From Planococcus sp. SK3692 (GTDB lineage Bacteria; Bacillota; Bacilli; Bacillales_A; Planococcaceae), in contig NZ_JARCHV010000001.1 in NCBI RefSeq assembly GCF_028890485.2, forward strand, positions 186,001 to 250,000: a DNA stretch of 64,000 nucleotides, written 5' to 3'. Below, piece after piece: positions 1 to 64,000 of this stretch. The position numbers and the translations under genes were made by a program. How positions within the stretch are numbered: position 1 is the stretch's first letter; each line of letters begins with the position of its first letter. The notes beneath the pieces were generated by a model. It was not told the origin of the DNA, ran no database searches, and saw only the letters and a program-made list of their open reading frames with translations.

Positions 1-611
1 AGGAACATATCGACCATGCCGCGCACGAGCGTCTCGCTCTGCCCGACACCGACCGTTTCGACCAAGATCACGTCGTAGCCTGCCGCTTCGCACAAGAGCA
101 TTGTCTCGCGTGTTTTTTTATGGACACCGCCGAGCGTTCCTGCAGTTGGTGAGGGCCGGATGAACGCTTTAGGGTTTCGCGCCAGTTCTTCCATGCGCGT
201 TTTGTCGCCGAGTATGCTGCCGCCCGTTCGCGAGGAACTCGGGTCGATCGCGAGCACCGCCACCCGGTACCCAAGCTCTGTCAACATGGTACCAAAAGTT
301 TCAATGAATGTGCTTTTGCCCGCTCCAGGGACACCGGTAATGCCGACGCGGATGCTATTGCCCGTTTTCGGCAGCAGCGCATTCAATAATTCCTGGCCGC
401 GCTTTTTGTGCTCAGTATTGGTGCTTTCGAGCAAAGTGATCGCCTTCCCTAAGTGCAAGCGCGATCCGCTTTCCACACCACGTGCGAGTTCACCTAGATT
501 AAACTGGCTCGTTGTGGGTTTTTTAAATTTCTTCCTTGGCAATGCATTCATGCCATCATGCTTATCTGAAACACCCGACATGACTTGTCTGGACTGCTTC
601 TCGCGATCCAT
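1..611 (-). CDS. meaB: Methylmalonyl-CoA mutase-associated GTPase MeaB (3' part outside window)
   Basis: G3E-family P-loop GTPase that protects and reloads adenosylcobalamin in methylmalonyl-CoA mutase. About 203 N-terminal residues are visible; the family is usually 320-350 residues long, so the C-terminus lies beyond base 1. Seen directly: Walker [10 protein letters not shown] at about residues 93-101, [17 protein letters not shown] (about 121-137) with the switch region, and ETVGVGQSE (about 185-193) as Walker B/switch II. The ATG overlaps the mutB stop by one base (TGATG), so it is probably translationally coupled to mutB. Together with mutA and mutB it forms a three-gene unit. An ArgK name is sometimes attached to this family, but the neighbours make MeaB the better call. 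Confidence 0.93.
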
Positions 612-2758
612 CAGTCTGCCTCTTCCTCGTACCCGAGGCGCGCATAGATTTCTTCGATGACTTTTTGGGCAGCGACCGGGATGACGGTACCCGGGCCGAA
701 AATGGCGCTGGCGCCATTAGTGCGCAGGAATTCGTAATCTTGTGCCGGAATAACGCCGCCAACGACGATCAAAATGTCTTCGCGCCCAACTTTTTTCAAC
801 TCTGCCGCGAGATCTGGCACAAGGGTCATATGGCCAGCCGCAAGCGAACTGACACCGATGACGTGGACGTCGTTTTCCGCTGCCTGCTGGGCTGTTTCTG
901 CAGGGGTTTGGAACAATGGCCCGATGTCGACATCAAAGCCGAGATCGGCGAACGCAGTCGAAATGACTTTCGCGCCGCGATCGTGTCCGTCTTGTCCCAT
1001 CTTGGCAATCAAAATACGCGGGCGGCGGCCTTCATTTTCGATGAATTCCTCTGTCATTTGTTTGACGATCTGCATTTCTTCTTGGTTGGAGAAGTTAGAA
1101 CTGTATACGCCGCTCACGGAACGGATCACCGCCTTATGTCTGCCGGAAGCTTTTTCAATCGCATCTGAAATCTCGCCGAGTGATGCCCGGTGGCGAGCTG
1201 CTTCAATCGCACAGGCCAGAATATTGTCTTCACCGGTTTCTGCCGCTTGTGTCAGCTCTAGCAGCGCTTTTTCTACTTTTTTCTGATCGCGCGTATCGCG
1301 CATCCGGTCGAGTCGCTCGATCTGCTTTTTGCGCACCATTGTGTTGTCGATGTTTAAAATGTCGATCGGATCTTCCTCGTCGAGGCGGTAGCGGTTAACA
1401 CCGATAATCGTCTCTTCATTGGAATCGATTTGTGCTTGTTTTTTTGCAGCCGCTTCCTCGATGCGCATTTTCGGAAGGCCCGTTTCAATCGCTTTCGCCA
1501 TGCCGCCGAGTTCTTCGACTTCTTCGATCAAGGTCCAAGCTTTTTCCATTAATTCTTCCGTCAATTTTTCGACGTAATACGAACCTCCCCAAGGATCGAT
1601 CGTATTGTTCATCAAAGTCTCTTCTTGAAGGAATAATTGCGTATTGCGTGCAATGCGTGCGGAGAAATCGGTCGGTAAAGCAATCGCTTCATCAAGTGCA
1701 TTGGTATGTAAGGATTGCGTATGTCCCATTGCCGCCGCATTCGCCTCGAGCAGCGTGCGCGTCACATTATTAAACGGATCTTGTTCGGTTAAGCTCCATC
1801 CCGAAGTTTGGGAATGGGTACGGAGCGCCAAAGATTTGGCGTTTTGGGGGTCAAAGCTCTTCATCATCTTCGCCCAGATTTCTCGGCCAGCACGCATTTT
1901 GGCGACTTCCATGAAATAGTTCATGCCGATGCCCCAGAAAAATGACAAGCGCGGTGCGAACTGGTCAATGCCAATTCCTGCCTCTAAACCGGTACGGACG
2001 TACTCCAAACCATCAGCGAGTGTATAGGCAAGCTCAATATCAGCCGTTGCTCCCGCTTCTTGAATGTGGTAGCCCGAAATGGAAATTGAATTGAATTTCG
2101 GCATATGGTCGGATGTGTATTTAAAGATATCCGCAATGATTTGCATCGACATCGCCGGAGGATAGATGTACGTATTGCGCACCATGTATTCTTTCAAAAT
2201 ATCGTTTTGGATTGTGCCTGCCAATTGCTCTGGAGATACGCCTTGCTCTTCTGCAGCGACAATGAAAAATGCCATGATTGGCACAACTGCGCCGTTCATC
2301 GTCATCGAAACCGACATTTGGTCAAGCGGGATGCCGTCAAACAAAATTTTCATGTCTTCGACACTATCAATGGCTACACCCGCCTTCCCAACATCACCGA
2401 CAACGCGCGGATGGTCTGAATCATAGCCGCGGTGCGTCGCGAGATCGAATGCGACCGATAAGCCTTTTTGCCCCATCGCCAAATTGCGGCGATAGAAGGC
2501 GTTGCTTTCTTCAGCTGTCGAAAAACCGGCATACTGGCGCACCGTCCATGGCCGTGACACATACATCGTTGGGTATGGCCCGCGGACGTTCGGTGCAAAT
2601 CCGGGATAACTCGTTTGTTCTTTATTTAAGTCTTTCGAGGAATAAAACGGTTTCACCGCAATGCCTTCATTGGTCATAAAAGCGCTCTCATTACGGTCGC
2701 CTAATTTAGCGGTATCAAGCTTTGTAACATCAATTTTTGTGAAATCGGGTGTCGTCAT
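611..2758 (-). CDS. mutB: Methylmalonyl-CoA mutase large (alpha, catalytic) subunit
   Basis: 715 residues, the normal length of the catalytic subunit. It interconverts (R)-methylmalonyl-CoA and succinyl-CoA by a radical rearrangement with adenosylcobalamin. The N-terminal TIM barrel contains the typical [12 protein letters not shown] segment, and the C-terminal cobalamin domain has the DxHxxG motif as DGHDRG at about residues 590-595, which supplies the lower axial His ligand. The ATG directly abuts the mutA stop (TAA-ATG), with a Shine-Dalgarno (GGAAAGGAG) inside the end of mutA. meaB overlaps its stop. No propionyl-CoA carboxylase or methylmalonyl epimerase is in the window, so the in vivo direction cannot be told from this sequence. 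Confidence 0.96.
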
Positions 2759-4453
2759 TTACAGCGCCTCCTTTCCAAGCGACAAAATAGCTTCCAATTT
2801 GTCGATTAACGGTTTACCTGCATAGAGAGAGTCGCGGATGCCGTTTACTTCCCAACTTTTTAACGTTTCCTTATCGATTTTCCCGGCAACATCAATCGCC
2901 GTTTTCGCATCGAGTTGCGGAATTGTTCTTTCAAGTGTTTCACGGCTTCCACACAGAACGGCGTAATCGAGTTCTTCAGAACGGATATATCGGTTCACTT
3001 TGTCAGCGGATGAAAGATACGGGCTGATTTCAGGTTCGATTCCTGCGACGGATAAGAAGCCCTGCACAAAATCTGCTTGCGGTTTCACGGCTTTTAACGG
3101 CTCCAATAAGATAATCGCTGATTTGACGCCCGTTTCGCGGCTTTTCGTACGCAATTTTTCGAATGGCGTTGCCAAGCGTTTTGCTGTCATATACTCCAAA
3201 TGCGCCGTATCGATTTTTGCATCTTTTACCGGCTCCTGTGGATTGGCGTAAATATTCGTGCCGATTAAAGAAGCTTTTCGGTTCGCTACTTGCTGTTCGC
3301 GATCAAGCCATTTAGCTTGAATATCGTCTGTCAGCCAGCCGGTCCGCTTCACTGCCGAATAGCCTCCTGCTTCCTGGATTTCCAAGAAATAGCTCCAGGC
3401 GGCATCGACGTATTCACGCGTCAAACTTTCGATGTAATACGATCCAGCTGCAACATCGGTGACATGTGATACATGGGATTCTTCTTTAATGACCAATTGC
3501 ACATTGCGCGCGATGCGCCGGCTTGAGCCAGATGGGACTGTCAGGAAATCATGCGGATGCACGGTATGGCCATCCGTTCCCGCAAGCACCGCAGAAAAAG
3601 TGGCATTGCCTGCCCGCAGCAAATTGACGTAAGGGTCCAGTTTGGAATACGAACGTACTGAGGTTTCCGTAAATACCGGGATGCGCGGTGCTTGTTTTCC
3701 GTAAGCGGAGCAGAATGCCTGCCATAATACGCGGAATGCCCGTATTTTGGAAATTTCCTGAAAGAAATGCGTGTCGACTGCAAAGCGCACCCAGAAGCTC
3801 TTCGCTGCTGATTCGAAATCCTGCCGGTCCAGCGCTTCGGCCATCATGCTCAGCGCCACCCCAAGTTCATGGATGATCGTTCCACCGGCATTATGCGTTG
3901 GCAATGTATCAATCAAGCCGGTACGGACATTTTCCGGTGCCTGGATGGGCTCTTCCGTGAAAATAACGCCATGAACGTTTGCTCGCTGGTCAGCTGACAA
4001 CCGTTCGAACACACGTAAAATCGGATCATGATCTTCCGTCAGTTTGAAATAAATTGGATAACGGAAAATCAATTCCGCAAGCTGTTCGAGCTGCGCTTCG
4101 GTCCAGTCGAATGGCTGCGCGCCGGAATAGACGACCGCTTCATTGCCGCGGGACAAATCATCTTGTGTCACGGCCAAAAATTCTTCGGCATCATGTGCGG
4201 TAATTTCCTGCGCCACAATCCACGATGGGCCGAACTTTCCGCTCTGGACAGCCGCCACTTGCGCTTCCACGTCGGATACGGATCGCTCCAGCATGTCTTT
4301 TGTATAGAGGGGTTCGAGGTTGATGTCTTCAATGGTGTTGGTTTTCATCACCTTTTCAAAATCTTTTCCTTTCAGTGCGGCTTCTGCTGCCTGTTTCCAT
4401 TCTTCGTATGTACGCTCAGGAAACTGAATGTTCTTCATCGATTCAATCGTCAA
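2759..4453 (-). CDS. mutA: Methylmalonyl-CoA mutase small (beta) subunit
   Basis: 564-residue paralogue of MutB that pairs with it in the heterodimeric mutase. It keeps the TIM-barrel half (for example IARNVQLVIKEES and VTDVAAGSYYIESLT) and a C-terminal domain of the cobalamin-binding fold, but no DxHxxG motif, as expected for the non-catalytic subunit. The start is a TTG at 4453, chosen because a strong Shine-Dalgarno (GAGGAGGG) lies six bases upstream. It is the first gene of mutA-mutB-meaB. A terminator for the bkd operon and a possible promoter lie just upstream, so this unit may be expressed on its own or by read-through from bkdB. Confidence 0.94.
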   Translation of the reverse strand: MTIESMKNIQFPERTYEEWKQAAEAALKGKDFEKVMKTNTIEDINLEPLYTKDMLERSVSDVEAQVAAVQSGKFGPSWIVAQEITAHDAEEFLAVTQDDLSRGNEAVVYSGAQPFDWTEAQLEQLAELIFRYPIYFKLTEDHDPILRVFERLSADQRANVHGVIFTEEPIQAPENVRTGLIDTLPTHNAGGTIIHELGVALSMMAEALDRQDFESAAKSFWVRFAVDTHFFQEISKIRAFRVLWQAFCSAYGKQAPRIPVFTETSVRSYSKLDPYVNLLRAGNATFSAVLAGTDGHTVHPHDFLTVPSGSSRRIARNVQLVIKEESHVSHVTDVAAGSYYIESLTREYVDAAWSYFLEIQEAGGYSAVKRTGWLTDDIQAKWLDREQQVANRKASLIGTNIYANPQEPVKDAKIDTAHLEYMTAKRLATPFEKLRTKSRETGVKSAIILLEPLKAVKPQADFVQGFLSVAGIEPEISPYLSSADKVNRYIRSEELDYAVLCGSRETLERTIPQLDAKTAIDVAGKIDKETLKSWEVNGIRDSLYAGKPLIDKLEAILSLGKEAL

Positions 4454-4483
4454 ACTATTCCCTCCTCAAAGCTTTCTGATTCC

Positions 4484-4512
4484 ATTTTACCTGACACGGC
4501 AGGTTACTGAAA
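4484..4512 (-). promoter_or_regulatory. Candidate sigma-A promoter for mutA-mutB-meaB
   Basis: On the minus strand TTTCAG, 17 bases, TAAAAT lies just downstream of the bkd terminator and about 30 bases before the mutA start. The -10 is good and the -35 is weak. The spacer holds a small inverted repeat (CCTG...CAGG). Not proven. Confidence 0.4.
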
Positions 4513-4550
4513 GAAAAAAAAGCTTGAAGTCCGAAGACTCCAAACTTTTC
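4512..4550 (-). terminator. Rho-independent terminator after bkdB
   Basis: On the minus strand a 12-bp stem with TTCG loop (AAGTTTGGAGTC / GACTTCAAGCTT, some G-U pairs) is followed by eight T. It begins right after the bkdB stop and separates the bkd operon from mutAB-meaB. Confidence 0.85.
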
Positions 4551-4551
4551 A

Positions 4552-5898
4552 TCAATAAACTGAAGTATTGTCTTTGTTCATTTTTTCAAGAATTTCTTTG
4601 ACGCGTGCCAAGAACTGTCCACAAACGAGGCCATCGAGTACACGGTGGTCAAGTGATAGGCACAAATTAACCATGTCACGTGCAGCGATCATTCCACCTT
4701 GCATGATAACTGGACGCTTGACGATTGATTCGACTTGGATGATGGCAGCTTGTGGGTGGTTGATGATACCCATCGATTGGACAGAACCGAACGACCCGGT
4801 GTTGTTGACGGTGAATGTGCCGCCTTGCATATCAGCCGACTTCAACTTGCCCGTACGTGCTTTTTGCGCCAACTCGTTGATTTCACGGCCGATGCCTTTA
4901 ACGGATTTCTCGTCAGCATTCTTGATGACCGGGACGAACAAGGCATTGTCTGAAGCCACGGCAATCGAAATGTTGATGTCTTTTTTCTGGATAATTTTAT
5001 CTCCAGCCCACATCGAGTTCATCATCGGGAATTCTTTCAATGCTTGTGAAATCGCTTTGACGAAGAACGCAAAATACGTGATGTTGAATCCTTCTTTTTT
5101 CTTGAAGTCGCCTTTGATGGAATCACGGAATTGCGCAAGGTCCGTCACGTCAACTTCGATCATCATCCACGCATGCGGCGCTTCATGCTTGCTCTTGAGC
5201 ATATTCGCTGCAATTGCTTTGCGCACGCCGGTGACTGGGATTTCGATATCGCCAGGAGCCGATTCGATGGATTCTTGCTTCGCAGCTGGCGCTTTCGGCG
5301 CTTGTTGCGGCTCAGCTTGTTGAACAGGCTCTGTTGCCTCAGTTGCTTGAGGCGCTTGTGCCGTCTCGTTACCTGCTTGTGGAATATTGCCGCTGTCGAT
5401 CAATTGCATCAAATCTTTGCGGGTGATGCGGCCTTCGTTTCCAGATCCTTCGACTTGGTTCAAGTCGATGTCGTGATCTTGAGCGAGACGCAGAACAGCC
5501 GGTGAGTAACGTGCTTTGCCGCCTTGTGGCTTAGCCGGTTTTGACGAGCCTTGCTCACCTTCGAGTTTTTTCGCCGGTGCCGCTCCTGCAGCTGGCATTT
5601 CATTGGCTTTTTCGCCTTCAGCGGGTTTTGCTTCTTCCACTGGGGCAGAATCTCCACCTTCAGTTTCGATTGTGCAGACCACTTCGCCGACTTCCAATGT
5701 ATCGCCTTCAGCAGCGATCAATTCTTTAATCGTTCCTGTAAAAGATGAAGGAACTTCTGCCGTTACTTTATCGGTATTGACTTCCGCCAGCGGATCATAC
5801 TTGTTGACGTGGTCGCCTGGCTGGACGAGCCATTTTTCGATCGTGCCTTCTGTTACACTTTCGCCAAGTTGAGGCATCGTGATTTTTTCAATAGCCAA
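4552..5898 (-). CDS. bkdB: Branched-chain alpha-keto acid dehydrogenase E2 (dihydrolipoamide acyltransferase)
   Basis: 448-residue core enzyme of the BCKDH complex; it moves the acyl group from E1 through lipoate to CoA. Domain order is visible: an N-terminal lipoyl domain with the lipoylated Lys at about 44 (EVNTDKVTAEVP), a Pro/Ala/Gln/Glu-rich linker, the peripheral subunit-binding domain (RYSPAVLRLAQDHDIDL...GRITRKDL, about 130-165), a second linker, and the catalytic domain ending in HRVLDG (about 418-423; His and Asp catalytic). A TTG start at 5898 fits the GGAGG eight bases upstream. It is the last gene of the bkd operon. The 354-base gap before it holds a tandem palindromic repeat, so its translation or mRNA level may be set separately from bkdAB. 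Confidence 0.95.
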   Translation of the reverse strand: MAIEKITMPQLGESVTEGTIEKWLVQPGDHVNKYDPLAEVNTDKVTAEVPSSFTGTIKELIAAEGDTLEVGEVVCTIETEGGDSAPVEEAKPAEGEKANEMPAAGAAPAKKLEGEQGSSKPAKPQGGKARYSPAVLRLAQDHDIDLNQVEGSGNEGRITRKDLMQLIDSGNIPQAGNETAQAPQATEATEPVQQAEPQQAPKAPAAKQESIESAPGDIEIPVTGVRKAIAANMLKSKHEAPHAWMMIEVDVTDLAQFRDSIKGDFKKKEGFNITYFAFFVKAISQALKEFPMMNSMWAGDKIIQKKDINISIAVASDNALFVPVIKNADEKSVKGIGREINELAQKARTGKLKSADMQGGTFTVNNTGSFGSVQSMGIINHPQAAIIQVESIVKRPVIMQGGMIAARDMVNLCLSLDHRVLDGLVCGQFLARVKEILEKMNKDNTSVY

Positions 5899-6252
5899 AG
5901 GGATTCCTCCTTTTCAATCTATGATGCATATTCATTTATAAGGATTATGCGTAAATAGCCGGTTCGCCTATGCCTGTCGAAGCTAAACGGCCGTTTCCGC
6001 TTTTCTTCTGTCCAGCTCCGTTGCCCAGCCCCTCGAGGTCGCTTCGGTCCCACCTGCACTGGCAAAAAGCGCCAGTGCTGGCGTGACCTCCAGCGCTTGT
6101 CGGGACTAGATCGGCAACTCCGCTTTTCTTCTGTCTAGCTGCAACGGCCAGCTTCTCGGGTCATAAATCATTCTGGCTGTGCGGCAAAAAGCGCCGCTTC
6201 GCCAGTCTGCTTTATGCCTGTCGAAGCTAAACGGCCGTTTCCGCTTTTCTTC
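5899..6252. repeat. Tandem intergenic palindromic repeat between bkdAB and bkdB
   Basis: No gene is seen here. A 41-base sequence (TATGCCTGTCGAAGCTAAAC...) occurs exactly at 5969-6009 and 6213-6253, 244 bases apart, the second copy ending at the first base of the bkdAB stop codon. Between them are two related imperfect palindromes, each beginning CTTTTCTTCTGTCYAGCT (about 6002 and 6123). Each has a central hairpin with the same loop but different stem: ACTGGC-AAAAAGC-GCCAGT (about 6057-6075) and GCGGC-AAAAAGC-GCCGC (about 6181-6197). The layout recalls the abundant CTGTCTAGCTCC-type intergenic repeats of Bacillus, Geobacillus and Planococcus. No transposase is present. Confidence 0.8.
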
Positions 6253-7236
6253 TTAAAATTCAGCTAGTTCTCTCATGGCTTTTTCTACTTTGTCCGGGTT
6301 GATCATGAAGAATTTCTCCATGGTCGGAGCGTATGGCATGGCCGGGATGTCCGGTCCTGCGAGGCGCTTGATCGGTGCGTCGAGGTCGAATAGGCAGTTT
6401 TCAGCGATGATTGCTGCCACTTCTCCGATGATGCTTCCTTCTTTATTGTCTTCTGTGACAAGAAGGACTTTACCGGTCTTTTTCGCTGCTTCGATGATGC
6501 CTTCTTTATCTAATGGATAGATGGTGCGCAGATCCAAGATGTGGACGGAGTAGCCATCTTCCGCTAAACGTTCTGCAGCTTGCAATGCGAAATGGACAGC
6601 CAATCCGTACGTGATGACGGTGATGTCTTCGCCTTCGCGTTTAACATCGGCTTTGCCGATTTCGATTGTGTAATCGTCTTCCGGCACTTCACCTTTGATT
6701 AGGCGGTAAGCGCGTTTATGCTCAAAGAACATAACCGGGTCTTCGTCGCGGATCGCGGCTTTCAGTAGTCCTTTAGCGTCATATGGAGTGGATGGGATGA
6801 CGATTTTCAATCCAGGCTGGTTGGCAAATACCGCTTCGACGGATTGCGAATGGTAAAGTGCGCCGTGGACGCCGCCGCCGAATGGTGCACGGAAGACAAT
6901 CGGGCAAGACCAGTCGTTATTTGAGCGGTAACGGATGCGCGAAGCTTCCGAAATGATTTGGTTGACTGCTGGCATGATGAAATCAGCGAACTGGAATTCA
7001 GCGATCGGGCGCAGACCGTACATGGCCGCGCCGATTCCGACTCCGGCAATAGCTGATTCAGCGAGTGGCGTGTCGACTACGCGGTCTTCGCCGAACTCAT
7101 CGTAAAGTCCTTGTGTTGCTTTAAAGACGCCGCCTTTTTTGCCGACATCTTCTCCGAGTACGAAAACGTTTTCGTCACGCGCCATTTCTTCTTTCATGGC
7201 GAGCGTGATGGCATCGATATAGCTCATAACTGCCAT
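6253..7236 (-). CDS. bkdAB: Branched-chain alpha-keto acid dehydrogenase E1 beta subunit
   Basis: 327 residues, full length. With BkdAA it forms the thiamine diphosphate-dependent alpha2beta2 decarboxylase acting on the keto acids of Leu, Ile and Val. Typical transketolase-fold sequences are present: LGEDVGKKGGVFKATQGL near the N-terminus, DTPLAESAIAGVGIGAA around residue 60, and a C-terminal transketolase domain with LDLRTIYPLDKEGI. The ATG shares one base with the bkdAA stop (TAATG), so the two subunits are coupled. Its own stop touches the downstream repeat copy at 6253. A pyruvate dehydrogenase E1 beta is the closest alternative, but the operon (bkdR, ptb, bcd, buk) decides for BCKDH. Confidence 0.94.
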   Translation of the reverse strand: MAVMSYIDAITLAMKEEMARDENVFVLGEDVGKKGGVFKATQGLYDEFGEDRVVDTPLAESAIAGVGIGAAMYGLRPIAEFQFADFIMPAVNQIISEASRIRYRSNNDWSCPIVFRAPFGGGVHGALYHSQSVEAVFANQPGLKIVIPSTPYDAKGLLKAAIRDEDPVMFFEHKRAYRLIKGEVPEDDYTIEIGKADVKREGEDITVITYGLAVHFALQAAERLAEDGYSVHILDLRTIYPLDKEGIIEAAKKTGKVLLVTEDNKEGSIIGEVAAIIAENCLFDLDAPIKRLAGPDIPAMPYAPTMEKFFMINPDKVEKAMRELAEF

Positions 7237-8240
7237 TATTCGTTTCCTCCTTCTTCAGCATAGACGTATTTCATTGCACTTTCTGCTGGTGCGTATGGTG
7301 CATTTTCTGCATAATCTGTCGCTTCGTTAACGAGCGCCATAATGCGGTCGTTGATTTCTTTTTCAAGATCGTCGTTCATGATGCCGTTTTCTTTCAAATA
7401 AGCACCGAACAACAGGATCGGGTCTTTTTCTTTCTGTGCAGCGAGTTCGTCAGCTGAACGGTATTGGCGGTGATCATCATCAGATGAGTGAGCCGTCATT
7501 CGTTCTGAAACCGTCTCGATCAAGCTCGGGCCTTCGCCGTTGCGTGCGCGGTCTGCTGCTTCTTTTACGTGCTTGTAAACTTCAATCGGGTCGTTTCCAT
7601 CGATTGTGACACCTGGCATGCCATAGCTTGCCGCACGATCCGAAACGTTTTTGCTCGCCACTTGGCGTTCAAACGGTACCGAAATCGCATAGCGGTTGTT
7701 TTCGACCATCGTAATGACCGGCAATTTATGTACGCCGGCAAAGTTCAAGCCTTCGTGAAAATCGCCTTGGTTGGAAGAGCCTTCGCCAAGCGTGTTGAAC
7801 GTGATGAAATCTTTTTTCTTCATTTTCCCAGCAAGCGCAACGCCGACAGCATGCGGAAGCTGAGTCGTTACTGGTGAAGAACCTGTCAGGATGCGGTTTT
7901 TCTTCTGACCGAAATGCCCAGGCATCTGGCGTCCGCCGGAGTTCGGATCTTCTGCTTTGGCGAATGCCGACAGCATCAGATCTTTCGGTGTCATGCCGAA
8001 ATGAAGCACTACACCAAGGTCACGATAATAAGGTGCCACATAATCTTTCGTGTTGTCGAGCGCATAAGCCGCTCCAACCTGTGCTGCTTCCTGCCCCTGG
8101 CAAGAAATAACGAAAGGTATTTTTCCCGCTCGGTTCAGAAGCCACATGCGTTCATCGACGCGGCGTGCCGTCAACATTGTTTCGTATATTTTCAAGACAT
8201 CTTCGTTCGTCAAACCTACTTCTTCATGTTTCGTAGCCAT
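7236..8240 (-). CDS. bkdAA: Branched-chain alpha-keto acid dehydrogenase E1 alpha subunit
   Basis: 334 residues. Carries the thiamine diphosphate/Mg binding motif as GEGSSNQGDF (about 152-161) ending in ENN (about 180-182), and the phosphorylation-loop-like YRSADE. MPGHFGQKKNRILTGSSPV lies before it, as usual for BCKDH E1 alpha. A strong Shine-Dalgarno (AAAGGAGG) precedes the ATG. Only 13 bases separate it from lpdV upstream, and it overlaps bkdAB by one base, so E3, E1 alpha and E1 beta are made from the same message. Confidence 0.94.
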   Translation of the reverse strand: MATKHEEVGLTNEDVLKIYETMLTARRVDERMWLLNRAGKIPFVISCQGQEAAQVGAAYALDNTKDYVAPYYRDLGVVLHFGMTPKDLMLSAFAKAEDPNSGGRQMPGHFGQKKNRILTGSSPVTTQLPHAVGVALAGKMKKKDFITFNTLGEGSSNQGDFHEGLNFAGVHKLPVITMVENNRYAISVPFERQVASKNVSDRAASYGMPGVTIDGNDPIEVYKHVKEAADRARNGEGPSLIETVSERMTAHSSDDDHRQYRSADELAAQKEKDPILLFGAYLKENGIMNDDLEKEINDRIMALVNEATDYAENAPYAPAESAMKYVYAEEGGNE

Positions 8241-8253
8241 TGAATTTCCTCCT

Positions 8254-9681
8254 TTAACTATGGATCGCTTTGCCGTCTACGGCTAAGGCCGCTTCGCCCA
8301 TGACTTCTGAGAGCGTCGGGTGCGGGTGGATTGTATCTGCAATTTCCCAAGGCGTTGCGTCAAGTACCATGGCAAGTCCGGCTTCTGAGATCATGTCCGT
8401 TACATGCGGCCCGATCATATGGACACCGAGGATATCGTTTGTTTCTTTATCTGCAATGATTTTCACGAAACCATCCGATTCTCCGTAGACCAGCGCTTTG
8501 CCGATCGCCTTGAATGAGAATTTCCCGGTTTTCACGTCATAGCCTTGTTCTTTCGCCTGGTCTTCTGTAATGCCAACACTTGCCGCTTCGGGGTTTGAGT
8601 AAATGCAACGCGACACAAGATCGTAGTTAATGGCATGTGGTGCATTGCCTTTAATATGCTCAACTGCGGTAATGCCTTCGTGAGATGCCACGTGTGCGAG
8701 CTGCATACCGCCGATAACGTCGCCAATTGCATAAATATGGGATTCTTTCGTCTGGAACGTGTTCTTCACATGGATAAAGCCTTTTTCGATAAGAATGTCC
8801 GTGTTTTCAATCCCGATATTCTCCACATTCGCTTGGCGTCCGACTGATACTAGCATTTTTTCGGCAGTGAAGGTTTCGTTACTGCCGTTAATTTCGGCTT
8901 GGATCGATACTTGGCCATCGCCTTTTTCAACGGTTTCCGGCAACACTTTTGCGCTCGTTGCGAACTTGACACCTTTTTTCTTCAGTAATTTCTGCATTTC
9001 TTTGGAAATGTCTTTGTCTTCAGTTGGGACAATGCGGTCTGCATATTCGAGAACTGTCACGTCGACGCCGAAATCGTTGAGCATCGAAGCCCATTCGATT
9101 CCGATAACGCCTCCGCCAACGATCAAGATCGATTTCGGCAGTTCGCTCATGGCAAGCGCTTCTTCTGAACTCATGACGATGTCACCGTCGATATCAAGGC
9201 CCGGCAATGTCCGCGGGCGAGATCCTGTTGCGATGATGACGTTATTCGGAATGAGCATTTCGTTCTCTTCCCCGTTGTTCATTTCAACGGAAATGGTTCC
9301 TGGGTTCGGTGAGAAGATGGATGGCCCAAGAATGCGGCCGATGCCTTCGTAGACATCGATTTTGCCTTTTTTCATCAAGCCTTGTACCCCTGCATGAAGC
9401 TGGTCGACGATTCCTTGCTTGCGCTGTTGGACCCGCGTGAAATCAAGTGATACATCGCCCGTGTTGACGCCGAATTCTGCCGCATGGTGCTTGGTCGTCG
9501 CATACACTTCTGCACTGCGCAATAATGCTTTACTCGGGATGCAGCCTTGGTGCAGGCATGTGCCGCCCAAATTGCCTTTTTCGACAATCGCTGTTTTAAG
9601 TCCAAGTTGTGCTGAACGGATCGCTGCTACATAACCGCCCGTACCGCCGCCTAAAATGACGACATCATAATTCTGAGCCAT
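8254..9681 (-). CDS. lpdV: Dihydrolipoamide dehydrogenase (E3) of the BCKDH complex
   Basis: 475-residue FAD/NAD disulfide oxidoreductase that reoxidises the lipoyl groups of BkdB. The N-terminal FAD site GGGTGGYVAAIRSAQLG, redox-active disulfide GGTCLHQGCIPSK (about 40-52), second dinucleotide fold GGGVIGIEWASM, and the dimerisation-domain catalytic HPHPTLSE (His-Glu) are all intact. It lies between buk and bkdAA with short spacing and a good Shine-Dalgarno. This is the operon-specific E3; a separate pdhD for pyruvate dehydrogenase would be expected elsewhere. Confidence 0.95.
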   Translation of the reverse strand: MAQNYDVVILGGGTGGYVAAIRSAQLGLKTAIVEKGNLGGTCLHQGCIPSKALLRSAEVYATTKHHAAEFGVNTGDVSLDFTRVQQRKQGIVDQLHAGVQGLMKKGKIDVYEGIGRILGPSIFSPNPGTISVEMNNGEENEMLIPNNVIIATGSRPRTLPGLDIDGDIVMSSEEALAMSELPKSILIVGGGVIGIEWASMLNDFGVDVTVLEYADRIVPTEDKDISKEMQKLLKKKGVKFATSAKVLPETVEKGDGQVSIQAEINGSNETFTAEKMLVSVGRQANVENIGIENTDILIEKGFIHVKNTFQTKESHIYAIGDVIGGMQLAHVASHEGITAVEHIKGNAPHAINYDLVSRCIYSNPEAASVGITEDQAKEQGYDVKTGKFSFKAIGKALVYGESDGFVKIIADKETNDILGVHMIGPHVTDMISEAGLAMVLDATPWEIADTIHPHPTLSEVMGEAALAVDGKAIHS

Positions 9682-9706
9682 AAGGTATTCCTCCTATATA
9701 AATTGA

Positions 9707-10792
9707 TTAACCGCTCGGATAGATTCTCGCTTGTTCTTCACCGTCGAGAACACGGCTTGCGCCTTCTGCGAGTGCCTGTAATTCATTTTCTCCAGGATGG
9801 ACGACAACATCGGCAATCCAGGAGATTCGGTCGGAAATGGCTTTGACGAAATCTTTGCCATACGCCAAGCCGCCCGTCAAAATGATGGCATCCACTTGGC
9901 CTTTTAAGACGGCGCTTGCAGAACCAATCTCTTTTGCTACTTGGTATGCCATTGCGTCATAAATCATTTCTGCGTCTTTATCGCCTTTTTGAATGCGTTT
10001 TTCGACCGTAACAGCATCATTGGTTCCGAGATATCCAACCAACCCGCCTTGTCCGACCAATTTCTTCATAATCTCATGGCGATAATATTGTCCTGAAAAG
10101 CATAGTTCGACCAAATCGCCAGCAGGCACTGTGCCCGCACGTTCCGGGCTAAATGGCCCGTCGCCGTGCAATCCGTTGTTGACATCGATGACTTTTCCTT
10201 CTTCGTGGACACCGACCGTAATGCCGCCGCCCATATGGGTGACGATAAGTCGCAGGTCTTTATAAGCGCGCCCTGTTTCTTTCGCATAACGTCTAGCGAC
10301 TGCTTTTTGATTGAGCGCATGGAAAATTGACTTGCGTTCAATGAGTGAAAATCCAGATACCCGCGCAATCGGTGCAAGTTCATCAACAACGACCGGATCG
10401 ACGATAAAGGCGGGAATGTTCAGCCCTTCAGCTATTTCATTGGCAATGATGCCGCCGAGGTTGGAAGCGTGCTGGCCAGAATAGCCTTCGCGCAAATCGT
10501 TGAGCATTTCTGCGTTTACGGCATAAGTACCGCCTTCAATCGGACGCAGCAATCCTCCTCTTCCGCATACAGCAGAAAGTTTGGATACATTCATGCCATC
10601 TTCATCGAGCGCTTCTAAAATGGTTTGTTTACGAAATTGAAACTGGTCAATAATGGCAGGGAAATCCGCCAACTCTTCAGTGGAGTGGCGGATAGTCTTT
10701 TCAAGGATCTGTACATCGTTGTCAAAAACGCCGATCTTTGTCGAAGTTGAGCCGGGATTAATGACCAGAATTCGATTCAGCTGTTTTTGCAC
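9707..10792 (-). CDS. buk: Butyrate / branched-chain fatty acid kinase
   Basis: Acetate-kinase-family (ASKHA fold) enzyme that makes ATP and branched-chain acid from acyl phosphate. N-terminal [14 protein letters not shown] is the phosphate-1 motif; [23 protein letters not shown] and ILTGGLAYG are the other sugar-kinase-like motifs. The start is placed at a GTG (10792, giving 361 residues) because GGAGG lies eight bases before it; a TTG nine codons upstream (10819) has no good ribosome site. With ptb it forms the substrate-level phosphorylation branch of the pathway. Confidence 0.92.
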
Positions 10793-10821
10793 ATCGATTT
10801 CCTCCGTTTCTTCTTTCAACT

Positions 10822-11922
10822 TTAGCGTCTGCTTAAAATGTCGTGGCTGTGGCCGTTGCGCAAGAATTGGCTTCTTGATTTGCGCACGCGTTCGATGCGT
10901 TCTTCTGCCATGCGGTCAGCTGCGATATAACTTGGAATCCCGTCGCGTTTTGCAATTTCGAAAATACGGGTGATGCTGTCGTAAATAGTTTCAACGCGTT
11001 TCATCGCACGTTCGTTGTTGTAGCCATATAGCTCATCCGCAACGTTGATGACGCCGCCTGAGTTGATGACGAAATCCGGTGCATAGACGATGCCGCGTGC
11101 TTCAAGCTCATCGCCGTGGCGTTGTTCTTTTAATTGGTTGTTAGCAGAGCCTGCAACTACTTTCACTTTCAATTGAGGAATCGTTTCATCGTTGATGATG
11201 GCGCCCATTGCACACGGTGCAAAAATATCCGCCTCTTGCGAGTAAATTTCGTTCGGCTCGACAGCCGTTGCGCCGAATGCATCGACTGCACGTTGAACCG
11301 CTTGTTTGTTGATGTCTGTGACGATCAATTTCGCGCCTTCTTTATGCAAATACTCGCATAGCGGGTAAGCGACGTTTCCGACGCCTTGTACGGCTACTGT
11401 TTTGCCTTCAAGTGAATCGTCGCCGTATGCTTCAAGCGCTGCAGCTTTCATGCCGATGTATGCGCCGTATGCCGTAACAGGTGATGGGTTGCCCGAAGAG
11501 CCGAATGCTGGCGAGATGCCTGTGACGAAATCCGTTTCTTCGTGGATCATGTCCATATCAGCGACTGTTGTTCCAACATCTTCTGCAGTAATGTAACGCC
11601 CGTTCAAGCCTTGGATGAAACGGCCGAAAGCGCGGAACATTTCTTCGTTTTTGTCTTTCAACGGATCACCGATGATGACAGTTTTCCCGCCGCCAAGGTT
11701 AAGGCCGGCTGCTGCATTTTTGTACGTCATGCCGCGGCCAAGGCGGATGGCATCTTCAATCGCTTCTTCTTCACTTTCATAGTTCCACATACGCGTGCCG
11801 CCAAGTGCTGGCCCAAGCGTTGTGTCGTGGATGCAGATGATGGCTTTTAGCCCTGAATTTTTATCTTGGCAAAATACCAATTGCTCATAGTCATGTTCTT
11901 CCATCTTTTTGAAAATTTCCAT
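10822..11922 (-). CDS. bcd: Leucine/branched-chain amino acid dehydrogenase
   Basis: 366-residue Glu/Leu/Phe/Val dehydrogenase family member: NAD-dependent oxidative deamination of Leu, Ile and Val to the keto acids used by BCKDH. The catalytic Lys lies in [12 protein letters not shown] (about 75-86); GGTRMWNY and the Rossmann NAD site [15 protein letters not shown] are clear. Strong Shine-Dalgarno TAGGAGG before the ATG. It lies between ptb and buk as in B. subtilis. Phenylalanine dehydrogenase is a family alternative, ruled out mainly by context. Confidence 0.94.
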
Positions 11923-12018
11923 CGTAAATTCCTCCTAATAGTGTAAACTGTATAGTTTTGTATAGATCCGGTTGGCAGCAAGCCATCGGCAAGGTTTCCC
12001 TTGACTCGACGCTGCTTT

Positions 12019-12927
12019 TTATAAAGTCGCTGAGCGCAAGGCTAGAGCGAGGGAAAATAATTTGCTTTCTGCACTGTCGGCGCGCGATGTCAAAACGATC
12101 GGTGCTTTAGCACCCGCGATGATGCCGCCGACTTTGGCTTTAGAAAAATAGACAAGCGATTTGTAGAGGATATTGCCGGCTTCGATATTCGGCACCAAGA
12201 GGATATCTGCGTGTCCTGCCGTATCTCCTTCGATGCGTTTATGTTTTGCCGCTTCAACGGAAATCGCATTGTCCAGGGCAAGTGGCCCGTCAACGACGCA
12301 ATCCGTGATTTGCCCACGCTTGTTCATGGCAGTCAGTGCTGCAGCATCCAATGTTGCCTGCATGGCAGGATTAACAACCTCCACCGCCGCTAGCGCTGCC
12401 ACAATCGGCAACTCTACGCCAGTCGCTCGCGCTACCTGGACGGCATTGCGGATGATCTGGGCTTTTTCCTGAAGCGATGGCTCAAGGTTCATCCCGGCAT
12501 CGGTGACAAAGATGAGCCGGTCATAGCCAGTGACTTCAAAAGCCGCCACATGGGATAATATCGACCCAGTGCGTAGGCCATAGTCAGGGTTGAGTGCCGC
12601 TTTCATCAAGGTGGCGGTCGGGATATGCCCTTTCATCAAGACGCTGGCGTCATTCATGAAGACTGCACGTACCGCTTCTTTGGCTGCTAGGTTTGGCCCT
12701 TTGACATGATGGATCATCAGTTTCGGGTGGCCTTTTAAATGTGGGAAATCCTCAGCGATTAATTGCTTTAATGTTGCTTCGTCATCATACAAATGAAAGC
12801 TCGCAAGATTTTGGTCGAGCGCTAATGAAATAGCTTCCATTACCGCATGGTCAGCAGCTGCTGCCACTGCGACAGCGTGCTCTTCCTGCAAATCAATTTC
12901 ATCAACAATGTTCTGCAAAGTGGTCAT
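12019..12927 (-). CDS. ptb: Phosphate butyryltransferase (branched-chain acyl-CoA:phosphate acyltransferase)
   Basis: Converts isobutyryl-, isovaleryl- and 2-methylbutyryl-CoA to acyl phosphates for Buk. 302 residues from the ATG at 12927, close to the B. subtilis enzyme. An in-frame extension to 13044 is open but would run through the repeat array upstream; the ATG here has a good Shine-Dalgarno (GAGGTGAT), so the shorter form is chosen. Family sequences include FVTDAGMNLEPSLQEKAQII and the C-terminal LVPNIEAGNILYKSLVYFS. It is the first structural gene of the bkd operon. The 96-base gap to bcd shows no clear element. Confidence 0.93.
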   Translation of the reverse strand: MTTLQNIVDEIDLQEEHAVAVAAAADHAVMEAISLALDQNLASFHLYDDEATLKQLIAEDFPHLKGHPKLMIHHVKGPNLAAKEAVRAVFMNDASVLMKGHIPTATLMKAALNPDYGLRTGSILSHVAAFEVTGYDRLIFVTDAGMNLEPSLQEKAQIIRNAVQVARATGVELPIVAALAAVEVVNPAMQATLDAAALTAMNKRGQITDCVVDGPLALDNAISVEAAKHKRIEGDTAGHADILLVPNIEAGNILYKSLVYFSKAKVGGIIAGAKAPIVLTSRADSAESKLFSLALALRSATL

Positions 12928-12998
12928 ATCTATCACCTCATTCCTTTTAATTAAAACAGAAGAAAGCCTGAGATATAAGGGATGTAAGCGTTTTATTT

Positions 12999-13058
12999 GC
13001 AAAATACAGCAGTTCTCTTTGCAAATTCTTGCAAAACCTTGCAAAGAGTTGCAAAACG
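12999..13058 (-). promoter_or_regulatory. Phased TTTGCAA array upstream of ptb (possible BkdR operator)
   Basis: On the minus strand four TTTGCAA elements follow each other with an exact 10-base period (GCAA at 13021, 13031, 13041 and 13051 on the plus strand), with a fifth near 12999, 22 bases further on. TTGCAA is its own complement, so all four sites lie on one DNA face. The array starts within a few bases of the bkdR stop. The fifth element could also act as a -35 (TTGCAA, 18 bases, TTATAT) for a sigma-A promoter of ptb. A proper GG-N10-GC sigma-54 element was not found. Confidence 0.55.
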
Positions 13059-15101
13059 CTATAGAAGTCCGAATTTTTCCAATTTATAGTATAGAGTACG
13101 CAAGGAAATCTGAAGCTGTTTAGCGGTTTTCGACTTATTCCCTTTCGCTTCTTCAAGCGCACGGTGGAGGATGCCGCGCTCTACCGTTTCCAATTGCTCC
13201 TGCAAAGGCGCCGATGCTGGAATAACGACTTCGTTCTTCGCTTCTTTGGCCTTCAGCATATTTAACGGAATATGTTCTTCTGTCATCGTTTTATCGTTCA
13301 TCTGCATGAAAATCATCGAACGGCTCAAAATGTTTTCCAGTTCCCGCACATTGCCCGGCCAATCGTACATTTTCAAAAACTGTACGGCTTTCTCCGACAC
13401 ACTTTCCACGTTCCTCCCATATTCCTGATTGAGCTTTAATAACAGGCGGTCAACGATGCGCGGAATATCTTGTTTCCTGCTGCGCAGCGGCGGAATCAAA
13501 ATCGGCATGCGGTTTAATCGGTAATACAAATCTTCTCGGAACGTTCCGTCAAGCAGCGCTTTTTCCATATTGGCATTGGTCGACGCGATGACTCGAACAT
13601 TGACCGGGATCGGCTTGGTCCCACCAATCCGCATCGTTTCGTGTTCTTGCAACACGCGCAGCAATTTACTTTGGATTTGCGGCGACAATTCGCCGATCTC
13701 ATCGAGGAAGATGCTGCCGTTATTTGCTTCCTCCAACAAGCCGCGCTTTGCCCCGGTCCGGCTTTCAAGCGTCGCGCCTTCCTCGTAGCCGAACAATTCA
13801 GCATCAAGCTGTTCGCTCGACACGGCCGCACAATTAACGCGGACAAATTTATTGAACTGGCGCTCACTGGCGCTGTGGATGGCGTGCGCGAACAATTCCT
13901 TGCCCGTTCCCGATTCACCCCGTAACAACACCGTTACAAGCGTTTGGGCAGCGAGTTTCGCTTGCTGGAGTGACAGCTGCATTTCAGGGGACAAGCCAAT
14001 GATATCGTCGAATGTATATTTCGACTCAAGCGTCCGGATAATGCTCCTTGCCCGGTCCAACTCTTTCATAAGCGAGCGGATCTCCGTCGTGTCATGGATG
14101 ACTCCGACGCTCCCCTTCAATTGGTTATCAACAATGATCGGGGCCACATTAACGATTACTTCCCGTCTGGCCGGCCCGACTTTTAAATTAACGCCGCGCA
14201 CCGGTTTGCGGGTTTGCAAGGCTTTGAAGTGCATGCTTTCGCCCTCAGAGATATCGGCAGACGCCGGACGGCCGATCACTTGTTCCATCTCAAGACCCGT
14301 GATTCGTGTATAGGCCGGATTGACAAGCAAGCCATTTCCTTTTTCATCCACCACCGAAATCGCATCGTCGCTCGATTGGATGATCGCTTGCAACATTGTC
14401 TGGATTTCTTTCAAATCGGTAATTTCCTCTGCGAGCGAAACCACTTCCGTGATGTCCTTGAACACCGCAAAGGCACCAATCAATTCGCCCGTTTCATCGA
14501 TCATCGGAAAACGACTCGTGACGATTTTCGATCCATCTTTCAGTTCGAGCTCCCGGTTCAATTCCGTCCTGCCCGTCTCGATGATCCTCGGCAATTCGCT
14601 CATCGAAATCAACTCGTGGATATGGCGTCCGATCGCTTCGTCCTGCTTGACCGAAAGCATGCGTGCCGCACTGCGGTTGATGAAGTTAATATGGTTATCG
14701 AGATCGATGCCGACCATACCTTCGTCAATTGAATTAAAAATGATTGATCCTTTATGACTCTCATTGCTCAGTCGGTTGATATAATGCTCTTTTTCATCCA
14801 TCAAGCGGACAAAAATATTGGCGACGCTTCCGGGAATGATGACAGTGCGCGGGGGATAATACCGGCGCAGCCGCTGCGTCAAGTCATCGTCTCCTGTTAC
14901 GTTAAAAACGATGTCGACCGTTTTCGGCAATTCTCGGTAATCTGCGCCGGTAGCTATATGAAATTTTTCAGCTTGTTTTAACGCTGGCGCATCGGCGTGG
15001 ATATCTGCGACTCCTTCGACATGAAACCATCCGGATTCAACGAGTAGTTTTAAAATTGCAGAACCGCCGGTACCACCGCCGATAATGATCACTTTTTGCA
15101 A
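13059..15101 (-). CDS. bkdR: BkdR-type AAA+ transcriptional regulator of the bkd operon, lacking GAFTGA
   Basis: 680 residues, similar in size to B. subtilis BkdR. Order: an N-terminal Rossmann-like segment (IIIGGGTGGSAI, about 5-16), two PAS-like sensor domains (about 110-225 and 235-345), an AAA+ domain with Walker A GESGTGK (about 395-401), Walker B FLDE (465-468), REDLYYRLN (about 522-530) and sensor II WPGNVREL (581-588), and a C-terminal Fis-type helix-turn-helix (about 645-677). The loop that should read GAFTGA reads GATLES (about 442-447), so sigma-54 contact looks lost although ATPase motifs are kept. The start is a TTG at 15101 with AGAAAGG upstream. It lies directly before ptb in the same direction. 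Confidence 0.9.
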   Translation of the reverse strand: MQKVIIIGGGTGGSAILKLLVESGWFHVEGVADIHADAPALKQAEKFHIATGADYRELPKTVDIVFNVTGDDDLTQRLRRYYPPRTVIIPGSVANIFVRLMDEKEHYINRLSNESHKGSIIFNSIDEGMVGIDLDNHINFINRSAARMLSVKQDEAIGRHIHELISMSELPRIIETGRTELNRELELKDGSKIVTSRFPMIDETGELIGAFAVFKDITEVVSLAEEITDLKEIQTMLQAIIQSSDDAISVVDEKGNGLLVNPAYTRITGLEMEQVIGRPASADISEGESMHFKALQTRKPVRGVNLKVGPARREVIVNVAPIIVDNQLKGSVGVIHDTTEIRSLMKELDRARSIIRTLESKYTFDDIIGLSPEMQLSLQQAKLAAQTLVTVLLRGESGTGKELFAHAIHSASERQFNKFVRVNCAAVSSEQLDAELFGYEEGATLESRTGAKRGLLEEANNGSIFLDEIGELSPQIQSKLLRVLQEHETMRIGGTKPIPVNVRVIASTNANMEKALLDGTFREDLYYRLNRMPILIPPLRSRKQDIPRIVDRLLLKLNQEYGRNVESVSEKAVQFLKMYDWPGNVRELENILSRSMIFMQMNDKTMTEEHIPLNMLKAKEAKNEVVIPASAPLQEQLETVERGILHRALEEAKGNKSKTAKQLQISLRTLYYKLEKFGLL

Positions 15102-15177
15102 TTTTCTTCAAACCTTTCTGTCGCGATTCGTGCAATAGACTGCACACATATTTCTAGACTACAGCAGGGGACAATTC

Positions 15178-15206
15178 TTGACAACTTTAAGTGGATTGGA
15201 AACAAT
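15178..15206 (+). promoter_or_regulatory. Sigma-A promoter for the DUF2627 gene, back to back with a bkdR candidate
   Basis: Plus strand TTGACA (15178-15183), 17 bases, AACAAT (15201-15206), about 24 bases before the start at 15230. The same bases read on the minus strand give TTGTCA at the -35 of a weaker candidate for bkdR (17-base spacer, TAGTCT), so the two divergent promoters would overlap at their -35 boxes. Confidence 0.6.
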
Positions 15207-15229
15207 GGTACATGAAGGATGTGGAATAG

Positions 15230-15466
15230 ATGGGACGATTGATTGCATTTATCATTTTGCTCATACCCGGTGTCATGGCCGCTTACGGCATCAAACTAAT
15301 GCGGGATACCCTTTTCAATAAATTGCTCGAACCGTATCCGGCTCTTTGGATGCAATTTACACTTGGGACACTTTTTACTGTGATCGGCATCGGCTTCTTT
15401 GCCGGATTCTTGTTGAACCGCGACCGTAAAAAGGGCAATGTGTCTGAAAGGTTTCAAAAACGTTAA
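15230..15466 (+). CDS. yqzF: DUF2627 small membrane protein (YqzF-like)
   Basis: 78 residues with two predicted membrane helices (about 3-21 and 42-64) separated by a conserved-looking loop (LMRDTLFNKLLEPYPALWMQF) and a basic C-terminal tail. The sequence and the place next to bkdR match B. subtilis YqzF. Function is unknown. It is transcribed away from bkdR from its own promoter and ends at a bidirectional terminator shared with the convergent glycerophosphodiesterase gene. Confidence 0.8.
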   Translation: MGRLIAFIILLIPGVMAAYGIKLMRDTLFNKLLEPYPALWMQFTLGTLFTVIGIGFFAGFLLNRDRKKGNVSERFQKR

Positions 15467-15496
15467 CGGACTGCAGGCAATTGAACAAACAAAGAA

Positions 15497-15534
15497 AGAA
15501 CGCCAGGAGTTATGCTCCCTGGCGTTCTTTTTTC
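15497..15534. terminator. Bidirectional terminator between yqzF and the GDPD gene
   Basis: Perfect stem GAACGCCAGGAG / CTCCCTGGCGTTC-type hairpin (one unpaired base) flanked by A-rich and T-rich runs on both sides. It serves the convergent genes on either side. Confidence 0.85.
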
Positions 15535-15535
15535 A

Positions 15536-16258
15536 TTAAGGATGTATTTTCTTTGCCCCTAGGGTTTTCACGCGCGCCGGATAGTCTGTAATCACGCCTT
15601 TGACTAAAGGGTGAAGATTTTTCAGCATCCGTTCATTTCCTGAAATGCCGTAAAGCCGTACTGGCTTATCCAGCCGAGCAATCGGTTCAAGCCATTTCGC
15701 CTTATGGAATCTCTTATGAAAGTGAAAGCTGTCGACCCACTGCCATTTCTCCAATTCGTTCCACTGCGCAGCGCGCTTCAATATCCATGCCAATTCCATA
15801 TGCGGCAGCAATCGTTTCATCTCCCTAAGAAGTTCTCCATCAAAAGAGGAGAGATGGATATGTTCCACACCTTCCAACAAGGCACAAACAATTTCAGGGC
15901 CCTCCGGATGGCTGGCAACGGAAGATTTCAATTCAATATTCAAGGGAATGTGTTTCTTTTTCGCCCAGTCGATCACTTCGTAGGCCAGCGGAATCGAATG
16001 GCGCCCGAAACGCTTGAATCTTTTGCGGATCGATAACGATTTGAGCGATTCGTATGGCATTTCATAAATATCCGCTTGCATTCCAGCCAAGCGTTTTAAT
16101 TGGTCGTCATGGTAAATGATCGCAATGCCGTCTCGTGTCATTTGAATATCCAGCTCGATGCCGACTTGCAATTGATGGGCTAATTCAAACGCCTGCCATG
16201 TGTTTTCAAGTGCATGCCCCGAGGCGCCGCGATGCGCGTAAATTTCGATTTCAGACAT
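15536..16258 (-). CDS. Glycerophosphodiester phosphodiesterase family protein
   Basis: 240 residues from the ATG at 16258 (GGGGAGG upstream). PI-PLC-like TIM barrel that hydrolyses glycerophosphodiesters to glycerol-3-phosphate and an alcohol. The catalytic HRGASGHALENT (about 9-20) and metal-binding ELDIQMTRDG with IIYHDDQLKRL are intact. No signal peptide, so probably cytoplasmic. It corresponds in position to B. subtilis yqiK. A longer open frame upstream to 16414 has no ribosome site and enters the spo0A terminator region. Confidence 0.88.
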   Translation of the reverse strand: MSEIEIYAHRGASGHALENTWQAFELAHQLQVGIELDIQMTRDGIAIIYHDDQLKRLAGMQADIYEMPYESLKSLSIRKRFKRFGRHSIPLAYEVIDWAKKKHIPLNIELKSSVASHPEGPEIVCALLEGVEHIHLSSFDGELLREMKRLLPHMELAWILKRAAQWNELEKWQWVDSFHFHKRFHKAKWLEPIARLDKPVRLYGISGNERMLKNLHPLVKGVITDYPARVKTLGAKKIHP

Positions 16259-16411
16259 AGCTTCCTCCCCTTTTGGATAGGACCTAGCTTTAATCATTAA
16301 TTTTATCATCTCACGGACTGGCTGCAAGTGTTGAGCTTTCTTGTAAGCGGTTTTGATTTTTTTATATAGCCTTATGTAGTTTAATACATTTATTACAGAC
16401 GCGCTGCCGCG

Positions 16412-16447
16412 CAAAAAAACCAGCGCCCACTAAAGGCGCCGGTTTGT
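16412..16447 (-). terminator. Terminator after spo0A
   Basis: Minus strand: AACCGGCGCC, loop, GGGCGCTGGTT followed by a T run, beginning a few bases after the spo0A stop. Confidence 0.75.
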
Positions 16448-16452
16448 GCACA

Positions 16453-17205
16453 TTATTGTTCCGTGTTGCCGAGACTGTCGACGATCATGGCGATGAATTC
16501 CGAGTTGGACGGCTTCGACTGAAGATGCGCTTCGCTATAGCCGAATACGTTAGCGATATGCGCGACCGATTCGCTGCGCACCCACACTTGCCCGATGGCA
16601 TGGCGGATCGATCGTTCAACCCGCGCTGCCGTCGTATCGAATTTCAAGGCGATTTTGGGATAAAGCTCTTTCGTCACTTTGCCAAGTGCGGAAGGTTCAT
16701 CCACGACGATCGACACGGCCGCCTTCAAATACATATAGCCTTTTAAATGAGGCGGCACGCCAATATCTTTCAATCGCAACGTGATGAGCTCGTCTTTTGT
16801 CACCATGCCGGTCTTTGCTGCTTGGTCGCCATTTTTCATGATGTGGTTGATTTGAACGACCAAACGCTCGGTTTCGAACGGTTTCATGATAAAATATGAA
16901 GCGCCGTAGTCTGCAGCCTGGCTCATGATTGATTCTTGGCCAAACGCCGAAAGCATGATGACATGGATTTTGCTCATCCGCTCATCCGACCGCAAGACAT
17001 CAAGAACGGCAATGCCGTCTAAATACGGCATGATGATGTCGAGCAGCAAAATATCCGCTTCGGTCTGTTCGAGTATGCCGATGCATTCCCTGCCATCATA
17101 CGCAACACCCACAACTTCCATATTCGGCTGCGATTCGAGAAATTCGGTCATCAATTCGACAAGCTCTCGGTTGTCATCGGCAATGGCGATTTTTATTTTC
17201 TCCAT
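16453..17205 (-). CDS. spo0A: Spo0A response regulator
   Basis: 250 residues (267 in B. subtilis, the difference mostly in the linker). The receiver domain has the acidic pair D10/D11, phospho-acceptor D56 in LLLDIIMPYLDG, and K108 in IMKPF. The Spo0A-specific C-terminal domain is complete, with the recognition helix region TTAARVERSIRHAIGQVW (about 191-208) and KPSNSEFIAM near the end. All key residues are kept, so the protein should be phosphorylated and bind DNA. It follows recN by only 33 bases, where spoIVB lies in spore formers, and no separate promoter is visible in that gap. It probably acts here on non-sporulation targets such as biofilm or stationary-phase genes; that is inference. 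Confidence 0.95.
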   Translation of the reverse strand: MEKIKIAIADDNRELVELMTEFLESQPNMEVVGVAYDGRECIGILEQTEADILLLDIIMPYLDGIAVLDVLRSDERMSKIHVIMLSAFGQESIMSQAADYGASYFIMKPFETERLVVQINHIMKNGDQAAKTGMVTKDELITLRLKDIGVPPHLKGYMYLKAAVSIVVDEPSALGKVTKELYPKIALKFDTTAARVERSIRHAIGQVWVRSESVAHIANVFGYSEAHLQSKPSNSEFIAMIVDSLGNTEQ

Positions 17206-17238
17206 ATTTTTCTCTCCTAAAATACAGGCTCCGGTCCC

Positions 17239-18936
17239 TTATTTCATCAACAGCTTCCGGTCCCTCGCCAAAGTCAGCAATTCATCCGCATGCTGCAAGG
17301 TCAATTCGGTAATTTCTGCCCCTGACAACATGCGGCTCATTTCTTCGGTGCGCTTGCGTCCTTCGAGTTCTTTCACCGATGTGGTCGTGCGGTCCTTCGA
17401 TACTTTTTTCTCGATAAACAAATGCTGGTCTGCCATGGCGGCAACTTGCGGCAAATGGGAAATGCACAGCACTTGCGAATGACGGGCGATGGCAGCGATT
17501 TTCTCGGCAATCGCCTGTGCCACGCGGCCGCTGACTCCCGTGTCGACTTCATCGAAAATGATCGATGTAATGCCTTGGTGCTTGGAAAAAATCGTCTTCA
17601 ACGCAAGCATCATACGCGATAATTCGCCGCCTGACGCTACTTTCGTCAAGGGCTTTAACGGCTCGCCAACATTCGTCGAAATATGGAATGCGATGCTGTC
17701 TTGGCCAAAACGGTCGAACTTGCCTTTTGGCAGCAAATTGAATTGCACTGAAAATGACGCTTTGCCCATATGGAGCTCTTTTAGCTGTTCCATGATGGCT
17801 TTTGATAATTTGGCTGCCGCTTGTTTTCTCAGCATCGTCAGTTCTTCCGCTTCGATGCGCAAGTCCTCGGTCAATTCCTTCAGTTTTTCCTGATCGAGGC
17901 GCAGGCGTTGGTCGCGGTTAAGCAATTTATCGAGTTCGTCCGCTTGTTCTTCCTGATACAATAACATGTCCTCAACCGACGCGCCGTACTTGCGCTTCAG
18001 GGATTGCAATAATGCCAGGCGCTGTTCGATTTCATTGAGCCGTTCCGGGTCGAACTCCAGCTGGTCCAGGATGCGCTTGATTTCAGTCGACGTGTCCTGA
18101 AGCTGATAGAATGCCCCGGTAACCGATTCTGAGGCTTCTTTGAATTGCTCATCGACTGCAGCGGCATGTTCCAGTTCGCTCATCGCATTGCCGACCCAAT
18201 CAAGCCCCTTTGACTCCCCTTGAATCGCTTCATGGGCCTGTGAAATCGATTCGAAGATTTTGGTGAAATTCTGCAATCGTTTGCGTTCTTCCAGCAAAGT
18301 CTCTTCTTCTCCCGGCACGAGCTGGGCTTCTTCGATTTCATTCAATTGGAATGTCAACAAGTCGATGCGCTGTGCGATCTGTTGCTCGTTCTCATTATAG
18401 CTGGCAAATTCACGCTTTAATTTCGTGTATTTTTCAAATGTATGGCTATAACCTTCTTTAGCTTTAGTTAACAGTTTCCCGGCAAATTGATCCAATAGAT
18501 GAAGATGCTGCTTTTCATCCATCAATTCCTGCGTCTCGTGCTGGCCGTGGATGTCGATCAATGCGGCACCGACTTCACGCAAAATGGAAATGGTGACCAA
18601 TTTCCCGTTGATGCGGCAGACGTTTTTGCCTTTGCCATTGAGCTCGCGGCGCAATAAGACATCCCCATCGCTTGCTTGGATCCCGAAGTCCTCCAGTTTT
18701 TTATGGACCGGATGCTTTTCGCTTTCAATATGAAACAAGCCTTCAATCTCAGCTTTTTGGGCCCCGTGGCGAATGAATTCTTGGCTTCCTCGCCCTCCGG
18801 CTAGTAAATGCACGGCATCGATGATGATCGATTTCCCTGCACCGGTTTCCCCTGTCAGAACTGTCATGCCTTCTGTAAAACTGACCGATAATGTATCGAT
18901 AATCGCAAAATTGCGGATATCCAATTCTCGCAGCAT
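17239..18936 (-). CDS. recN: DNA repair protein RecN
   Basis: SMC-like ATPase of double-strand break repair, about 565 residues. Walker A GETGAGKSI near residue 30, long coiled-coil arms in the middle (Glu/Lys/Leu-rich, about 150-370), then the signature VASGGELSRMMLALK and Walker B SIIFDEVDTGVSG. The ATG at 18936 is eight bases from GAGGTGG; another in-frame ATG at 18942 is too close to it. Lies 12 bases after argR and 33 before spo0A, probably one transcript. Confidence 0.95.
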   Translation of the reverse strand: MLRELDIRNFAIIDTLSVSFTEGMTVLTGETGAGKSIIIDAVHLLAGGRGSQEFIRHGAQKAEIEGLFHIESEKHPVHKKLEDFGIQASDGDVLLRRELNGKGKNVCRINGKLVTISILREVGAALIDIHGQHETQELMDEKQHLHLLDQFAGKLLTKAKEGYSHTFEKYTKLKREFASYNENEQQIAQRIDLLTFQLNEIEEAQLVPGEEETLLEERKRLQNFTKIFESISQAHEAIQGESKGLDWVGNAMSELEHAAAVDEQFKEASESVTGAFYQLQDTSTEIKRILDQLEFDPERLNEIEQRLALLQSLKRKYGASVEDMLLYQEEQADELDKLLNRDQRLRLDQEKLKELTEDLRIEAEELTMLRKQAAAKLSKAIMEQLKELHMGKASFSVQFNLLPKGKFDRFGQDSIAFHISTNVGEPLKPLTKVASGGELSRMMLALKTIFSKHQGITSIIFDEVDTGVSGRVAQAIAEKIAAIARHSQVLCISHLPQVAAMADQHLFIEKKVSKDRTTTSVKELEGRKRTEEMSRMLSGAEITELTLQHADELLTLARDRKLLMK

Positions 18937-18954
18937 ATACATCCACCTCTTTAA

Positions 18955-19404
18955 TTAAAGCATTTCAATCAAACGTTGTTTCAGCACTTCACGGTGTTCC
19001 ACATCACGGCAAATGATCAAACATGTATCATCTCCGCAGATGGTCCCTAAAATTTCTTCCCAATCCAAATGGTCGATCAGCGAACCGATTGCATGAGCAT
19101 TTCCCGGTAAGGTCTTCATGACCAGAAAATGGCTGGCTCCATCGATGCTGACGAACGCATCGGTGAGCGCACGGTGCAATTTCTGCATCGGGTTAAAGCG
19201 CTGGTCTGCCGGCAAACTGTATTTATAGCGCCCATCCTGCAACGGAACTTTCACCAAATGCAGTTCCTTGATATCACGAGAAACGGTTGCTTGCGTCACT
19301 TCATAGCCCGCAGCTTTCAATAAGTCGACCAAATCATCTTGCGTTTCGATTTCGCGATTTGAAATCAAGTCGCGGATTTTGATATGACGTTGTCCTTTAT
19401 TCAT
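18955..19404 (-). CDS. argR: Arginine repressor ArgR/AhrC
   Basis: 149 residues, the standard size. N-terminal winged helix ([21 protein letters not shown]...[18 protein letters not shown]) and a C-terminal hexamerisation and arginine-binding domain with [15 protein letters not shown], including the Asp pair that binds arginine. It represses arginine biosynthesis and activates catabolism. An ARG box lies 17 bases before its start, so it probably controls its own synthesis and perhaps recN and spo0A after it. Confidence 0.95.
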
Positions 19405-19420
19405 GGTGCTCCCCCTTGAG

Positions 19421-19434
19421 TGAATAATTATTCC
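19421..19434. promoter_or_regulatory. ARG box (ArgR operator) before argR
   Basis: TGAATAATTATTCC, one base from the palindromic ARG box consensus TGAATAATTATTCA, 17 bases upstream of the argR ATG, in the right place for autorepression. Confidence 0.8.
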
Positions 19435-19546
19435 AGATACTTTATATCGTACATCTAATCGGCTTTGAAAACAAGGAAACTTCCTGCCCCACTAGAACTA
19501 TTTACCCCTTGCGAGCAAGCTTCACTCATTTTCAGCATCAACACAG

Positions 19547-19580
19547 AAAAAAAGGGCAGGGAATAAATTCCCTGGCCCTG
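19547..19580 (-). terminator. Terminator after tlyA
   Basis: Minus strand AGGGCCAGGGA, short loop, TCCCTGCCCT, then seven T, starting directly after the tlyA stop codon. It ends the xseA-to-tlyA unit; argR is read from its own start. Confidence 0.85.
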
Positions 19581-20426
19581 TTAACTCGATTGCGTATTTT
19601 TGTCCTTGAATGCAGAATGGGCATGCTCGACGGTTTGCGCAATCGACTGCGCATCCGGCAAATCACTTTTAGTTGCTTGTTCATTGGACACAAGATGAAA
19701 TAAAAACTCGATATTGCCTTCACCGCCGGTAATCGGCGAATAGGTCATCGCCTTGACTTCGAAACCGCAGTCGACTGCATAAGCTGCTACTTTTTGCAGC
19801 ACTTCCTGATGCACTTTCGGATCGCGGACGATGCCTTTTTTGCCAACTTTCTCGCGGCCTGCTTCAAATTGGGGCTTGACGAGCGCAAGGCAATCGCCGC
19901 CTGGGACCAAAATGGTTTTCAGCACCGGCAAGATGATGCGCAGCGAAATGAAGGATACGTCGATGGTTGCCACTTCCGGCAAGCCTTCCTGAAAATCTTC
20001 AGGTTTCGAGTGGCGGAAGTTCGTGCGCTCCATGACCGTTACGCGCGGGTCTTGGCGGATTTTCCAGGCCAGCTGGTTATAGCCGACATCTAGCGCATAG
20101 CCGTGCCGAGCCCCCTTTTGCAATGCGCAATCGGTGAAGCCACCCGTCGATGAACCGATATCCAGCATCATTTTGCCTTCCACCGTCACATCAAATTCAG
20201 CAAGCGCTTTTTCCAGTTTCAAGCCTCCGCGGCTGACATAGCGCAAGTCATTTCCTTTTTTCTCAAGCGGTGCATCCTCAGGTATTTTTTCGCCTGGTTT
20301 TTCGAGGCGTTCAGTGCCCGAGAAAATCACACCAGCCATGATGGCGCGCTTGGCTTTTTCACGTGTTTCACAGATGCCCCGATCTACTAGCAGGACATCC
20401 ACCCGTTCTTTCTTCACTTTATTCAT
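19581..20426 (-). CDS. tlyA: TlyA-family rRNA (cytidine-2'-O)-methyltransferase
   Basis: 281 residues. N-terminal S4 RNA-binding domain ([26 protein letters not shown]) followed by an FtsJ/RrmJ-type SAM methyltransferase domain with [20 protein letters not shown] as motif I. The family methylates 16S and 23S rRNA; some members are called hemolysins for historical reasons. The ATG overlaps the dxs stop by four bases. Equals B. subtilis yqxC in place. Exact rRNA target not shown by the sequence. Confidence 0.9.
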
Positions 20427-22333
20427 AGAGCGTTCGACCGCTCCTGCTGTTGCGAATTTTGCTTTGCGCGCTGTTTCACTTTTTTGACCACTTCGTCGCT
20501 ATTGAGGTGAATCTCATCCATCAATTCAGCGACATCGCCATGTTCAACAAAGAGATCTGGAATGCCCATGCGGTCAATAACGGCATTCTGGTAGCTGTTA
20601 TCATGCGCGTATTCAAGCACTGCACTGCCGAAGCCGCCTTGCAATACCGCTTCTTCAATTGTCAATACCGGCACATTGCGTTTAAAAATCGACGCCAGCA
20701 TTTCTTCATCCAGCGGTTTGATGAAACGCGAGTTCACCACTTCCACTTGGATGCCTTCTTCGCGCAATTGTTCAGCAGCATGAAGCGCCATCGGGATTGT
20801 TGTGCCGAATGCCAAAATGACTGCATCTGCCCCTTCGGTCAACACTTCCCAGCTGCCAATCGGGATCGCTTTAAGTTCATCGTCCATTGGCACGCCAAGG
20901 CCATTGCCGCGCGGATAGCGCAAGGCGATTGGGCCGCCGTTGTAATCGATTGCCGTTTTGACCATATGCTGCCCTTCATTTTCATCTTTTGGCATCATCA
21001 AGACCATGTTCGGGAGATGGCGCAAGAAGGCGATATCAAAGACGCCCTGATGCGTTTCGCCATCCGCCCCGACAAGGCCTGAGCGGTCGATGCCGATAAA
21101 GACATTCAAGTTCTGGCGGCAAATATCGTGGACGACTTGGTCATACGCACGTTGCAGGAATGTCGAATAAATGGCCAGGAATGGCTTCATCCCTTGGGTC
21201 GCAAGTCCCGCAGCCATCGTGGTCGCATGCTGTTCAGCGATACCGACATCGAACATGCGCTCAGGAAATTCAGAAGCGAAGCCTTCCAATTTCGAGCCCA
21301 CTGGCATGGCCGGCGTGATGGCGACGATGCGCTCATCGGTACGTGCCAGTTTGCGTGTCGTTTCAGCGATCAAGCCGCTCCACGAAGGCGCTGTGGAGGA
21401 GGATTTCACCAAATCGCCAGTTTCCATTTTATAAGGCCCGATTCCGTGCCATGTGCCGATTTTATCCTGCTCGGCCGGCAAATAGCCTTTGCCTTTTTTC
21501 GTAATGACATGAAGCAAGACAGGGCCTTTTGTTTTTTTCGCATATTCCAGGTTGTCTTCAAGCTCCTCAAGGTCGTGCCCATCGATAGGGCCGAGATATG
21601 TGAATCCGAGCTCTTCGAAAAACATGCCGGAAACGACCAGATACTTCAAGCTGTCTTTGACGCGCTCTGCCGTTGAGGCAAGCTTGCCACCGACTGCCGG
21701 TACTTTTTTCAGCAAGTATTCCAGATCGTCTTTGACTTTATTGTATTTGCCGGCTGTCCGCATGCGTCCAAGAACGCTATGTAGCGCCCCGACATTCGGT
21801 GCAATCGACATTTCGTTGTCGTTCAGGATGACGGTCATGTCAGTTTGTGCATGCCCGATATGGTTCAATGCCTCAAACGCCATGCCGCCAGTCAATGCGC
21901 CATCGCCAATGATCGGAATGACATAATTTTTGTCTTTTTTAATATCGCGCGCTGCTGCCATGCCCATTGCCGCAGATAAGGAAGTCGAGCTGTGGCCGGT
22001 TTCCCAGACATCGTGATCGCTTTCGTTGCGTTTCGGGAAGCCGCACAAGCCTTTGAATTGGCGTAGCGTGTCGAATTGATCTGCACGTCCCGTCAAAATT
22101 TTATGGACATAAGACTGATGCCCCACATCCCAAATCAATTTGTCGTCGGGGCTATTAAAAACACGGTGAAGTGCAATCGTCAATTCCACTACGCCGAGGT
22201 TCGGGCCGATATGGCCACCGGTTTTCGAAAGATTTTCTATGAGAAATCGACGGATATCTTCACTTAAGAGCTCCAATTGTTCTGGATTTAACTCTTTTAG
22301 GAAAGATGGACCAGTTATCGAATGAAGATCCAT
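20423..22333 (-). CDS. dxs: 1-deoxy-D-xylulose-5-phosphate synthase
   Basis: 636 residues, full length. First enzyme of the MEP isoprenoid route: pyruvate and glyceraldehyde-3-phosphate to DXP, thiamine diphosphate dependent. Seen: [32 protein letters not shown] (thiamine motif start, ending NDNEMSI), [15 protein letters not shown] and [15 protein letters not shown]. Together with ispA just upstream and ispG at 58763 it supplies precursors for quinones, undecaprenol and any carotenoids. Confidence 0.96.
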
Positions 22334-22426
22334 TTGCCATCACACACCTTTTTTCTATATTTTCCTGTATTGTTGTCTCCCCATATTATAGCAAGACTGG
22401 GCAAATGTACAAACAAGAGCCCTAAC

Positions 22427-23305
22427 TCAGCTTTTTCGCTGGACGATCAATTCGGTCAATTCCTTCAATAGCTGCTGTTCGCCAGGAAGCCCCTTAAGCG
22501 CATCGAGTGCTTGTTGTGCGTGATAATCCAGTTTTTCTTTCGCTTTTGGCAAGGTCAAAATGCCTGGATAAGTGCTTTTGTCGCTTGTTTCGTCTTTCCC
22601 GGCCGTTTTCCCAAGCTCTTCGGAAGTGCCCGTCACATCCAAGATGTCATCCTGGATTTGGAACGCCAGCCCGAGATGGCGGCCGAATGTTGAAAGCGCC
22701 ACCAATTGCTCAGAACTGGCGCCTGCAAGAATGGCTCCTGAAATGATGCTATAGGTCAATAACGCGCCAGTCTTGAGTAAATGCACTTGCTCCAATTGCT
22801 CCAAGCCCAGCTGCTTTTCTTCCCCTTCAATATCGAGAACCTGGCCGCCGACCATGCCTTCTGCACCGGCAGCTGTCGACAATAAGTCGATGAGGCGCAC
22901 TTTGTCTTCTGCAGAGACATCTTCCAAACGCGCCAAGATGCCAAAGCTCAAAGTCAATAAAGCATCTCCTGCTAAAATGGCGACTGCTTCACCGAATACT
23001 TTATGGTTGGTCGGCATGCCGCGGCGCAAATCGTCATTGTCCATGCTCGGCAAATCATCGTGAATTAAGGAATATGTATGGATCATTTCGATCGCAGCTG
23101 CCACTTTCAACGCATCCGGATGGGCTGCGCCTTGTTCATGCATCGTGGCGAGCACGAGCATCGGGCGGATGCGCTTGCCTCCTGCCTGCAACGAATAATG
23201 CATCGATTCCTTCAAAGATTGCGGAATGGCCAATCCACTGATCAATTCTGCCATCTCCTGCTGGATGACTGGTTCATAATGGGTTCTGAATTGTTTTAGG
23301 TTCAT
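22427..23305 (-). CDS. ispA: Farnesyl diphosphate synthase (geranyltranstransferase)
   Basis: 292-residue all-helical trans-prenyltransferase. First Asp-rich motif DDLPSMDNDD and following RRG, second motif QDDILD, and the KTG segment (LLKTGALLTYS) are intact. It condenses IPP with DMAPP and GPP to FPP. The start overlaps the end of xseB by four bases, as in B. subtilis yqiD. Ninety-three bases separate it from dxs, with no clear terminator. Confidence 0.93.
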   Translation of the reverse strand: MNLKQFRTHYEPVIQQEMAELISGLAIPQSLKESMHYSLQAGGKRIRPMLVLATMHEQGAAHPDALKVAAAIEMIHTYSLIHDDLPSMDNDDLRRGMPTNHKVFGEAVAILAGDALLTLSFGILARLEDVSAEDKVRLIDLLSTAAGAEGMVGGQVLDIEGEEKQLGLEQLEQVHLLKTGALLTYSIISGAILAGASSEQLVALSTFGRHLGLAFQIQDDILDVTGTSEELGKTAGKDETSDKSTYPGILTLPKAKEKLDYHAQQALDALKGLPGEQQLLKELTELIVQRKS

Positions 23306-23538
23306 TGCGCATTTCCTTCCCCTTCGATTTCAGCAGGCACTTCTTTTCCATCTTTCATCATCGTCACCAGCTGGGTTTCGGCATTTTTCAGTTTATCGTG
23401 GCATAGCTTCGACAGCTCCATGCCTTTTTGATAAAGTGTTAGCGCTTCTTCAAGTGGCACATCGCCTTGTTCGAGCAAGCGCACAATTTCCTCCAACTGT
23501 TCCATCGCATCGTTGAACATCATCTTATTTTCTGCCAT
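23302..23538 (-). CDS. xseB: Exodeoxyribonuclease VII small subunit
   Basis: 78 residues. Typical small-subunit sequence FNDAMEQLEEIVRLLEQGDVPLEEALTL-type helices followed by YQKGMELSKLCHDKL. It binds XseA to form the single-strand exonuclease VII. Its ATG immediately follows the xseA stop, and its end overlaps ispA by four bases. Confidence 0.94.
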   Translation of the reverse strand: MAENKMMFNDAMEQLEEIVRLLEQGDVPLEEALTLYQKGMELSKLCHDKLKNAETQLVTMMKDGKEVPAEIEGEGNAQ

Positions 23539-24891
23539 TTAGTCGCGCTCCTTATCTTTTGGGTTGATCGCTTCGATGACGGTTTCGACTTCCCCGTCTT
23601 TCAATGAAAGGCTTAGCCTGTCGCCAAGCTCGAGCTGATCGACTGATTTTACAACGCCGCCTTGTTTGAACGGAATTGCATAGCCCCTGTCCATGATCTT
23701 CAAGGGACTGAGTGCGTCCAAGGTACGGATTGCGGATTTTAATTGCTGGTCCCGCTGCCTGAACACTTGGGTAATGCGCTGGTCGAGCCGGTCACCAAGA
23801 CCGGCTAACTCACGTTCGGCTTGGCGAATCCGTTCAGAAGGCTTGCGCATTTCCAATTGGCGCGAAAGCATCGCCAAACGGTCGCCTGAGCGCCTTGTCG
23901 TCAGTACCGTCTCGCGCTGCAGCGCATCCGTCGCCCGTTCGATGCGCTCGATGAACGGACGGTAGAGCCGGTCTGGGTAGGCCATCGGATAGGAATTCTG
24001 GAGCTGCGTCAGGCGAATGCGGCGCTGCTCCAAATCATTCGACATGAGCCGGAACATCACTTGCCGCTGGCCCATGACGCGCTCGAGCAGCTCGATGCGG
24101 CTCGGAACCGCGAGCTCTGCAGCGGCGGTCGGGGTGGCTGCGCGCAAATCGGCGACAAAATCAGCGATCGTCGTATCGGTTTCATGGCCGACCGCCGAAA
24201 TGATTGGAATTCGGGAATCATAAATCGCACGTGCCACTGCTTCTTCATTGAATGCCCACAAGTCTTCAATCGACCCGCCACCGCGCCCGACAATTAAGAC
24301 ATCGCTATCTGTATGGTTCGCTTGTTGGATGGACTGGACAATCGATTGGACAGCTCCCTGACCTTGCACCAATGTCGGAAACAGCACAATTCGCGCAAGT
24401 GGGTACCGCCGCCTGAGCGTAGTGATGACGTCGCGTACCGCTGCCCCGGTCTGCGCCGTGATTACTGCGACTTTTTCAGGAAACTCGGGCAGTGGCTGTT
24501 TATGCGCAGCATTGAACAAGCCCTCATTTCCGAGCTTTTCTTTTAATTGCTCGAACGCCAAATAATAATCGCCGATGCCATCGGGCTGCATTGATTGGGC
24601 ATACAGTTGGTATTGCCCCGATGCTTCGTAAACGGAGATATCCCCGCGGATCAACACGGTCATGCCGCTTTCCGGACGGAATTTCATCGATTTCGCCTTC
24701 GCAGAGAACATGACGGCCGGCATGCGCGCTTTCTGGTCTTTTAACGTGAAATAAATATGCCCGCTCGTATGGATTTTTACGTTCGACAGCTCTCCTTTTA
24801 CGTAAACATCACGCAAATGAGGGTCGGCATCGAATTTCTTTTTTATGTATTTCGTTACAGCTGCAACACTTAAGTACGGGTCGGTCGCCAA
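23539..24891 (-). CDS. xseA: Exodeoxyribonuclease VII large subunit
   Basis: 450 residues. N-terminal OB-fold (VKGELSNVKIHTSGHIYFTLKD), catalytic core with AVITAQTGAAVRDVITTLRRR, GRGGGSIEDLWAFNEE and SAVGHETDTTIADFVADLRA, and a long coiled-coil C-terminal half. The start is a TTG at 24891 with AGGGG eight bases upstream. A terminator separates it from folD, so it is likely the first gene of xseA-xseB-ispA-dxs-tlyA. Confidence 0.94.
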   Translation of the reverse strand: MATDPYLSVAAVTKYIKKKFDADPHLRDVYVKGELSNVKIHTSGHIYFTLKDQKARMPAVMFSAKAKSMKFRPESGMTVLIRGDISVYEASGQYQLYAQSMQPDGIGDYYLAFEQLKEKLGNEGLFNAAHKQPLPEFPEKVAVITAQTGAAVRDVITTLRRRYPLARIVLFPTLVQGQGAVQSIVQSIQQANHTDSDVLIVGRGGGSIEDLWAFNEEAVARAIYDSRIPIISAVGHETDTTIADFVADLRAATPTAAAELAVPSRIELLERVMGQRQVMFRLMSNDLEQRRIRLTQLQNSYPMAYPDRLYRPFIERIERATDALQRETVLTTRRSGDRLAMLSRQLEMRKPSERIRQAERELAGLGDRLDQRITQVFRQRDQQLKSAIRTLDALSPLKIMDRGYAIPFKQGGVVKSVDQLELGDRLSLSLKDGEVETVIEAINPKDKERD

Positions 24892-24916
24892 TATGTCAAC
24901 CCCTGTCTATAGAAAG

Positions 24917-24948
24917 TAAAAAGCTGTCTTTCTTTCGAAAAACAGCTC
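24917..24948 (-). terminator. Terminator between folD and xseA
   Basis: Minus strand: 11-bp stem AGCTGTTTTTC / GAAAGACAGCT with a GAAA tetraloop, followed by five T. Confidence 0.75.
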
Positions 24949-24963
24949 TATTTGCTATTCATT

Positions 24964-25839
24964 TTACACGCTTTTGGCAGCTTTGTCTTTCGATAATCCT
25001 TTTTCAGCCGACAGCAATGTATTTTCCATCAGCATCGCGATGGTCATGGGCCCAACGCCGCCAGGAACCGGCGTGATAAAGCTTGCCCGCTCACGCACCG
25101 CCTCGAAGTCGACGTCGCCGCACAGCTTGCCGTTTTCGTCACGGTTCATGCCGACATCAATGACGACCGCATCTTCTTTAATATGGTCTGCCCCGATGAA
25201 CTTCGCACGGCCGATTGCCGCAATGACGATGTCCGCTTGCTTGGTCATCGCCTTTAAGTCCGCTGTTTTGGAATGGCAATAGGTAACAGTCGCGTCTTTT
25301 TGCAACAGCAGCTGGCCGACCGGTTTGCCGACGATATTGCTGCGGCCGATGACGACAGCGTGCTTGCCTGCAGGATCGATGCCGTAATGCTCAAGAAGCA
25401 CCATTACCCCGTGCGGCGTGCACGGCAGGAAAGTGTCTTTGCCGATCATCAAATTGCCGACTGAAATCGGATGAAATCCATCGACATCTTTTTCTGGAGC
25501 AATTGCCGTGATGATATTGAATTCGTCGATCTGGGCAGGAAGCGGCAATTGCACTAAAATGCCGTGAATGTCCGGGTCGTTATTCAATTCATCGATTTTT
25601 TCAAGCAGCTCTTGCTCGGTCAGTGAAGCGGGGTATAAATGAAGATCCGAACGCATGCCGAGTGATTCGCATGTTTTCTTCTTGTTTTTGACGTAGGTTT
25701 GCGAAGCGGAATCATCGCCCACTAAAACGACCGACAGGCCAGGGGTGATTCCGTTTGTTTTCAGTTTCTCTACACGTTGTTGCACTCGCTCTTTAATTTT
25801 CAGGCTTACGGCTTTTCCATCAATCAATTCAGCAGTCAC
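24964..25839 (-). CDS. folD: Methylenetetrahydrofolate dehydrogenase / cyclohydrolase
   Basis: 291 residues. Bifunctional NADP-dependent enzyme of one-carbon metabolism. Catalytic Tyr and Lys lie in SQTYVKNKKKTCESLG; NADP site VVIGRSNIVGKPVGQLLL; C-terminal FITPVPGGVGPMTIAML. GTG start at 25839 with GGAGG upstream. It connects with the glycine cleavage genes and the 5-formyl-THF cycloligase elsewhere in the window, which feed the same folate pool. Seventeen bases downstream of nusB. Confidence 0.95.
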   Translation of the reverse strand: MTAELIDGKAVSLKIKERVQQRVEKLKTNGITPGLSVVLVGDDSASQTYVKNKKKTCESLGMRSDLHLYPASLTEQELLEKIDELNNDPDIHGILVQLPLPAQIDEFNIITAIAPEKDVDGFHPISVGNLMIGKDTFLPCTPHGVMVLLEHYGIDPAGKHAVVIGRSNIVGKPVGQLLLQKDATVTYCHSKTADLKAMTKQADIVIAAIGRAKFIGADHIKEDAVVIDVGMNRDENGKLCGDVDFEAVRERASFITPVPGGVGPMTIAMLMENTLLSAEKGLSKDKAAKSV

Positions 25840-25856
25840 GTAGATTCCTCCAATGA

Positions 25857-26249
25857 TTAGTTCGCAGTTTGGTCAGTGAATTTCGACAGCACGCCGTTGA
25901 CGAAACGGCTTGATTTGTCGTCCCCGAAGGTTTTACTCAATTCGATTGCTTCGTTCAAGACGACGCGGCTTGGCGCATCCTCCATGTATTCAAGTTCAAA
26001 AACAGCCATGCGCAAAATGGTGCGTTCGACTTTTGGCAAACGCTCAAGCGACCAGTTTTGCAAATGGCCTTTGAGTTTTTCGTCGATTTCCTGCTGCTTG
26101 CTGTTGGTGCCTTCGACTAATAGTTTATAAAATTGGTCGGTTTCCCCGTCCATGACATGTTCCATCGCTTCTTCGATTGTCAATTCGGTTCCATCGAGCT
26201 GGAATAGCGTCTGAAGCGCTTTTTCACGTGCTTCGTGTCGTTTCATCAT
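25857..26249 (-). CDS. nusB: Transcription antitermination factor NusB
   Basis: 130 residues from the ATG at 26249 (AAAGGAG upstream). All-helical RNA-binding protein that with NusE acts at boxA in rRNA operons. Seen: RHEAREKALQTLFQLDG, WSLERLPKVERTILRMAVFEL and a C-terminal NEAIELSKTFGDDKSSRFVNGVLSKF. A longer open frame to 26393 has no ribosome site. It lies after a terminator, so it probably has its own promoter in the 26250-26350 interval. Confidence 0.93.
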   Translation of the reverse strand: MMKRHEAREKALQTLFQLDGTELTIEEAMEHVMDGETDQFYKLLVEGTNSKQQEIDEKLKGHLQNWSLERLPKVERTILRMAVFELEYMEDAPSRVVLNEAIELSKTFGDDKSSRFVNGVLSKFTDQTAN

Positions 26250-26351
26250 AACTCCGGTCTCCTTTTTCAAGCTGATTATCCACCCATTATACAGGTAATC
26301 CCGTGGAACTTCCAAGTTTGAAATGTTCCAACAAATCACCACAACCCTAGC

Positions 26352-26406
26352 GCATCCATAAAAAAGAAGGCTGGCCGAAACATGCACGAGCATGTCCGGA
26401 CAGCCT
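26352..26406 (-). terminator. Terminator after the Asp23-family gene
   Basis: Minus strand hairpin: AGGCTG, TCCGGACATGC, loop TCGT, GCATGTTTCGG, CCAGCCT, followed by TTCTTTTTT. Begins right after the stop at 26412. Confidence 0.85.
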
Positions 26407-26411
26407 GCTTA

Positions 26412-26807
26412 TCAGTCTACTTGGGGATTGTCGAAATGTATTCCGGTAATGTGTACATTCACTTCCTGCGTCTGCAAAGAAGTCATGGTCTCCAGGGTTT
26501 GTCGGACTTGTTCCTGAATTTTTTTGGCCGTATTCGGGATCGATACGCCGTAATCGATGACGCAATAGACATCAATCGCCAGACCCTCGTCCGATAATTC
26601 GGTTTTGATGCCTTTGCCATGGACTTTTTTCCCCAAACGTTCAACGACGCCTGAAGCAAAATTGCCGCGCATGCTGGCAACGCCTTCGATATCGGTCGCA
26701 GCGATGCTGGCGATAATTTCCAGCACCTCTGAGGCAACTTCAATATTGCCGAGATCCTGCGCACCGGGTGATTTCATTTTTACATAGTGGATTACTTTTT
26801 CTGCCAT
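26412..26807 (-). CDS. Asp23/Gls24 family envelope stress protein (YqhY-like)
   Basis: 131 residues of the DUF322 family: NIEVASEVLEIIASIAATDIEGVASMRGN near the start and VDVYCVIDYGVSIPNTAKKIQEQV in the middle. In B. subtilis, yqhY stands after accBC, and its product is linked to control of acetyl-CoA carboxylase activity. Here it follows accC by 14 bases, so the same accB-accC-yqhY arrangement holds. Molecular function remains uncertain. Confidence 0.85.
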   Translation of the reverse strand: MAEKVIHYVKMKSPGAQDLGNIEVASEVLEIIASIAATDIEGVASMRGNFASGVVERLGKKVHGKGIKTELSDEGLAIDVYCVIDYGVSIPNTAKKIQEQVRQTLETMTSLQTQEVNVHITGIHFDNPQVD

Positions 26808-26821
26808 TTGAATGTTCCTCC

Positions 26822-28174
26822 TCAGGAGCCCATTACATCGTATTTTTCCAGGAATTTCGTATTGAAGTCCCCGGATTTGAACACTTCATGATCCATGAGG
26901 CGAAGATGGAATGGAATGGTCGTGAAGACGCCCTCGACAACAAATTCATCCAGCGCGCGCTTCATCTTGGCCACGGCTTCTTCGCGCGTATCGGCGAATG
27001 TAATGAGCTTGGCTACCATGGAATCGTAATACGGCGGGATTGTATAGCCTGAATACATCGCTGAATCAACGCGCACGCCCATACCGCCTGGCGGCAAGTA
27101 CATATCCACACGCCCTGCTGACGGCATGAAGTTTTTCAGCGGATTTTCAGCATTGATGCGGCATTCAATCGACCAGCCTTTGAATGTCACGTCTTCTTGT
27201 TTATAGGCAAGCGTCTCACCTGAAGCGACTTTCAATTGCTGCTGGATCAAATCGATGCCTGTAATCATTTCTGTGACGGGATGTTCAACCTGAATGCGCG
27301 TATTCATTTCCATAAAGTAAAATTTTTGGTTTTCCACGTCGAAAATGAATTCGACTGTGCCGGCACCGCGGTAATTGACCGCTTGCGCCGCTTTAACAGC
27401 CGCTTCTCCCATTTCAGCTCTTAGTTCGGCTGATAGTGCAGGGGATGGTGCTTCTTCGACGAGCTTTTGCATGCGGCGCTGGATCGAACAATCGCGTTCG
27501 CCGAGATGGATGGCATTGCCATGCGAATCAGCTAACACCTGGATTTCGATATGGCGGAAATCCTCGATGAATTTTTCGATATAGACGCCCGGGTTGCCAA
27601 ATGCTGCAGCCGCTTCTTTCTGCGTCATATTCAAGCCTTTGACAAAGTCTTCGCGTGTTCTTGCCACCCGAATCCCTTTACCGCCGCCGCCTGCTGTTGC
27701 TTTGATGATGACCGGAAAACCGATCTTCTCGGCGATTTCCAAGCCTTCCTCTTCGCTTCCGACGATTCCCGTAGAGCCCGGAACGACCGGTACGTTTGCT
27801 TGGCGCATCGTTTCACGGGCAACGTCTTTCGTACCCATTTTCGAAATTGCTGCAGCGGTAGGTCCGATGAACATGATATCGCACGCTTCACATAGTTCAG
27901 CAAAGCTCGAGTTTTCAGCGAGGAACCCATATCCCGGGTGGATGCCGTCGCAATTCGTCAGTTTTGCGACACTGATGATATTGGAAAAGTTCAAATAGCT
28001 GTCTTTTGATAATTTCGGCCCGATGCAATACGCCTCATCGGCAAGTTCGACGTGGAGCGCTTCTTTATCCGCTTCTGAATAAACCGCTACGGTCTGGATA
28101 TCGAGCTCTTTGCAGGCGCGGATGATCCGGACGGCGATTTCACCGCGGTTGGCAATCAATACTTTTTTCATCAT
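26822..28174 (-). CDS. accC: Acetyl-CoA carboxylase biotin carboxylase subunit
   Basis: 450 residues. ATP-grasp enzyme that carboxylates biotin on AccB, first step of fatty acid synthesis. N-terminal [23 protein letters not shown] lid [14 protein letters not shown], catalytic [14 protein letters not shown] are intact. Lies 12 bases after accB with a strong Shine-Dalgarno (AAGGGGGG). Two tandem ATG codons start it. Confidence 0.96.
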
Positions 28175-28186
28175 TGTCAGCCCCCC

Positions 28187-28699
28187 TTAATTTGCTTTTA
28201 CGAGGAACAAAGGCTGACCGTATTCGACCAATTGGCCATCTTTGACTAGGATTTCAGCGATTTCCCCATCCACTTCAGCTTCGATTTCGTTGAAGAGCTT
28301 CATCGCTTCAACGATGCACACGACTTGGTCTGCAGATACTTTCGTTCCGACAGCTACATAAGCCTCTTCTTCCGGTGATGGCGATTGGTAGAACGTGCCG
28401 ACCATCGGAGACAGGATTTTGTGCAAATCTTCATTTGATGCGCTGCTAGTTTCAGCCGTTTCCGCTTGCACAGGCTGTTCTGTCGGTGCAGCTTCAACTG
28501 CTTCCGCTTGTTTTGGCGCTGCTGGTGCAGGTGCTTGCGCAGATTCTTCAACCGTTTTAGATTGTACAGCTGCTGGCTGCGCCGGGTTCGATGAATTTTT
28601 CTTCATTTTCACTTTGACGCCATCGAATTCATAGCTGAATTCGTCGATGGACGACTGATCCACCAATTTAATGATTTCGCGAATTTCCTGGATTTTCAT
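28187..28699 (-). CDS. accB: Acetyl-CoA carboxylase biotin carboxyl carrier protein
   Basis: 170 residues: a short N-terminal helix ([14 protein letters not shown]), an Ala/Pro/Gln/Glu linker (about 40-90), and the biotinyl domain with [12 protein letters not shown], biotinylated Lys at about 134. In Bacillus the spoIIIA operon and yqhV lie between efp and this gene; here only 126 bases remain, holding the efp terminator and presumably the accB promoter. Confidence 0.95.
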
Positions 28700-28792
28700 G
28701 TTATACCTACTCCCCTGTTATGTATTTAATTTTAGCTACTCCACCATTTTAGACTTTTTCGAATCATTTTGAAATAGCGAGGCAGACATTTT

Positions 28793-28822
28793 AAAAAAAG
28801 GCCCCTTAAAAGAGGCCTTTCC
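28793..28822 (-). terminator. Terminator after efp
   Basis: Minus strand AAAGGCCTC, loop, GGGGCCTTTTTTT, a few bases after the efp stop at 28826. Confidence 0.8.
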
Positions 28823-28825
28823 TAC

Positions 28826-29386
28826 TTATTGTGCACGCGAGACGTATGAAGAATCGGTTGTATTGATGATTAGTTTATCCCCTTGATTGATGAAGAACGG
28901 CACTTGGACAGAAAGTCCAGTGGTGAGGATCGCTGGTTTCGACCCACCGCTTGCCGTGTCTCCTTTAATGCCAGGGTCTGTTTCAGCGACTTCCAAGACG
29001 ACTGTGTTCGGCAGTTCGACGCCCAGCACTTCGCCGTGGTATTGGATGACTTGCACATCCATGTTTTCCTGCAGGAATTTCAGCTCATATGCGATGCTTT
29101 TTTCCGGCAATTCGATCTGGTCGTAAGTTTCTGTATCCATGAATGCGTGCATATCGCCATTTGCGTATAAATAGTGCATCTTGCGGTTGTCGATTTGTGC
29201 TTTTCCGACTTTTTCGCCAGCGCGGAATGTTTTTTCATTGACCGCTCCCGTGCGCAAATTGCGAAGCTTTGAACGGACGAATGCCGCCCCTTTACCCGGT
29301 TTGACGTGCTGGAATTCCATCACGCGCCAAATATCGTTATCTACTTCAATGGTCAACCCTGTTTTAAAATCGTTTACTGAAATCAT
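28826..29386 (-). CDS. efp: Translation elongation factor P
   Basis: 186 residues in three beta-barrel domains. It rescues ribosomes stalled at polyproline. The loop that enters the peptidyl transferase centre has Lys32 in VKPGKGAAF, the residue that is modified in B. subtilis. C-terminal signature [22 protein letters not shown] is present. Good Shine-Dalgarno (CGGAGGAA). 17 bases after papA, probably one operon aroQ-papA-efp. Confidence 0.96.
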
Positions 29387-29403
29387 TGTAGTTCCTCCGT
29401 TTG

Positions 29404-30462
29404 TTATAAAATGCGAAGCTCTTTGGAAGAATGCGTCAAGCGCTCATTCCCCGTTTCGGTTATCAGTATATCATCTTCGATGCGCACTCCGCCAATTCCC
29501 GGCAAATAGATGCCCGGTTCGACCGTCACCGCCATGCCTGGTTCGAGGATGGTTTCCGAACGGAACGACAGCCCCGGGCCTTCGTGGACTTCGAGCCCGA
29601 TACCGTGGCCGGTCGAATGGCCGAATGCTTCCCCGTAGCCTTTTGACTTGATGTAGTCGCGTGCGATGGCATCCGCTTCGATCCCGGTCATACCCGGCTT
29701 GATTTTCTCAAGTGCCAGCACTTGCGACTCCAAGACCACGTGATAAATTTCCTTGAGCTTGTCTGACGGTTCACCGACCGCAACCGTGCGCGTGATGTCC
29801 GATACATAGCCATTGTACAAAGCGCCGAAATCGAGCGTGATGAGGTCGCCCTGTTCGATTTTCTTGTCGGATGCAACGCCATGTGGCAATGCAGAACGCA
29901 AGCCCGATGCGACGATGATGTCGAACGAAGAGGAAGTCGCACCTTGTGAACGCATGAAGAATTCCAGTTCATTGGAAACTTCCAGTTCTGTCATTCCTGC
30001 CTTGATGTATGAGCAAATATGCTCAAATGCATCATCGGCGATCTTGGCTGCCGCTTTCAGTACTTCCAGTTCTTCCGGTGATTTTACCATGCGTAACTTT
30101 TCGATTAAGCCGCTGACCGGTTCGAGCGTTGCGGATAATTTTTCCTGGTATTGCGAATACGTGGCAAAAGTCATATAGTCCTGTTCGAATGCCAGCCGCT
30201 CGACTGCCGCTTCTGTAGCAATGCGCGCCACTTCGTCAATCAAGCCTTTTTGCGCTTGGACCACTTTGAATTCTTTCACTTGCTCTCCTGCCTGCTCCGT
30301 ATACCGGAAATCGGTAATGAACCAGGCGTCATTTGGCGTGATGAGTGCAAGCCCAGCCGTTCCGGTGAAGCCTGTAATAAAACGAAGATTGTACGGATTT
30401 GTCACCAGCAGGGAATCCAGTTCCCGCTTTTGCATTTGTTCACGCAGTTTCATCAATTTCAT
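29404..30462 (-). CDS. papA: M24B family Xaa-Pro aminopeptidase
   Basis: About 352 residues. Creatinase-like N-terminal domain and pita-bread metallopeptidase domain with ligands in [17 protein letters not shown] (two Asp), [17 protein letters not shown] (His), TVEPGIY and RIEDDILIT (two Glu). It removes N-terminal residues next to proline. Three ATG codons stand in a nine-base tandem repeat at 30471, 30462 and 30453; the first overlaps the aroQ stop (ATGA) but touches the AAAGG ribosome site, so the second is chosen. Same gene order as B. subtilis yqhS-yqhT-efp. Confidence 0.92.
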
Positions 30463-30467
30463 CAGTT

Positions 30468-30908
30468 TCATCCTTTCTGTTGTCGAAGCAAGAGTGACTG
30501 GAGCCCCAGTCGGTAAACGTCCTTGCCGAAGCCGGCGATTTGCCCGATGGCTACCGGCGCGATATGGGAGTTGTGGCGGAATTCTTCCCGCGCATGGATA
30601 TTGGAAATATGTACTTCAACGACCGGCACTTGCACCGATGCGATGGAGTCGCGCAAGGCGATGCTCGTATGCGTATAAGCACCGGCATTCAAAACGATGC
30701 CGGAAATGGCATCATCGTCCGCGCCGTGGATCCAGTCGATCAGTTCGCCCTCGTGATTGGACTGCCGGCAGATCAGCTCGAAGCCTTCACTTTCTGCATA
30801 ATCCGCCAGTTCCTGCTCCAGCTCCTGCAATGTAAAACTTCCGTACGCTTGTTTTTCGCGTTTGCCGAGACGGTTTAAATTGGGACCGTTCAACACCAGG
30901 ACTCTCAT
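30468..30908 (-). CDS. aroQ: Type II 3-dehydroquinate dehydratase
   Basis: 146 residues, dodecameric family. Third step of the shikimate pathway. VLNGPNLNRLGKREKQAYG contains the catalytic Arg and Tyr, then NAGAYTHTSIALRD and VEVHISNIHAREEFR with the catalytic His. Its stop overlaps the first papA ATG. aroK for the fifth shikimate step is at 38945 in this window. Confidence 0.94.
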   Translation of the reverse strand: MRVLVLNGPNLNRLGKREKQAYGSFTLQELEQELADYAESEGFELICRQSNHEGELIDWIHGADDDAISGIVLNAGAYTHTSIALRDSIASVQVPVVEVHISNIHAREEFRHNSHIAPVAIGQIAGFGKDVYRLGLQSLLLRQQKG

Positions 30909-31171
30909 GCCCTTGCACCCCTTTCTTGGCTTTCCTTTTCCATTTTATCATACGATCAATTCCCAGCAAGCCAGAAGACGGGGATGTGTACGCTGACAAA
31001 ATAATGATGAAGAATTGTATGTGCCGCTATCAATCGAAAGTGAATCGTCTTTTCCACAATCAAAAATCAAAGAACTACCCCAGTATTTGGACAAGCGCTC
31101 GCTCCATTCCCTTGCGCGGAGTCGTGAGATAAACTTCGGGAAATACGTCTTCTTAATTTTTTCGACAAACT
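30909..31171. other. Intergenic region without recognisable gene
   Basis: About 263 bases between the aroQ start and the nrdJ terminator. It should carry the aroQ promoter on the minus strand, but I see no convincing pair of boxes. Short open frames on both strands lack ribosome sites and known similarity. Confidence 0.5.
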
Positions 31172-31206
31172 AAAAAAGCGGAAGCCTTTTTGGGCTTCCG
31201 CTTTTT
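31172..31206. terminator. Terminator after nrdJ
   Basis: AAAAAGCGGAAGCC, TTTTT-type loop, GGCTTCCGCTTTTT: a 10-bp perfect stem flanked by A and T runs, so active on both strands; the minus strand use ends nrdJ. Confidence 0.9.
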
Positions 31207-31246
31207 GTCGCCAGTGAATATCGCTCCGGCTTTATGAAATTCTGGG

Positions 31247-33805
31247 TTACAGTCCGCACTTCAATTGGGCTGCACAGTTCGTGCATGTATTGCATCCACC
31301 CATTTCTTCCACTGTCCCTTTGCGGCAGACTGGGCAAGTGTTGCCCACCTCTGAACCGATCGTGACATTGGTCGAGCGCAAGTCCTGGATCGTGTCGATC
31401 AAGACAACCGGGCGTTTGCCAGTGTCTTCTTCTTGATGATCCTCTTCGAAAGTATTATCTTCCGCTTTTAATGTCAGCACTTGCGAATCGCGGCTGCCGT
31501 CGACGTAGACTGTGCCGCCTTTGGCACCGCCTTTGTAGAGGCGCTCATAGACGCCTTCAACCTGTTCAACGGTATAGCCTTTTGGCGCATTGACCGTTTT
31601 CGAGATCGAGGAATCGATCCAACGCTGGATGATGCACTGCACGTCCGCATGAGCTTCTGGCGCGAGGTCCATCGATGTGACAAATGCTTTTGGCAAATTG
31701 TCTTCTTCTGCATCCGGGTTATTTTTCAAGTACTCACGGACGATATCCGCTTTTACTTCGATGAATTTCCCGAGGCGCCCGCTGCGGTAGTACGTAAATG
31801 AATAATACGGTTCGAGTCCAGTTGAGACGCCAACCATCGTGCCGGTCGAGCCTGTCGGCGCAACCGTCAGTAGATGGGAGTTGCGGATCCCTTTATCAAG
31901 CACCGCTTGGCGGATTTCCTCTGGCATGCCTTGCATAAAGCCGGTTTCGGTAAATGCGCGGCGCAAGTTCTCCGTTTCTGCATCTGTTTCGCCGACAAGG
32001 AATGGGAAACTGCCGCGTTCTTCAGCAAGTTCTGTCGATGCTTCGTACGCTGCAACTGCAATCGTTTTGAAAATTTCATCGACCAGCTCGTTGCCTTCCG
32101 GCGAACCGTATTCACGGTCTGAGTAGATGAGCAAGTCAGCAAGACCCATGACGCCAAGGCCTACACGGCGTTCGCCAAGTGCCTGGATGCGGTTGTCTTC
32201 AAGGAAGTAAGGCGTTGCATCGATGACGTTGTCTTGCATGCGGACACCGACGCGCACTGTTTCTTTAAGCGCTTCAAAATCAACTTGCTTCGTTTTCGGA
32301 TTTGCAAAGCGTGCTAAGTTGACGGCTGCCAAGTTGCATACGGAGTAAGGCGCAAGCGGCTGTTCACCACATGGGTTTGTCGCCACGACTTTTTGGCCGT
32401 ATGCCGTCGCATTTGTTTTTTCATTGGCATTATCGATAAAGAAGATGCCGGGTTCTGCGGAATAAGTTGCACATACATTGATCAAATTCCATAGTTCGCG
32501 CGCTTTAATGACGCGGTAGGTGCGGACTTTATGGCCCATCTTTTCCCAGTCGCGAACATCGCCGATTTTATGCCATTCTTCGTTGTAAACCGCCATCTCT
32601 TCTTTTGAATACGATTCAACGGCCGGGAAGCGCAATTCGAAGTCTTCGTCTTTTTCGACGGCTTCCATGAAGTCTTTCGTCAAGGTAACAGAAATATTGG
32701 CGCCGGTGAGGAATTCTTCGTTATGGACGGAGAATGTGCCGCCATCGCGCAATTTCGTTTCCGCATCGCGCATGATTTTTTCATTGAACCCGCCCATGCC
32801 CGGAATGGTCCGGTAGTTGAGCAAGCCTTGGTACATTGCTTCTTCCTGTTCAGTCAAAGGCTTGAATTTCAATTTATCGTTCGCTAGACGTTTGATTGTT
32901 TCGTCTTCTGTGTTTTCGATCAAATAACGCAAAATACGCGGATTTTGCATTTTGGAAATAATGAATTCTGCGATATCCGGATGCCAGTCAGCAAGCATGA
33001 TCATCTGGGCGCCGCGGCGTGAACCGCCTTGTTCAACCAGGTGTGTCAGTTTTGCGATATCGTCCAGCCATGAAACAGAACCGGATGATTTGCCGTTGAC
33101 GCCTCGAGCGAGCGTATTGCGCGGGCGAAGTGTCGAACCGTTCGTCCCCACGCCGCCTCCGCGGCTCATGATTTCCATCACTTGCTTGCGGTGGTCTGAG
33201 ATGCCCTCGCGTGAATCGGCGACAAATGGCATGACGTAGCAGTTGAAATACGTGACATCGGTGTCAGCGCCTGCTCCGTAAAGTACGCGGCCGGCAGGAA
33301 CGAAATTCAAGTTAACGAGCTGGTCGTAGAATTTCGTGAACCACTCGCTTTGCTTTTCAGGAGTTTTCTCGACTGCAGAAAGCCCAGTGGCATTGCGTTT
33401 GGCGATTTGCTCGTAAAATACTTCGAGCGGTTTTTCGATGACATCGATCGGTCGGTTGACGATGCCTTGTTCGACTTCTTCTGGATTGTCGATCGCGCTG
33501 CGGTAATCTTCTTCGATCCAGACGCGCGCTTTGTTCGCTTCTTGGTCGATCGAGACGATATAGCCGAGGCCGCGTGCTGGGAATTTCGGGTCTTCTTTGA
33601 CCGTCAACACGACAAAATCGCCAGGCTTCAAAGTGCTTTTGCTTGTGTCTTTGAAGGAATAGCGATCGATCATAACCAGGCGGGATACGCCTTTATGGGT
33701 TTTTTTCATGTCCTTTGTTACCGCGTGGACTTGCGGGAATGCTTCAATGTCTTTGTTCAGGGACTCGACGTTTAATGTATATTCGGATTGTGTGGCGGAA
33801 ACCAT
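31247..33805 (-). CDS. nrdJ: Class II (adenosylcobalamin-dependent) ribonucleoside-diphosphate reductase
   Basis: 852-residue single-chain ribonucleotide reductase that uses vitamin B12 as radical source and so works with or without oxygen. The catalytic part shows NPCGEQPLAPYSVCNLAAVN and RGGGVGTNGSTLRPRNT; the C-terminus has two CxxC pairs (CPVCRKG and CNTCTNC) and a final Cys two residues from the end, as in redox-active C-terminal tails. A strong Shine-Dalgarno (AAAGGAGG) precedes the ATG. Two NrdR boxes lie upstream. Shares its cofactor with mutAB. A class I nrdEF elsewhere is possible but not visible. Confidence 0.95.
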   Translation of the reverse strand: MVSATQSEYTLNVESLNKDIEAFPQVHAVTKDMKKTHKGVSRLVMIDRYSFKDTSKSTLKPGDFVVLTVKEDPKFPARGLGYIVSIDQEANKARVWIEEDYRSAIDNPEEVEQGIVNRPIDVIEKPLEVFYEQIAKRNATGLSAVEKTPEKQSEWFTKFYDQLVNLNFVPAGRVLYGAGADTDVTYFNCYVMPFVADSREGISDHRKQVMEIMSRGGGVGTNGSTLRPRNTLARGVNGKSSGSVSWLDDIAKLTHLVEQGGSRRGAQMIMLADWHPDIAEFIISKMQNPRILRYLIENTEDETIKRLANDKLKFKPLTEQEEAMYQGLLNYRTIPGMGGFNEKIMRDAETKLRDGGTFSVHNEEFLTGANISVTLTKDFMEAVEKDEDFELRFPAVESYSKEEMAVYNEEWHKIGDVRDWEKMGHKVRTYRVIKARELWNLINVCATYSAEPGIFFIDNANEKTNATAYGQKVVATNPCGEQPLAPYSVCNLAAVNLARFANPKTKQVDFEALKETVRVGVRMQDNVIDATPYFLEDNRIQALGERRVGLGVMGLADLLIYSDREYGSPEGNELVDEIFKTIAVAAYEASTELAEERGSFPFLVGETDAETENLRRAFTETGFMQGMPEEIRQAVLDKGIRNSHLLTVAPTGSTGTMVGVSTGLEPYYSFTYYRSGRLGKFIEVKADIVREYLKNNPDAEEDNLPKAFVTSMDLAPEAHADVQCIIQRWIDSSISKTVNAPKGYTVEQVEGVYERLYKGGAKGGTVYVDGSRDSQVLTLKAEDNTFEEDHQEEDTGKRPVVLIDTIQDLRSTNVTIGSEVGNTCPVCRKGTVEEMGGCNTCTNCAAQLKCGL

Positions 33806-33838
33806 TTGACAAATCCTCCTTTATATTATATGTGGTTA

Positions 33839-33886
33839 ACACTATATATAGTATTATTACAATTCCCATGATACTATATATTGAAA
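33839..33886. promoter_or_regulatory. Pair of NrdR boxes upstream of nrdJ
   Basis: ACACTATATATAGTAT (33839-33854) and ATACTATATATTGAAA (33871-33886), both close to the NrdR consensus ACACWATATATWGTGT and 32 bases apart, three helical turns, the usual spacing. They lie 34-80 bases before the nrdJ start and overlap the likely promoter, which fits repression by NrdR with ATP/dATP. Confidence 0.85.
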
Positions 33887-34136
33887 CTCACTCGCAATAA
33901 CATTTTTCTGATGGAAAAATTACGCTGCCCGGTAATCGAGCAATGGCAAGGGTTCTGCGTTTTAGCTTTCGTTAAAATGAGACGAAAGACACGTATGTTC
34001 GCATAATCCAGCGCAAAAATCGATTTAATTTCCTGTTGAAAGCACTTGACAACTGAAAGTCCAGTTACAGCGCACCTTCTGCCCTCTGGCTTCACAGGAT
34101 TGCCTCTGATTTGCCCAGATTACTGTAACATAGCCA
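33887..34136. other. Intergenic region between divergent nrdJ and yqhL genes
   Basis: About 250 bases. No gene, repeat or RNA structure recognised. It may contain upstream parts of the two divergent promoters. Confidence 0.5.
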
Positions 34137-34165
34137 TTGAATATCCGTCACCTTATCTCTTATAA
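34137..34165 (+). promoter_or_regulatory. Sigma-A promoter for the rhodanese-like gene
   Basis: TTGAAT, 18-base spacer, TATAAT, ending about 28 bases before the GTG start. Confidence 0.65.
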
Positions 34166-34193
34166 TGAGTAAGTATAGAAAGGGGCAAGAACA

Positions 34194-34574
34194 GTGGAAT
34201 TATTGTATATCACATTGGGTGTCGTCATTGCCATCCTCATTTTTGCGGTTATTTCCTTCCTGCGCATCCGCAAAGCGGTCACCGATTTAAACCAGGAAGA
34301 ATTTATCCAAGGCTATCGAAAAGCGCAGCTCATCGATGTCCGGGAACCAAAAGATTTTGCAGCCGGCCATATTCTCGGGGCGCGCAACATCCCGCAATCG
34401 CAATTGCGCCAGCGTTACAAGGAAATCCGAGCCGACAAACCGGTCTATCTATATGACCAGAATGGAGCAAGAAGCGGACGCGTCGCGTTGTTCCTGAAGA
34501 AAAAAGGATATGAGCAATTGTTCCAATTGCAAGGCGGCTTCAAAAAATGGACAGGCAAAATCAAATCCAAATAA
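34194..34574 (+). CDS. yqhL: Membrane-anchored rhodanese-like domain protein without active-site Cys (YqhL-like)
   Basis: 126 residues. One N-terminal membrane helix (about 4-23) followed by a rhodanese fold: LIDVREPKDFAAGHILGARNIP and a C-terminal GGFKKWTGKI. The active-site loop, normally CxxGxRS, reads DQNGARS (about 88-94), and the whole protein contains no cysteine, so it cannot act as a sulfurtransferase by the usual route. GTG start with AAAGGGG upstream. It stands next to gcvPB as in B. subtilis and converges on it at a shared terminator. Confidence 0.88.
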   Translation: MELLYITLGVVIAILIFAVISFLRIRKAVTDLNQEEFIQGYRKAQLIDVREPKDFAAGHILGARNIPQSQLRQRYKEIRADKPVYLYDQNGARSGRVALFLKKKGYEQLFQLQGGFKKWTGKIKSK

Positions 34575-34576
34575 TC

Positions 34577-34612
34577 AAAAACCCCGGAAGCAATTGCTTC
34601 CGGGGTTTTTTT
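34577..34612. terminator. Bidirectional terminator between yqhL and gcvPB
   Basis: Perfect 12-bp palindrome CCCCGGAAGCAA / TTGCTTCCGGGG with A run on the left and seven T on the right. Confidence 0.9.
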
Positions 34613-34615
34613 ATG

Positions 34616-36088
34616 TCATTCGCTGTCTGTCGGTTTCTGGTAACGAAGCACCGGCTTGCGTGCCGCTTTCGTTTCATCCAAACGGTTGATGACCGTCGTA
34701 TGCGGTGCATTCTGGACGATCTCTGGGTTTTCTTCCACTTCACGCGCAATCTGGATCATTGCATCGATAAAGTCATCGAGCGTTTCTTTCGATTCCGTCT
34801 CGGTCGGTTCAATCATCATGCCTTCTTCCACGTTGAGCGGGAAGTAAATTGTCGGCGGATGGTAACCGAAGTCGAGCAGGCGTTTCGCCATATCGAGTGT
34901 ACGTACGCCAAGTTTCTTCTGGCGGCGGCCGCTCAATACGAACTCATGCTTACAGTGGCGGTCATAAGGCAAATCGAAATGAGGCGCGAGCCTTCTCATC
35001 ATGTAGTTGGCATTCAAGACGGCATATTCAGTTACTTTCTTCAAGCCGTCTGGTCCCATCGTACGGATATACGTATAGGCGCGGACATTAATGCCGAAGT
35101 TGCCGTAAAACGGTTTGACGCGCCCGATGGATTCAGGACGGTTGTAATCGAATGTAAAGCCTTCATCAGTCTTGATGAGGATCGGCTTCGGCAAATAAGG
35201 GATCAAGTCTGCCTGGACGCCGACTGGGCCAGATCCTGGGCCACCGCCGCCGTGTGGGCCTGTAAAGGTCTTGTGCAAGTTCAAATGGACGACGTCAAAG
35301 CCCATGTCGCCAGGGCGTGCTTTCGACATGACGGCGTTCAAATTCGCTCCGTCATAATAAAGCTTGCCGCCGACTTTGTGGATGATCGAGGCCATTTCCA
35401 GAATATCTTCTTCGAAAAGGCCTAGCGTGTTCGGGTTCGTCAGCATGAGTGCCGCTGTATCGTCGCCGACTACGCGCTTCAAGTCTTCTAAGTCGACCAA
35501 GCCGTGCTCGTTCGATTTCACCGTCACTGTCTCAAAACCAGCGACTGTTGCAGAGGCAGGGTTTGTTCCGTGTGCAGAATCCGGCACGATGACTTTTGTG
35601 CGCTTGAAATCACCGTTCGCTTCGTGGAAAGCGCGGATCATCATCAGGCCTGTCCATTCACCATGTGCGCCTGCAGCTGGTTGAAGCGTCACTTCGTCCA
35701 TTCCCGTGATTTCCTTCAGGTGTTCTTGAAGGTCATACATCAACTCCATCGCGCCCTGCACAGTCGATTCCTCCTGTAATGGGTGGATGTTCGCGAATCC
35801 AGAATAACGCGCAACGGATTCGTTGATTTTCGGATTGTATTTCATTGTGCAAGAGCCGAGCGGATAGAATCCTGAATCGACACCGTGGTTGCGTTTTGAA
35901 AGCGCCGTGTAATGACGCATGATGTCGAGTTCCGAGACTTCCGGCAATTCGGCAAACTCTTCACGTACTAGATCTTGGCCGAGCAATTCAGTCAAATCCA
36001 CTTCCGGCACATCAAGTTCCGGCAAGCTGTAGCCGACACGGCCTTGTTTAGTCATTTCAAAAATGAGTGGCTGATTGTCTTTATGCAT
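34616..36088 (-). CDS. gcvPB: Glycine dehydrogenase (decarboxylating) subunit 2
   Basis: 490 residues from the ATG at 36088, the usual size for the C-terminal half of P-protein. PLP Lys lies in [19 protein letters not shown], the glycine-rich loop following it. With GcvPA it decarboxylates glycine and passes aminomethyl to the H-protein. It starts inside the last codons of gcvPA (eight-base overlap). The open frame continues to 36202, but that part lies within gcvPA and is not used. Third gene of gcvT-gcvPA-gcvPB under the glycine riboswitch; H-protein is not in the window. Confidence 0.95.
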
Positions 36089-37448
36089 GGGAAGCCTCCG
36101 TTTCTCGCACGAATGCATCGATTTCTTGTACAAACGCGTCGATTTCTTCTTTGGAACGCTGTTCAGTGACCGCAATGAGCATATGCCCTTGCAACTCATC
36201 ATAGCTTAAACCGAGGTCGTATCCGCCGATCATGCCTTTCTCAAACAAAGCGGCATTCAACTCCTTGACCGATGAACCAATCTTGACGGCAATTTCATTG
36301 AAATGCGCGCCATCAAATGCAATCTCAAAACCGGACTTCTTCAATTGTTGTTTCATGTAATGAGTCTTGGTAATGTTCTGTACGGCGATTTCCTTCGCGC
36401 CTTCCTTGCCAAGCGCGGTCATGGCTACAGAAGCTGCCAATGCATTCAAGGCTTGGTTCGAGCAAATATTCGACGTCGCTTTGTCGCGGCGGATATGCTG
36501 TTCGCGTGCTTGCAAAGTCAAAACGAATCCGCGTCTGCCTTCATCGTCCGTCGTTTCACCGACAAGTCGGCCTGGAACTTTGCGCATCAATTTTTGCGTT
36601 ACGGCAAAATAGCCGCAATGAGGCCCGCCAAATGCTTCTGGAATACCGAATGGCTGCGCATCGCCGACTGTAATATCAGCGCCGAATTTGCCTGGAGGCG
36701 TGAGCGCTCCAAGTGCCAGCGGGTTCGCTGATACCGTAAACAAAGCGCCTGCTCCGTGAACGATTGGTTCGAGTTCTTTCAAGTTCTCCACTTGACCGAA
36801 AAAGTTCGGATATTGGACCATGACGGTCGCAGTGTTTTCATCGACCATTTCTTTCAATGCATCGATATCTGTGCGGCCGTCTTTGAGCGGAACCTCCACG
36901 ACCTCAATCGATTGGCCGAGCGCATAAGTGCGGACGACGTCTCTTGATTCGGGATGGACAGCGCCGGAAACTAGAATTTTCTTGCGGCGCGTCTGGCCAG
37001 CTGCAAGCATTCCCGCTTCCGCGAGTGCTGTGCCACCGTCATACATGGATGAGTTGGCGATATCCATGCCGGTCAGTTCAGCAATCATGGTCTGGAACTC
37101 GAAAATCGCCTGCAATTCCCCTTGGGAGATTTCCGGCTGATAAGGCGTATAGGCTGTGTAAAATTCAGAACGGGAGATGACGTGATCGACAACGATCGGT
37201 TTGTAATGATCATAAACACCTGCACCGAGGAACGATGCGTAACGGACCGAATCCGCATTCTTGCCGGCAAGCTGTGCCAGTTCTTTCGTCAAGGCTGATT
37301 CAGATTTCGCGGGTTTGATGTTGTACTCGCCTTTGAAACGCACTTTTTCAGGAATGTCTGAAAACAATTCGTCGATCGACTGGACGCCAATCGTCTCGAG
37401 CATGTCTTTTTCGTCTTGGGAAGTCATTGGTAGATAGCGATGTTTCAT
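36081..37448 (-). CDS. gcvPA: Glycine dehydrogenase (decarboxylating) subunit 1
   Basis: 455 residues, the N-terminal half of P-protein. [31 protein letters not shown] begins the protein as in other Gcv[27 protein letters not shown] and [29 protein letters not shown] are family landmarks. Shine-Dalgarno AAGGGGA. It is 27 bases after gcvT and overlaps gcvPB. Confidence 0.95.
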
Positions 37449-37475
37449 CGTGTGCAGTCCCCTTCTTTATTCGGA

Positions 37476-38576
37476 TTATTTGGAGCGTTTGTAAAATGGC
37501 GCTGCGACAATTTTAGCTTTCAGGCGCTTGTTGCGGATTTCAACATCCACTTCAGTGCCCAGCTCATTATGCTTAGCATCGAGAAGTGCCAGCCCAATAT
37601 TCTTTTTCAATGTTGGCGACTGGGTACCGGTTGTGACTTCACCGATTTTCTCATCGCCCTTGTACACTGCATAGCCATGGCGCGGGATGCCTTTGTCGAT
37701 CATTTCGATGCCGACGGATTTGCGGGGTACGCCGGCTTCTTTTTGTTCCACTAAAGCTTGCTTGCCGATAAAGTCGGAGTCTTTTTTCAATTTGACCGCA
37801 AAACCGATGCCGGCTTCAAGCGGCGTGATGTCTTTGGACAATTCTTGCCCGTAGAGTGCAAGGCCTGCCTCAAAACGCAGCGTATCGCGTGCGCCGAGTC
37901 CTGCCGGTACGATGCCTTGTGATTTACCCGCCTCAAGAATCCGGTCCCATAGAGCCGTAACGGCTTCTGGACTGCCATAGATTTCAAATCCATCTTCTCC
38001 CGTGTAGCCAGTCCGCGAAACCAATACTTGCTGTCCAGCGACCGCTACTTGGTCTTTAAAGCGGAATGGACGGATTGATGACAAATCTTCTTCCGTTAAC
38101 GCAGCGAGTACGTTTTCAGCAAGCGGTCCTTGCAGCGCCAATAAGCCAAAGCGTTCCGAGGCGTTATCGAGTTCGACTTCGCCGTCGCGATGCTTTTGCA
38201 TCCACTCGAAATCTTTCTCGATATTCGATGCATTGACCACCAGCAGATAACGCTCATCCCCAAGTTTATAGACGAGCAAATCGTCGATCGTGCCGCCGTC
38301 TTCGTAGCACAAGGCCGTATATTGCGCCTGGCCGTCCTCAAGTTTCGCTACATCATTGGTCAGCAATTTTTGCAAATAAGACAGGCTGTCGGGCCCCGAG
38401 ACGAAAATTTCGCCCATGTGGGAGACATCAAACAATCCTGCTTTTGTGCGGACTGCTTCATGCTCGTCCTTGATAGAAGAAAATTGCACCGGCAATTCCC
38501 ATCCGCCGAAATCAATCGTCTTTCCGCCGTAGCGGGCATACGATTCAAACAAAGGTGTTCGCTTCAATTGTCCCAA
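37476..38576 (-). CDS. gcvT: Glycine cleavage system aminomethyltransferase (T-protein)
   Basis: 366 residues. Transfers the methylene group from H-protein to tetrahydrofolate. Seen: [42 protein letters not shown] and [24 protein letters not shown] with the catalytic Asp region. TTG start at 38576, seven bases after GGAGGG. First gene of the operon behind the glycine riboswitch. Corresponds in place to B. subtilis gcvT, but the neighbouring yqhG/yqhH are absent. Confidence 0.95.
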
Positions 38577-38605
38577 TCTTTTTCCCTCCTGTTTTCAAGG
38601 CACAC

Positions 38606-38654
38606 AAAAAGGACAGAAAATCCCCTTTACTTTGAAAGGGAATTCTCTGTCCTG
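38606..38654 (-). terminator. Intrinsic terminator of the glycine riboswitch expression platform
   Basis: Minus strand GGACAGAGAATTCCCTTT, short loop, AAAGGGGATTTTCTGTCC, then five T, about 30 bases before gcvT. Its 5' arm overlaps the end of aptamer II (CCAGGACAGAG), so glycine binding can prevent the hairpin. Confidence 0.85.
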
Positions 38655-38808
38655 GCACCTGAAAGTTTACCGTAACGGCTTTCCTCATCGGTAGCTGAAC
38701 ATCGTCAGCATTCTCCAGAGATGCGTCCTGTACGAGTCTTTTTGCCTGAGAGATTCATGAGTTACTCATTTGCTCCTTCGGCGACGCCAATGCGTTCTCT
38801 CCCCGTAC
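38648..38808 (-). promoter_or_regulatory. Tandem glycine riboswitch (gcvT leader)
   Basis: Minus strand shows both aptamers. Aptamer I: GGGAGAG...GGCGTCGCCGAAGGAGCAA...CTCTCAGGCAAAAAGAC. Aptamer II: CTCTGGAGAATGCTGACG...CTACCGATGAGGAAAGCC...AAACTTTCAGGTGCCAGGACAGAG. These are the conserved segments of the gcvT RNA. In the Bacillus type, glycine switches the operon on by blocking the terminator that follows. A possible -10 (TATACT) for this leader lies near 38865. Confidence 0.93.
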
Positions 38809-38944
38809 AATCATCCGCCCAAATCAATGTTGAATTGGTCCATCCCGCTATACAGAATAGTATAACTTCGACTACATCCTAACATTGAATCAACGAAAGC
38901 GCAATCTTTTTTACCTTAAAGGCTCAAACACGAATAATAACAAT

Positions 38945-39469
38945 TTATACACATTGATCATTCGTCTTCAGCCGTTTAACTTGAAATGCAGCATATTGGG
39001 TAATCTGCCGCAGTGTTCGGTGTTCGGTGCGGATGGTAATATGCGCTGTCCGTTTATAATCGCGGTAACGCGATTTATGGAGCGCTTCGATCTCTTCGCG
39101 TGTCGAACGCCTGACGATCGGACGGTTCGGGTCTTTATGAATACGCCGCCAAATTTCCTTAAAAGGCGCATCCAAAAATAACACGAGCCCCGTCTGGCGC
39201 ATGAGACGCTGGTTCACTTTGCGCATCGTAACGCCGCCGCCAGTAGAGATGATGCAATGATCTTGTTGCAAATTTTGCAAAAATTCCGTTTCGAGATTCC
39301 TGAAATATTCTTCGCCGAAACGTTCGAAGATTTCCGGTATCGTCATGCCCATTTGACGGACAATTTCTTTGTCCATGTCATAATAGGGCATTTTCAATAA
39401 AAAACTTAGCCTCCTGCCGACCGCACTTTTTCCGCAACCCATAAAACCGATTAAATATATTCTGTTCAT
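38945..39469 (-). CDS. aroK: Shikimate kinase
   Basis: 174 residues from the ATG at 39469 (GGGTGGG upstream). P-loop GFMGCGKSAVGRRL (about 7-20), shikimate-binding DMDKEIVRQMGMTIPEIFERFGEEYFR and STGGGVTMRKVNQ are all present. Phosphorylates shikimate before EPSP synthase. A longer frame from 39514 starts inside comGG and is not supported. Lies directly behind the comG operon, 19 bases after comGG, and may be transcribed with it. Confidence 0.92.
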   Translation of the reverse strand: MNRIYLIGFMGCGKSAVGRRLSFLLKMPYYDMDKEIVRQMGMTIPEIFERFGEEYFRNLETEFLQNLQQDHCIISTGGGVTMRKVNQRLMRQTGLVLFLDAPFKEIWRRIHKDPNRPIVRRSTREEIEALHKSRYRDYKRTAHITIRTEHRTLRQITQYAAFQVKRLKTNDQCV

Positions 39470-39488
39470 TGTTCCCACCCGTACTACC

Positions 39489-39692
39489 CTACTCAGGGAT
39501 TTTATTTTGCCCAATTTCCATCAGTAGTTGTATAGTAGCATTTCTATGAACATTTTCCAAACTATCATAAGTTTGATATTCAATCGCATAAAGCAGCACC
39601 ATATGGGATATTAGCGTCAATGCGGACATAAAGAACACGAGAGACAGTGGATAGACTGCACCGGATTGGCTAGTCAGGAAGCGCAAGCGCAT
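39489..39692 (-). CDS. comGG: Competence pilus minor protein ComGG (short form)
   Basis: 67 residues with one membrane helix (about 12-36). Position as the last comG gene and the atypical prepilin-like N-terminus (FLTSQSGAVYPLSLVFF) identify it; sequence similarity in this family is low. ComGG of B. subtilis is about 124 residues, so this one lacks most of the C-terminal domain. The start overlaps comGF by 23 bases, with GGAGG in front. Confidence 0.65.
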   Translation of the reverse strand: MRLRFLTSQSGAVYPLSLVFFMSALTLISHMVLLYAIEYQTYDSLENVHRNATIQLLMEIGQNKIPE

Positions 39693-40110
39693 AATCGACC
39701 TCCTCTTTTGCGCCGCTTTGGAATTCCAGCTGAATGGTTAAACGCTTGCCTTCTAATTGAAACATGCTGTTTTTCACATCGGTCAGCATGATTTCATGGC
39801 CGAGCTGGTTTTTCCGTTTACGCACGACGCTGCCGTACAATTCGATATCGTAAACAATGGCGCCTTGGACAATGCGCATGCCTTTCCCATCGCGCATGAT
39901 ATAAATTTGTTCGCTGCCATCCAGATACTGCTGCAGCTCCAGTGTAAACAAACGGAACTCCGTGGCGCCGGAATCCAGATCTAACATAAAATGTGTGCTG
40001 AATAAATAAAACAGGACGGCAAGCGGCAGCATAATCGACAATGTCAACAACTCCAATAGGCTGTCAAGAAACGTAAATCCTTTTGATGAACGAATGTTCA
40101 CTCGATGCAT
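39670..40110 (-). CDS. comGF: Competence pilus minor pseudopilin ComGF
   Basis: 146 residues from the ATG at 40110. Type IV prepilin leader KGFTFLDSLLELL: cleavage after Gly, but position +5 is Asp where most pilins have Glu. A hydrophobic helix follows (to about residue 45), then a beta-rich domain (EQIYIMRDGKGMRIVQGAIVYDIELYG). Overlaps comGE by 13 bases. Confidence 0.85.
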   Translation of the reverse strand: MHRVNIRSSKGFTFLDSLLELLTLSIMLPLAVLFYLFSTHFMLDLDSGATEFRLFTLELQQYLDGSEQIYIMRDGKGMRIVQGAIVYDIELYGSVVRKRKNQLGHEIMLTDVKNSMFQLEGKRLTIQLEFQSGAKEEVDYALALPD

Positions 40111-40415
40111 AGACGCACCTGCTTGCCTTGAAAATCCACGTAGTCGACACAAGGGCCTTCCGCTTGCCAGGAATACAAGATGCCGTTCACTGAGCGCTGG
40201 CCTTCCGTACTGCCTGCAGAGGCAATGATTTTTGCCGCTTCATGCAAAGTCTCATAAGCCGCGAGACGCTCTTTCTTCAGTTCGAGCCTGACCTGCATCT
40301 CATGGGCGAGCGGCAGGAGCGAACCGAATACGAGAAATACCATAAACAGGCTGAGCATCGTTTCCGCCATAGAGATGCCCTTGTCATTTTGAAACCACCA
40401 CACGCCCCTTTCCAA
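40098..40415 (-). CDS. comGE: Competence pilus minor pseudopilin ComGE
   Basis: 105 residues. Prepilin-like N-terminus KGISMAETMLSLFMVFLVF with Glu at +5 after the Gly cleavage site, then a short soluble part with two Cys (CVDYVD... and LCIE). A TTG start at 40415 is chosen since GGTGA lies nine bases upstream; a GTG four codons later is too close to AAAGGGG. It overlaps comGD by 32 bases. Confidence 0.8.
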   Translation of the reverse strand: MERGVWWFQNDKGISMAETMLSLFMVFLVFGSLLPLAHEMQVRLELKKERLAAYETLHEAAKIIASAGSTEGQRSVNGILYSWQAEGPCVDYVDFQGKQVRLCIE

Positions 40416-40827
40416 GATGGATTGTCACCGTCCTTTCACCGGTGCTGGTCGAAAAGCGCATTGTGCCTGGCTGGAAGATCGACCCACTCGGCGTGAAGTA
40501 TGCTTGACGAATATTGCTGGCCGCGTTCAAGTGGATCGATTTCGGCATGGCCCTGGAATATCCTGGATAGCTTAATCCATACGTCACTTCATAACCTGGC
40601 TTGTGGTTCCAGAAAACCAAAGTTACGGATGTACTGAGTGAATAACTCTGGCTTTGCGCATAATGAATGTCTTGTTCCAGCAATGCGAAAAAACGGTCTT
40701 CTTCACGCTTTCTTTCGAGCGATGCAGCAGAAGCCACAACAAGCGAGGCACTGATTCCGACCGCCATCAACACCAGTAGCATTTCAATCAATGTAAAGCC
40801 TGAACTGCTTTTTAGGAGCCTTTTGAT
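40384..40827 (-). CDS. comGD: Competence pilus minor pseudopilin ComGD, apparent ATC start
   Basis: 147 residues if started at the ATC at 40827. The prepilin leader is KRLLKSSSG followed by FTLIEMLLVLM, cleavage after Gly, Glu at +5. No ATG, GTG or TTG in this frame lies upstream of the leader in a usable place; the TTG inside FTLIEM (40791) would remove it. ATC stands exactly where ATG would give MKRLLKSSSG, a few bases after GGTGAG. This is either a rare AUC start, a mutated start or a sequencing error. It overlaps comGC by 16 bases. Confidence 0.75.
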   Translation of the reverse strand: MKRLLKSSSGFTLIEMLLVLMAVGISASLVVASAASLERKREEDRFFALLEQDIHYAQSQSYSLSTSVTLVFWNHKPGYEVTYGLSYPGYSRAMPKSIHLNAASNIRQAYFTPSGSIFQPGTMRFSTSTGERTVTIHLGKGRVVVSK

Positions 40828-41129
40828 GAGCTCACCACGCCATCCACTGAAATATTGATCACTTCTCCGTTCGGGCAGCTCGTCTCGCCTGTTTTCAAAT
40901 AGCCTTCAGACACCAAATCTGTCATCGCCGGTACCGCTTTTTTATCCATTCGGTAAGATTCTACTTGGCCCTGAACCATCTGGACGAATGCCTTGCAGCC
41001 TTTTTCATCGACCGCTGATGTCTGTTTCGAGACATTCGGGATGGCGATTGCGATCAATACTGTGATGATCAACATGACAATCAACATTTCAATAAGCGTA
41101 AAGCCTCGTTGGTTTTTTAATTTGTTCAT
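40812..41129 (-). CDS. comGC: Competence pilus major pilin ComGC
   Basis: 105 residues from the ATG at 41129. Leader MNKLKNQRG, cleaved before FTLIEMLIVMLIITVLIAIA, with Glu at +5. The rest has the Cys pair (KGCKAF and SCPNGE) that forms the disulfide in ComGC pilins. It is the major subunit of the DNA-uptake pilus. Lies 12 bases after comGB. Confidence 0.93.
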   Translation of the reverse strand: MNKLKNQRGFTLIEMLIVMLIITVLIAIAIPNVSKQTSAVDEKGCKAFVQMVQGQVESYRMDKKAVPAMTDLVSEGYLKTGETSCPNGEVINISVDGVVSSSKGS

Positions 41130-41140
41130 CGTATTCCTCC

Positions 41141-42184
41141 TTAAATCGTATGGACGAGATTGTACATCGGCAAGAGAATGGCCAAATAGGCGGCAACGAT
41201 ACAAACAGCAATCAACACAAAGAAACTGGGCTGAATGATTTTCAATGAACGTTGGGCTTGCAGTTCAATTCGGTCGAGCAACACTTCGCTATAGAGCATC
41301 AATTCTTTCCCGAGCATGCCGGTTGCTTCACCGTGGCGGATGAATGCCGCCATGTCGTTTGCCGCAAAGTCATGGCGCCCAACAGCAACTGACAGAGCGA
41401 TACCGGTCTTGACTTCGTCGTGCAACGATTCAGCAATCTGGCTGATGATAGCGTGGTGCCGCTGGACGCGCAATAATTTTAGCGCTTCCTGCAAGGAAAT
41501 CCCGCTATGCAATAACGTACCAAGTTCCCGCGAAGCGATTTGCGACCAATAAAGACGCATTACGGGGCCAATGACCGGCAATTTGATCAATAGTGAAATT
41601 TGACGCTCTGCAGGCTGCCGCTTTATATATTCACGAAAGCCAATAATTATTAACGCAACAGCCGTGAAAGCAGCGATCGCCACATCCGGAATGCGCAGCA
41701 AATAAACCGGAACCCCTTCGCCTTCTTCGCCGTGCTGCAGCGAAGAAATCAACGCAGTCAGATTGGGGACATAATTGGTTCTGAAAAACAAGAACAACGC
41801 AGCGGTAAGAATTAACAGCGAGACCGGATAGATAAGGATATTGCGCAGTTTTTTTTGCACTTCTTCGGTCCGCTTGAACCCTGCAGCGATGCCGGTCATC
41901 GCTTCACTGAGTTTGCCATGAAAATCGGCAATCTCAACCGGAAACAACACACGCTCGCGGAATCCGAGAAACTTTAGCACTTCTGCTGCGTTGCCGCCGC
42001 CTTTTAATATGCGGTCCATGCCCGCGAGCGCCTCATCTAATCGTTCTGTGTGCATGGGCAAAAGGAGCGTCATGGCAACAGGAAACAAATAACCTTCTGA
42101 CAGCAACACCGAAAGCCTTGTTAGAAATTGGCCACGTTCACGAAACGGCACGCGCCTAGAATTCGAAACCGGAATGAAGCGCAC
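41141..42184 (-). CDS. comGB: Competence pilus inner membrane platform protein ComGB
   Basis: 347-residue GspF/PilC-type polytopic protein with the usual two repeats (RGQFLTRLSVLLSEG and IASRELGTLLHSGISLQEAL) and three membrane helices (about 120, 175 and near the C-terminus). It anchors the pilus machine in the membrane. A GTG start at 42184 lies inside the end of comGA and follows AAGGAGTGAGG. Confidence 0.92.
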   Translation of the reverse strand: MRFIPVSNSRRVPFRERGQFLTRLSVLLSEGYLFPVAMTLLLPMHTERLDEALAGMDRILKGGGNAAEVLKFLGFRERVLFPVEIADFHGKLSEAMTGIAAGFKRTEEVQKKLRNILIYPVSLLILTAALFLFFRTNYVPNLTALISSLQHGEEGEGVPVYLLRIPDVAIAAFTAVALIIIGFREYIKRQPAERQISLLIKLPVIGPVMRLYWSQIASRELGTLLHSGISLQEALKLLRVQRHHAIISQIAESLHDEVKTGIALSVAVGRHDFAANDMAAFIRHGEATGMLGKELMLYSEVLLDRIELQAQRSLKIIQPSFFVLIAVCIVAAYLAILLPMYNLVHTI

Positions 42185-43181
42185 CGATCCTCACTCCTTC
42201 CCGGATCTGTCCGCCAAACGATAAATGCTCCGGCAATTGATAATCCTGCTGCTGTTTCGCGGAACGGATGGCGTCCGCTAAACTTTCATCGCATAAAATT
42301 TCATACAACGCGCGATGCTTCGTCTCGAGCTGCTCCAAATCCTCATACATCGGCACAATTTTCTGGGCTGCGATGCCGATGAGTGTCTGCAGCATGTCTT
42401 CGTATGGAATGCCTAAATCATGGAGTCTATGAAGACAGCCGACCGAATGCCTAGCATGGATCGTTGAAAACACTAAATGCCCTGTTAATGCAGCCCTGAC
42501 GGCTATTTCAGCGGTTTCGGCATCACGGATTTCGCCGATCATGATGATGTCGGGATCATGGCGTAAAATGGCTTTCAAGCCAGTCGCATAATTCATTCCT
42601 GACTTTTCGTTTACTTGGATTTGAAGAAAGGCAGGGTTTTGCCGCTCCACAGGATCTTCGAGGGTGATGACATTGCGGTTGAGCCGCTCGGAACAATGGC
42701 GCAAGAGAGAATACAAGGTGGTCGATTTGCCGCATCCGGTCGGGCCGGTCAACAGCATCAGCCCTTGCCTTTCGCCGGCAAGTTTCTCGAGCAGCCTTGC
42801 CGAATCGCGGAACGCCGCCAATTCGTCGAGGAATAACGCGGTACTGTCGGGAATGACGCGGATGACGATGCTTTCTTTTGTCATCACCGAAGGCAATGTT
42901 GAAATCCGGAAATGGTGGGTATGGCCATTCATCTGGAGATGGAATGAGCCGGTTTGGGGTTTTCGTTTTTCGCTCATGTCCAAAAGGGAGAGGTATTTGA
43001 AGTAAGCAATCATGCGATCGCCTAAATCGAAGGGGATTTTCGACACCGGCTTGAATTGATTGTAGGTCCGGTGGGTGATGCTGTAGTCGCGGGGTTCTGG
43101 CCTGATGTGGATATCGGTGGTTTTCTCTTCTACGGCGGAATGCAGCAGATCGAAGCATCGCCGTTCAATGATCTCTTGCAT
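42156..43181 (-). CDS. comGA: Competence pilus assembly ATPase ComGA
   Basis: 341 residues from the ATG at 43181 (GGAGGTG upstream). GspE/PilB-type secretion ATPase powering pilus assembly for transformation. Walker A GPTGCGKSTTLYSLL, Walker B IIMIGEIRDAETAEIAVRAAL and His box HARHSVGCLHRL are intact. First gene of the seven-gene comG operon, all overlapping or closely spaced. Its presence argues that the strain keeps at least the pilus part of competence. Confidence 0.95.
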   Translation of the reverse strand: MQEIIERRCFDLLHSAVEEKTTDIHIRPEPRDYSITHRTYNQFKPVSKIPFDLGDRMIAYFKYLSLLDMSEKRKPQTGSFHLQMNGHTHHFRISTLPSVMTKESIVIRVIPDSTALFLDELAAFRDSARLLEKLAGERQGLMLLTGPTGCGKSTTLYSLLRHCSERLNRNVITLEDPVERQNPAFLQIQVNEKSGMNYATGLKAILRHDPDIIMIGEIRDAETAEIAVRAALTGHLVFSTIHARHSVGCLHRLHDLGIPYEDMLQTLIGIAAQKIVPMYEDLEQLETKHRALYEILCDESLADAIRSAKQQQDYQLPEHLSFGGQIREGVRIGALHSGFEF

Positions 43182-43204
43182 ATTCACCTCCTGTCCGGGT
43201 CTAT

Positions 43205-43239
43205 GAGCGGAGGCTGCCTCTCCGCTCACCATTAGTATA
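43205..43239 (-). promoter_or_regulatory. Candidate comGA promoter -10 and leader hairpin
   Basis: Minus strand TATACT (43234-43239) is a possible -10; just downstream is a hairpin with perfect 7-bp arms GAGCGGA / TCCGCTC (43205-43227). A clear AAAA-N5-TTTT ComK box was not found, only a weak AAAA-N5-ATTT further up. Confidence 0.35.
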
Positions 43240-43396
43240 AGCACAAGGATAGCGCTTGAATATCGAAAATACCAAAATAATTATTTGAACGCCTCAAAGC
43301 CCTGAAATCCAAGTTTTCAGGCCTTGTCTGCATAGCTATAGAACGCTTTATGGATACACCTACACCGCTTTGTCACAAACTAGCTCGAAGTCCTTG

Positions 43397-43426
43397 TTTA
43401 CACATAGACTCGTCTTCCTATATAAT
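43397..43426 (+). promoter_or_regulatory. Sigma-A promoter for the DUF2626 gene
   Basis: TTTACA, 18-base spacer, TATAAT (43421-43426), about 40 bases before the start at 43468. Confidence 0.65.
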
Positions 43427-43467
43427 GAATAGGAGATTATTGTATTGTGGCAAAGGAGGGATTACCC

Positions 43468-43710
43468 ATGGATAATATGTTTAAATTAATGGGATGGTGG
43501 ACTGGAATCTTTGCAATTTTATTTTATGTCGGCGATATGGTAGAAGTATCATTGTTGATGGTTGCCAATACCGGATTGTTCGTACTGCTTGGTTACTTAA
43601 ACATTTCTGAGCGGATGTATATGTACATTTTTGCTGCTTACCTGACAGTCTTTTTCGTAGGCTTCACTTATTACTCTACGTTCATCCACGTCCCAGGAGC
43701 AGGTCATTAA
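43468..43710 (+). CDS. yqgY: DUF2626 small membrane protein (YqgY-like)
   Basis: 80 residues from the ATG at 43468, which has AAAGGAGGG at proper distance; an upstream in-frame GTG (43447) does not. Two or three predicted membrane helices (LMGWWTGIFAILFYV, VSLLMVANTGLFVLLGYL and MYIFAAYLTVFFVGF). The family is limited to Bacillales and has no known function. Converges on the MBL hydrolase gene at a shared terminator. Confidence 0.8.
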   Translation: MDNMFKLMGWWTGIFAILFYVGDMVEVSLLMVANTGLFVLLGYLNISERMYMYIFAAYLTVFFVGFTYYSTFIHVPGAGH

Positions 43711-43732
43711 TAGTAATTGAATGTGAACGCAG

Positions 43733-43760
43733 AAAAACGGCCATTTCGGCCGTTTTTTTA
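43733..43760. terminator. Bidirectional terminator
   Basis: AAAAACGGCC, ATTTC loop, GGCCGTTTTTTT hairpin between the convergent yqgY and MBL hydrolase genes. Confidence 0.88.
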
Positions 43761-43766
43761 TTTCCT

Positions 43767-44402
43767 TCATCTATTCAAGAAAGGATTATGCTGCTGTTCC
43801 TGTTTTGGGGTGGTTTCCGGGCCATGGCCTGGAAACAAAAAAGTTTCTTCCGGCAGCGTTAATAACGATTCGCGGATCGATTTCAACAACAGCGGTTCTG
43901 ACCCTTCTGTTAAATCGGTGCGCCCAATGCTTCCTGAAAACAAGGTGTCGCCGACAATAGCGAAACGATCTTCCGGAAAATAAAAGCTCACGCTGCCCGG
44001 CGAATGGCCAGGTGTATGGAACAACTCCATATGGAATGGGCCGATTTGGAGTGATCGTTCATCGGTGATCCATTCATCCGCATCCGCCACTCGGTAATCC
44101 GGCAATGCTGCGTATTTGCCTGAGCCATTCAAATTGGGGCGTCCAAGAAAGTCCCGCTCTTTGTGATGAAGATACACAGGAATCTTATATACGTCCCTCA
44201 ATTCATCGACAGCTCCGATATGGTCGAAATGGGCGTGTGTCAGAAGAATCGCAAGCGGCGTCAATTGCTTGCGTTTCAGAAGTTCCTGGATCTTCCCCGC
44301 TTCTTCGCCGGGATCGAAAATGACGCACTGTTTTCCTTCTCCTGATATGATGTAGCAATTCGTTTGTACTGGCCCTAGTTCCAGCCGATCGATTTTTAAC
44401 AT
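43767..44402 (-). CDS. MBL-fold metallo-hydrolase (YqgX-like)
   Basis: 211 residues from the ATG at 44402 (GAGGTG upstream). Metallo-beta-lactamase fold with the metal motif THAHFDHIG (about 55-63), HTPGHSPGSVSFY, and a final PGHGPET. The size and sequence place it in the glyoxalase II-like group; a hydroxyacylglutathione or persulfide substrate cannot be chosen from the sequence alone. Same position as B. subtilis yqgX. Confidence 0.87.
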   Translation of the reverse strand: MLKIDRLELGPVQTNCYIISGEGKQCVIFDPGEEAGKIQELLKRKQLTPLAILLTHAHFDHIGAVDELRDVYKIPVYLHHKERDFLGRPNLNGSGKYAALPDYRVADADEWITDERSLQIGPFHMELFHTPGHSPGSVSFYFPEDRFAIVGDTLFSGSIGRTDLTEGSEPLLLKSIRESLLTLPEETFLFPGHGPETTPKQEQQHNPFLNR

Positions 44403-44555
44403 GACTTTCACCTCATTAGCAGTATATCATGAACACATTCTTTTGCTTGTTCAATAGAATGACATTTTTACGCCTCGACAAACTTGCAGAATTTCTTTAC
44501 AATATAAAGAGTAGAAGACGGCACTGGCTGTTAAAGTTGAAGGGAGTGTCATAAG

Positions 44556-44738
44556 ATGAGTTGGATTTTGATGGTTATTTTCGGCCTCACAGCAGTTCTT
44601 GCTGCAATCGGTACAGTTCAAACCCTAAGAAACAAAGAAGTTTTAGGATTCTTATTTAATTTTGGGACCTTTGTTATTTTCGGCGGTTTCACCGTTGCAA
44701 CTCTCATTACACACGGTTACCCACCTGGCCTTCATTAA
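44556..44738 (+). CDS. yqgW: DUF2759 small membrane protein (YqgW-like)
   Basis: 60 residues, two predicted membrane helices (about 3-21 and 30-50) joined by TLRNKEVLGF. Shine-Dalgarno AAGGGAG. Conserved in Bacillales, function unknown. Followed at once by a strong terminator. Confidence 0.78.
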   Translation: MSWILMVIFGLTAVLAAIGTVQTLRNKEVLGFLFNFGTFVIFGGFTVATLITHGYPPGLH

Positions 44739-44746
44739 GAAAAAGA

Positions 44747-44779
44747 AACCGGCGCAATCATTGCGCCGGTTTTTTTTAT
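44747..44779 (+). terminator. Terminator after yqgW
   Basis: AACCGGCGCAAT, loop, ATTGCGCCGGTTTTTTTT, nine bases after the stop. Confidence 0.9.
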
Positions 44780-44789
44780 TGGCCATAAA

Positions 44790-44824
44790 GAAAAAGGCTG
44801 CCCACAGGTGGGCAGCCTTTTTTA
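44790..44824 (-). terminator. Terminator after the LTA synthase-like gene
   Basis: AAAAAGGCTGCCC, ACAG loop, GGGCAGCCTTTTTT, just outside the stop at 44827; A/T runs on both sides allow use in either direction. Confidence 0.88.
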
Positions 44825-44826
44825 TC

Positions 44827-46728
44827 TTACGGTTGTGGTTCATCAACTGTTTTCAATTGGCCGTTTTCTTCATCATAGAATCTCAGCAAATCACCGTTGA
44901 TGATTGTTTCGGAATACTGAAGCTCCTCGAGGGCGCGTTCAGCATATGGATCGCACACGCTTTGATCTTCTACCGGTTCTCCCGTTTCACTATCGTAGCA
45001 GACATTTGCCGCATAGACATATTCATCAGTCACGAAGCGCCCGTCGCGGAAAATAACGAATTCTTCATGTTCTTCAGAGAATAAATCTCCGCCAAATTGA
45101 ATGTCTTTTTCGGTTTCCATACCCATCAAATGAAGGATCGTCGAACGCATATCCACCTGGCCGCCGATTTCCTCATCCACATAGCCTTGTTCATATCCTG
45201 GAATATGGACGAAAAATGGTACTTTTTGCAATTGTGCCGATTCATAAGGCGTAATTTCTTTGCCCAGATATTGCGCCATTGCTTCGTTATGATTGTCGGA
45301 GATGCCATAATGGTCACCGTACATCACGATAATGGAGTTTTCGTACAAGCCTTGTTCCTTCAAATCTTCGAACAAGGTTTTGACCGCTTCATCCAAATAA
45401 CGCACGGTTTGGAAATAACGGTTCAACGTGCCTGAGTTGGAATCGAATTCCTCAATGAACTTGTCTTCTTCATCCAATGTGAATGGATGGTGATTCGTCA
45501 GCGACAACAGGCGCGTATAGAACGGCTGCTGCATTTCTGCCATTTGGTCGACGGACTGTTCAAAGAACGGGATGTCTTTCATGCCCCAGTTGACAGCCTC
45601 GCCTTCGCCTACTGTGTAGCTCTGGATATCGTAGAATTTGTCGATGCCCAGCGATTCGTACATCATGTCGCGGTTCCAGAAGCTCTTCGTATTGGCGTGT
45701 TGAACATTGGTTGAATAACCTTCAGTACCCATTTTTTCTGCCATGGAATTGAAAGTATTGCCGCTATGTGTAAAGAATACGGCGCCTCCGCTCAGCGGAT
45801 ACATGCCAGTCTCAAGCAAGAACTCTGAGTCGGAAGTTTTTCCGAGCCCTGTCTGGTGGTAAAAGTTCGGGAAGTAAATCGTATCTTCATCTTTCGTTAA
45901 CTCGTTGAGGAATGGTGTAATGGTTTGCCCGTTCATTTCGCTGTTCAAAGTGAACGACTGCAAGGACTCGAGTGTGACAACGATCAAATTGCGCCCTTCT
46001 GCTGCGCCGAACATTTCTTCAGAAGGTTCGGCCTGATTCGAACGCACGTAGTTAGTTACTTCCGTCAACTCCGAGCCGTCCGCAAGCGCTCGCTGTGCTT
46101 GCGATTTCGATTGGATATAGACATCATACAAGTGGTAATTGTACATTCCCAGGTTCTTGACGAGCATTTCGCGGTCAAAGCTTCTCGTCAATAATTGAGG
46201 GCGTTCTGCTTCAGCAAGTCCGAGGTTGAAAAACAAGACAGCTGCCGACAGCACAAAATATGCTTTGCGGTGCGTCGCTGCCGATTTCAGCGCGGTTTCT
46301 TTTTCTTTTACAAAACGCATTGCCAATAAGATGATGAAGATATCGGCAAAATAGAGAATATCGCTCCAATAGACACTTTCAGCGGCACTATTACCTAAAT
46401 CGCCGAAATTATCGGTCTGGAACAATACGGGCAGTGTAATGAAATCCGTGAAGAAGCGGTAAAACGCCACATTGCCGTATAGAATGATCGATGTTACGAC
46501 CGCGATAACTAGAATATAGCGGTTTCTTGCTTTCTTGCTCTTAAAGAACAGCGCGCCTCCATAGGCGAATAATAATAAACTTAAGGGGTTCAAGAACAGG
46601 ATGAATTCCTGCAATGCATTGTCAATTGTAATGGAAAAGGCCATTTTGTAGACGACATATGTCGTCAGCCAGGTAGCGATGACTGCGATGGCCAGGACCG
46701 AATGCTTAGGCCATTCTTTGTTTTTCAT
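44827..46728 (-). CDS. LTA synthase family membrane sulfatase (YqgS-like)
   Basis: 633 residues: about five membrane helices in the first 170, then an extracellular sulfatase-fold domain. The catalytic Thr lies in GLGKTSDSEF (about T298), with the first metal ligand in VVTLESLQ (E254) and later YGDHYGI with Asp/His ligands. It transfers glycerolphosphate from phosphatidylglycerol, as polymerase or primase of lipoteichoic acid. Same place as B. subtilis yqgS. Which LTA role it has cannot be decided here. Confidence 0.9.
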   Translation of the reverse strand: MKNKEWPKHSVLAIAVIATWLTTYVVYKMAFSITIDNALQEFILFLNPLSLLLFAYGGALFFKSKKARNRYILVIAVVTSIILYGNVAFYRFFTDFITLPVLFQTDNFGDLGNSAAESVYWSDILYFADIFIILLAMRFVKEKETALKSAATHRKAYFVLSAAVLFFNLGLAEAERPQLLTRSFDREMLVKNLGMYNYHLYDVYIQSKSQAQRALADGSELTEVTNYVRSNQAEPSEEMFGAAEGRNLIVVTLESLQSFTLNSEMNGQTITPFLNELTKDEDTIYFPNFYHQTGLGKTSDSEFLLETGMYPLSGGAVFFTHSGNTFNSMAEKMGTEGYSTNVQHANTKSFWNRDMMYESLGIDKFYDIQSYTVGEGEAVNWGMKDIPFFEQSVDQMAEMQQPFYTRLLSLTNHHPFTLDEEDKFIEEFDSNSGTLNRYFQTVRYLDEAVKTLFEDLKEQGLYENSIIVMYGDHYGISDNHNEAMAQYLGKEITPYESAQLQKVPFFVHIPGYEQGYVDEEIGGQVDMRSTILHLMGMETEKDIQFGGDLFSEEHEEFVIFRDGRFVTDEYVYAANVCYDSETGEPVEDQSVCDPYAERALEELQYSETIINGDLLRFYDEENGQLKTVDEPQP

Positions 46729-46883
46729 TGCCGCACATCCTCCTCGTCTTACCGGAGCGTTTGTCCGGTTCGTGCGAATTTCGGTTTCAAATAAAATGGA
46801 AATTCAATACCTTATAGTATAAAACAAATCACTCTCGAGCGAAAGCAATTACCCTTAACAGACGCTTTAAAACGTTTTTGGTT

Positions 46884-47090
46884 TCATGATTTTCCTTTTT
46901 TCTCATATTCTGTGCGTTTCTGCCGCAAGATCATCAAGGCAGACGCATATTCACGGGGGGTGATGAAATCGTGGTCGTATAAATCGCGGATGTCGGATTC
47001 CATTAAATCAAGATCCGAAATGAAATCTGCCGTGTAGATGATTGTTCCGTACGTTTTCAGCAATTGCATTACATCGTATAGGTCTTTCAT
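46884..47090 (-). CDS. yqgQ: YqgQ family protein (DUF910)
   Basis: 68 residues, helical and charged, matching YqgQ (LYDVMQLLKTYGTIIYTADF ... PREYASALMILRQKR). Crystal structures of the family suggest a small helical bundle; function is not established. Its ATG overlaps the stop of the 5-formyl-THF cycloligase gene by four bases. In Bacillus the next gene is glcK, which is missing here, and 155 empty bases separate it from the LTA synthase-like gene. Confidence 0.85.
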   Translation of the reverse strand: MKDLYDVMQLLKTYGTIIYTADFISDLDLMESDIRDLYDHDFITPREYASALMILRQKRTEYEKKGKS

Positions 47091-47662
47091 GCTCTCACCG
47101 CCTTTGAGTCGATTGTTCTTATTTCAGTAATGATGCCATCGACTGGGATGTCGTGGCTTTCAACAGGCAGTTCGCCAGCCAGCTGAAAATCGAAAGCAAG
47201 CGAGCGGGTATTGCCTTTAAACCCACTTAAATAACGATCATAATAGCCTCCGCCGAAACCGATTCGGTAGCCACTGGCTGTAAAGACCACACCGGGCACG
47301 ATTAATAAATCGAGGCTTTCAGGACCGACCGCTTCCGTTTCGGCTTCAATCGGTTCTTGGAGGTCCATATACACCACTTCCAATTGGCCCAATCTATCAA
47401 ATAACCGAAAATTCATTGTCCGGTCTTTTGCAAAACATTTCGGCGCGGCGACTTTTTTGCCCAGTTGCCAACACAACTTGATGAGCGGAATCGTATCGAC
47501 TTCCGGCCAGCGTGAGATGGTCACGCCGACGGTTTTGGCTTGTTGAAAATCGCTGTCTTCTAAAAGTTTCTCTAGAATCGCTGCCGACATTTCGGCATGT
47601 TGTGATTTTGAAAGTTCATTCATTTGGCTGATTACCGATTTTCTCAATACGGCTTTTTCCAT
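47087..47662 (-). CDS. 5-formyltetrahydrofolate cyclo-ligase
   Basis: 191 residues from the ATG at 47662 (AAAGGGAG upstream). Converts 5-formyl-THF to 5,10-methenyl-THF with ATP. Family motifs: MEKAVLRKSV at the start, LLIVPGVVFTASGYRIGFGGGYYDRYL near the C-terminus with the substrate loop. In B. subtilis it is yqgN. An open extension to 47773 runs into the rpmG terminator and is not used. Confidence 0.92.
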   Translation of the reverse strand: MEKAVLRKSVISQMNELSKSQHAEMSAAILEKLLEDSDFQQAKTVGVTISRWPEVDTIPLIKLCWQLGKKVAAPKCFAKDRTMNFRLFDRLGQLEVVYMDLQEPIEAETEAVGPESLDLLIVPGVVFTASGYRIGFGGGYYDRYLSGFKGNTRSLAFDFQLAGELPVESHDIPVDGIITEIRTIDSKAVRA

Positions 47663-47735
47663 TATGCAAACTCCCTTTCCGCTAAACTGTAAGTCGTCTT
47701 TATGTATCATTTCTATCGTAAACTGCGCAAAACAA

Positions 47736-47769
47736 AAGAAAAAGCCAAAACCCCGGGAGGTTTTGGCAG
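47736..47769 (-). terminator. Terminator after rpmG
   Basis: Minus strand GCCAAAACC, TCCCG loop, GGGTTTTGGC, then TTTTTC, eight bases after the rpmG stop. Confidence 0.82.
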
Positions 47770-47777
47770 TCAATTAC

Positions 47778-47927
47778 TTACTTCGTTTCACGGTGTGTTG
47801 TCATTTTCTTTTCACGTGAGCAATATTTTTTCAATTCAAGACGCTCAGGGTTGTTGCGCTTATTTTTAACAGTGCTGTAGTTTCTTTCGCCACAGTCTGT
47901 GCAAGCTAGTGTAATGTTTACACGCAT
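47778..47927 (-). CDS. rpmG: 50S ribosomal protein L33, three-cysteine form
   Basis: 49 residues from the ATG at 47927 (GGGAGGG upstream). Standard L33 sequence [17 protein letters not shown] ... RLELKKYC ... HRETK. Cys are at 9, 12 and 36, but position 39, where zinc-binding L33 has the fourth Cys, is Glu. The protein is thus intermediate between zinc-binding (four Cys) and zinc-free paralogues. A second L33 gene elsewhere is likely in this group. Confidence 0.95.
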
Positions 47928-48055
47928 CGATATCCCTCCCAATTCTTTCAAAAAATCCATTTCATTAATAAGCGTGATCTATACGACTTAATTATTATAG
48001 CATACCTTCAGTGATTGTCTACTGAAAAATGCCGCTTCCCCATGATTTCCTTAAA

Positions 48056-48085
48056 TAAAAAACCACAGCCGTGGCTGTGGTTTTT
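48056..48085 (-). terminator. Terminator after phoU
   Basis: AAAAACCACAGCC / GGCTGTGGTTTTT palindrome, three bases past the phoU stop at 48088. Confidence 0.9.
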
Positions 48086-48087
48086 CT

Positions 48088-48747
48088 TCATTTGTTCAGA
48101 TCGTAATGGCGCCCGCGGACGAGGTAGAATAATTGCTCCGCGATATTGGTTGCATAATCAGCGGAGCGCTCCATATAACGGCTGACAAACGCCAATTGCG
48201 TCACTTGGCTAAGCTGTCCTGGCTCTTTTGCGCCGTGCTGGAACAACAGCCGGATCGCTTCTCCATACAAATCATCAACTTCGTCATCGAGGTCGGCAAT
48301 TGCCTTGGCTTTTTCCACATCTTCGTCTATCAAGGCATCGATGCCTTGGCGCAGCATGGAAGTGGCGAGTTCATGCATGCGCTGGATCTTGCTGATCGGA
48401 TCAAGCAAGTCTTGCTGCCCGATGCGGATCGTTTCTTTGGCGATGTTGACGGCATAATCGCCGACGCGCTCCATATCCGATGCGACTTTTATTGTGACGA
48501 TCAAGCGCCGCAGATCGGTCGCAACCGGCGATTGCTTGGCGATCAACAGAATCACCTGGTCGTTCAATTCTTCTTCGAGCCGGTTGATGTTGGCGTCATT
48601 TTCAATTACTTGGAGCGCCTGATCGACATCATGTTCGATGAGTGCCTTCATCGATTTATCAAGTGCATCGATGGCCATTGTGCTCAGTGTAATCAATTGT
48701 TCTTGTGCTGAGTGCAATTCATATTCAAATTTTTCGCGTACTGCCAT
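48088..48747 (-). CDS. phoU: Phosphate transport regulator PhoU
   Basis: 219 residues, two three-helix bundles with the repeated metal-binding pattern (ASDMERVGDYAVNIAKE and SRYMERSADYATNIAEQ). It tunes Pst transport and PhoR signalling. Last gene of pstSCAB-phoU, 71 bases after pstB, with GGGAGGAA before the ATG. B. subtilis itself has no phoU in its pst operon, so this arrangement is more like that of other Firmicutes. Confidence 0.95.
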   Translation of the reverse strand: MAVREKFEYELHSAQEQLITLSTMAIDALDKSMKALIEHDVDQALQVIENDANINRLEEELNDQVILLIAKQSPVATDLRRLIVTIKVASDMERVGDYAVNIAKETIRIGQQDLLDPISKIQRMHELATSMLRQGIDALIDEDVEKAKAIADLDDEVDDLYGEAIRLLFQHGAKEPGQLSQVTQLAFVSRYMERSADYATNIAEQLFYLVRGRHYDLNK

Positions 48748-48818
48748 TTAAAATTCCTCCCAATCGTCCATTTCTTATGACCAGCAGGAAATTGGCTCCT
48801 GCTGATTAGAATCGCGGG

Positions 48819-49640
48819 TCAGCCGAATCGACCTGAAATATAATCCTCTGTCCGTTTGTCGGCAGGATTCGAGAAAATCGTATCTGTGCGGTCGTATTCG
48901 ATGACTTCCCCGTTTAAGAAGAAGGCAGTCTTGTCAGAAATTCGCGCAGCTTGCTGCATATTGTGCGTGACGATGATGATGCTGTACTGCTCTTTCAATT
49001 CCTGTACCAATTCTTCGATTTTCAATGTCGAAATCGGGTCAAGTGCTGAAGTCGGCTCGTCCATCAAGATGACATCCGGTTCGATCGCCAATGTCCGCGC
49101 GATACAGATCCGCTGCTGTTGGCCCCCTGAGATGCCGTATGCATTTTCGTTCAAGCGGTCTTTCACTTCGTCCCAGATCGCTGCGCCGCGCAAACTTTTC
49201 TCGACGATCTCATCTAGGATTTTCTTATTTTTAATCCCATGGATGCGCGGGCCGTAAGCGATATTATCGTAAATCGATTTCGGGAACGGATTCGGCTTTT
49301 GGAACACCATGCCGACGCGCGTGCGCAATTCTTCAACACCGTAGCTGGATTCGAAGATGTTGCGGCCGCGGTAGTGGATTTCTCCTGAAGTCTTCACAGA
49401 AGGCACAAGTTCCACCATGCGGTTCAAGGTTTTCAAATAAGTCGATTTCCCGCACCCTGATGGCCCGATAATCGCTGTGACTTCGTTTTCCCCGATTTCC
49501 AAGTCAATGTTTTTCAAAGCATGGTTATTGCCATACCATAGATTCAATTGACGCGTGCTATAGACACTTTCCTTTTCAGCTAGTTCTACTGAAGTAGGTT
49601 GTGCTGTATTGATTTTCGTTTTGATCGTTGCTGTGTTCAT
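48819..49640 (-). CDS. pstB: Phosphate ABC transporter ATP-binding protein PstB
   Basis: 273 residues. Walker [18 protein letters not shown], signature [15 protein letters not shown], Walker [14 protein letters not shown], switch His in [13 protein letters not shown]. About 25 extra residues lie before the ABC core. Couples ATP hydrolysis to phosphate uptake by PstC/PstA. A single pstB is present, not the two copies of B. subtilis. Confidence 0.96.
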
Positions 49641-49666
49641 AATGAACTCCCCTTCCGCATGACACT

Positions 49667-50545
49667 TTAATAGGATTTATCGAATTTGTTCCGAATGAAG
49701 ACCGCGATTGAATTCATGAATAGCAACACGACCATCAAGACGATGATCCCCGCAGCTGCGACCGTCTGGAACTCAGCTTGCGGGCGGCTAGACCAGTCAT
49801 AGATCTGCATCGGCAAGGCGGTGAATGTATCCATAACACCTTCCGGCAAAAACTGGATGATAACCGGGATGCCGACCACGATCAATGGTGCTGTTTCGCC
49901 GATGGCCCGCGACAAAGCAAGAATGCTGCCTGTCAGAATGCCGGGAATCGCTGCCGGCAAAATGATGCGCACTATGGTCTGCCATTTGGTGGCACCCATT
50001 CCGTACGATGCATCACGCAATTCGCCAGGAACCGAACGGATCGCTTCCTGTGCAGCCACGATAATGACAGGCAGGATAAGCAAGCTCATCGTAAAGCCTG
50101 CCGCAAGAATGCTGTTGCCGAGTGCCATTGCACGGACAAAGATCGTCAAGCCCAGAAGGCCGAAGACAACCGATGGAACCCCCGCCAAATTGGAAATATT
50201 CATTTGGATAAATGTCGTGATGCGCCCTTTTTTGGCGTATTCTTCTAAATAAATCGCTGACCCCACACCCAGCAAAATGGATGTCGGGGCGACCACTGCC
50301 ATTAGCCAGATTGACCCGACAAGCGCCGCTTTAATTCCCGCTTGTTCCGGAAACCGTGAAGCGAAATTGGTCAGGAAGTCGAGCGACAGATGCCCCGCGC
50401 CTTGACTGACGATTCGGTATAACAAAATCACCAGCGCAAGCAGCGCAAGCGCCGTCGCAAACATAAAGAGCCCCTGGAAAATCCGGTTGACGACCATCCG
50501 GCCGTTCATGCGCCGGACGACTTTTTCCTGTTCAATGTATCTCAT
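49667..50545 (-). CDS. pstA: Phosphate ABC transporter permease PstA
   Basis: 292 residues with six predicted membrane helices and the ABC-permease coupling loop ([27 protein letters not shown]). GGGAGG before the ATG. Follows pstC by a single base; 26 bases before pstB. Confidence 0.95.
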
Positions 50546-50546
50546 C

Positions 50547-51473
50547 TTAATATTCCTCCCGGAAACGTTTTGACATATACCCAGCCAGGATATTCATCGC
50601 CATCGTGAAGAGGAATAATGTGAACCCGACCGCATAAATGGAATAATAAATCGTCGTTCCATAACCCGCATCGCCCTTGGATACTTGCACGATATAGGCG
50701 GTCATCGTCTGGATGGAGCCTGTGAAATCGCCATCGAATTTCGGTGTGGAACCTGCCGCAAGCGAAACGATCATCGTCTCGCCGATCGCGCGGGACAAGC
50801 CGAGCACAACCGAGGCGATGATGCCGGACAATGCTGCTGGAACGGTAATTTTCCAAGCGACTTCAAACTTTGTCGAGCCCATGGCAAGCGCCCCGTCGCG
50901 AATGCTTTTCGGAACAGATGACATGGCATCTTCCGATAGCGAAGCGATCATCGGGATGATCATGATGCCGACGACGATCCCTGGTGAAATCGCGTTGAAA
51001 ATTTTGATTTCCGGGAAAAAGCTTTGCAATACAGGTGTCACAAACGTTAGGGCGAAAAAGCCGTAGACGATTGTCGGAACGCCTGCTAACACTTCGAGAA
51101 CTGGCTTAACGATGCGCCGCACATTGTCAGAAGCGTATTCGCTCAAGTAAATGGCCGCCGAAATGCCAATTGGTACAGCTACAATAATCGCGATGCCGGT
51201 AATTTTCAGTGTGCCGACAATTAGCGGCCAAATGCCGAATTGGGCTCCGCTATTTGCGAATGGCAGCCAAGTTGTGCCAAGAATGAAATCAGACAGAGGC
51301 ACTCTTGTGAAAAACGTGACAGTTTCAATGATTAATGTCAAAACGATGCCGATAGTTGTTAAAACCGAAACAGAAGCAATGAGGAATAACAAAATCGGAA
51401 TGAGTTTTTCAATGATTTTTTTGCTTTTCTTATCTTTCGACTTTGCGATCAGTTCTTGAACCGATGTCCGCAT
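50547..51473 (-). CDS. pstC: Phosphate ABC transporter permease PstC
   Basis: 308 residues from the ATG at 51473, which has AAAGGGGA upstream. Six membrane helices; EAA-type loop SLSEDAMSSVPKSIRDGALAMGSTKFEV for contact with PstB. Partner of PstA. About 70 bases separate it from pstS. Confidence 0.95.
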   Translation of the reverse strand: MRTSVQELIAKSKDKKSKKIIEKLIPILLFLIASVSVLTTIGIVLTLIIETVTFFTRVPLSDFILGTTWLPFANSGAQFGIWPLIVGTLKITGIAIIVAVPIGISAAIYLSEYASDNVRRIVKPVLEVLAGVPTIVYGFFALTFVTPVLQSFFPEIKIFNAISPGIVVGIMIIPMIASLSEDAMSSVPKSIRDGALAMGSTKFEVAWKITVPAALSGIIASVVLGLSRAIGETMIVSLAAGSTPKFDGDFTGSIQTMTAYIVQVSKGDAGYGTTIYYSIYAVGFTLFLFTMAMNILAGYMSKRFREEY

Positions 51474-51544
51474 AATAGAATCCCCTTTCAACCGCAAAAG
51501 GCGAGCAGCAGCTGCTCACCCTAAGCCTGAACGTGCAACTTGAT

Positions 51545-52501
51545 TTATTTCAACGCTTCTAGATCTGCCAAGCCTTGCTCGTAATCTTCTACTGCCAATG
51601 GAACGTATCCGACAGCTTCAGCCATTTGACCAGCATTTTCTAGCGTGAACTTCATGAAATCGTAAGCCGCTTCATCTTCAGCAATTTTCGCGTTGTTGGC
51701 GTAAGTGAAGAGTGGGCGTGACAATGGCGAATAATCACCGGATTCGATTGTTTCAGGAGTTGGCTCGACGCCATCAATCGTCACGACTTTTAACGTGTCT
51801 TGGTTCGCGATGTAGTATGCGTACCCGAAGAATCCGATAGCATTTGGATCTCCTTGAATCCCTTGCACGAGTGTATTGTCGTCTTCAGACAACGTTGCTG
51901 ATTCAACAATGTCTTCTTCTTCTAGAATGACTTCATTGAAATAATCGTATGTTCCAGAAGCTGTGCCTGGTGCATAAAAGACAACTTCTTCATCCGGCCA
52001 TTCCGGGTTGATGTCTGACCACATTTTTGTGCTGCCATCTTCTACCCAAAGTTTTTTCAAATCTTCAACTGTCAAATCTTCCACCCAGTCATTTTCCTGG
52101 TTGACGACGACTGACAGCCCGTCATAAGCAAGAAGGAATTCTGAGTATTCGATGCCCGCTTCTTCTAGAGCAGCCACTTCTTCTTCTTTGATGGGTCTAG
52201 AAGCATTAGAGAAAGCTGTTTCACCTTGAACGAATTTTTCGAATCCGCCACCTGTACCGGAAACACCGACCGTTACTTGGACTTCAGGCTGAACTGCTGC
52301 GTATTCTTCAACAATGCCTTCAAGGATCGGTGCGACTGTGGAAGATCCATCACCAGTGACCGAACCTTCAACTACTGCTTCGTCTGAAGCAGAATCAGCT
52401 GTTTCGCTGCCTGTTGCAGTTTCTTCCGTGCTGCCGCATGCCCCAAGTACTAGTGCCGATCCAAGAATTGTTGATGCCATAGCGAACTTCCAGTTTCTCA
52501 T
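51545..52501 (-). CDS. pstS: Phosphate-binding lipoprotein PstS
   Basis: 318 residues from the ATG at 52501 (GGGGGAAA upstream). Signal sequence with lipobox VLGACG, then an acidic Ser/Thr-rich spacer and the PBP fold. Phosphate-contact segments GDGSSTVAPIL, RPIKEEEV and PGTASGTYDYF are visible. Strongly acidic overall. A PhoP box stands 69-96 bases upstream, so it heads the phosphate-starvation-induced operon pstS-C-A-B-phoU. Confidence 0.95.
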   Translation of the reverse strand: MRNWKFAMASTILGSALVLGACGSTEETATGSETADSASDEAVVEGSVTGDGSSTVAPILEGIVEEYAAVQPEVQVTVGVSGTGGGFEKFVQGETAFSNASRPIKEEEVAALEEAGIEYSEFLLAYDGLSVVVNQENDWVEDLTVEDLKKLWVEDGSTKMWSDINPEWPDEEVVFYAPGTASGTYDYFNEVILEEEDIVESATLSEDDNTLVQGIQGDPNAIGFFGYAYYIANQDTLKVVTIDGVEPTPETIESGDYSPLSRPLFTYANNAKIAEDEAAYDFMKFTLENAGQMAEAVGYVPLAVEDYEQGLADLEALK

Positions 52502-52543
52502 TTTAATGTTTCCCCCTAATATGGTTTGTTGTTTACAAGACCA

Positions 52544-52597
52544 ACTATACGATTCTATTGTTGAGGACATATGAAGCCATTGTTAAGAAATTGTAAA
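52544..52597 (-). promoter_or_regulatory. PhoP box and -10 of pstS
   Basis: Minus strand: TTTACA, 5 bases, TTAACA, 5 bases, TTCATA (52597-52570), then 20 bases to TATAGT (52549-52544). Hexamers with an 11-base period fit the TTAACA-type PhoP consensus of Bacillus. Confidence 0.8.
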
Positions 52598-52615
52598 TGA
52601 CGAAAGCCTTATTGA

Positions 52616-52672
52616 AAAAAACAAAAACCGCCCAACCAATATCCATTTCAGGACTTTGGTTGGGCGGTTTGG
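52616..52672 (-). terminator. Terminator after pbpA
   Basis: Minus strand CCGCCCAACCAA, 20-base loop, TTGGTTGGGCGG followed by a T-rich run. It lies between the pbpA stop (52694) and the pstS PhoP box. Confidence 0.88.
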
Positions 52673-52693
52673 TTCATTGGATGGAAAGCTAGT

Positions 52694-54862
52694 TTATTTA
52701 ATGCGTGTGCCGCTAAATGGCGGCTTGATTTCATTCGGTTCGTCTTCGGAGTGCTTTGCTTTCAATTCAAAATACTTGTCTGCCGCAGCACGGGCGATTT
52801 CATTATTGGTCTTTGGAACTTTGGTTGGATCCGTTGTCACGTATGGAATAACGACGGCATACGCGATTTCTGGATCTTCATAAGGGGCAAAGCCGACATG
52901 CGCGATATTAACGTTCACTGTATTATGAAAAGGATTGCCGCGCTCGAAGTAATAAGCTTCCGCCGTTCCGGTCTTGCCGGCAGCGGTATACGGGGTATCG
53001 CTGAACTGGGCGCGTGCCGAACCGGAGCTGCCAATATACACATTGCGCATGCCTTCTTTGACACGGTCGATTTCTTCTTGTGTATTATTGATGCGATTCA
53101 TGATCTTCGGTTCGATGACTGTCTCGATCGGCCCGAGCGTTTCGCCATCAGGAGAAGCTTTGCGGATCTCCTTGACGATATGCGGCTGCACACGGTAACC
53201 GTCATTTGCAATGGTTGAGATATATTGTGCTAATTGCATCGGCGTATACGTATCAAATTGCCCGATGGCAAGGTCCAATAATTTCGGCCCAGGGTACGTG
53301 CCGCCAAGATAGCCAGTGCCTTCGTTCGGCAAATCGATCCCGGTCTCAACACCGAGCCCGAATTGAGCGAAGGAATTGCGCATAACGGCAAAACTTTCCG
53401 GGGCGACGCTCAACGGCCGATTGTATTGATATTGACGGTCGGCGATATCCAAAGCGATTTTAAACATATAAACATTGGAAGATCGTTCAATGGCCATCAA
53501 GTCGTTCATCGGGATGCGGTTGAACGGCGTTGTGTTAAAGATCGAATTTTTTTGGGTAGTCCCAGCAAATTTCAACGGTTCATCGATCTGCACTTCCCCC
53601 ATCTCCACGGCATCTTGCTCGTATCCCGTAAGCAATGTAGCACCTTTGATAGTAGAACCCATTTCATGGGCGGCCGTGAATGTGCCGAACGCATAATCAT
53701 TGACGACGCGTTTGCCGTTTTCATCTTCGCCGACGCGTTTACCGACCATCGACAAGACTTCTCCGGTTTTCGGGTCCATCATGACCAAGTAGGCGTCTTT
53801 GACAAGCTGTGAGTTGGGTCCCGCTTTCAATGCGAGCAATTTCTCTTCTACGATGTTTTCTAGTTCATATTGAAGTTCACTGTCAATCGTCAAGACCAAA
53901 TCTTTTCCGGGTTCACCTTCATCTACAGGCACCGTTTCGATGACGCGGCCGCGGCCGTCGGTGATATTTTTGACGCTCGATTTCTGGCCTTGCAGCACAT
54001 CTTCATATTGCTGCTCCAAAAAGCTCGTCCCGACACGGTCATTGCGGGAGTAGTCGCGGCTTAAGTAATAATCGAGGCGGTTGGCCGGAATTCCTTGATC
54101 AGGCGTTGTGGTGCTGCCAAGAATCGTCAAATCGGTCATTTTTACACGTTTCCAATCAGTGACTGTATTGACGCCTTCTAGTTTGGGATCGGTCAAGCGC
54201 TCTGACACGACAGCGAATTCTTCATCGGTAACGCCTTCACCTTTGATGATTTGTGGCGACAACGCATAGCCAGAAGTCATTTCCCGGTAGATCGCAAGAA
54301 CCTCCAATTGTTCTTCTGTCAGGCTGCCGAGTTCTTCGTCGGTGATTTTCTCACGGATTAACGCATCGAGCTTCTGTTGCTTTTCTTTTTGGGGCACATC
54401 TTCCGCTTCAATTGCAGCACGCTCTTCAGCCGTCACTTTTTCAGTTGCGCTTTCCGTATTCAATTGTATGTAAAAGTCTTGCTTATCACGCAAAGTGACT
54501 TTTTCTGTATCTTTTTCAATCAGTTTAGCAAGCTCTTCAGCCACTTCCATCATTTCGCTGCTTTTCGTCGTCTGCATCTTCGTGTACGTGATGCTGTTGA
54601 CAGGTTCGTTATCGACTTGAAGGCGCCCAGCCGAGTCGAAAATTCGGCCGCGCGGCACGCTGGTGTTGACCGCGACTTCCTCGGTGCGGGCAATCGCCCG
54701 GGCATAATCTTCCCCTTTGACGATCTGTAAATACCCTAATCGCAGGATGAGCATGGAAAACAGCAGAAAAATAGCAAAAAAGAGGATGTTCATCCGGAAG
54801 GTCGTATTGGATTGGAGTTTAGACTTCGCCAGCGATACACGGCGTTTTTGAGGGGTTTTCAT
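52694..54862 (-). CDS. pbpA: Class B penicillin-binding protein (PBP2, transpeptidase)
   Basis: 722 residues from the ATG at 54862 (AAAGGAG upstream). One N-terminal membrane helix (FFAIFLLFSMLILRLGYLQ), dimerisation domain, and transpeptidase domain with active-site Ser in GSTIKG, SxN as SSN and KTG in AGKTGTAEAY. Peptidoglycan cross-linking enzyme. B. subtilis pbpA is found at the same place, between sodA and pstS; that enzyme acts in lateral wall growth, so the same is likely here. Confidence 0.93.
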   Translation of the reverse strand: MKTPQKRRVSLAKSKLQSNTTFRMNILFFAIFLLFSMLILRLGYLQIVKGEDYARAIARTEEVAVNTSVPRGRIFDSAGRLQVDNEPVNSITYTKMQTTKSSEMMEVAEELAKLIEKDTEKVTLRDKQDFYIQLNTESATEKVTAEERAAIEAEDVPQKEKQQKLDALIREKITDEELGSLTEEQLEVLAIYREMTSGYALSPQIIKGEGVTDEEFAVVSERLTDPKLEGVNTVTDWKRVKMTDLTILGSTTTPDQGIPANRLDYYLSRDYSRNDRVGTSFLEQQYEDVLQGQKSSVKNITDGRGRVIETVPVDEGEPGKDLVLTIDSELQYELENIVEEKLLALKAGPNSQLVKDAYLVMMDPKTGEVLSMVGKRVGEDENGKRVVNDYAFGTFTAAHEMGSTIKGATLLTGYEQDAVEMGEVQIDEPLKFAGTTQKNSIFNTTPFNRIPMNDLMAIERSSNVYMFKIALDIADRQYQYNRPLSVAPESFAVMRNSFAQFGLGVETGIDLPNEGTGYLGGTYPGPKLLDLAIGQFDTYTPMQLAQYISTIANDGYRVQPHIVKEIRKASPDGETLGPIETVIEPKIMNRINNTQEEIDRVKEGMRNVYIGSSGSARAQFSDTPYTAAGKTGTAEAYYFERGNPFHNTVNVNIAHVGFAPYEDPEIAYAVVIPYVTTDPTKVPKTNNEIARAAADKYFELKAKHSEDEPNEIKPPFSGTRIK

Positions 54863-54915
54863 GAGCACGTAGCTCCTTTCAAAAAAATATCCAGTTGCTA
54901 GTATAGCACGGACAT

Positions 54916-54955
54916 AGAAAAACACACACTTTTTCAGACGAAAAAGTGTGTGTCC
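54916..54955 (-). terminator. Terminator after sodA
   Basis: Minus strand ACACACACTTTTT, CGTCTG loop, AAAAAGTGTGTGT, then TTTTTC; perfect 13-bp stem. Confidence 0.88.
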
Positions 54956-54974
54956 AGGTTTCAATATTTAACAA

Positions 54975-55583
54975 TTATTTAGCAGCTTCGTAGCGCTTGG
55001 ACACTTCGTCCCAGTTAACAACGTTCCAGAATGCTGCCAAATAGTCCGGGCGGCGGTTCTGGTATTTCAAGTAGTATGCATGCTCCCAAACGTCCACTCC
55101 AAGAATTGGCGTTTTGCCTTCAGATAGTGGAGAATCCTGGTTTGGTGTTGACGTGACTTCCAACTCGCCGTTAGAGACGACTAGCCAAGCCCAGCCAGAA
55201 CCGAAGCGTGTTTTGCCTGCAGCTTCGAATTTTTCTTTGAACTCGTCAAAGCTTCCGAATTTGCTGTTGATCGCGTCAGCTACTGCACCGGTCGGCTGTC
55301 CGCCGCCATTTGGTGAAAGAAGCTGCCAGAAAAGCGAGTGGTTCGCGTGGCCGCCGCCGTTGTTGCGGACAGCTGTGCGGATATCTTCCGGCACTGCGTT
55401 CAAGTCAGTAATCAATTCTTCGATTGATTTTGAAGAAAGATCGTCATGACCTTCCAAGGCCGCATTTACGTTTGTTACGTACGTGTTGTGGTGTTTCGTG
55501 TGGTGAATGTTCATTGTTTCTTTGTCGATGTGCGGTTCTAGCGCATCGTACGCGTAAGGTAGTTCCGGTAATTCGTATGCCAT
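54975..55583 (-). CDS. sodA: Superoxide dismutase (Mn/Fe type)
   Basis: 202 residues. Metal ligands lie in [12 protein letters not shown] (His about 27), [11 protein letters not shown] (His about 82), and [10 protein letters not shown] (Asp and His about 164/168). Cytoplasmic; converts superoxide to peroxide and oxygen. Sequence most like Bacillus Mn enzymes, but metal choice cannot be fixed by reading. Strong Shine-Dalgarno AAGGAGGAA. Confidence 0.96.
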
Positions 55584-55700
55584 GATTAAATTCCTCCTTG
55601 AGTCTATTGTTCTACTTTGTTAGCGTATCAAAATTTTCAGACCGACACAAATATAAAGCATATGGACCTGCTTTTTTCAGACCTTAGTCGGAGACAATAG

Positions 55701-56183
55701 TCAAATCACCCAGAAGAACAAGCCGACCATTACGGCTTGTATAACGCCTTTGGTCAGTGCGGAAGTGATAAAACCGACCACAGAACCGACTCCGGAGCGA
55801 ATCGATTTTTTGATCGACGATTTATTGACAAGCATTTCTGCAATAATGGCGCCGAGGAACGGGCCAATGAGGATGCCGGCAAACGGTATGACGAACGGGC
55901 CGAAGATCAATCCGATCGTGCTGCCTACCAAGCCTGCTTTTGAACCGCCGAATTTTTTCACGCCGACCGCGTTGGCCAAAAAGTCTGCGCCGAACAGCAG
56001 CAGAACGAATAAGATTTCGATGAGCCAGAACCACCACGGCAAATCAGCAAAACTGAAAAACAGGCCATAAATGATAAATCCGCCGAAAATGAACAGCGAA
56101 GCCGGGATAACCGGGTACACAAGACCGATAAAACCGATGGCAAAAAACACAATGACAAAAACCCAGCCGACTATTTCGAGCAT
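55701..56183 (-). CDS. yqgC: DUF456 family membrane protein (YqgC-like)
   Basis: 160 residues from the ATG at 56183 (GGAGGG seven bases upstream). Mostly hydrophobic, four to five helices, with Gly-rich repeats (LLGADFLANAVGVKKFGGSKAGLVGSTIG split by helices) typical of DUF456. Function unknown. Lies beside sodA as in B. subtilis. Confidence 0.82.
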   Translation of the reverse strand: MLEIVGWVFVIVFFAIGFIGLVYPVIPASLFIFGGFIIYGLFFSFADLPWWFWLIEILFVLLLFGADFLANAVGVKKFGGSKAGLVGSTIGLIFGPFVIPFAGILIGPFLGAIIAEMLVNKSSIKKSIRSGVGSVVGFITSALTKGVIQAVMVGLFFWVI

Positions 56184-56201
56184 CACGAGCCCTCCTTTTC
56201 C

Positions 56202-56262
56202 GATATAAAAACTCCCTTTCATCGTGCCTTACATTTCGAGAAATGTAAAGGATGAAAGGGAG
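56202..56262 (-). terminator. Terminator after the Na/Pi transporter gene
   Basis: Minus strand long hairpin: ACTCCCTTTCATC ... TTACATTT, CTCG loop, AAATGTAA ... GATGAAAGGGAGT, then TTTTTAT. It starts a few bases after the stop at 56269. Confidence 0.9.
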
Positions 56263-56268
56263 TATGAA

Positions 56269-57900
56269 TCATGTGCGGTTGCCGAGGATAGCTTCCGCGA
56301 TATTGACGGAGTGATCGCCGATCCGCTCCAAGTTGCTGACGATGTCAACAAAGACGATTCCCGCTTGTGCGGAACATGCGCCTTCATTTAGGCGTAGGAT
56401 GTGTTTCTTACGGAATTTGCGTTCCATTTTGTCGATCAAATCTTCTTGCTCTGCCACTTCACGCGCAAGCTCGTGGCTTGTCGTGTCGAGTGCATCAAGT
56501 GATTTCGAAACCGTCGCAATAGTCAATGTGAACATCTCGTCCAAGTCTTCCATCGCTTCGCCGGTCAATTTCACTTTATTCGCTTCCTGGTAATCGATCA
56601 ATTCGATAATGTTCTCGAAATGATCGCCGATACGTTCGATATCGCGGACCGTTTCCATCAGCATCGTGTGGCGAGTGGAATCTGCTGCTGAGATCGATTC
56701 TGCGGAAATGAGCACAAGATAATCGGTGATTTTGCCGTCCAGGTTATTGATGGCGTCTTCCAATTGATAGCCCATTTCAGCATGTTTCTTACTTTTCGTT
56801 TTCAAATACTCATATGTTTCTTCGAGACCTTGCACGGAATATTTACCCATGCGCAAGACTTCTTCTTTGGCCTGGCCAAGAGCGATCGATGGCGATTGCT
56901 CGATGAAGTTCAAGTCCAAATGCTTCGGCTTGAATTCGATTAGTACTTCGTCCCCTGGAATCACTTTTGTGACAAGGTATGCCCAAGCACCGATCAACGG
57001 GAATTGGATCAAAGTGTTCACAACGTTGAACGTCCCGTGCGCAAATGCAATCTGCATTTTCGCCTCAAGGTCCAAAACGGCTGTGATCCACTCGACATAC
57101 GCCGTAAACGGCACCAAGAAAATCAGGAAAATGATGGAGCCGATGACATTGAACAAAACATGGACAGCTGCTGCACGGCGCGCGGCGATGGATGTGCCGA
57201 GTGCTGCGAGCACCGCTGTCACAGTCGTTCCGATATTGTCACCGAAGAGAACCGGCAATGCGGCATCAAGCGTAACCAAGTTCTCTGCGTAGAGTCCTTG
57301 GAGAATGGCGATCGTCCCGCTGGAGCTTTGGACGATAAACGTAAAGATTGTCCCTGCTGCAACGCCAAGGATCGGGAATTCACTCAAGTTGACGGTCATG
57401 TCGATGAAGGCCGGCAATTCACGCAACGGCTTCATCGCCCCGCTCATCGTTTCCATCCCGAAGAACAATCCACCAAAACCGAAAATGACTTGCCCGATAT
57501 TCTGGATTTGGTTTTTCTTGATGAAGAAAATCAAGAAGGCACCGACTGCCATGATTGGCAAGGCATATGCGCCGACGTCCAATCCGATGATGAAGGCCGT
57601 TACGGTCGTTCCGATATTCGCACCCATGATGACGCCGATTGCTTGTCTTAGCGTCATGAAACCGGCACTAACGAGGCCGACGACAATAACGGTCGTCCCT
57701 GAACTTGATTGGATCAAGATCGTTACGACGATACCGACCAACACCCCCATAAACGGGTTGGTCGTGAAACGGTCCAAGATGTCCCGCAATTTATCGCCTG
57801 CAGCTTTCTGTAAAGCGTCACCCATATACTTGATTGAGAATAGGAAAATACCGAGTCCCCCGAAGAAGGTAAACAGCAATTCCTGCCAATTCATTTCCAC
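56269..57900 (-). CDS. nptA: Na+/phosphate cotransporter, NptA/YjbB type with PhoU-like tail
   Basis: 543 residues. Two Na/Pi-cotransport repeats with the QSSSGTT and QSSSGTI signatures (VTILIQSSSGTTVIVVG about 60, FTIVQSSSGTIAI-type about 185) in eight or so membrane helices, then a cytosolic PhoU-like helical domain (about 340-543). A low-cost phosphate importer that supplements Pst. GTG start at 57900 (or ATG two codons later). A PhoP box of the same geometry as that of pstS lies upstream. Confidence 0.9.
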   Translation of the reverse strand: MEMNWQELLFTFFGGLGIFLFSIKYMGDALQKAAGDKLRDILDRFTTNPFMGVLVGIVVTILIQSSSGTTVIVVGLVSAGFMTLRQAIGVIMGANIGTTVTAFIIGLDVGAYALPIMAVGAFLIFFIKKNQIQNIGQVIFGFGGLFFGMETMSGAMKPLRELPAFIDMTVNLSEFPILGVAAGTIFTFIVQSSSGTIAILQGLYAENLVTLDAALPVLFGDNIGTTVTAVLAALGTSIAARRAAAVHVLFNVIGSIIFLIFLVPFTAYVEWITAVLDLEAKMQIAFAHGTFNVVNTLIQFPLIGAWAYLVTKVIPGDEVLIEFKPKHLDLNFIEQSPSIALGQAKEEVLRMGKYSVQGLEETYEYLKTKSKKHAEMGYQLEDAINNLDGKITDYLVLISAESISAADSTRHTMLMETVRDIERIGDHFENIIELIDYQEANKVKLTGEAMEDLDEMFTLTIATVSKSLDALDTTSHELAREVAEQEDLIDKMERKFRKKHILRLNEGACSAQAGIVFVDIVSNLERIGDHSVNIAEAILGNRT

Positions 57901-57920
57901 GATTCACATTCAACTCCTAA

Positions 57921-57974
57921 ATATAACGTAATCACACCTCACCTATTATGAAGACTTCGCTAAGTAAATGTAAA
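57921..57974 (-). promoter_or_regulatory. PhoP box and -10 of nptA
   Basis: Minus strand: TTTACA, 5 bases, TTAGCG, 5 bases, TTCATA (57974-57947), then 20 bases to TTATAT (57926-57921). First and third hexamers, the 11-base period and the 20-base distance equal those at pstS. Confidence 0.7.
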
Positions 57975-58070
57975 TACCTTTATTGAAAATTTACAAACCC
58001 GTAACATTAGCCCCCGGTATTCCCCAGTTAACGTGATAATATTACAATACATAGGGAAAGGAAGATCGAA

Positions 58071-58580
58071 GTGAACCTCTATCAACTATTCAAAGCAAGT
58101 TTTATGGAGCCCAAAAAACGGGCGGCGGTCCGCATCATGCCGATCGGCCGCATCCTGAAATTCGTTTTCTTGTTCATTGCCTTGCTGTCGCTTATCTCAT
58201 TTGCCGAGTTCGCGCTTGGCATCGGCTCGAGCTCTTCTGAACTGGAGGGCTTGCTGCAATTCATCGAAGAAATCGAATGGCTCCTGTACCCGTTTGCACT
58301 CGTTTTTTTATTCGTCTCGACGACGCTTTACCATTTCATTAAAATTAGCGTCTTTGCCGCATTTGGCTACGGCTTTCTCGCTTTGCTCAAACGCCGCGGG
58401 GAATACCGCCATATGTGGCGTACAGCAGCGCTTGCCGTCACTGTTCCCACCATTGTCGCTTTCGTCGCGAGCTTCTGGACCAATAACTTATGGATATCGC
58501 TCGCGACTTCCATTTGGACACTGTTTCTTCTATATAGTGCAGCTCGTTTCTATCCAAAAGCCCCACCCGCAAAAAAATAG
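58071..58580 (+). CDS. yqgB: DUF1189 family membrane protein (YqgB-like)
   Basis: 169 residues, GTG start at 58071 after GGAAAGGAAG. Begins NLYQLFKASFMEPKKRAAVRI, typical for DUF1189, then about four membrane helices. Function unknown. Divergent from nptA, with about 170 bases between, and same orientation as ispG; neighbours as in B. subtilis. Confidence 0.8.
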   Translation: MNLYQLFKASFMEPKKRAAVRIMPIGRILKFVFLFIALLSLISFAEFALGIGSSSSELEGLLQFIEEIEWLLYPFALVFLFVSTTLYHFIKISVFAAFGYGFLALLKRRGEYRHMWRTAALAVTVPTIVAFVASFWTNNLWISLATSIWTLFLLYSAARFYPKAPPAKK

Positions 58581-58629
58581 CGCTTGTATTGCAGTACTGT
58601 AAAGAATCCTGCGCTTACAGCCGTCTTTC

Positions 58630-58659
58630 TTGTCTTTTCAAACGAGACACTGCTAAAAT
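58630..58659 (+). promoter_or_regulatory. Candidate promoter for ispG
   Basis: TTGTCT, 18-base spacer, TAAAAT. It would give a leader of nearly 100 bases with two small hairpins (GCACG...CGTGC near 58690 and TCCGGTTTACCGGA near 58731). Confidence 0.5.
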
Positions 58660-58762
58660 GGCTATAGGCAAGAGAAATAGACCCGCACGCAGATGTCGTG
58701 CAAGGGTAAGCTGAGTAATCGTCCGGTTTACCGGAAACTCACAAAAAGGAGAGAATTTTAAC

Positions 58763-59890
58763 ATGAGCGAAATGACTCACCGTTCAAAAACACGCCCCGT
58801 CAAAGTCGGCGATATTACGATTGGCGGCAGCAATGAACTATTCATACAAAGTATGGCAACAACGAAAACACACGACGTAGAAGCGACGGTAGCGGAGATT
58901 CTCCGCCTCGAAGAAGCCGGATGCCAAGTCGTCCGTGTCGCATGTCCCGATGAGCGAGCAGCATATGCCATTGGCGAGATCAAAAAGCGCATCAACATTC
59001 CTTTGGTCGTCGATATTCATTTCGATTACAAATTAGCGTTGATCGCCATCGAGCAAGGCGCTGACAAAATCCGCATCAACCCAGGCAATATCGGCCGCCG
59101 CGAAAAAGTTGAAGCGGTCGTCAATGCAGCAAAAGCGAAAGGCATTCCGATCCGTATCGGCGTCAATGCCGGTTCACTCGAACGCAAAATCCTCGAGAAA
59201 TACGGCTATCCGACAGCGGACGGCATGGTGGAATCAGCCTTGCACCATATCAAGATCCTAGAAGACCTTGATTTCCACGACATCATCGTCTCATTGAAAG
59301 CATCTGATGTCAGCTTGGCTGTGGAAGCTTATGAAAAAGCATCGAAAGCATTTGACTACCCGCTCCACCTCGGCATTACGGAATCCGGCACATTGTTCTC
59401 CGGTACCGTAAAAAGTTCTGCAGGGCTCGGGGCATTACTTGCTAAAGGCATCGGCAACACATTACGCGTGTCATTGAGTGCAGACCCTGTTGAAGAAGTC
59501 AAAGTCGCTCGTGAACTGTTGAAAGTATTTGGCTTGTCATCGAATGCTGCGACACTCATCTCATGCCCGACTTGCGGCCGCATTGAGATCGACTTGATCT
59601 CGATCGCGAATGAAGTGGAAGAATACATCTCCCACATCAAAGCACCGCTGAAAGTAGCTGTTCTCGGCTGTGCCGTTAACGGTCCAGGGGAAGCACGCGA
59701 AGCGGACATCGGCATCGCTGGTGCTCGCGGTGAAGGCCTGCTGTTCATGCACGGGAAAACAGTCCGTAAAGTGCCTGAAGAAACAATGGTCGAGGAATTG
59801 AAGATCGAGATCGATAAATTGGCAGAAGAATACTTCGCCAAACAAGCGGAAGAAAAAAAGCAAAAGGAACTGGAACAACAACAAGCATAA
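58763..59890 (+). CDS. ispG: 4-hydroxy-3-methylbut-2-enyl diphosphate synthase (IspG/GcpE)
   Basis: 375 residues. TIM barrel plus C-terminal [4Fe-4S] domain with Cys in SCPTCGR and [10 protein letters not shown]. Penultimate step of the MEP pathway; completes, with dxs and ispA in this window, part of the isoprenoid set. AAAGGAG before the ATG. The last 25 residues are a Lys/Glu/Gln-rich helical tail. Confidence 0.96.
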
Positions 59891-59902
59891 GGTTGTGATC
59901 AT

Positions 59903-60490
59903 ATGTACCGATTTGGCATCGATATCGATGGCACCGTCACTTGCCCTACATCGTTGATTCCCCATATTAATGAAGCGTTCGGTAGTGAATTGACCATCGA
60001 AGATATCCGGGAATACGATCTGACAGCTGCCTTGCCGCAGCTTGATAAGAAAGAGTTCTACTCCTGGTTTAAAAAGCACGAACCGAAAATTTATGCGTCT
60101 TCACCTATTTCGAAAGACGCCAAACGAATCATCAATAACTGGAAAGACCAATACGAACTGTATTTTATCTCCGCTCGTGGAGATAACGTTCGAAACGTTA
60201 CATTCGATTGGTTTGAACAGCATGCGATTGCATACGACCATATCGAATTGATTGGTACGCATAAAAAAATCAGCACCGCCAAAGCGCATAATGTTGATTT
60301 GTTCTTCGAAGACAAACATGACAACGCGGTTGAAATTTCCGAAGAACTCGACATTCCGGTCATTTTGTTCGACACTCCTTACAATCGTGAGCCGGTGCCA
60401 AACAAGGTCGTCCGCGTCTTCGATTGGCTCGAAGCCGAAGCGTGGGTAAAAAAAGAGTTCGGTGTCCAACAGGAATTACTTAAGCGGTAA
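59903..60490 (+). CDS. HAD-superfamily 5' nucleotidase (YqfW-like)
   Basis: 195 residues. HAD motif I FGIDIDGTVT (catalytic Asp pair), motif II FISARGD, motif III in KKISTAKAHNVDLFFEDKHDN. Similar to the NT5C/deoxyribonucleotidase group; substrate not known. Twelve bases after ispG, probably the same transcript, ended by the terminator at 60494. Confidence 0.83.
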   Translation: MYRFGIDIDGTVTCPTSLIPHINEAFGSELTIEDIREYDLTAALPQLDKKEFYSWFKKHEPKIYASSPISKDAKRIINNWKDQYELYFISARGDNVRNVTFDWFEQHAIAYDHIELIGTHKKISTAKAHNVDLFFEDKHDNAVEISEELDIPVILFDTPYNREPVPNKVVRVFDWLEAEAWVKKEFGVQQELLKR

Positions 60491-60493
60491 ACG

Positions 60494-60525
60494 AAGAGCG
60501 CAAGTTTAAACTTGCGCTTTTTTTA
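60494..60525 (+). terminator. Terminator after the ispG unit
   Basis: GAGCGCAAGTTT / AAACTTGCGCTTTTTTT palindrome, seven bases after the stop. Confidence 0.9.
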
Positions 60526-60551
60526 TTTGTCCGTTTCTATTGTGAGTAGAT

Positions 60552-60589
60552 AAAAGGGCCTGACAGCATTAGCTGTCAGGCCCTTTTTA
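60552..60589 (-). terminator. Terminator after zur
   Basis: AAAAGGGCCTGACAGC, ATTA loop, GCTGTCAGGCCCTTTTT; near-perfect stem just beyond the zur stop at 60600. Confidence 0.9.
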
Positions 60590-60599
60590 TTACTAGCGT

Positions 60600-61010
60600 T
60601 TATTTACATTCCGGGCATTTCCCGTAGATTTCGAATTTGTGGTTGTCGATTTCATAGGCCGGCAATGCTGCTCCCAACAAGTCCATCGGGCAAAGCGGAA
60701 TTTCCTTGATCTTGCCGCAGTCCATGCAGATGAAATGATGGTGGTGATGGTCGCTTTCGCAATGCATGCGGAAATGCTTTTCACCGGACAACTCGGTCGC
60801 CTCCAAAATATCGAGCGACACAAACGTCGCCAGGTTTCGGTAAACGGTATCGTAGCTCATGCTCGGGTAGTCTTTTTGCATGACATCCAAAATATCACGG
60901 GCGGTCAGATAGCGTTCGTCCCCTTCGAAGATTTCCAGAATCTGATTGCGTTTTGTCGTTTCCTTAAAACCGTTTTCTTTCAGGATGCCCCACGCTTTCG
61001 TTAAATTCAT
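60600..61010 (-). CDS. zur: Zinc uptake regulator Zur (Fur family)
   Basis: 136 residues. N-terminal winged helix (TTKRNQILEIFEGDERYLTARDILDVM...SYDTVYRNLATF), His-rich regulatory site SDHHHHHFICMDCGK and two CxxC pairs (CMDC, CPEC) for structural zinc. The five His run and association with znuCB point to zinc rather than iron. Overlaps znuB by four bases, so zur is the last gene of the uptake operon and is itself under the Zur box. Confidence 0.92.
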   Translation of the reverse strand: MNLTKAWGILKENGFKETTKRNQILEIFEGDERYLTARDILDVMQKDYPSMSYDTVYRNLATFVSLDILEATELSGEKHFRMHCESDHHHHHFICMDCGKIKEIPLCPMDLLGAALPAYEIDNHKFEIYGKCPECK

Positions 61011-61861
61011 GCGGCTGCCCCCCTTTTCTTAGATAACGAGATTTTTCGATAAGCCAGAATGACCAGCAGAATGGCGATGGATGTGACAACAATTGTGCCC
61101 CCTGGCGCTAAATCGAAATAAAAGGCGGTGACCAGTCCCGTCAGGACCGATATTTCACCGAATAAAATTGAGAGCCAGATGGTTTGCTTAAAGCTTTTGG
61201 CGACGCGCATGGCTGTCGCTACCGGAATGGTCATCAGAGATGACACGAGAAGAATGCCAACGATGCGCATCGAACCGGCAATGACCAATGCGGTGACAAT
61301 CATGAACAAAAAGTGGATCCACTTTGCTGGCAGCCCGGATGCCCGTGCGTATTCGTCATCAAACGACAAGACGAATAACTCCTTGAAGAAGATGCGGATA
61401 AACGCCAGCACAATTACGGCGATCCCTGCGACAATAAATAAGTCCTGGCGGCTGACAGCTGATACGGTGCCGAAAAGATACCCGAACAAATCGCTCGAGA
61501 ATCCTTCCGCCAGGGAAATAAAAATGGCGCCAAAGCCAATGCCGGCAGAAAGGATGATCGGAATGGCCAGTTCTTCGTAATGCTTATAGACGCTGCGCAG
61601 CCGCTCAATAAGCATCGAGCCCATCACGGAGGAAGCAATCCCGAGATACAACGGATTCAGTAGCGCGAGCGCCCCAACACTTTGGCTTAAATAAAGGCTT
61701 CCGGCAATGCCGGCAAGCGTTACATGGCTTAAAGCATCTGCGATCAGCGACAGCCTTCTTACGACGATAAAGACACCGAGCAGCGGTGCGATAACGCCGA
61801 TGATCAAGCCGGATGCGAATGCGTTTTGCAAAAACTCATAGGATAGAATAGCGTCAAGCAT
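61007..61861 (-). CDS. znuB: Zinc ABC transporter permease ZnuB
   Basis: 284 residues from the ATG at 61861. ABC-3 family permease with about eight membrane helices (FASGLIIGVIAPLLGVFIVVRR, ADALSHVTLAGIAGSLYL as the conserved Ser-His segment). Its start overlaps znuC by eight bases. The open frame to 61930 lies inside znuC. No substrate-binding lipoprotein (ZnuA) is in the window. Confidence 0.93.
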   Translation of the reverse strand: MLDAILSYEFLQNAFASGLIIGVIAPLLGVFIVVRRLSLIADALSHVTLAGIAGSLYLSQSVGALALLNPLYLGIASSVMGSMLIERLRSVYKHYEELAIPIILSAGIGFGAIFISLAEGFSSDLFGYLFGTVSAVSRQDLFIVAGIAVIVLAFIRIFFKELFVLSFDDEYARASGLPAKWIHFLFMIVTALVIAGSMRIVGILLVSSLMTIPVATAMRVAKSFKQTIWLSILFGEISVLTGLVTAFYFDLAPGGTIVVTSIAILLVILAYRKISLSKKRGAAA

Positions 61862-62627
61862 GTGTATGGCTTCCTTCCGTATGATGGATTTTCCGGACGG
61901 AATGCCCATACCACGCTTCGCGCTCTTCATCGCTCATCATATGCAATTGGTCTTTAAAGCCGTGGAAATGGATGGTTTGGTTCAAGCAAGCGACGTGCGA
62001 GATGCGGTCGGTCACCGTATCGACGTCATGCGTCACGAGCACCAGCGTAATATTGCGTTCCCGGTTGAGCGCAGCGAGCATGTCGTAGAACGCCTGCACG
62101 TTTTGGACGTCAATGCCGACAGTCGGTTCATCGAGTATGAGCACTTTCGGCTTGGCGACAAGCGCGCGAGCTATAAAGACGCGCTGCTGCTGCCCCCCAG
62201 AAAGTTCGCTGATGCTGCGGTTTTTAAAGGATTTCATGCCCACTGCATTCAGCGCTTCTTCGACTTGCTGGGCTGTGTTTTTCGGGAGTTTATGGAACAA
62301 GCCGGCTTTTTTCGCCAGGCCACCTGCCACTACTTCCTGAACAGTTGCCGGAAAAGCCGAGTTGAACGAATTCGACTTTTGCGACACATAGCCAATCCAT
62401 TCGCGGTGTTTGAACTGTCTCGAATCAACGCCGAACAATTCCACGCTGCCTTCGGAAGGCCGGATAAGCCCGAGCATGATTTTCAATAAAGTCGATTTCC
62501 CCGATCCGTTTGGTCCGAGTATCGCCAGGAAATCGCCTTCCTCCACTGCCATCGAAATGTGATCCAGTGCTTTTGTTTGTTCATATTCATAGCTGACTTC
62601 TTTAATGTTGATTAATGGCGCTGCCAT
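61854..62627 (-). CDS. znuC: Zinc ABC transporter ATP-binding protein ZnuC
   Basis: 257 residues. Walker A GPNGSGKSTLLKIM, signature LSGGQQQRVFIARAL, Walker B LILDEPTVGID. C-terminus has extra His residues (HSVRKIHHTEGSHTHA). Start ATG after AAAAGGGG. First gene of znuC-znuB-zur. Confidence 0.94.
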   Translation of the reverse strand: MAAPLINIKEVSYEYEQTKALDHISMAVEEGDFLAILGPNGSGKSTLLKIMLGLIRPSEGSVELFGVDSRQFKHREWIGYVSQKSNSFNSAFPATVQEVVAGGLAKKAGLFHKLPKNTAQQVEEALNAVGMKSFKNRSISELSGGQQQRVFIARALVAKPKVLILDEPTVGIDVQNVQAFYDMLAALNRERNITLVLVTHDVDTVTDRISHVACLNQTIHFHGFKDQLHMMSDEEREAWYGHSVRKIHHTEGSHTHA

Positions 62628-62643
62628 AGGGACGCCCCTTTTC

Positions 62644-62664
62644 CAATAAGAATGATTACGATTT
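62644..62664. promoter_or_regulatory. Zur box
   Basis: 21-base palindrome near AAATCGTAATNATTACGATTT; the right half (plus strand ATTACGATTT) is perfect, the left half keeps 6 or so of 10. It lies just downstream of the -10 of znuC, where binding would block transcription. Confidence 0.85.
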
Positions 62665-62673
62665 ACTATAGAA

Positions 62674-62702
62674 AGTATAGAGCACTTGTCTGCTCCTGTA
62701 AA
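62674..62702 (-). promoter_or_regulatory. Sigma-A promoter of znuC-znuB-zur
   Basis: Minus strand TTTACA, 17-base spacer, TATACT; both boxes near consensus. Confidence 0.8.
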
Positions 62703-62818
62703 CCGTTTGGGCTTTTAAATAACGCTTTTGGAAGTCGATCAGCAAACTGCAAATCGTAAAAGCCTCATTGCTTTATCTTGCGCGGCCCTTTTCCGATTCG
62801 GACTGCTTTTAACTTCAA

Positions 62819-62876
62819 ATAAAAAAAGGCTGTTCGAAATGCCATGTTTCATGACTTTTCGCAACAGCCTTTTCCT
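62819..62876 (-). terminator. Terminator after nfo
   Basis: Minus strand AAAAGGCTGTTGCGAAAAGTCATG / CATGGCATTTCGAACAGCCTTTTTTT, split stem with AA-rich loop, directly after the nfo stop. (Long stems shown in two parts; 20 bases or fewer pair without gaps.). Confidence 0.8.
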
Positions 62877-62882
62877 TCATTA

Positions 62883-63782
62883 TTATGATTCGATCGGCAA
62901 TTTCATCTTCTCAATGTCATCAGGCGCAAAAATGCCGTTTTTGAACATCTCGATTTCATATGCGTAGGGTGCTTTTTTCTTTTTCGCATCCAGGCCGACA
63001 TACGGCGTTTCGAGTATTTTCGGCACATGCATCAATTGTTTGTGGTGGACAATTGAATTGAGTGCGTCAAAACCGATTTCGCCGAAGCCGATGTTCTCGT
63101 GGCGGTCTTTCCCTGCCCCGCGCACGTTTTTACTGTCGTTGATGTGCAGCACTTGCAGACGATCGATTCCGATAATGCGGTCGAATTCCGCCAACACCCC
63201 GTCAAAATCTTCTTTGATGTTATAACCGGCATCGTGAACGTGGCAAGTATCAAAGCACACCGACAGACGCTCGTTGTGAGTGACGCCATTGATGATCGCC
63301 GCCAGCTCCTCAAAGCTTCTGCCAATTTCTGTTCCTTTTCCAGCCATCGTCTCAAGGGCGATGTTGACCGGAAAATCCTGCGTCAACACTTCATTCAAGC
63401 CTTCGATGATTTTCTGTGTGCCGGCTTCCACTCCCGCGCCGACATGTGCACCGGGATGCAAGACGATTTGTTCCGCACCGAGTGCTGCCGTGCGTTCGAT
63501 TTCCGACTGCAAGAACTCAACGCCGAGTTCGAATGTTGCCGGTTTAGTTGTGTTAGCAATATTGATGATATAAGGTGCGTGAACGATGATATTCGACAGG
63601 CCATGCTCTGCCATATGCGCCCGTCCCGCTTCGATATTCAATTCTTCGATCGGTTTGCGGCGCGTGTTTTGCGGTGCGCCCGTATAGATCATAAAAGTCG
63701 TAGAGCCGTAGGAAGCGGCTTCCTCACTCGCGCCGAGAAGCATTTTCTTGCCGCTCATCGAGACATGCGATCCTAATAGCAT
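62883..63782 (-). CDS. nfo: Endonuclease IV
   Basis: 299 residues, AP endonuclease 2 family TIM barrel with three-zinc centre. Metal ligand motifs: [43 protein letters not shown] and [10 protein letters not shown]. Base excision repair of abasic sites. Starts 12 bases after the end of cshB, with GTAAGGGG upstream, as for yqfR-yqfS in B. subtilis. Confidence 0.95.
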
Positions 63783-63794
63783 TCAAAAAACCCC

Positions 63795-64000
63795 TTACTT
63801 TTTGCGGTTTTTACGTCGTTCCGCTTTTTTAATTTCGTCCATTTTCCATTTCATTTTCTTCTTGTACATCGGTTTGACACTTTTCGGTTTGTGGACCATC
63901 GATTTTGCCTTAGTATCGGCCTCATTCTCTGTGCGCACACGTTTTTTACGGCCGTGGCGCTCTTTCATATCGACAAATTCGCCTTTGACGATGTCTTTTT
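63795..64000 (-). CDS. cshB: DEAD-box RNA helicase CshB, C-terminal tail only
   Basis: The last 68 codons of a gene that continues beyond the window. The sequence is very rich in Lys and Arg (RHGRKKRVRTE, KPMYKKKMKWKMDEIKKAERRKNRKK), like the basic RNA-binding tail of CshB (YqfR), which stands right before nfo in B. subtilis. No helicase motif falls inside the window, so the call rests on tail composition and neighbourhood. Confidence 0.65.
   Translation of the reverse strand, partial: KDIVKGEFVDMKERHGRKKRVRTENEADTKAKSMVHKPKSVKPMYKKKMKWKMDEIKKAERRKNRKK

Follow-up and report, generated by a model that had tools for sequence, protein, structure and literature searches.

Sigma-54 needs ATP and a remote enhancer. 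To leave sigma-54 control, a gene has to alter its regulator and its promoter in concert, and such exits are therefore difficult to observe. BkdR regulates the breakdown of branched-chain amino acids, and the bkd operon feeds into the synthesis of branched-chain fatty acids, which is an important trait in these bacteria. In a 64,000-nucleotide stretch from Planococcus sp. SK3692 (here called the window, meaning the whole of the DNA that was analyzed), bkdR sits directly upstream of ptb-bcd-buk-lpd, and a first-pass annotation had noticed that the loop through which its product should contact sigma-54 is altered. This raises the question of how a regulator and its operon can part from sigma-54 while the regulator itself is kept.

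Read from sequence, our results demonstrate that the sigma-54-contacting loop of BkdR has been lost and is drifting, that the genome has no detected sigma-54 gene, that the -24/-12 element of ptb is gone, and that the ATPase core and the putative operators are kept (Table 1). Planococcus and its relatives seem to show a control circuit switching its polymerase machinery step by step: at one locus, living relatives provide a start, apparent intermediates, and end states, and the overlapping-promoter intermediate can be tested.

TABLE 1 Features of the bkd locus, in window positions
Feature	Position	Strand	Remarks
bkdR, 680 aa, TTG start	13059..15101	minus	N-terminal Rossmann-like region, two PAS, AAA+ (Sigma54_activat), Fis-type HTH
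GATLES hexamer (residues 442-447)	13761..13778	minus	Replaces GAF[S/T]GA; from ORF translation and alignment
Walker A GESGTGK	13899..13919	minus	Invariant in 45/45 readable Planococcus BkdRs
Walker B FLDE	13698..13709	minus	L to I in 7/45 Planococcus; other three positions invariant
FREDLYYRLN segment	13512..13541	minus	Invariant in 45/45 Planococcus BkdRs
Sensor II WPGNVREL	13338..13361	minus	Invariant in 45/45 Planococcus BkdRs
BkdR C-terminal HTH	13065..13139	minus	
ptb, first bkd structural gene, ATG at 12927	12019..12927	minus	Named from sequence
bcd, buk, lpd, downstream operon genes	8254..11922	minus	Named from sequence (ORFs listed from 9000 on)
Putative ptb operator, dyad 1, TGCAACTCTTTGCA	13040..13053	minus	Center about -103.5 from predicted start
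Putative ptb operator, dyad 2, TGCAAGAATTTGCA	13020..13033	minus	Center about -83.5 from predicted start
Overlapping third ptb dyad	13043-13030	minus	With dyads 1 and 2, four half-sites in 10-bp steps
cre-like site ATAAAACGCTTACA	12983..12996	minus	Pattern in 45/45 Planococcus genomes
Weak -35-like TTATAT before ptb	12973..12978	minus	17 bp ahead of TTTAAT; CTTAT unchanged across 43 distinct aligned sequences
Extended -10-like TGn + TTTAAT, TGTTTTAAT	12950..12958	minus	About at the relatives' -12; in 45/45 Planococcus
bkdR promoter, -35-like TTGTCA	15179..15184	minus	17 bp ahead of -10-like TAGTCT
bkdR promoter, -10-like TAGTCT	15156..15161	minus	Weak; TACGCT in 24/45 Planococcus
Putative bkdR operator dyad TGCAGTCTATTGCA	15131..15144	minus	Just past -10 (about +6 to +19); one mismatch to TGCAA-N4-TTGCA; predicted autorepression site

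A degenerate loop in an otherwise intact BkdR

The first-pass annotation had reported GATLES in place of GAFTGA without a change in length, in an AAA+ domain that is otherwise intact, and both observations hold. The translated ORF, which includes ELFGYEEGATLESRTGAKRGLLEEANNGSIFLDEI, carries GESGTGK, FLDE, and WPGNVREL; its loop region reads ELFGYEEGATLESRTGAKRG, with GATLES at 13778-13761, and in a 114-row alignment this hexamer falls, ungapped, in the columns of the GAFSGA or GAFTGA from 38 BkdRs of Bacillaceae. Pfam models assign Sigma54_activat (PF00158, 201 bits against a cut-off of 20.2), two PAS stretches, an AAA+ lid, and a Fis-type HTH to the protein. In the available excerpts of PMC3162934, the substitution rules for GAFTGA admit only F or Y at position 3 and only T, S, E, and possibly D at position 4, so that GATLES fails at both positions.

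The protein is an orthologue of Bacillaceae BkdR by its full-length homology and its place beside ptb-bcd-buk-lpd. Of its 25 best NCBIfam matches only a PAS domain model scores above its cut-off and no equivalog model does, and the name BkdR therefore rests on orthology and on the position before ptb.

The first-pass annotation had proposed a comparison of orthologues across Planococcaceae and Bacillaceae. bkdR is present in all 46 Planococcus genomes searched and the loop is degenerate in every one, reading GATLES, GATIEH, GATLKS, GATAES, GATAEN, or GALPDN in close named relatives and GATLES, GATIEH, GALPGI, GAVPFV, GTIPGS, GSVYGL, GALQDV, and others across the genus; GAF[S/T]GA is kept at 47/47 Bacillaceae loci. 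Because close relatives and the whole genus share degenerate loops, an assembly or sequencing error is very unlikely as the source of GATLES.

Sigma-54 in the strain and in the genus

The genome of the strain (3,544,398 bases, completeness 100) gave no hit for PF04552, the DNA-binding domain of sigma-54, in a search that was positive in 4 of 14 control genomes, and gave only sub-threshold matches to the activator-interacting domain PF00309. Its PF00158 matches number seven; none of these loci encodes a GAFTGA-like motif, and only BkdR and one other product resemble enhancer-binding proteins in score and extent. TTGGCAYN5TTGCW occurs once in the entire genome, on a different contig from bkd. 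Together with the missing ptb element described below, these results support the earlier proposal that bkd control has left sigma-54. The other enhancer-binding-like product (L002, 1027-2373) is a second PAS-AAA-HTH protein, of 448 residues, with a Walker A of GPRGTGK and without the GAFTGA loop, and is thus a further relative of the sigma-54 family in a genome where sigma-54 was not detected.

Elsewhere in the genus, rpoN scores above the cut-off in 12 of the 46 genomes. This is what might recommend a reading in which the loop variants still engage sigma-54 wherever rpoN exists and only genomes without it are uncoupled. However, those 12 genomes have an equally degenerate BkdR loop and no -24/-12 element upstream of ptb, so the state of the loop does not track present-day rpoN in Planococcus. 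Their 16 rpoN genes (four genomes have two copies) also fall on separate branches of a tree made by a quick method, with five changes, at least three of them forced by starred branches. The neighborhoods of these genes (L247-L262) vary, with a protein bearing GAF[S/T]GA or GSFTGA nearby in 8/16 cases. We regard continued sigma-54 engagement as exceedingly improbable. The scattered branches and differing neighborhoods suit a repeated acquisition of rpoN, and sigma-54 seems to arrive in Planococcus as packages, half of them with a gene resembling those for enhancer-binding proteins. Four of the RpoN proteins (G079, G228, G130, and G230) group with those of the Paenisporosarcina-like group g11 with a support of 88; these may be old and would fit vertical retention.

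Selection on BkdR

In 13 close genomes, the AAA+ domain without the loop has a pN of 0.014 and an omega of 0.012, and loop positions 3 to 6 have a pN of 0.266 and an omega of 0.44; for BkdR as a whole without the loop, omega is near 0.02. These values are to be read with a dS near 1.1 within the close clade and a dS that is saturated genus-wide. Across 45 Planococcus genomes, each of positions 3 to 6 exceeds 96.6 to 99.6 percent of AAA+ positions in variability, and FLDEIGEL is nearly as constant as the invariant motifs of Table 1. The FREDLYYRLN segment, which we take to be the arginine finger, is kept in g1 (Planococcus), g11, and g12 and nearly kept in g4; elsewhere in the tree set its consensus is altered to FNEELYYVLN (g3), FREDFYFQLN (g5), and FLEELYFQVN (g2).

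On these substitution patterns, BkdR is under strong purifying selection with its sigma-54 contact released, a protein constrained yet uncoupled from sigma-54. Its ATPase motifs and putative operators are kept, and ATP hydrolysis and enhancer binding are predicted properties. An AAA+ enhancer-binding protein with strictly conserved ATPase motifs that lacks its known client makes the job of the ring a direct question.

A pseudogene reading of bkdR is ruled out by the omega near 0.02 and the invariant motifs. The related view that BkdR is a decaying remnant, its loop changes being the neutral decay of a useless protein, could point to loop positions that are among the most variable of the domain and to one genome with bkdR in two frames. 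It is extremely improbable in view of the low omega outside the loop, catalytic segments that are invariant or nearly so in 45/45 proteins, conserved operators, and a gene present in 46/46 genomes. In the genome with two frames (G236, locus L155) the gene is split near residue 470, through either a genuine frameshift or faulty assembly; it was excluded from the Planococcus selection, promoter, family-total, and operator counts, which have n = 45.

The ptb promoter

The -24/-12 element TGGYAYN5TTGC was found upstream of ptb at 45/47 Bacillaceae loci and in 0/45 readable Planococcus genomes; rpoN was present in all 27 Bacillaceae genomes checked, a subset of the 47. GAF[S/T]GA occurs without the exact -24/-12 pattern at two Bacillaceae loci (L051 and L052) and in one genome of g17 (G051), and loop and promoter states are therefore not perfectly matched.

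An alignment of 44 Planococcus intergenic sequences, 43 of them distinct (G236 and G220 left out), has invariant columns mainly at the TGCA half-sites, at the cre-like site, which is presumably a CcpA site, at CTTAT, and at TCTGnTTTAAT. The -35-like TTATAT agrees with TTGACA at 3/6 positions, and a generic sigma-70 consensus scan finds neither the ptb nor the bkdR promoter proposed here; because the scan supports neither, both proposals rest on conservation and position. The weak -35-like element and the failure of the scan could be taken to mean that at ptb BkdR relies on a different alternative sigma factor and not on sigma-A. TGn-TTTAAT, however, fits the extended -10 of the housekeeping sigma factor, and we consider a different alternative sigma factor quite improbable. 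When counted across groups, TGnTT[T/A]AAT also matches 6/8 g4 genomes and 1/47 Bacillaceae; the g4 matches are taken as chance occurrences in coding sequence, because there a gene starts closely after bkdR.

Putative operators and the proposed bkdR promoter

Conservation points to TGCAA-N4-TTGCA as the BkdR site, a putative operator. Dyads 1 and 2 of ptb follow the bkdR stop codon at a spacing of 20 bp, and dyad centers of -103.5, -93.5, and -83.5 recur in 45/45 Planococcus genomes with at most one mismatch (one genome adds -73.5), positions that assume a ptb start 7 bases past TTTAAT. Measured from the -24/-12 element, the dyads of the g6 relatives are centered at -86 and -105 in G042 and at -86 or -87 alone in the other two genomes. 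Among Bacillaceae, only 32/47 loci have a dyad with at most one mismatch upstream of ptb, most between -74 and -95.

The 3.54-Mb genome of the strain contains six perfect dyads, three of which overlap at ptb; a reversed-pattern control gave none. Two of the remaining three are within long ORFs. The last (L324, near 1500) is 24 bases 5' of a likely ATG whose product begins MKELKFSKGLLASVLLSAGALAA, and this gene may be another target of BkdR.

TTGTCA-N17-TAnnnT followed by a dyad precedes bkdR in 45/45 Planococcus (g1), 8/9 g11, 1/2 g12 (the other has a spacing of 18), 3/3 g6, 2/4 g17, 42/42 g3, 8/8 g4, 17/19 g5, and 4/4 g2 genomes, as counted with one pattern that accepts a loose dyad start. 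Two of 19 g5 sequences, one that begins late and one that is interrupted, showed no dyad. The -10-like hexamer is TATGAT in 39/42 g3, 8/8 g4, and 17/19 g5 genomes. A g3 subgroup (G157, G116, G190, G217, G213, G152, and G229; L237-L243) has an extra perfect dyad 252 to 254 bp upstream of bkdR, perhaps a distal operator, in addition to the one at about -35.

A proposed mechanism for BkdR without sigma-54

We consider it likely that BkdR no longer activates the sigma-54 polymerase, and we infer that it works with sigma-A, represses bkdR, and activates ptb. BkdR would still assemble on TGCAA-N4-TTGCA dyads as an AAA+ complex responsive to ATP and ligand, with sigma-A as its partner. At bkdR, the dyad just beyond the predicted start would mediate autorepression. 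At ptb, the tandem dyads near -83.5 and -103.5 would assist polymerase at the extended -10-like promoter in a class I-like manner, and CcpA would act at the cre-like site between dyads and promoter. The dyad spacing at ptb resembles that of class I activators, and activation rather than repression there is read from operator position. BkdR would then be functionally like TyrR, a repressor and activator working with sigma-70, a state reached independently.

A simpler scheme would make BkdR only a repressor of bkdR, and perhaps of ptb, with a ptb promoter that is otherwise constitutive and CcpA controlled. The dyad just downstream of the TTGTCA-N17 bkdR promoter in most groups is in line with this, as are most g3 and g4 genomes, where that dyad is the sole one left and ptb or bcd follows closely after bkdR, an arrangement that suits simple repression. 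The ptb dyads of Planococcus, however, are far upstream (about -83 and -103) at a fixed spacing, which is poor for steric repression, and they are near the sites used in g6 relatives that have a sigma-54 promoter (-86 and -105). Repression as the sole function is in our view rather unlikely, and dual action with sigma-A is the reading that we prefer.

The first-pass annotation had described BkdR as a conventional regulator that kept its sensor and ATPase parts. The second half of this description stands, with PAS, ATPase, and HTH parts kept under purifying selection; the conventional role is presumptive, as neither promoter emerged from the generic sigma-70 scan.

Apparent routes away from sigma-54 in the Planococcaceae

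The first-pass annotation had placed the change in the lineage of this strain. The loss is real but not species specific: it is genus-wide, including the 12 genomes with rpoN, and extends to most Planococcaceae BkdRs. Of 136 such proteins (45 from Planococcus and 91 from others), 11 keep GAF[T/S]GA and 125 lack it; with rpoN present the loop is lost in 57 and intact in 9, and with rpoN absent it is lost in 68 and intact in 2. Five genomes with weak PF04552 matches (E of 2e-4 to 8e-4) were counted as lacking rpoN, and G097 is below the cut-off. Since 141 of 145 PF04552 matches are above it, one of the other four must lie just above, and one of the 68 may therefore belong with the 57. The uncoupling does not follow the presence of sigma-54, and loss of rpoN followed by loss of the loop is ruled out as the whole story, as 57 of the 66 Planococcaceae that have both rpoN and BkdR lack the motif. 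An annotation as sigma-54 dependent would be wrong for most Planococcaceae BkdRs. In the order-level searches, the matches listed were all from Planococcaceae.

In g6 and g17, -24/-12 lies upstream of ptb in 3/3 and 3/4 genomes, respectively, and all seven have GAFTGA and rpoN. In g11, 9/9 genomes match TGnTT[T/A]AAT. Its two rpoN-bearing members read TTGGCACACTTTATGCTTAAAT, with TTGGCAC and, 5 bases on, ATGC, a near -24/-12 that overlaps TGCTTAAAT. The seven without rpoN have loops of GAFTGA (two, one in a genome that is 81% complete), GSFTGA, GAFVGA, DAFAGA, DAFVGA, and, in one genome, a sequence changed throughout. In six of these seven the -24 has decayed (AGGTAC, AGGTGC, GCCAC, and others) and TGnTTAAAT stays, and one g11 genome (G091) keeps both GAFTGA and TTTGGCACGCTTTATGC with rpoN not detected. 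We read this pattern as the trace expected of a dual promoter in transition from sigma-54 to sigma-A.

Downstream of bkdR, neither a -24/-12 element nor tandem dyads were found in g3 and g4. In three g3 genomes, one dyad match with one mismatch lies 129 bases on. Among the matches listed, ptb or bcd begins within about 100 bases of bkdR in most g3 and g4 genomes, the single bkdR dyad is TGCAAAAGATTGCA in most g3 genomes, and g5 and g2 resemble this layout with varying spacing. In g3 and g4 the bkdR promoter and its single dyad appear to have taken over the operon. Two routes seem to have been taken, conversion of the promoter in place (Planococcus, g11, and g12) and loss of the ptb promoter that left the promoter and operator of bkdR (g3, g4, and probably g5 and g2).

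In a BkdR tree made by a quick method, every group forms one side of a branch. G236 and five incomplete or interrupted Planococcaceae sequences were dropped and the input was then thinned from 178 to 114 rows; the tree carries warnings that four terminal branches are long, that long branches meet at one place, and that two rows are unusual in composition. The loop losses require three changes if regain is free; a hand count without regain gives five or six, or four or five if g5 with g2 and g3 with g4 are joined at an open fork. In this count, the loop of G061, GSFTGA, may still be functional.

Tentatively, and as a possibility to which we give somewhat less than an even chance, the bkd locus may have kept a stepwise conversion from sigma-54 to sigma-A. 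A dual promoter would have come first, the GC of its -12 doubling as part of TGn as in the g11 sequence above; sigma-54 dependence would then have been dropped, and -24 and GAFTGA would have decayed. The AAA+ ATPase would have stayed under full selection because it serves a sigma-54-independent switch. By the second route, the bkdR promoter and operator would have taken the operon, and the arginine-finger segment would later have decayed in some lineages.

Comparison with known systems

The BkdRs of Bacillus subtilis and Bacillus thuringiensis share with that of Planococcus the order bkdR then ptb, two PAS, AAA+, and HTH, and dyads upstream of ptb occur in relatives. They differ in keeping GAF[S/T]GA, and the B. 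thuringiensis ptb promoter, TTGGCACGGTATTTGCT, is sigma-54 controlled, with markedly decreased activity without BkdR (PMC4428206, in the excerpt available). In Neisseria, species differ in the use of sigma-54 and sigma-70 at pilE, and one has a -12/-24 without a sigma-54 role; there, a shortened rpoN coexists with a -12/-24 that is still present, whereas bkd has another element in its place and an activator that has lost the loop (PMC6755734, as far as the accessible text goes).

Relatives of enhancer-binding proteins that lack GAFTGA and use sigma-70 are already known, and BkdR is a variant of that theme. The statement in the first-pass annotation that such proteins, TyrR among them, use the housekeeping sigma factor is matched by the accessible part of PMC3162934, where TyrR of Escherichia coli depends on sigma-70 and works without sigma-54, sigma-70 dependence is demonstrated for DhaR and HupR and proposed for VpsR and YplP, all four with a defective GAFTGA, and two organisms lacking sigma-54 have an enhancer-binding protein with Glu at position 4. 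In contrast to what those excerpts give for DhaR, HupR, VpsR, and YplP, the target promoter and apparent intermediates can be traced across relatives at bkd. Among the matches listed in open-licence literature, there was no report of this bkd series.

Like BkdR of Planococcus, E. coli TyrR is an AAA+ relative with no working GAFTGA (PMC3162934, in part); GAFTGA is reportedly retained in a TyrR from Azospirillum, and TyrR reportedly makes contact with the polymerase alpha subunit (PMC6375630, excerpt). Against the TyrR model NF008085, BkdR scores 263 bits with a cut-off of 576, short of TyrR orthology. BkdR also differs from TyrR in its N terminus: residues 1 to 118 (window 14748-15101) carry a GGGTGG motif and resemble a Rossmann NAD-binding fold, with weak Pfam matches, below cut-off, to CofD, GFO_IDH_MocA, and NAD_binding_7. 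Because this region looks Rossmann-like, BkdR may sense nucleotide or redox state in addition to a PAS ligand.
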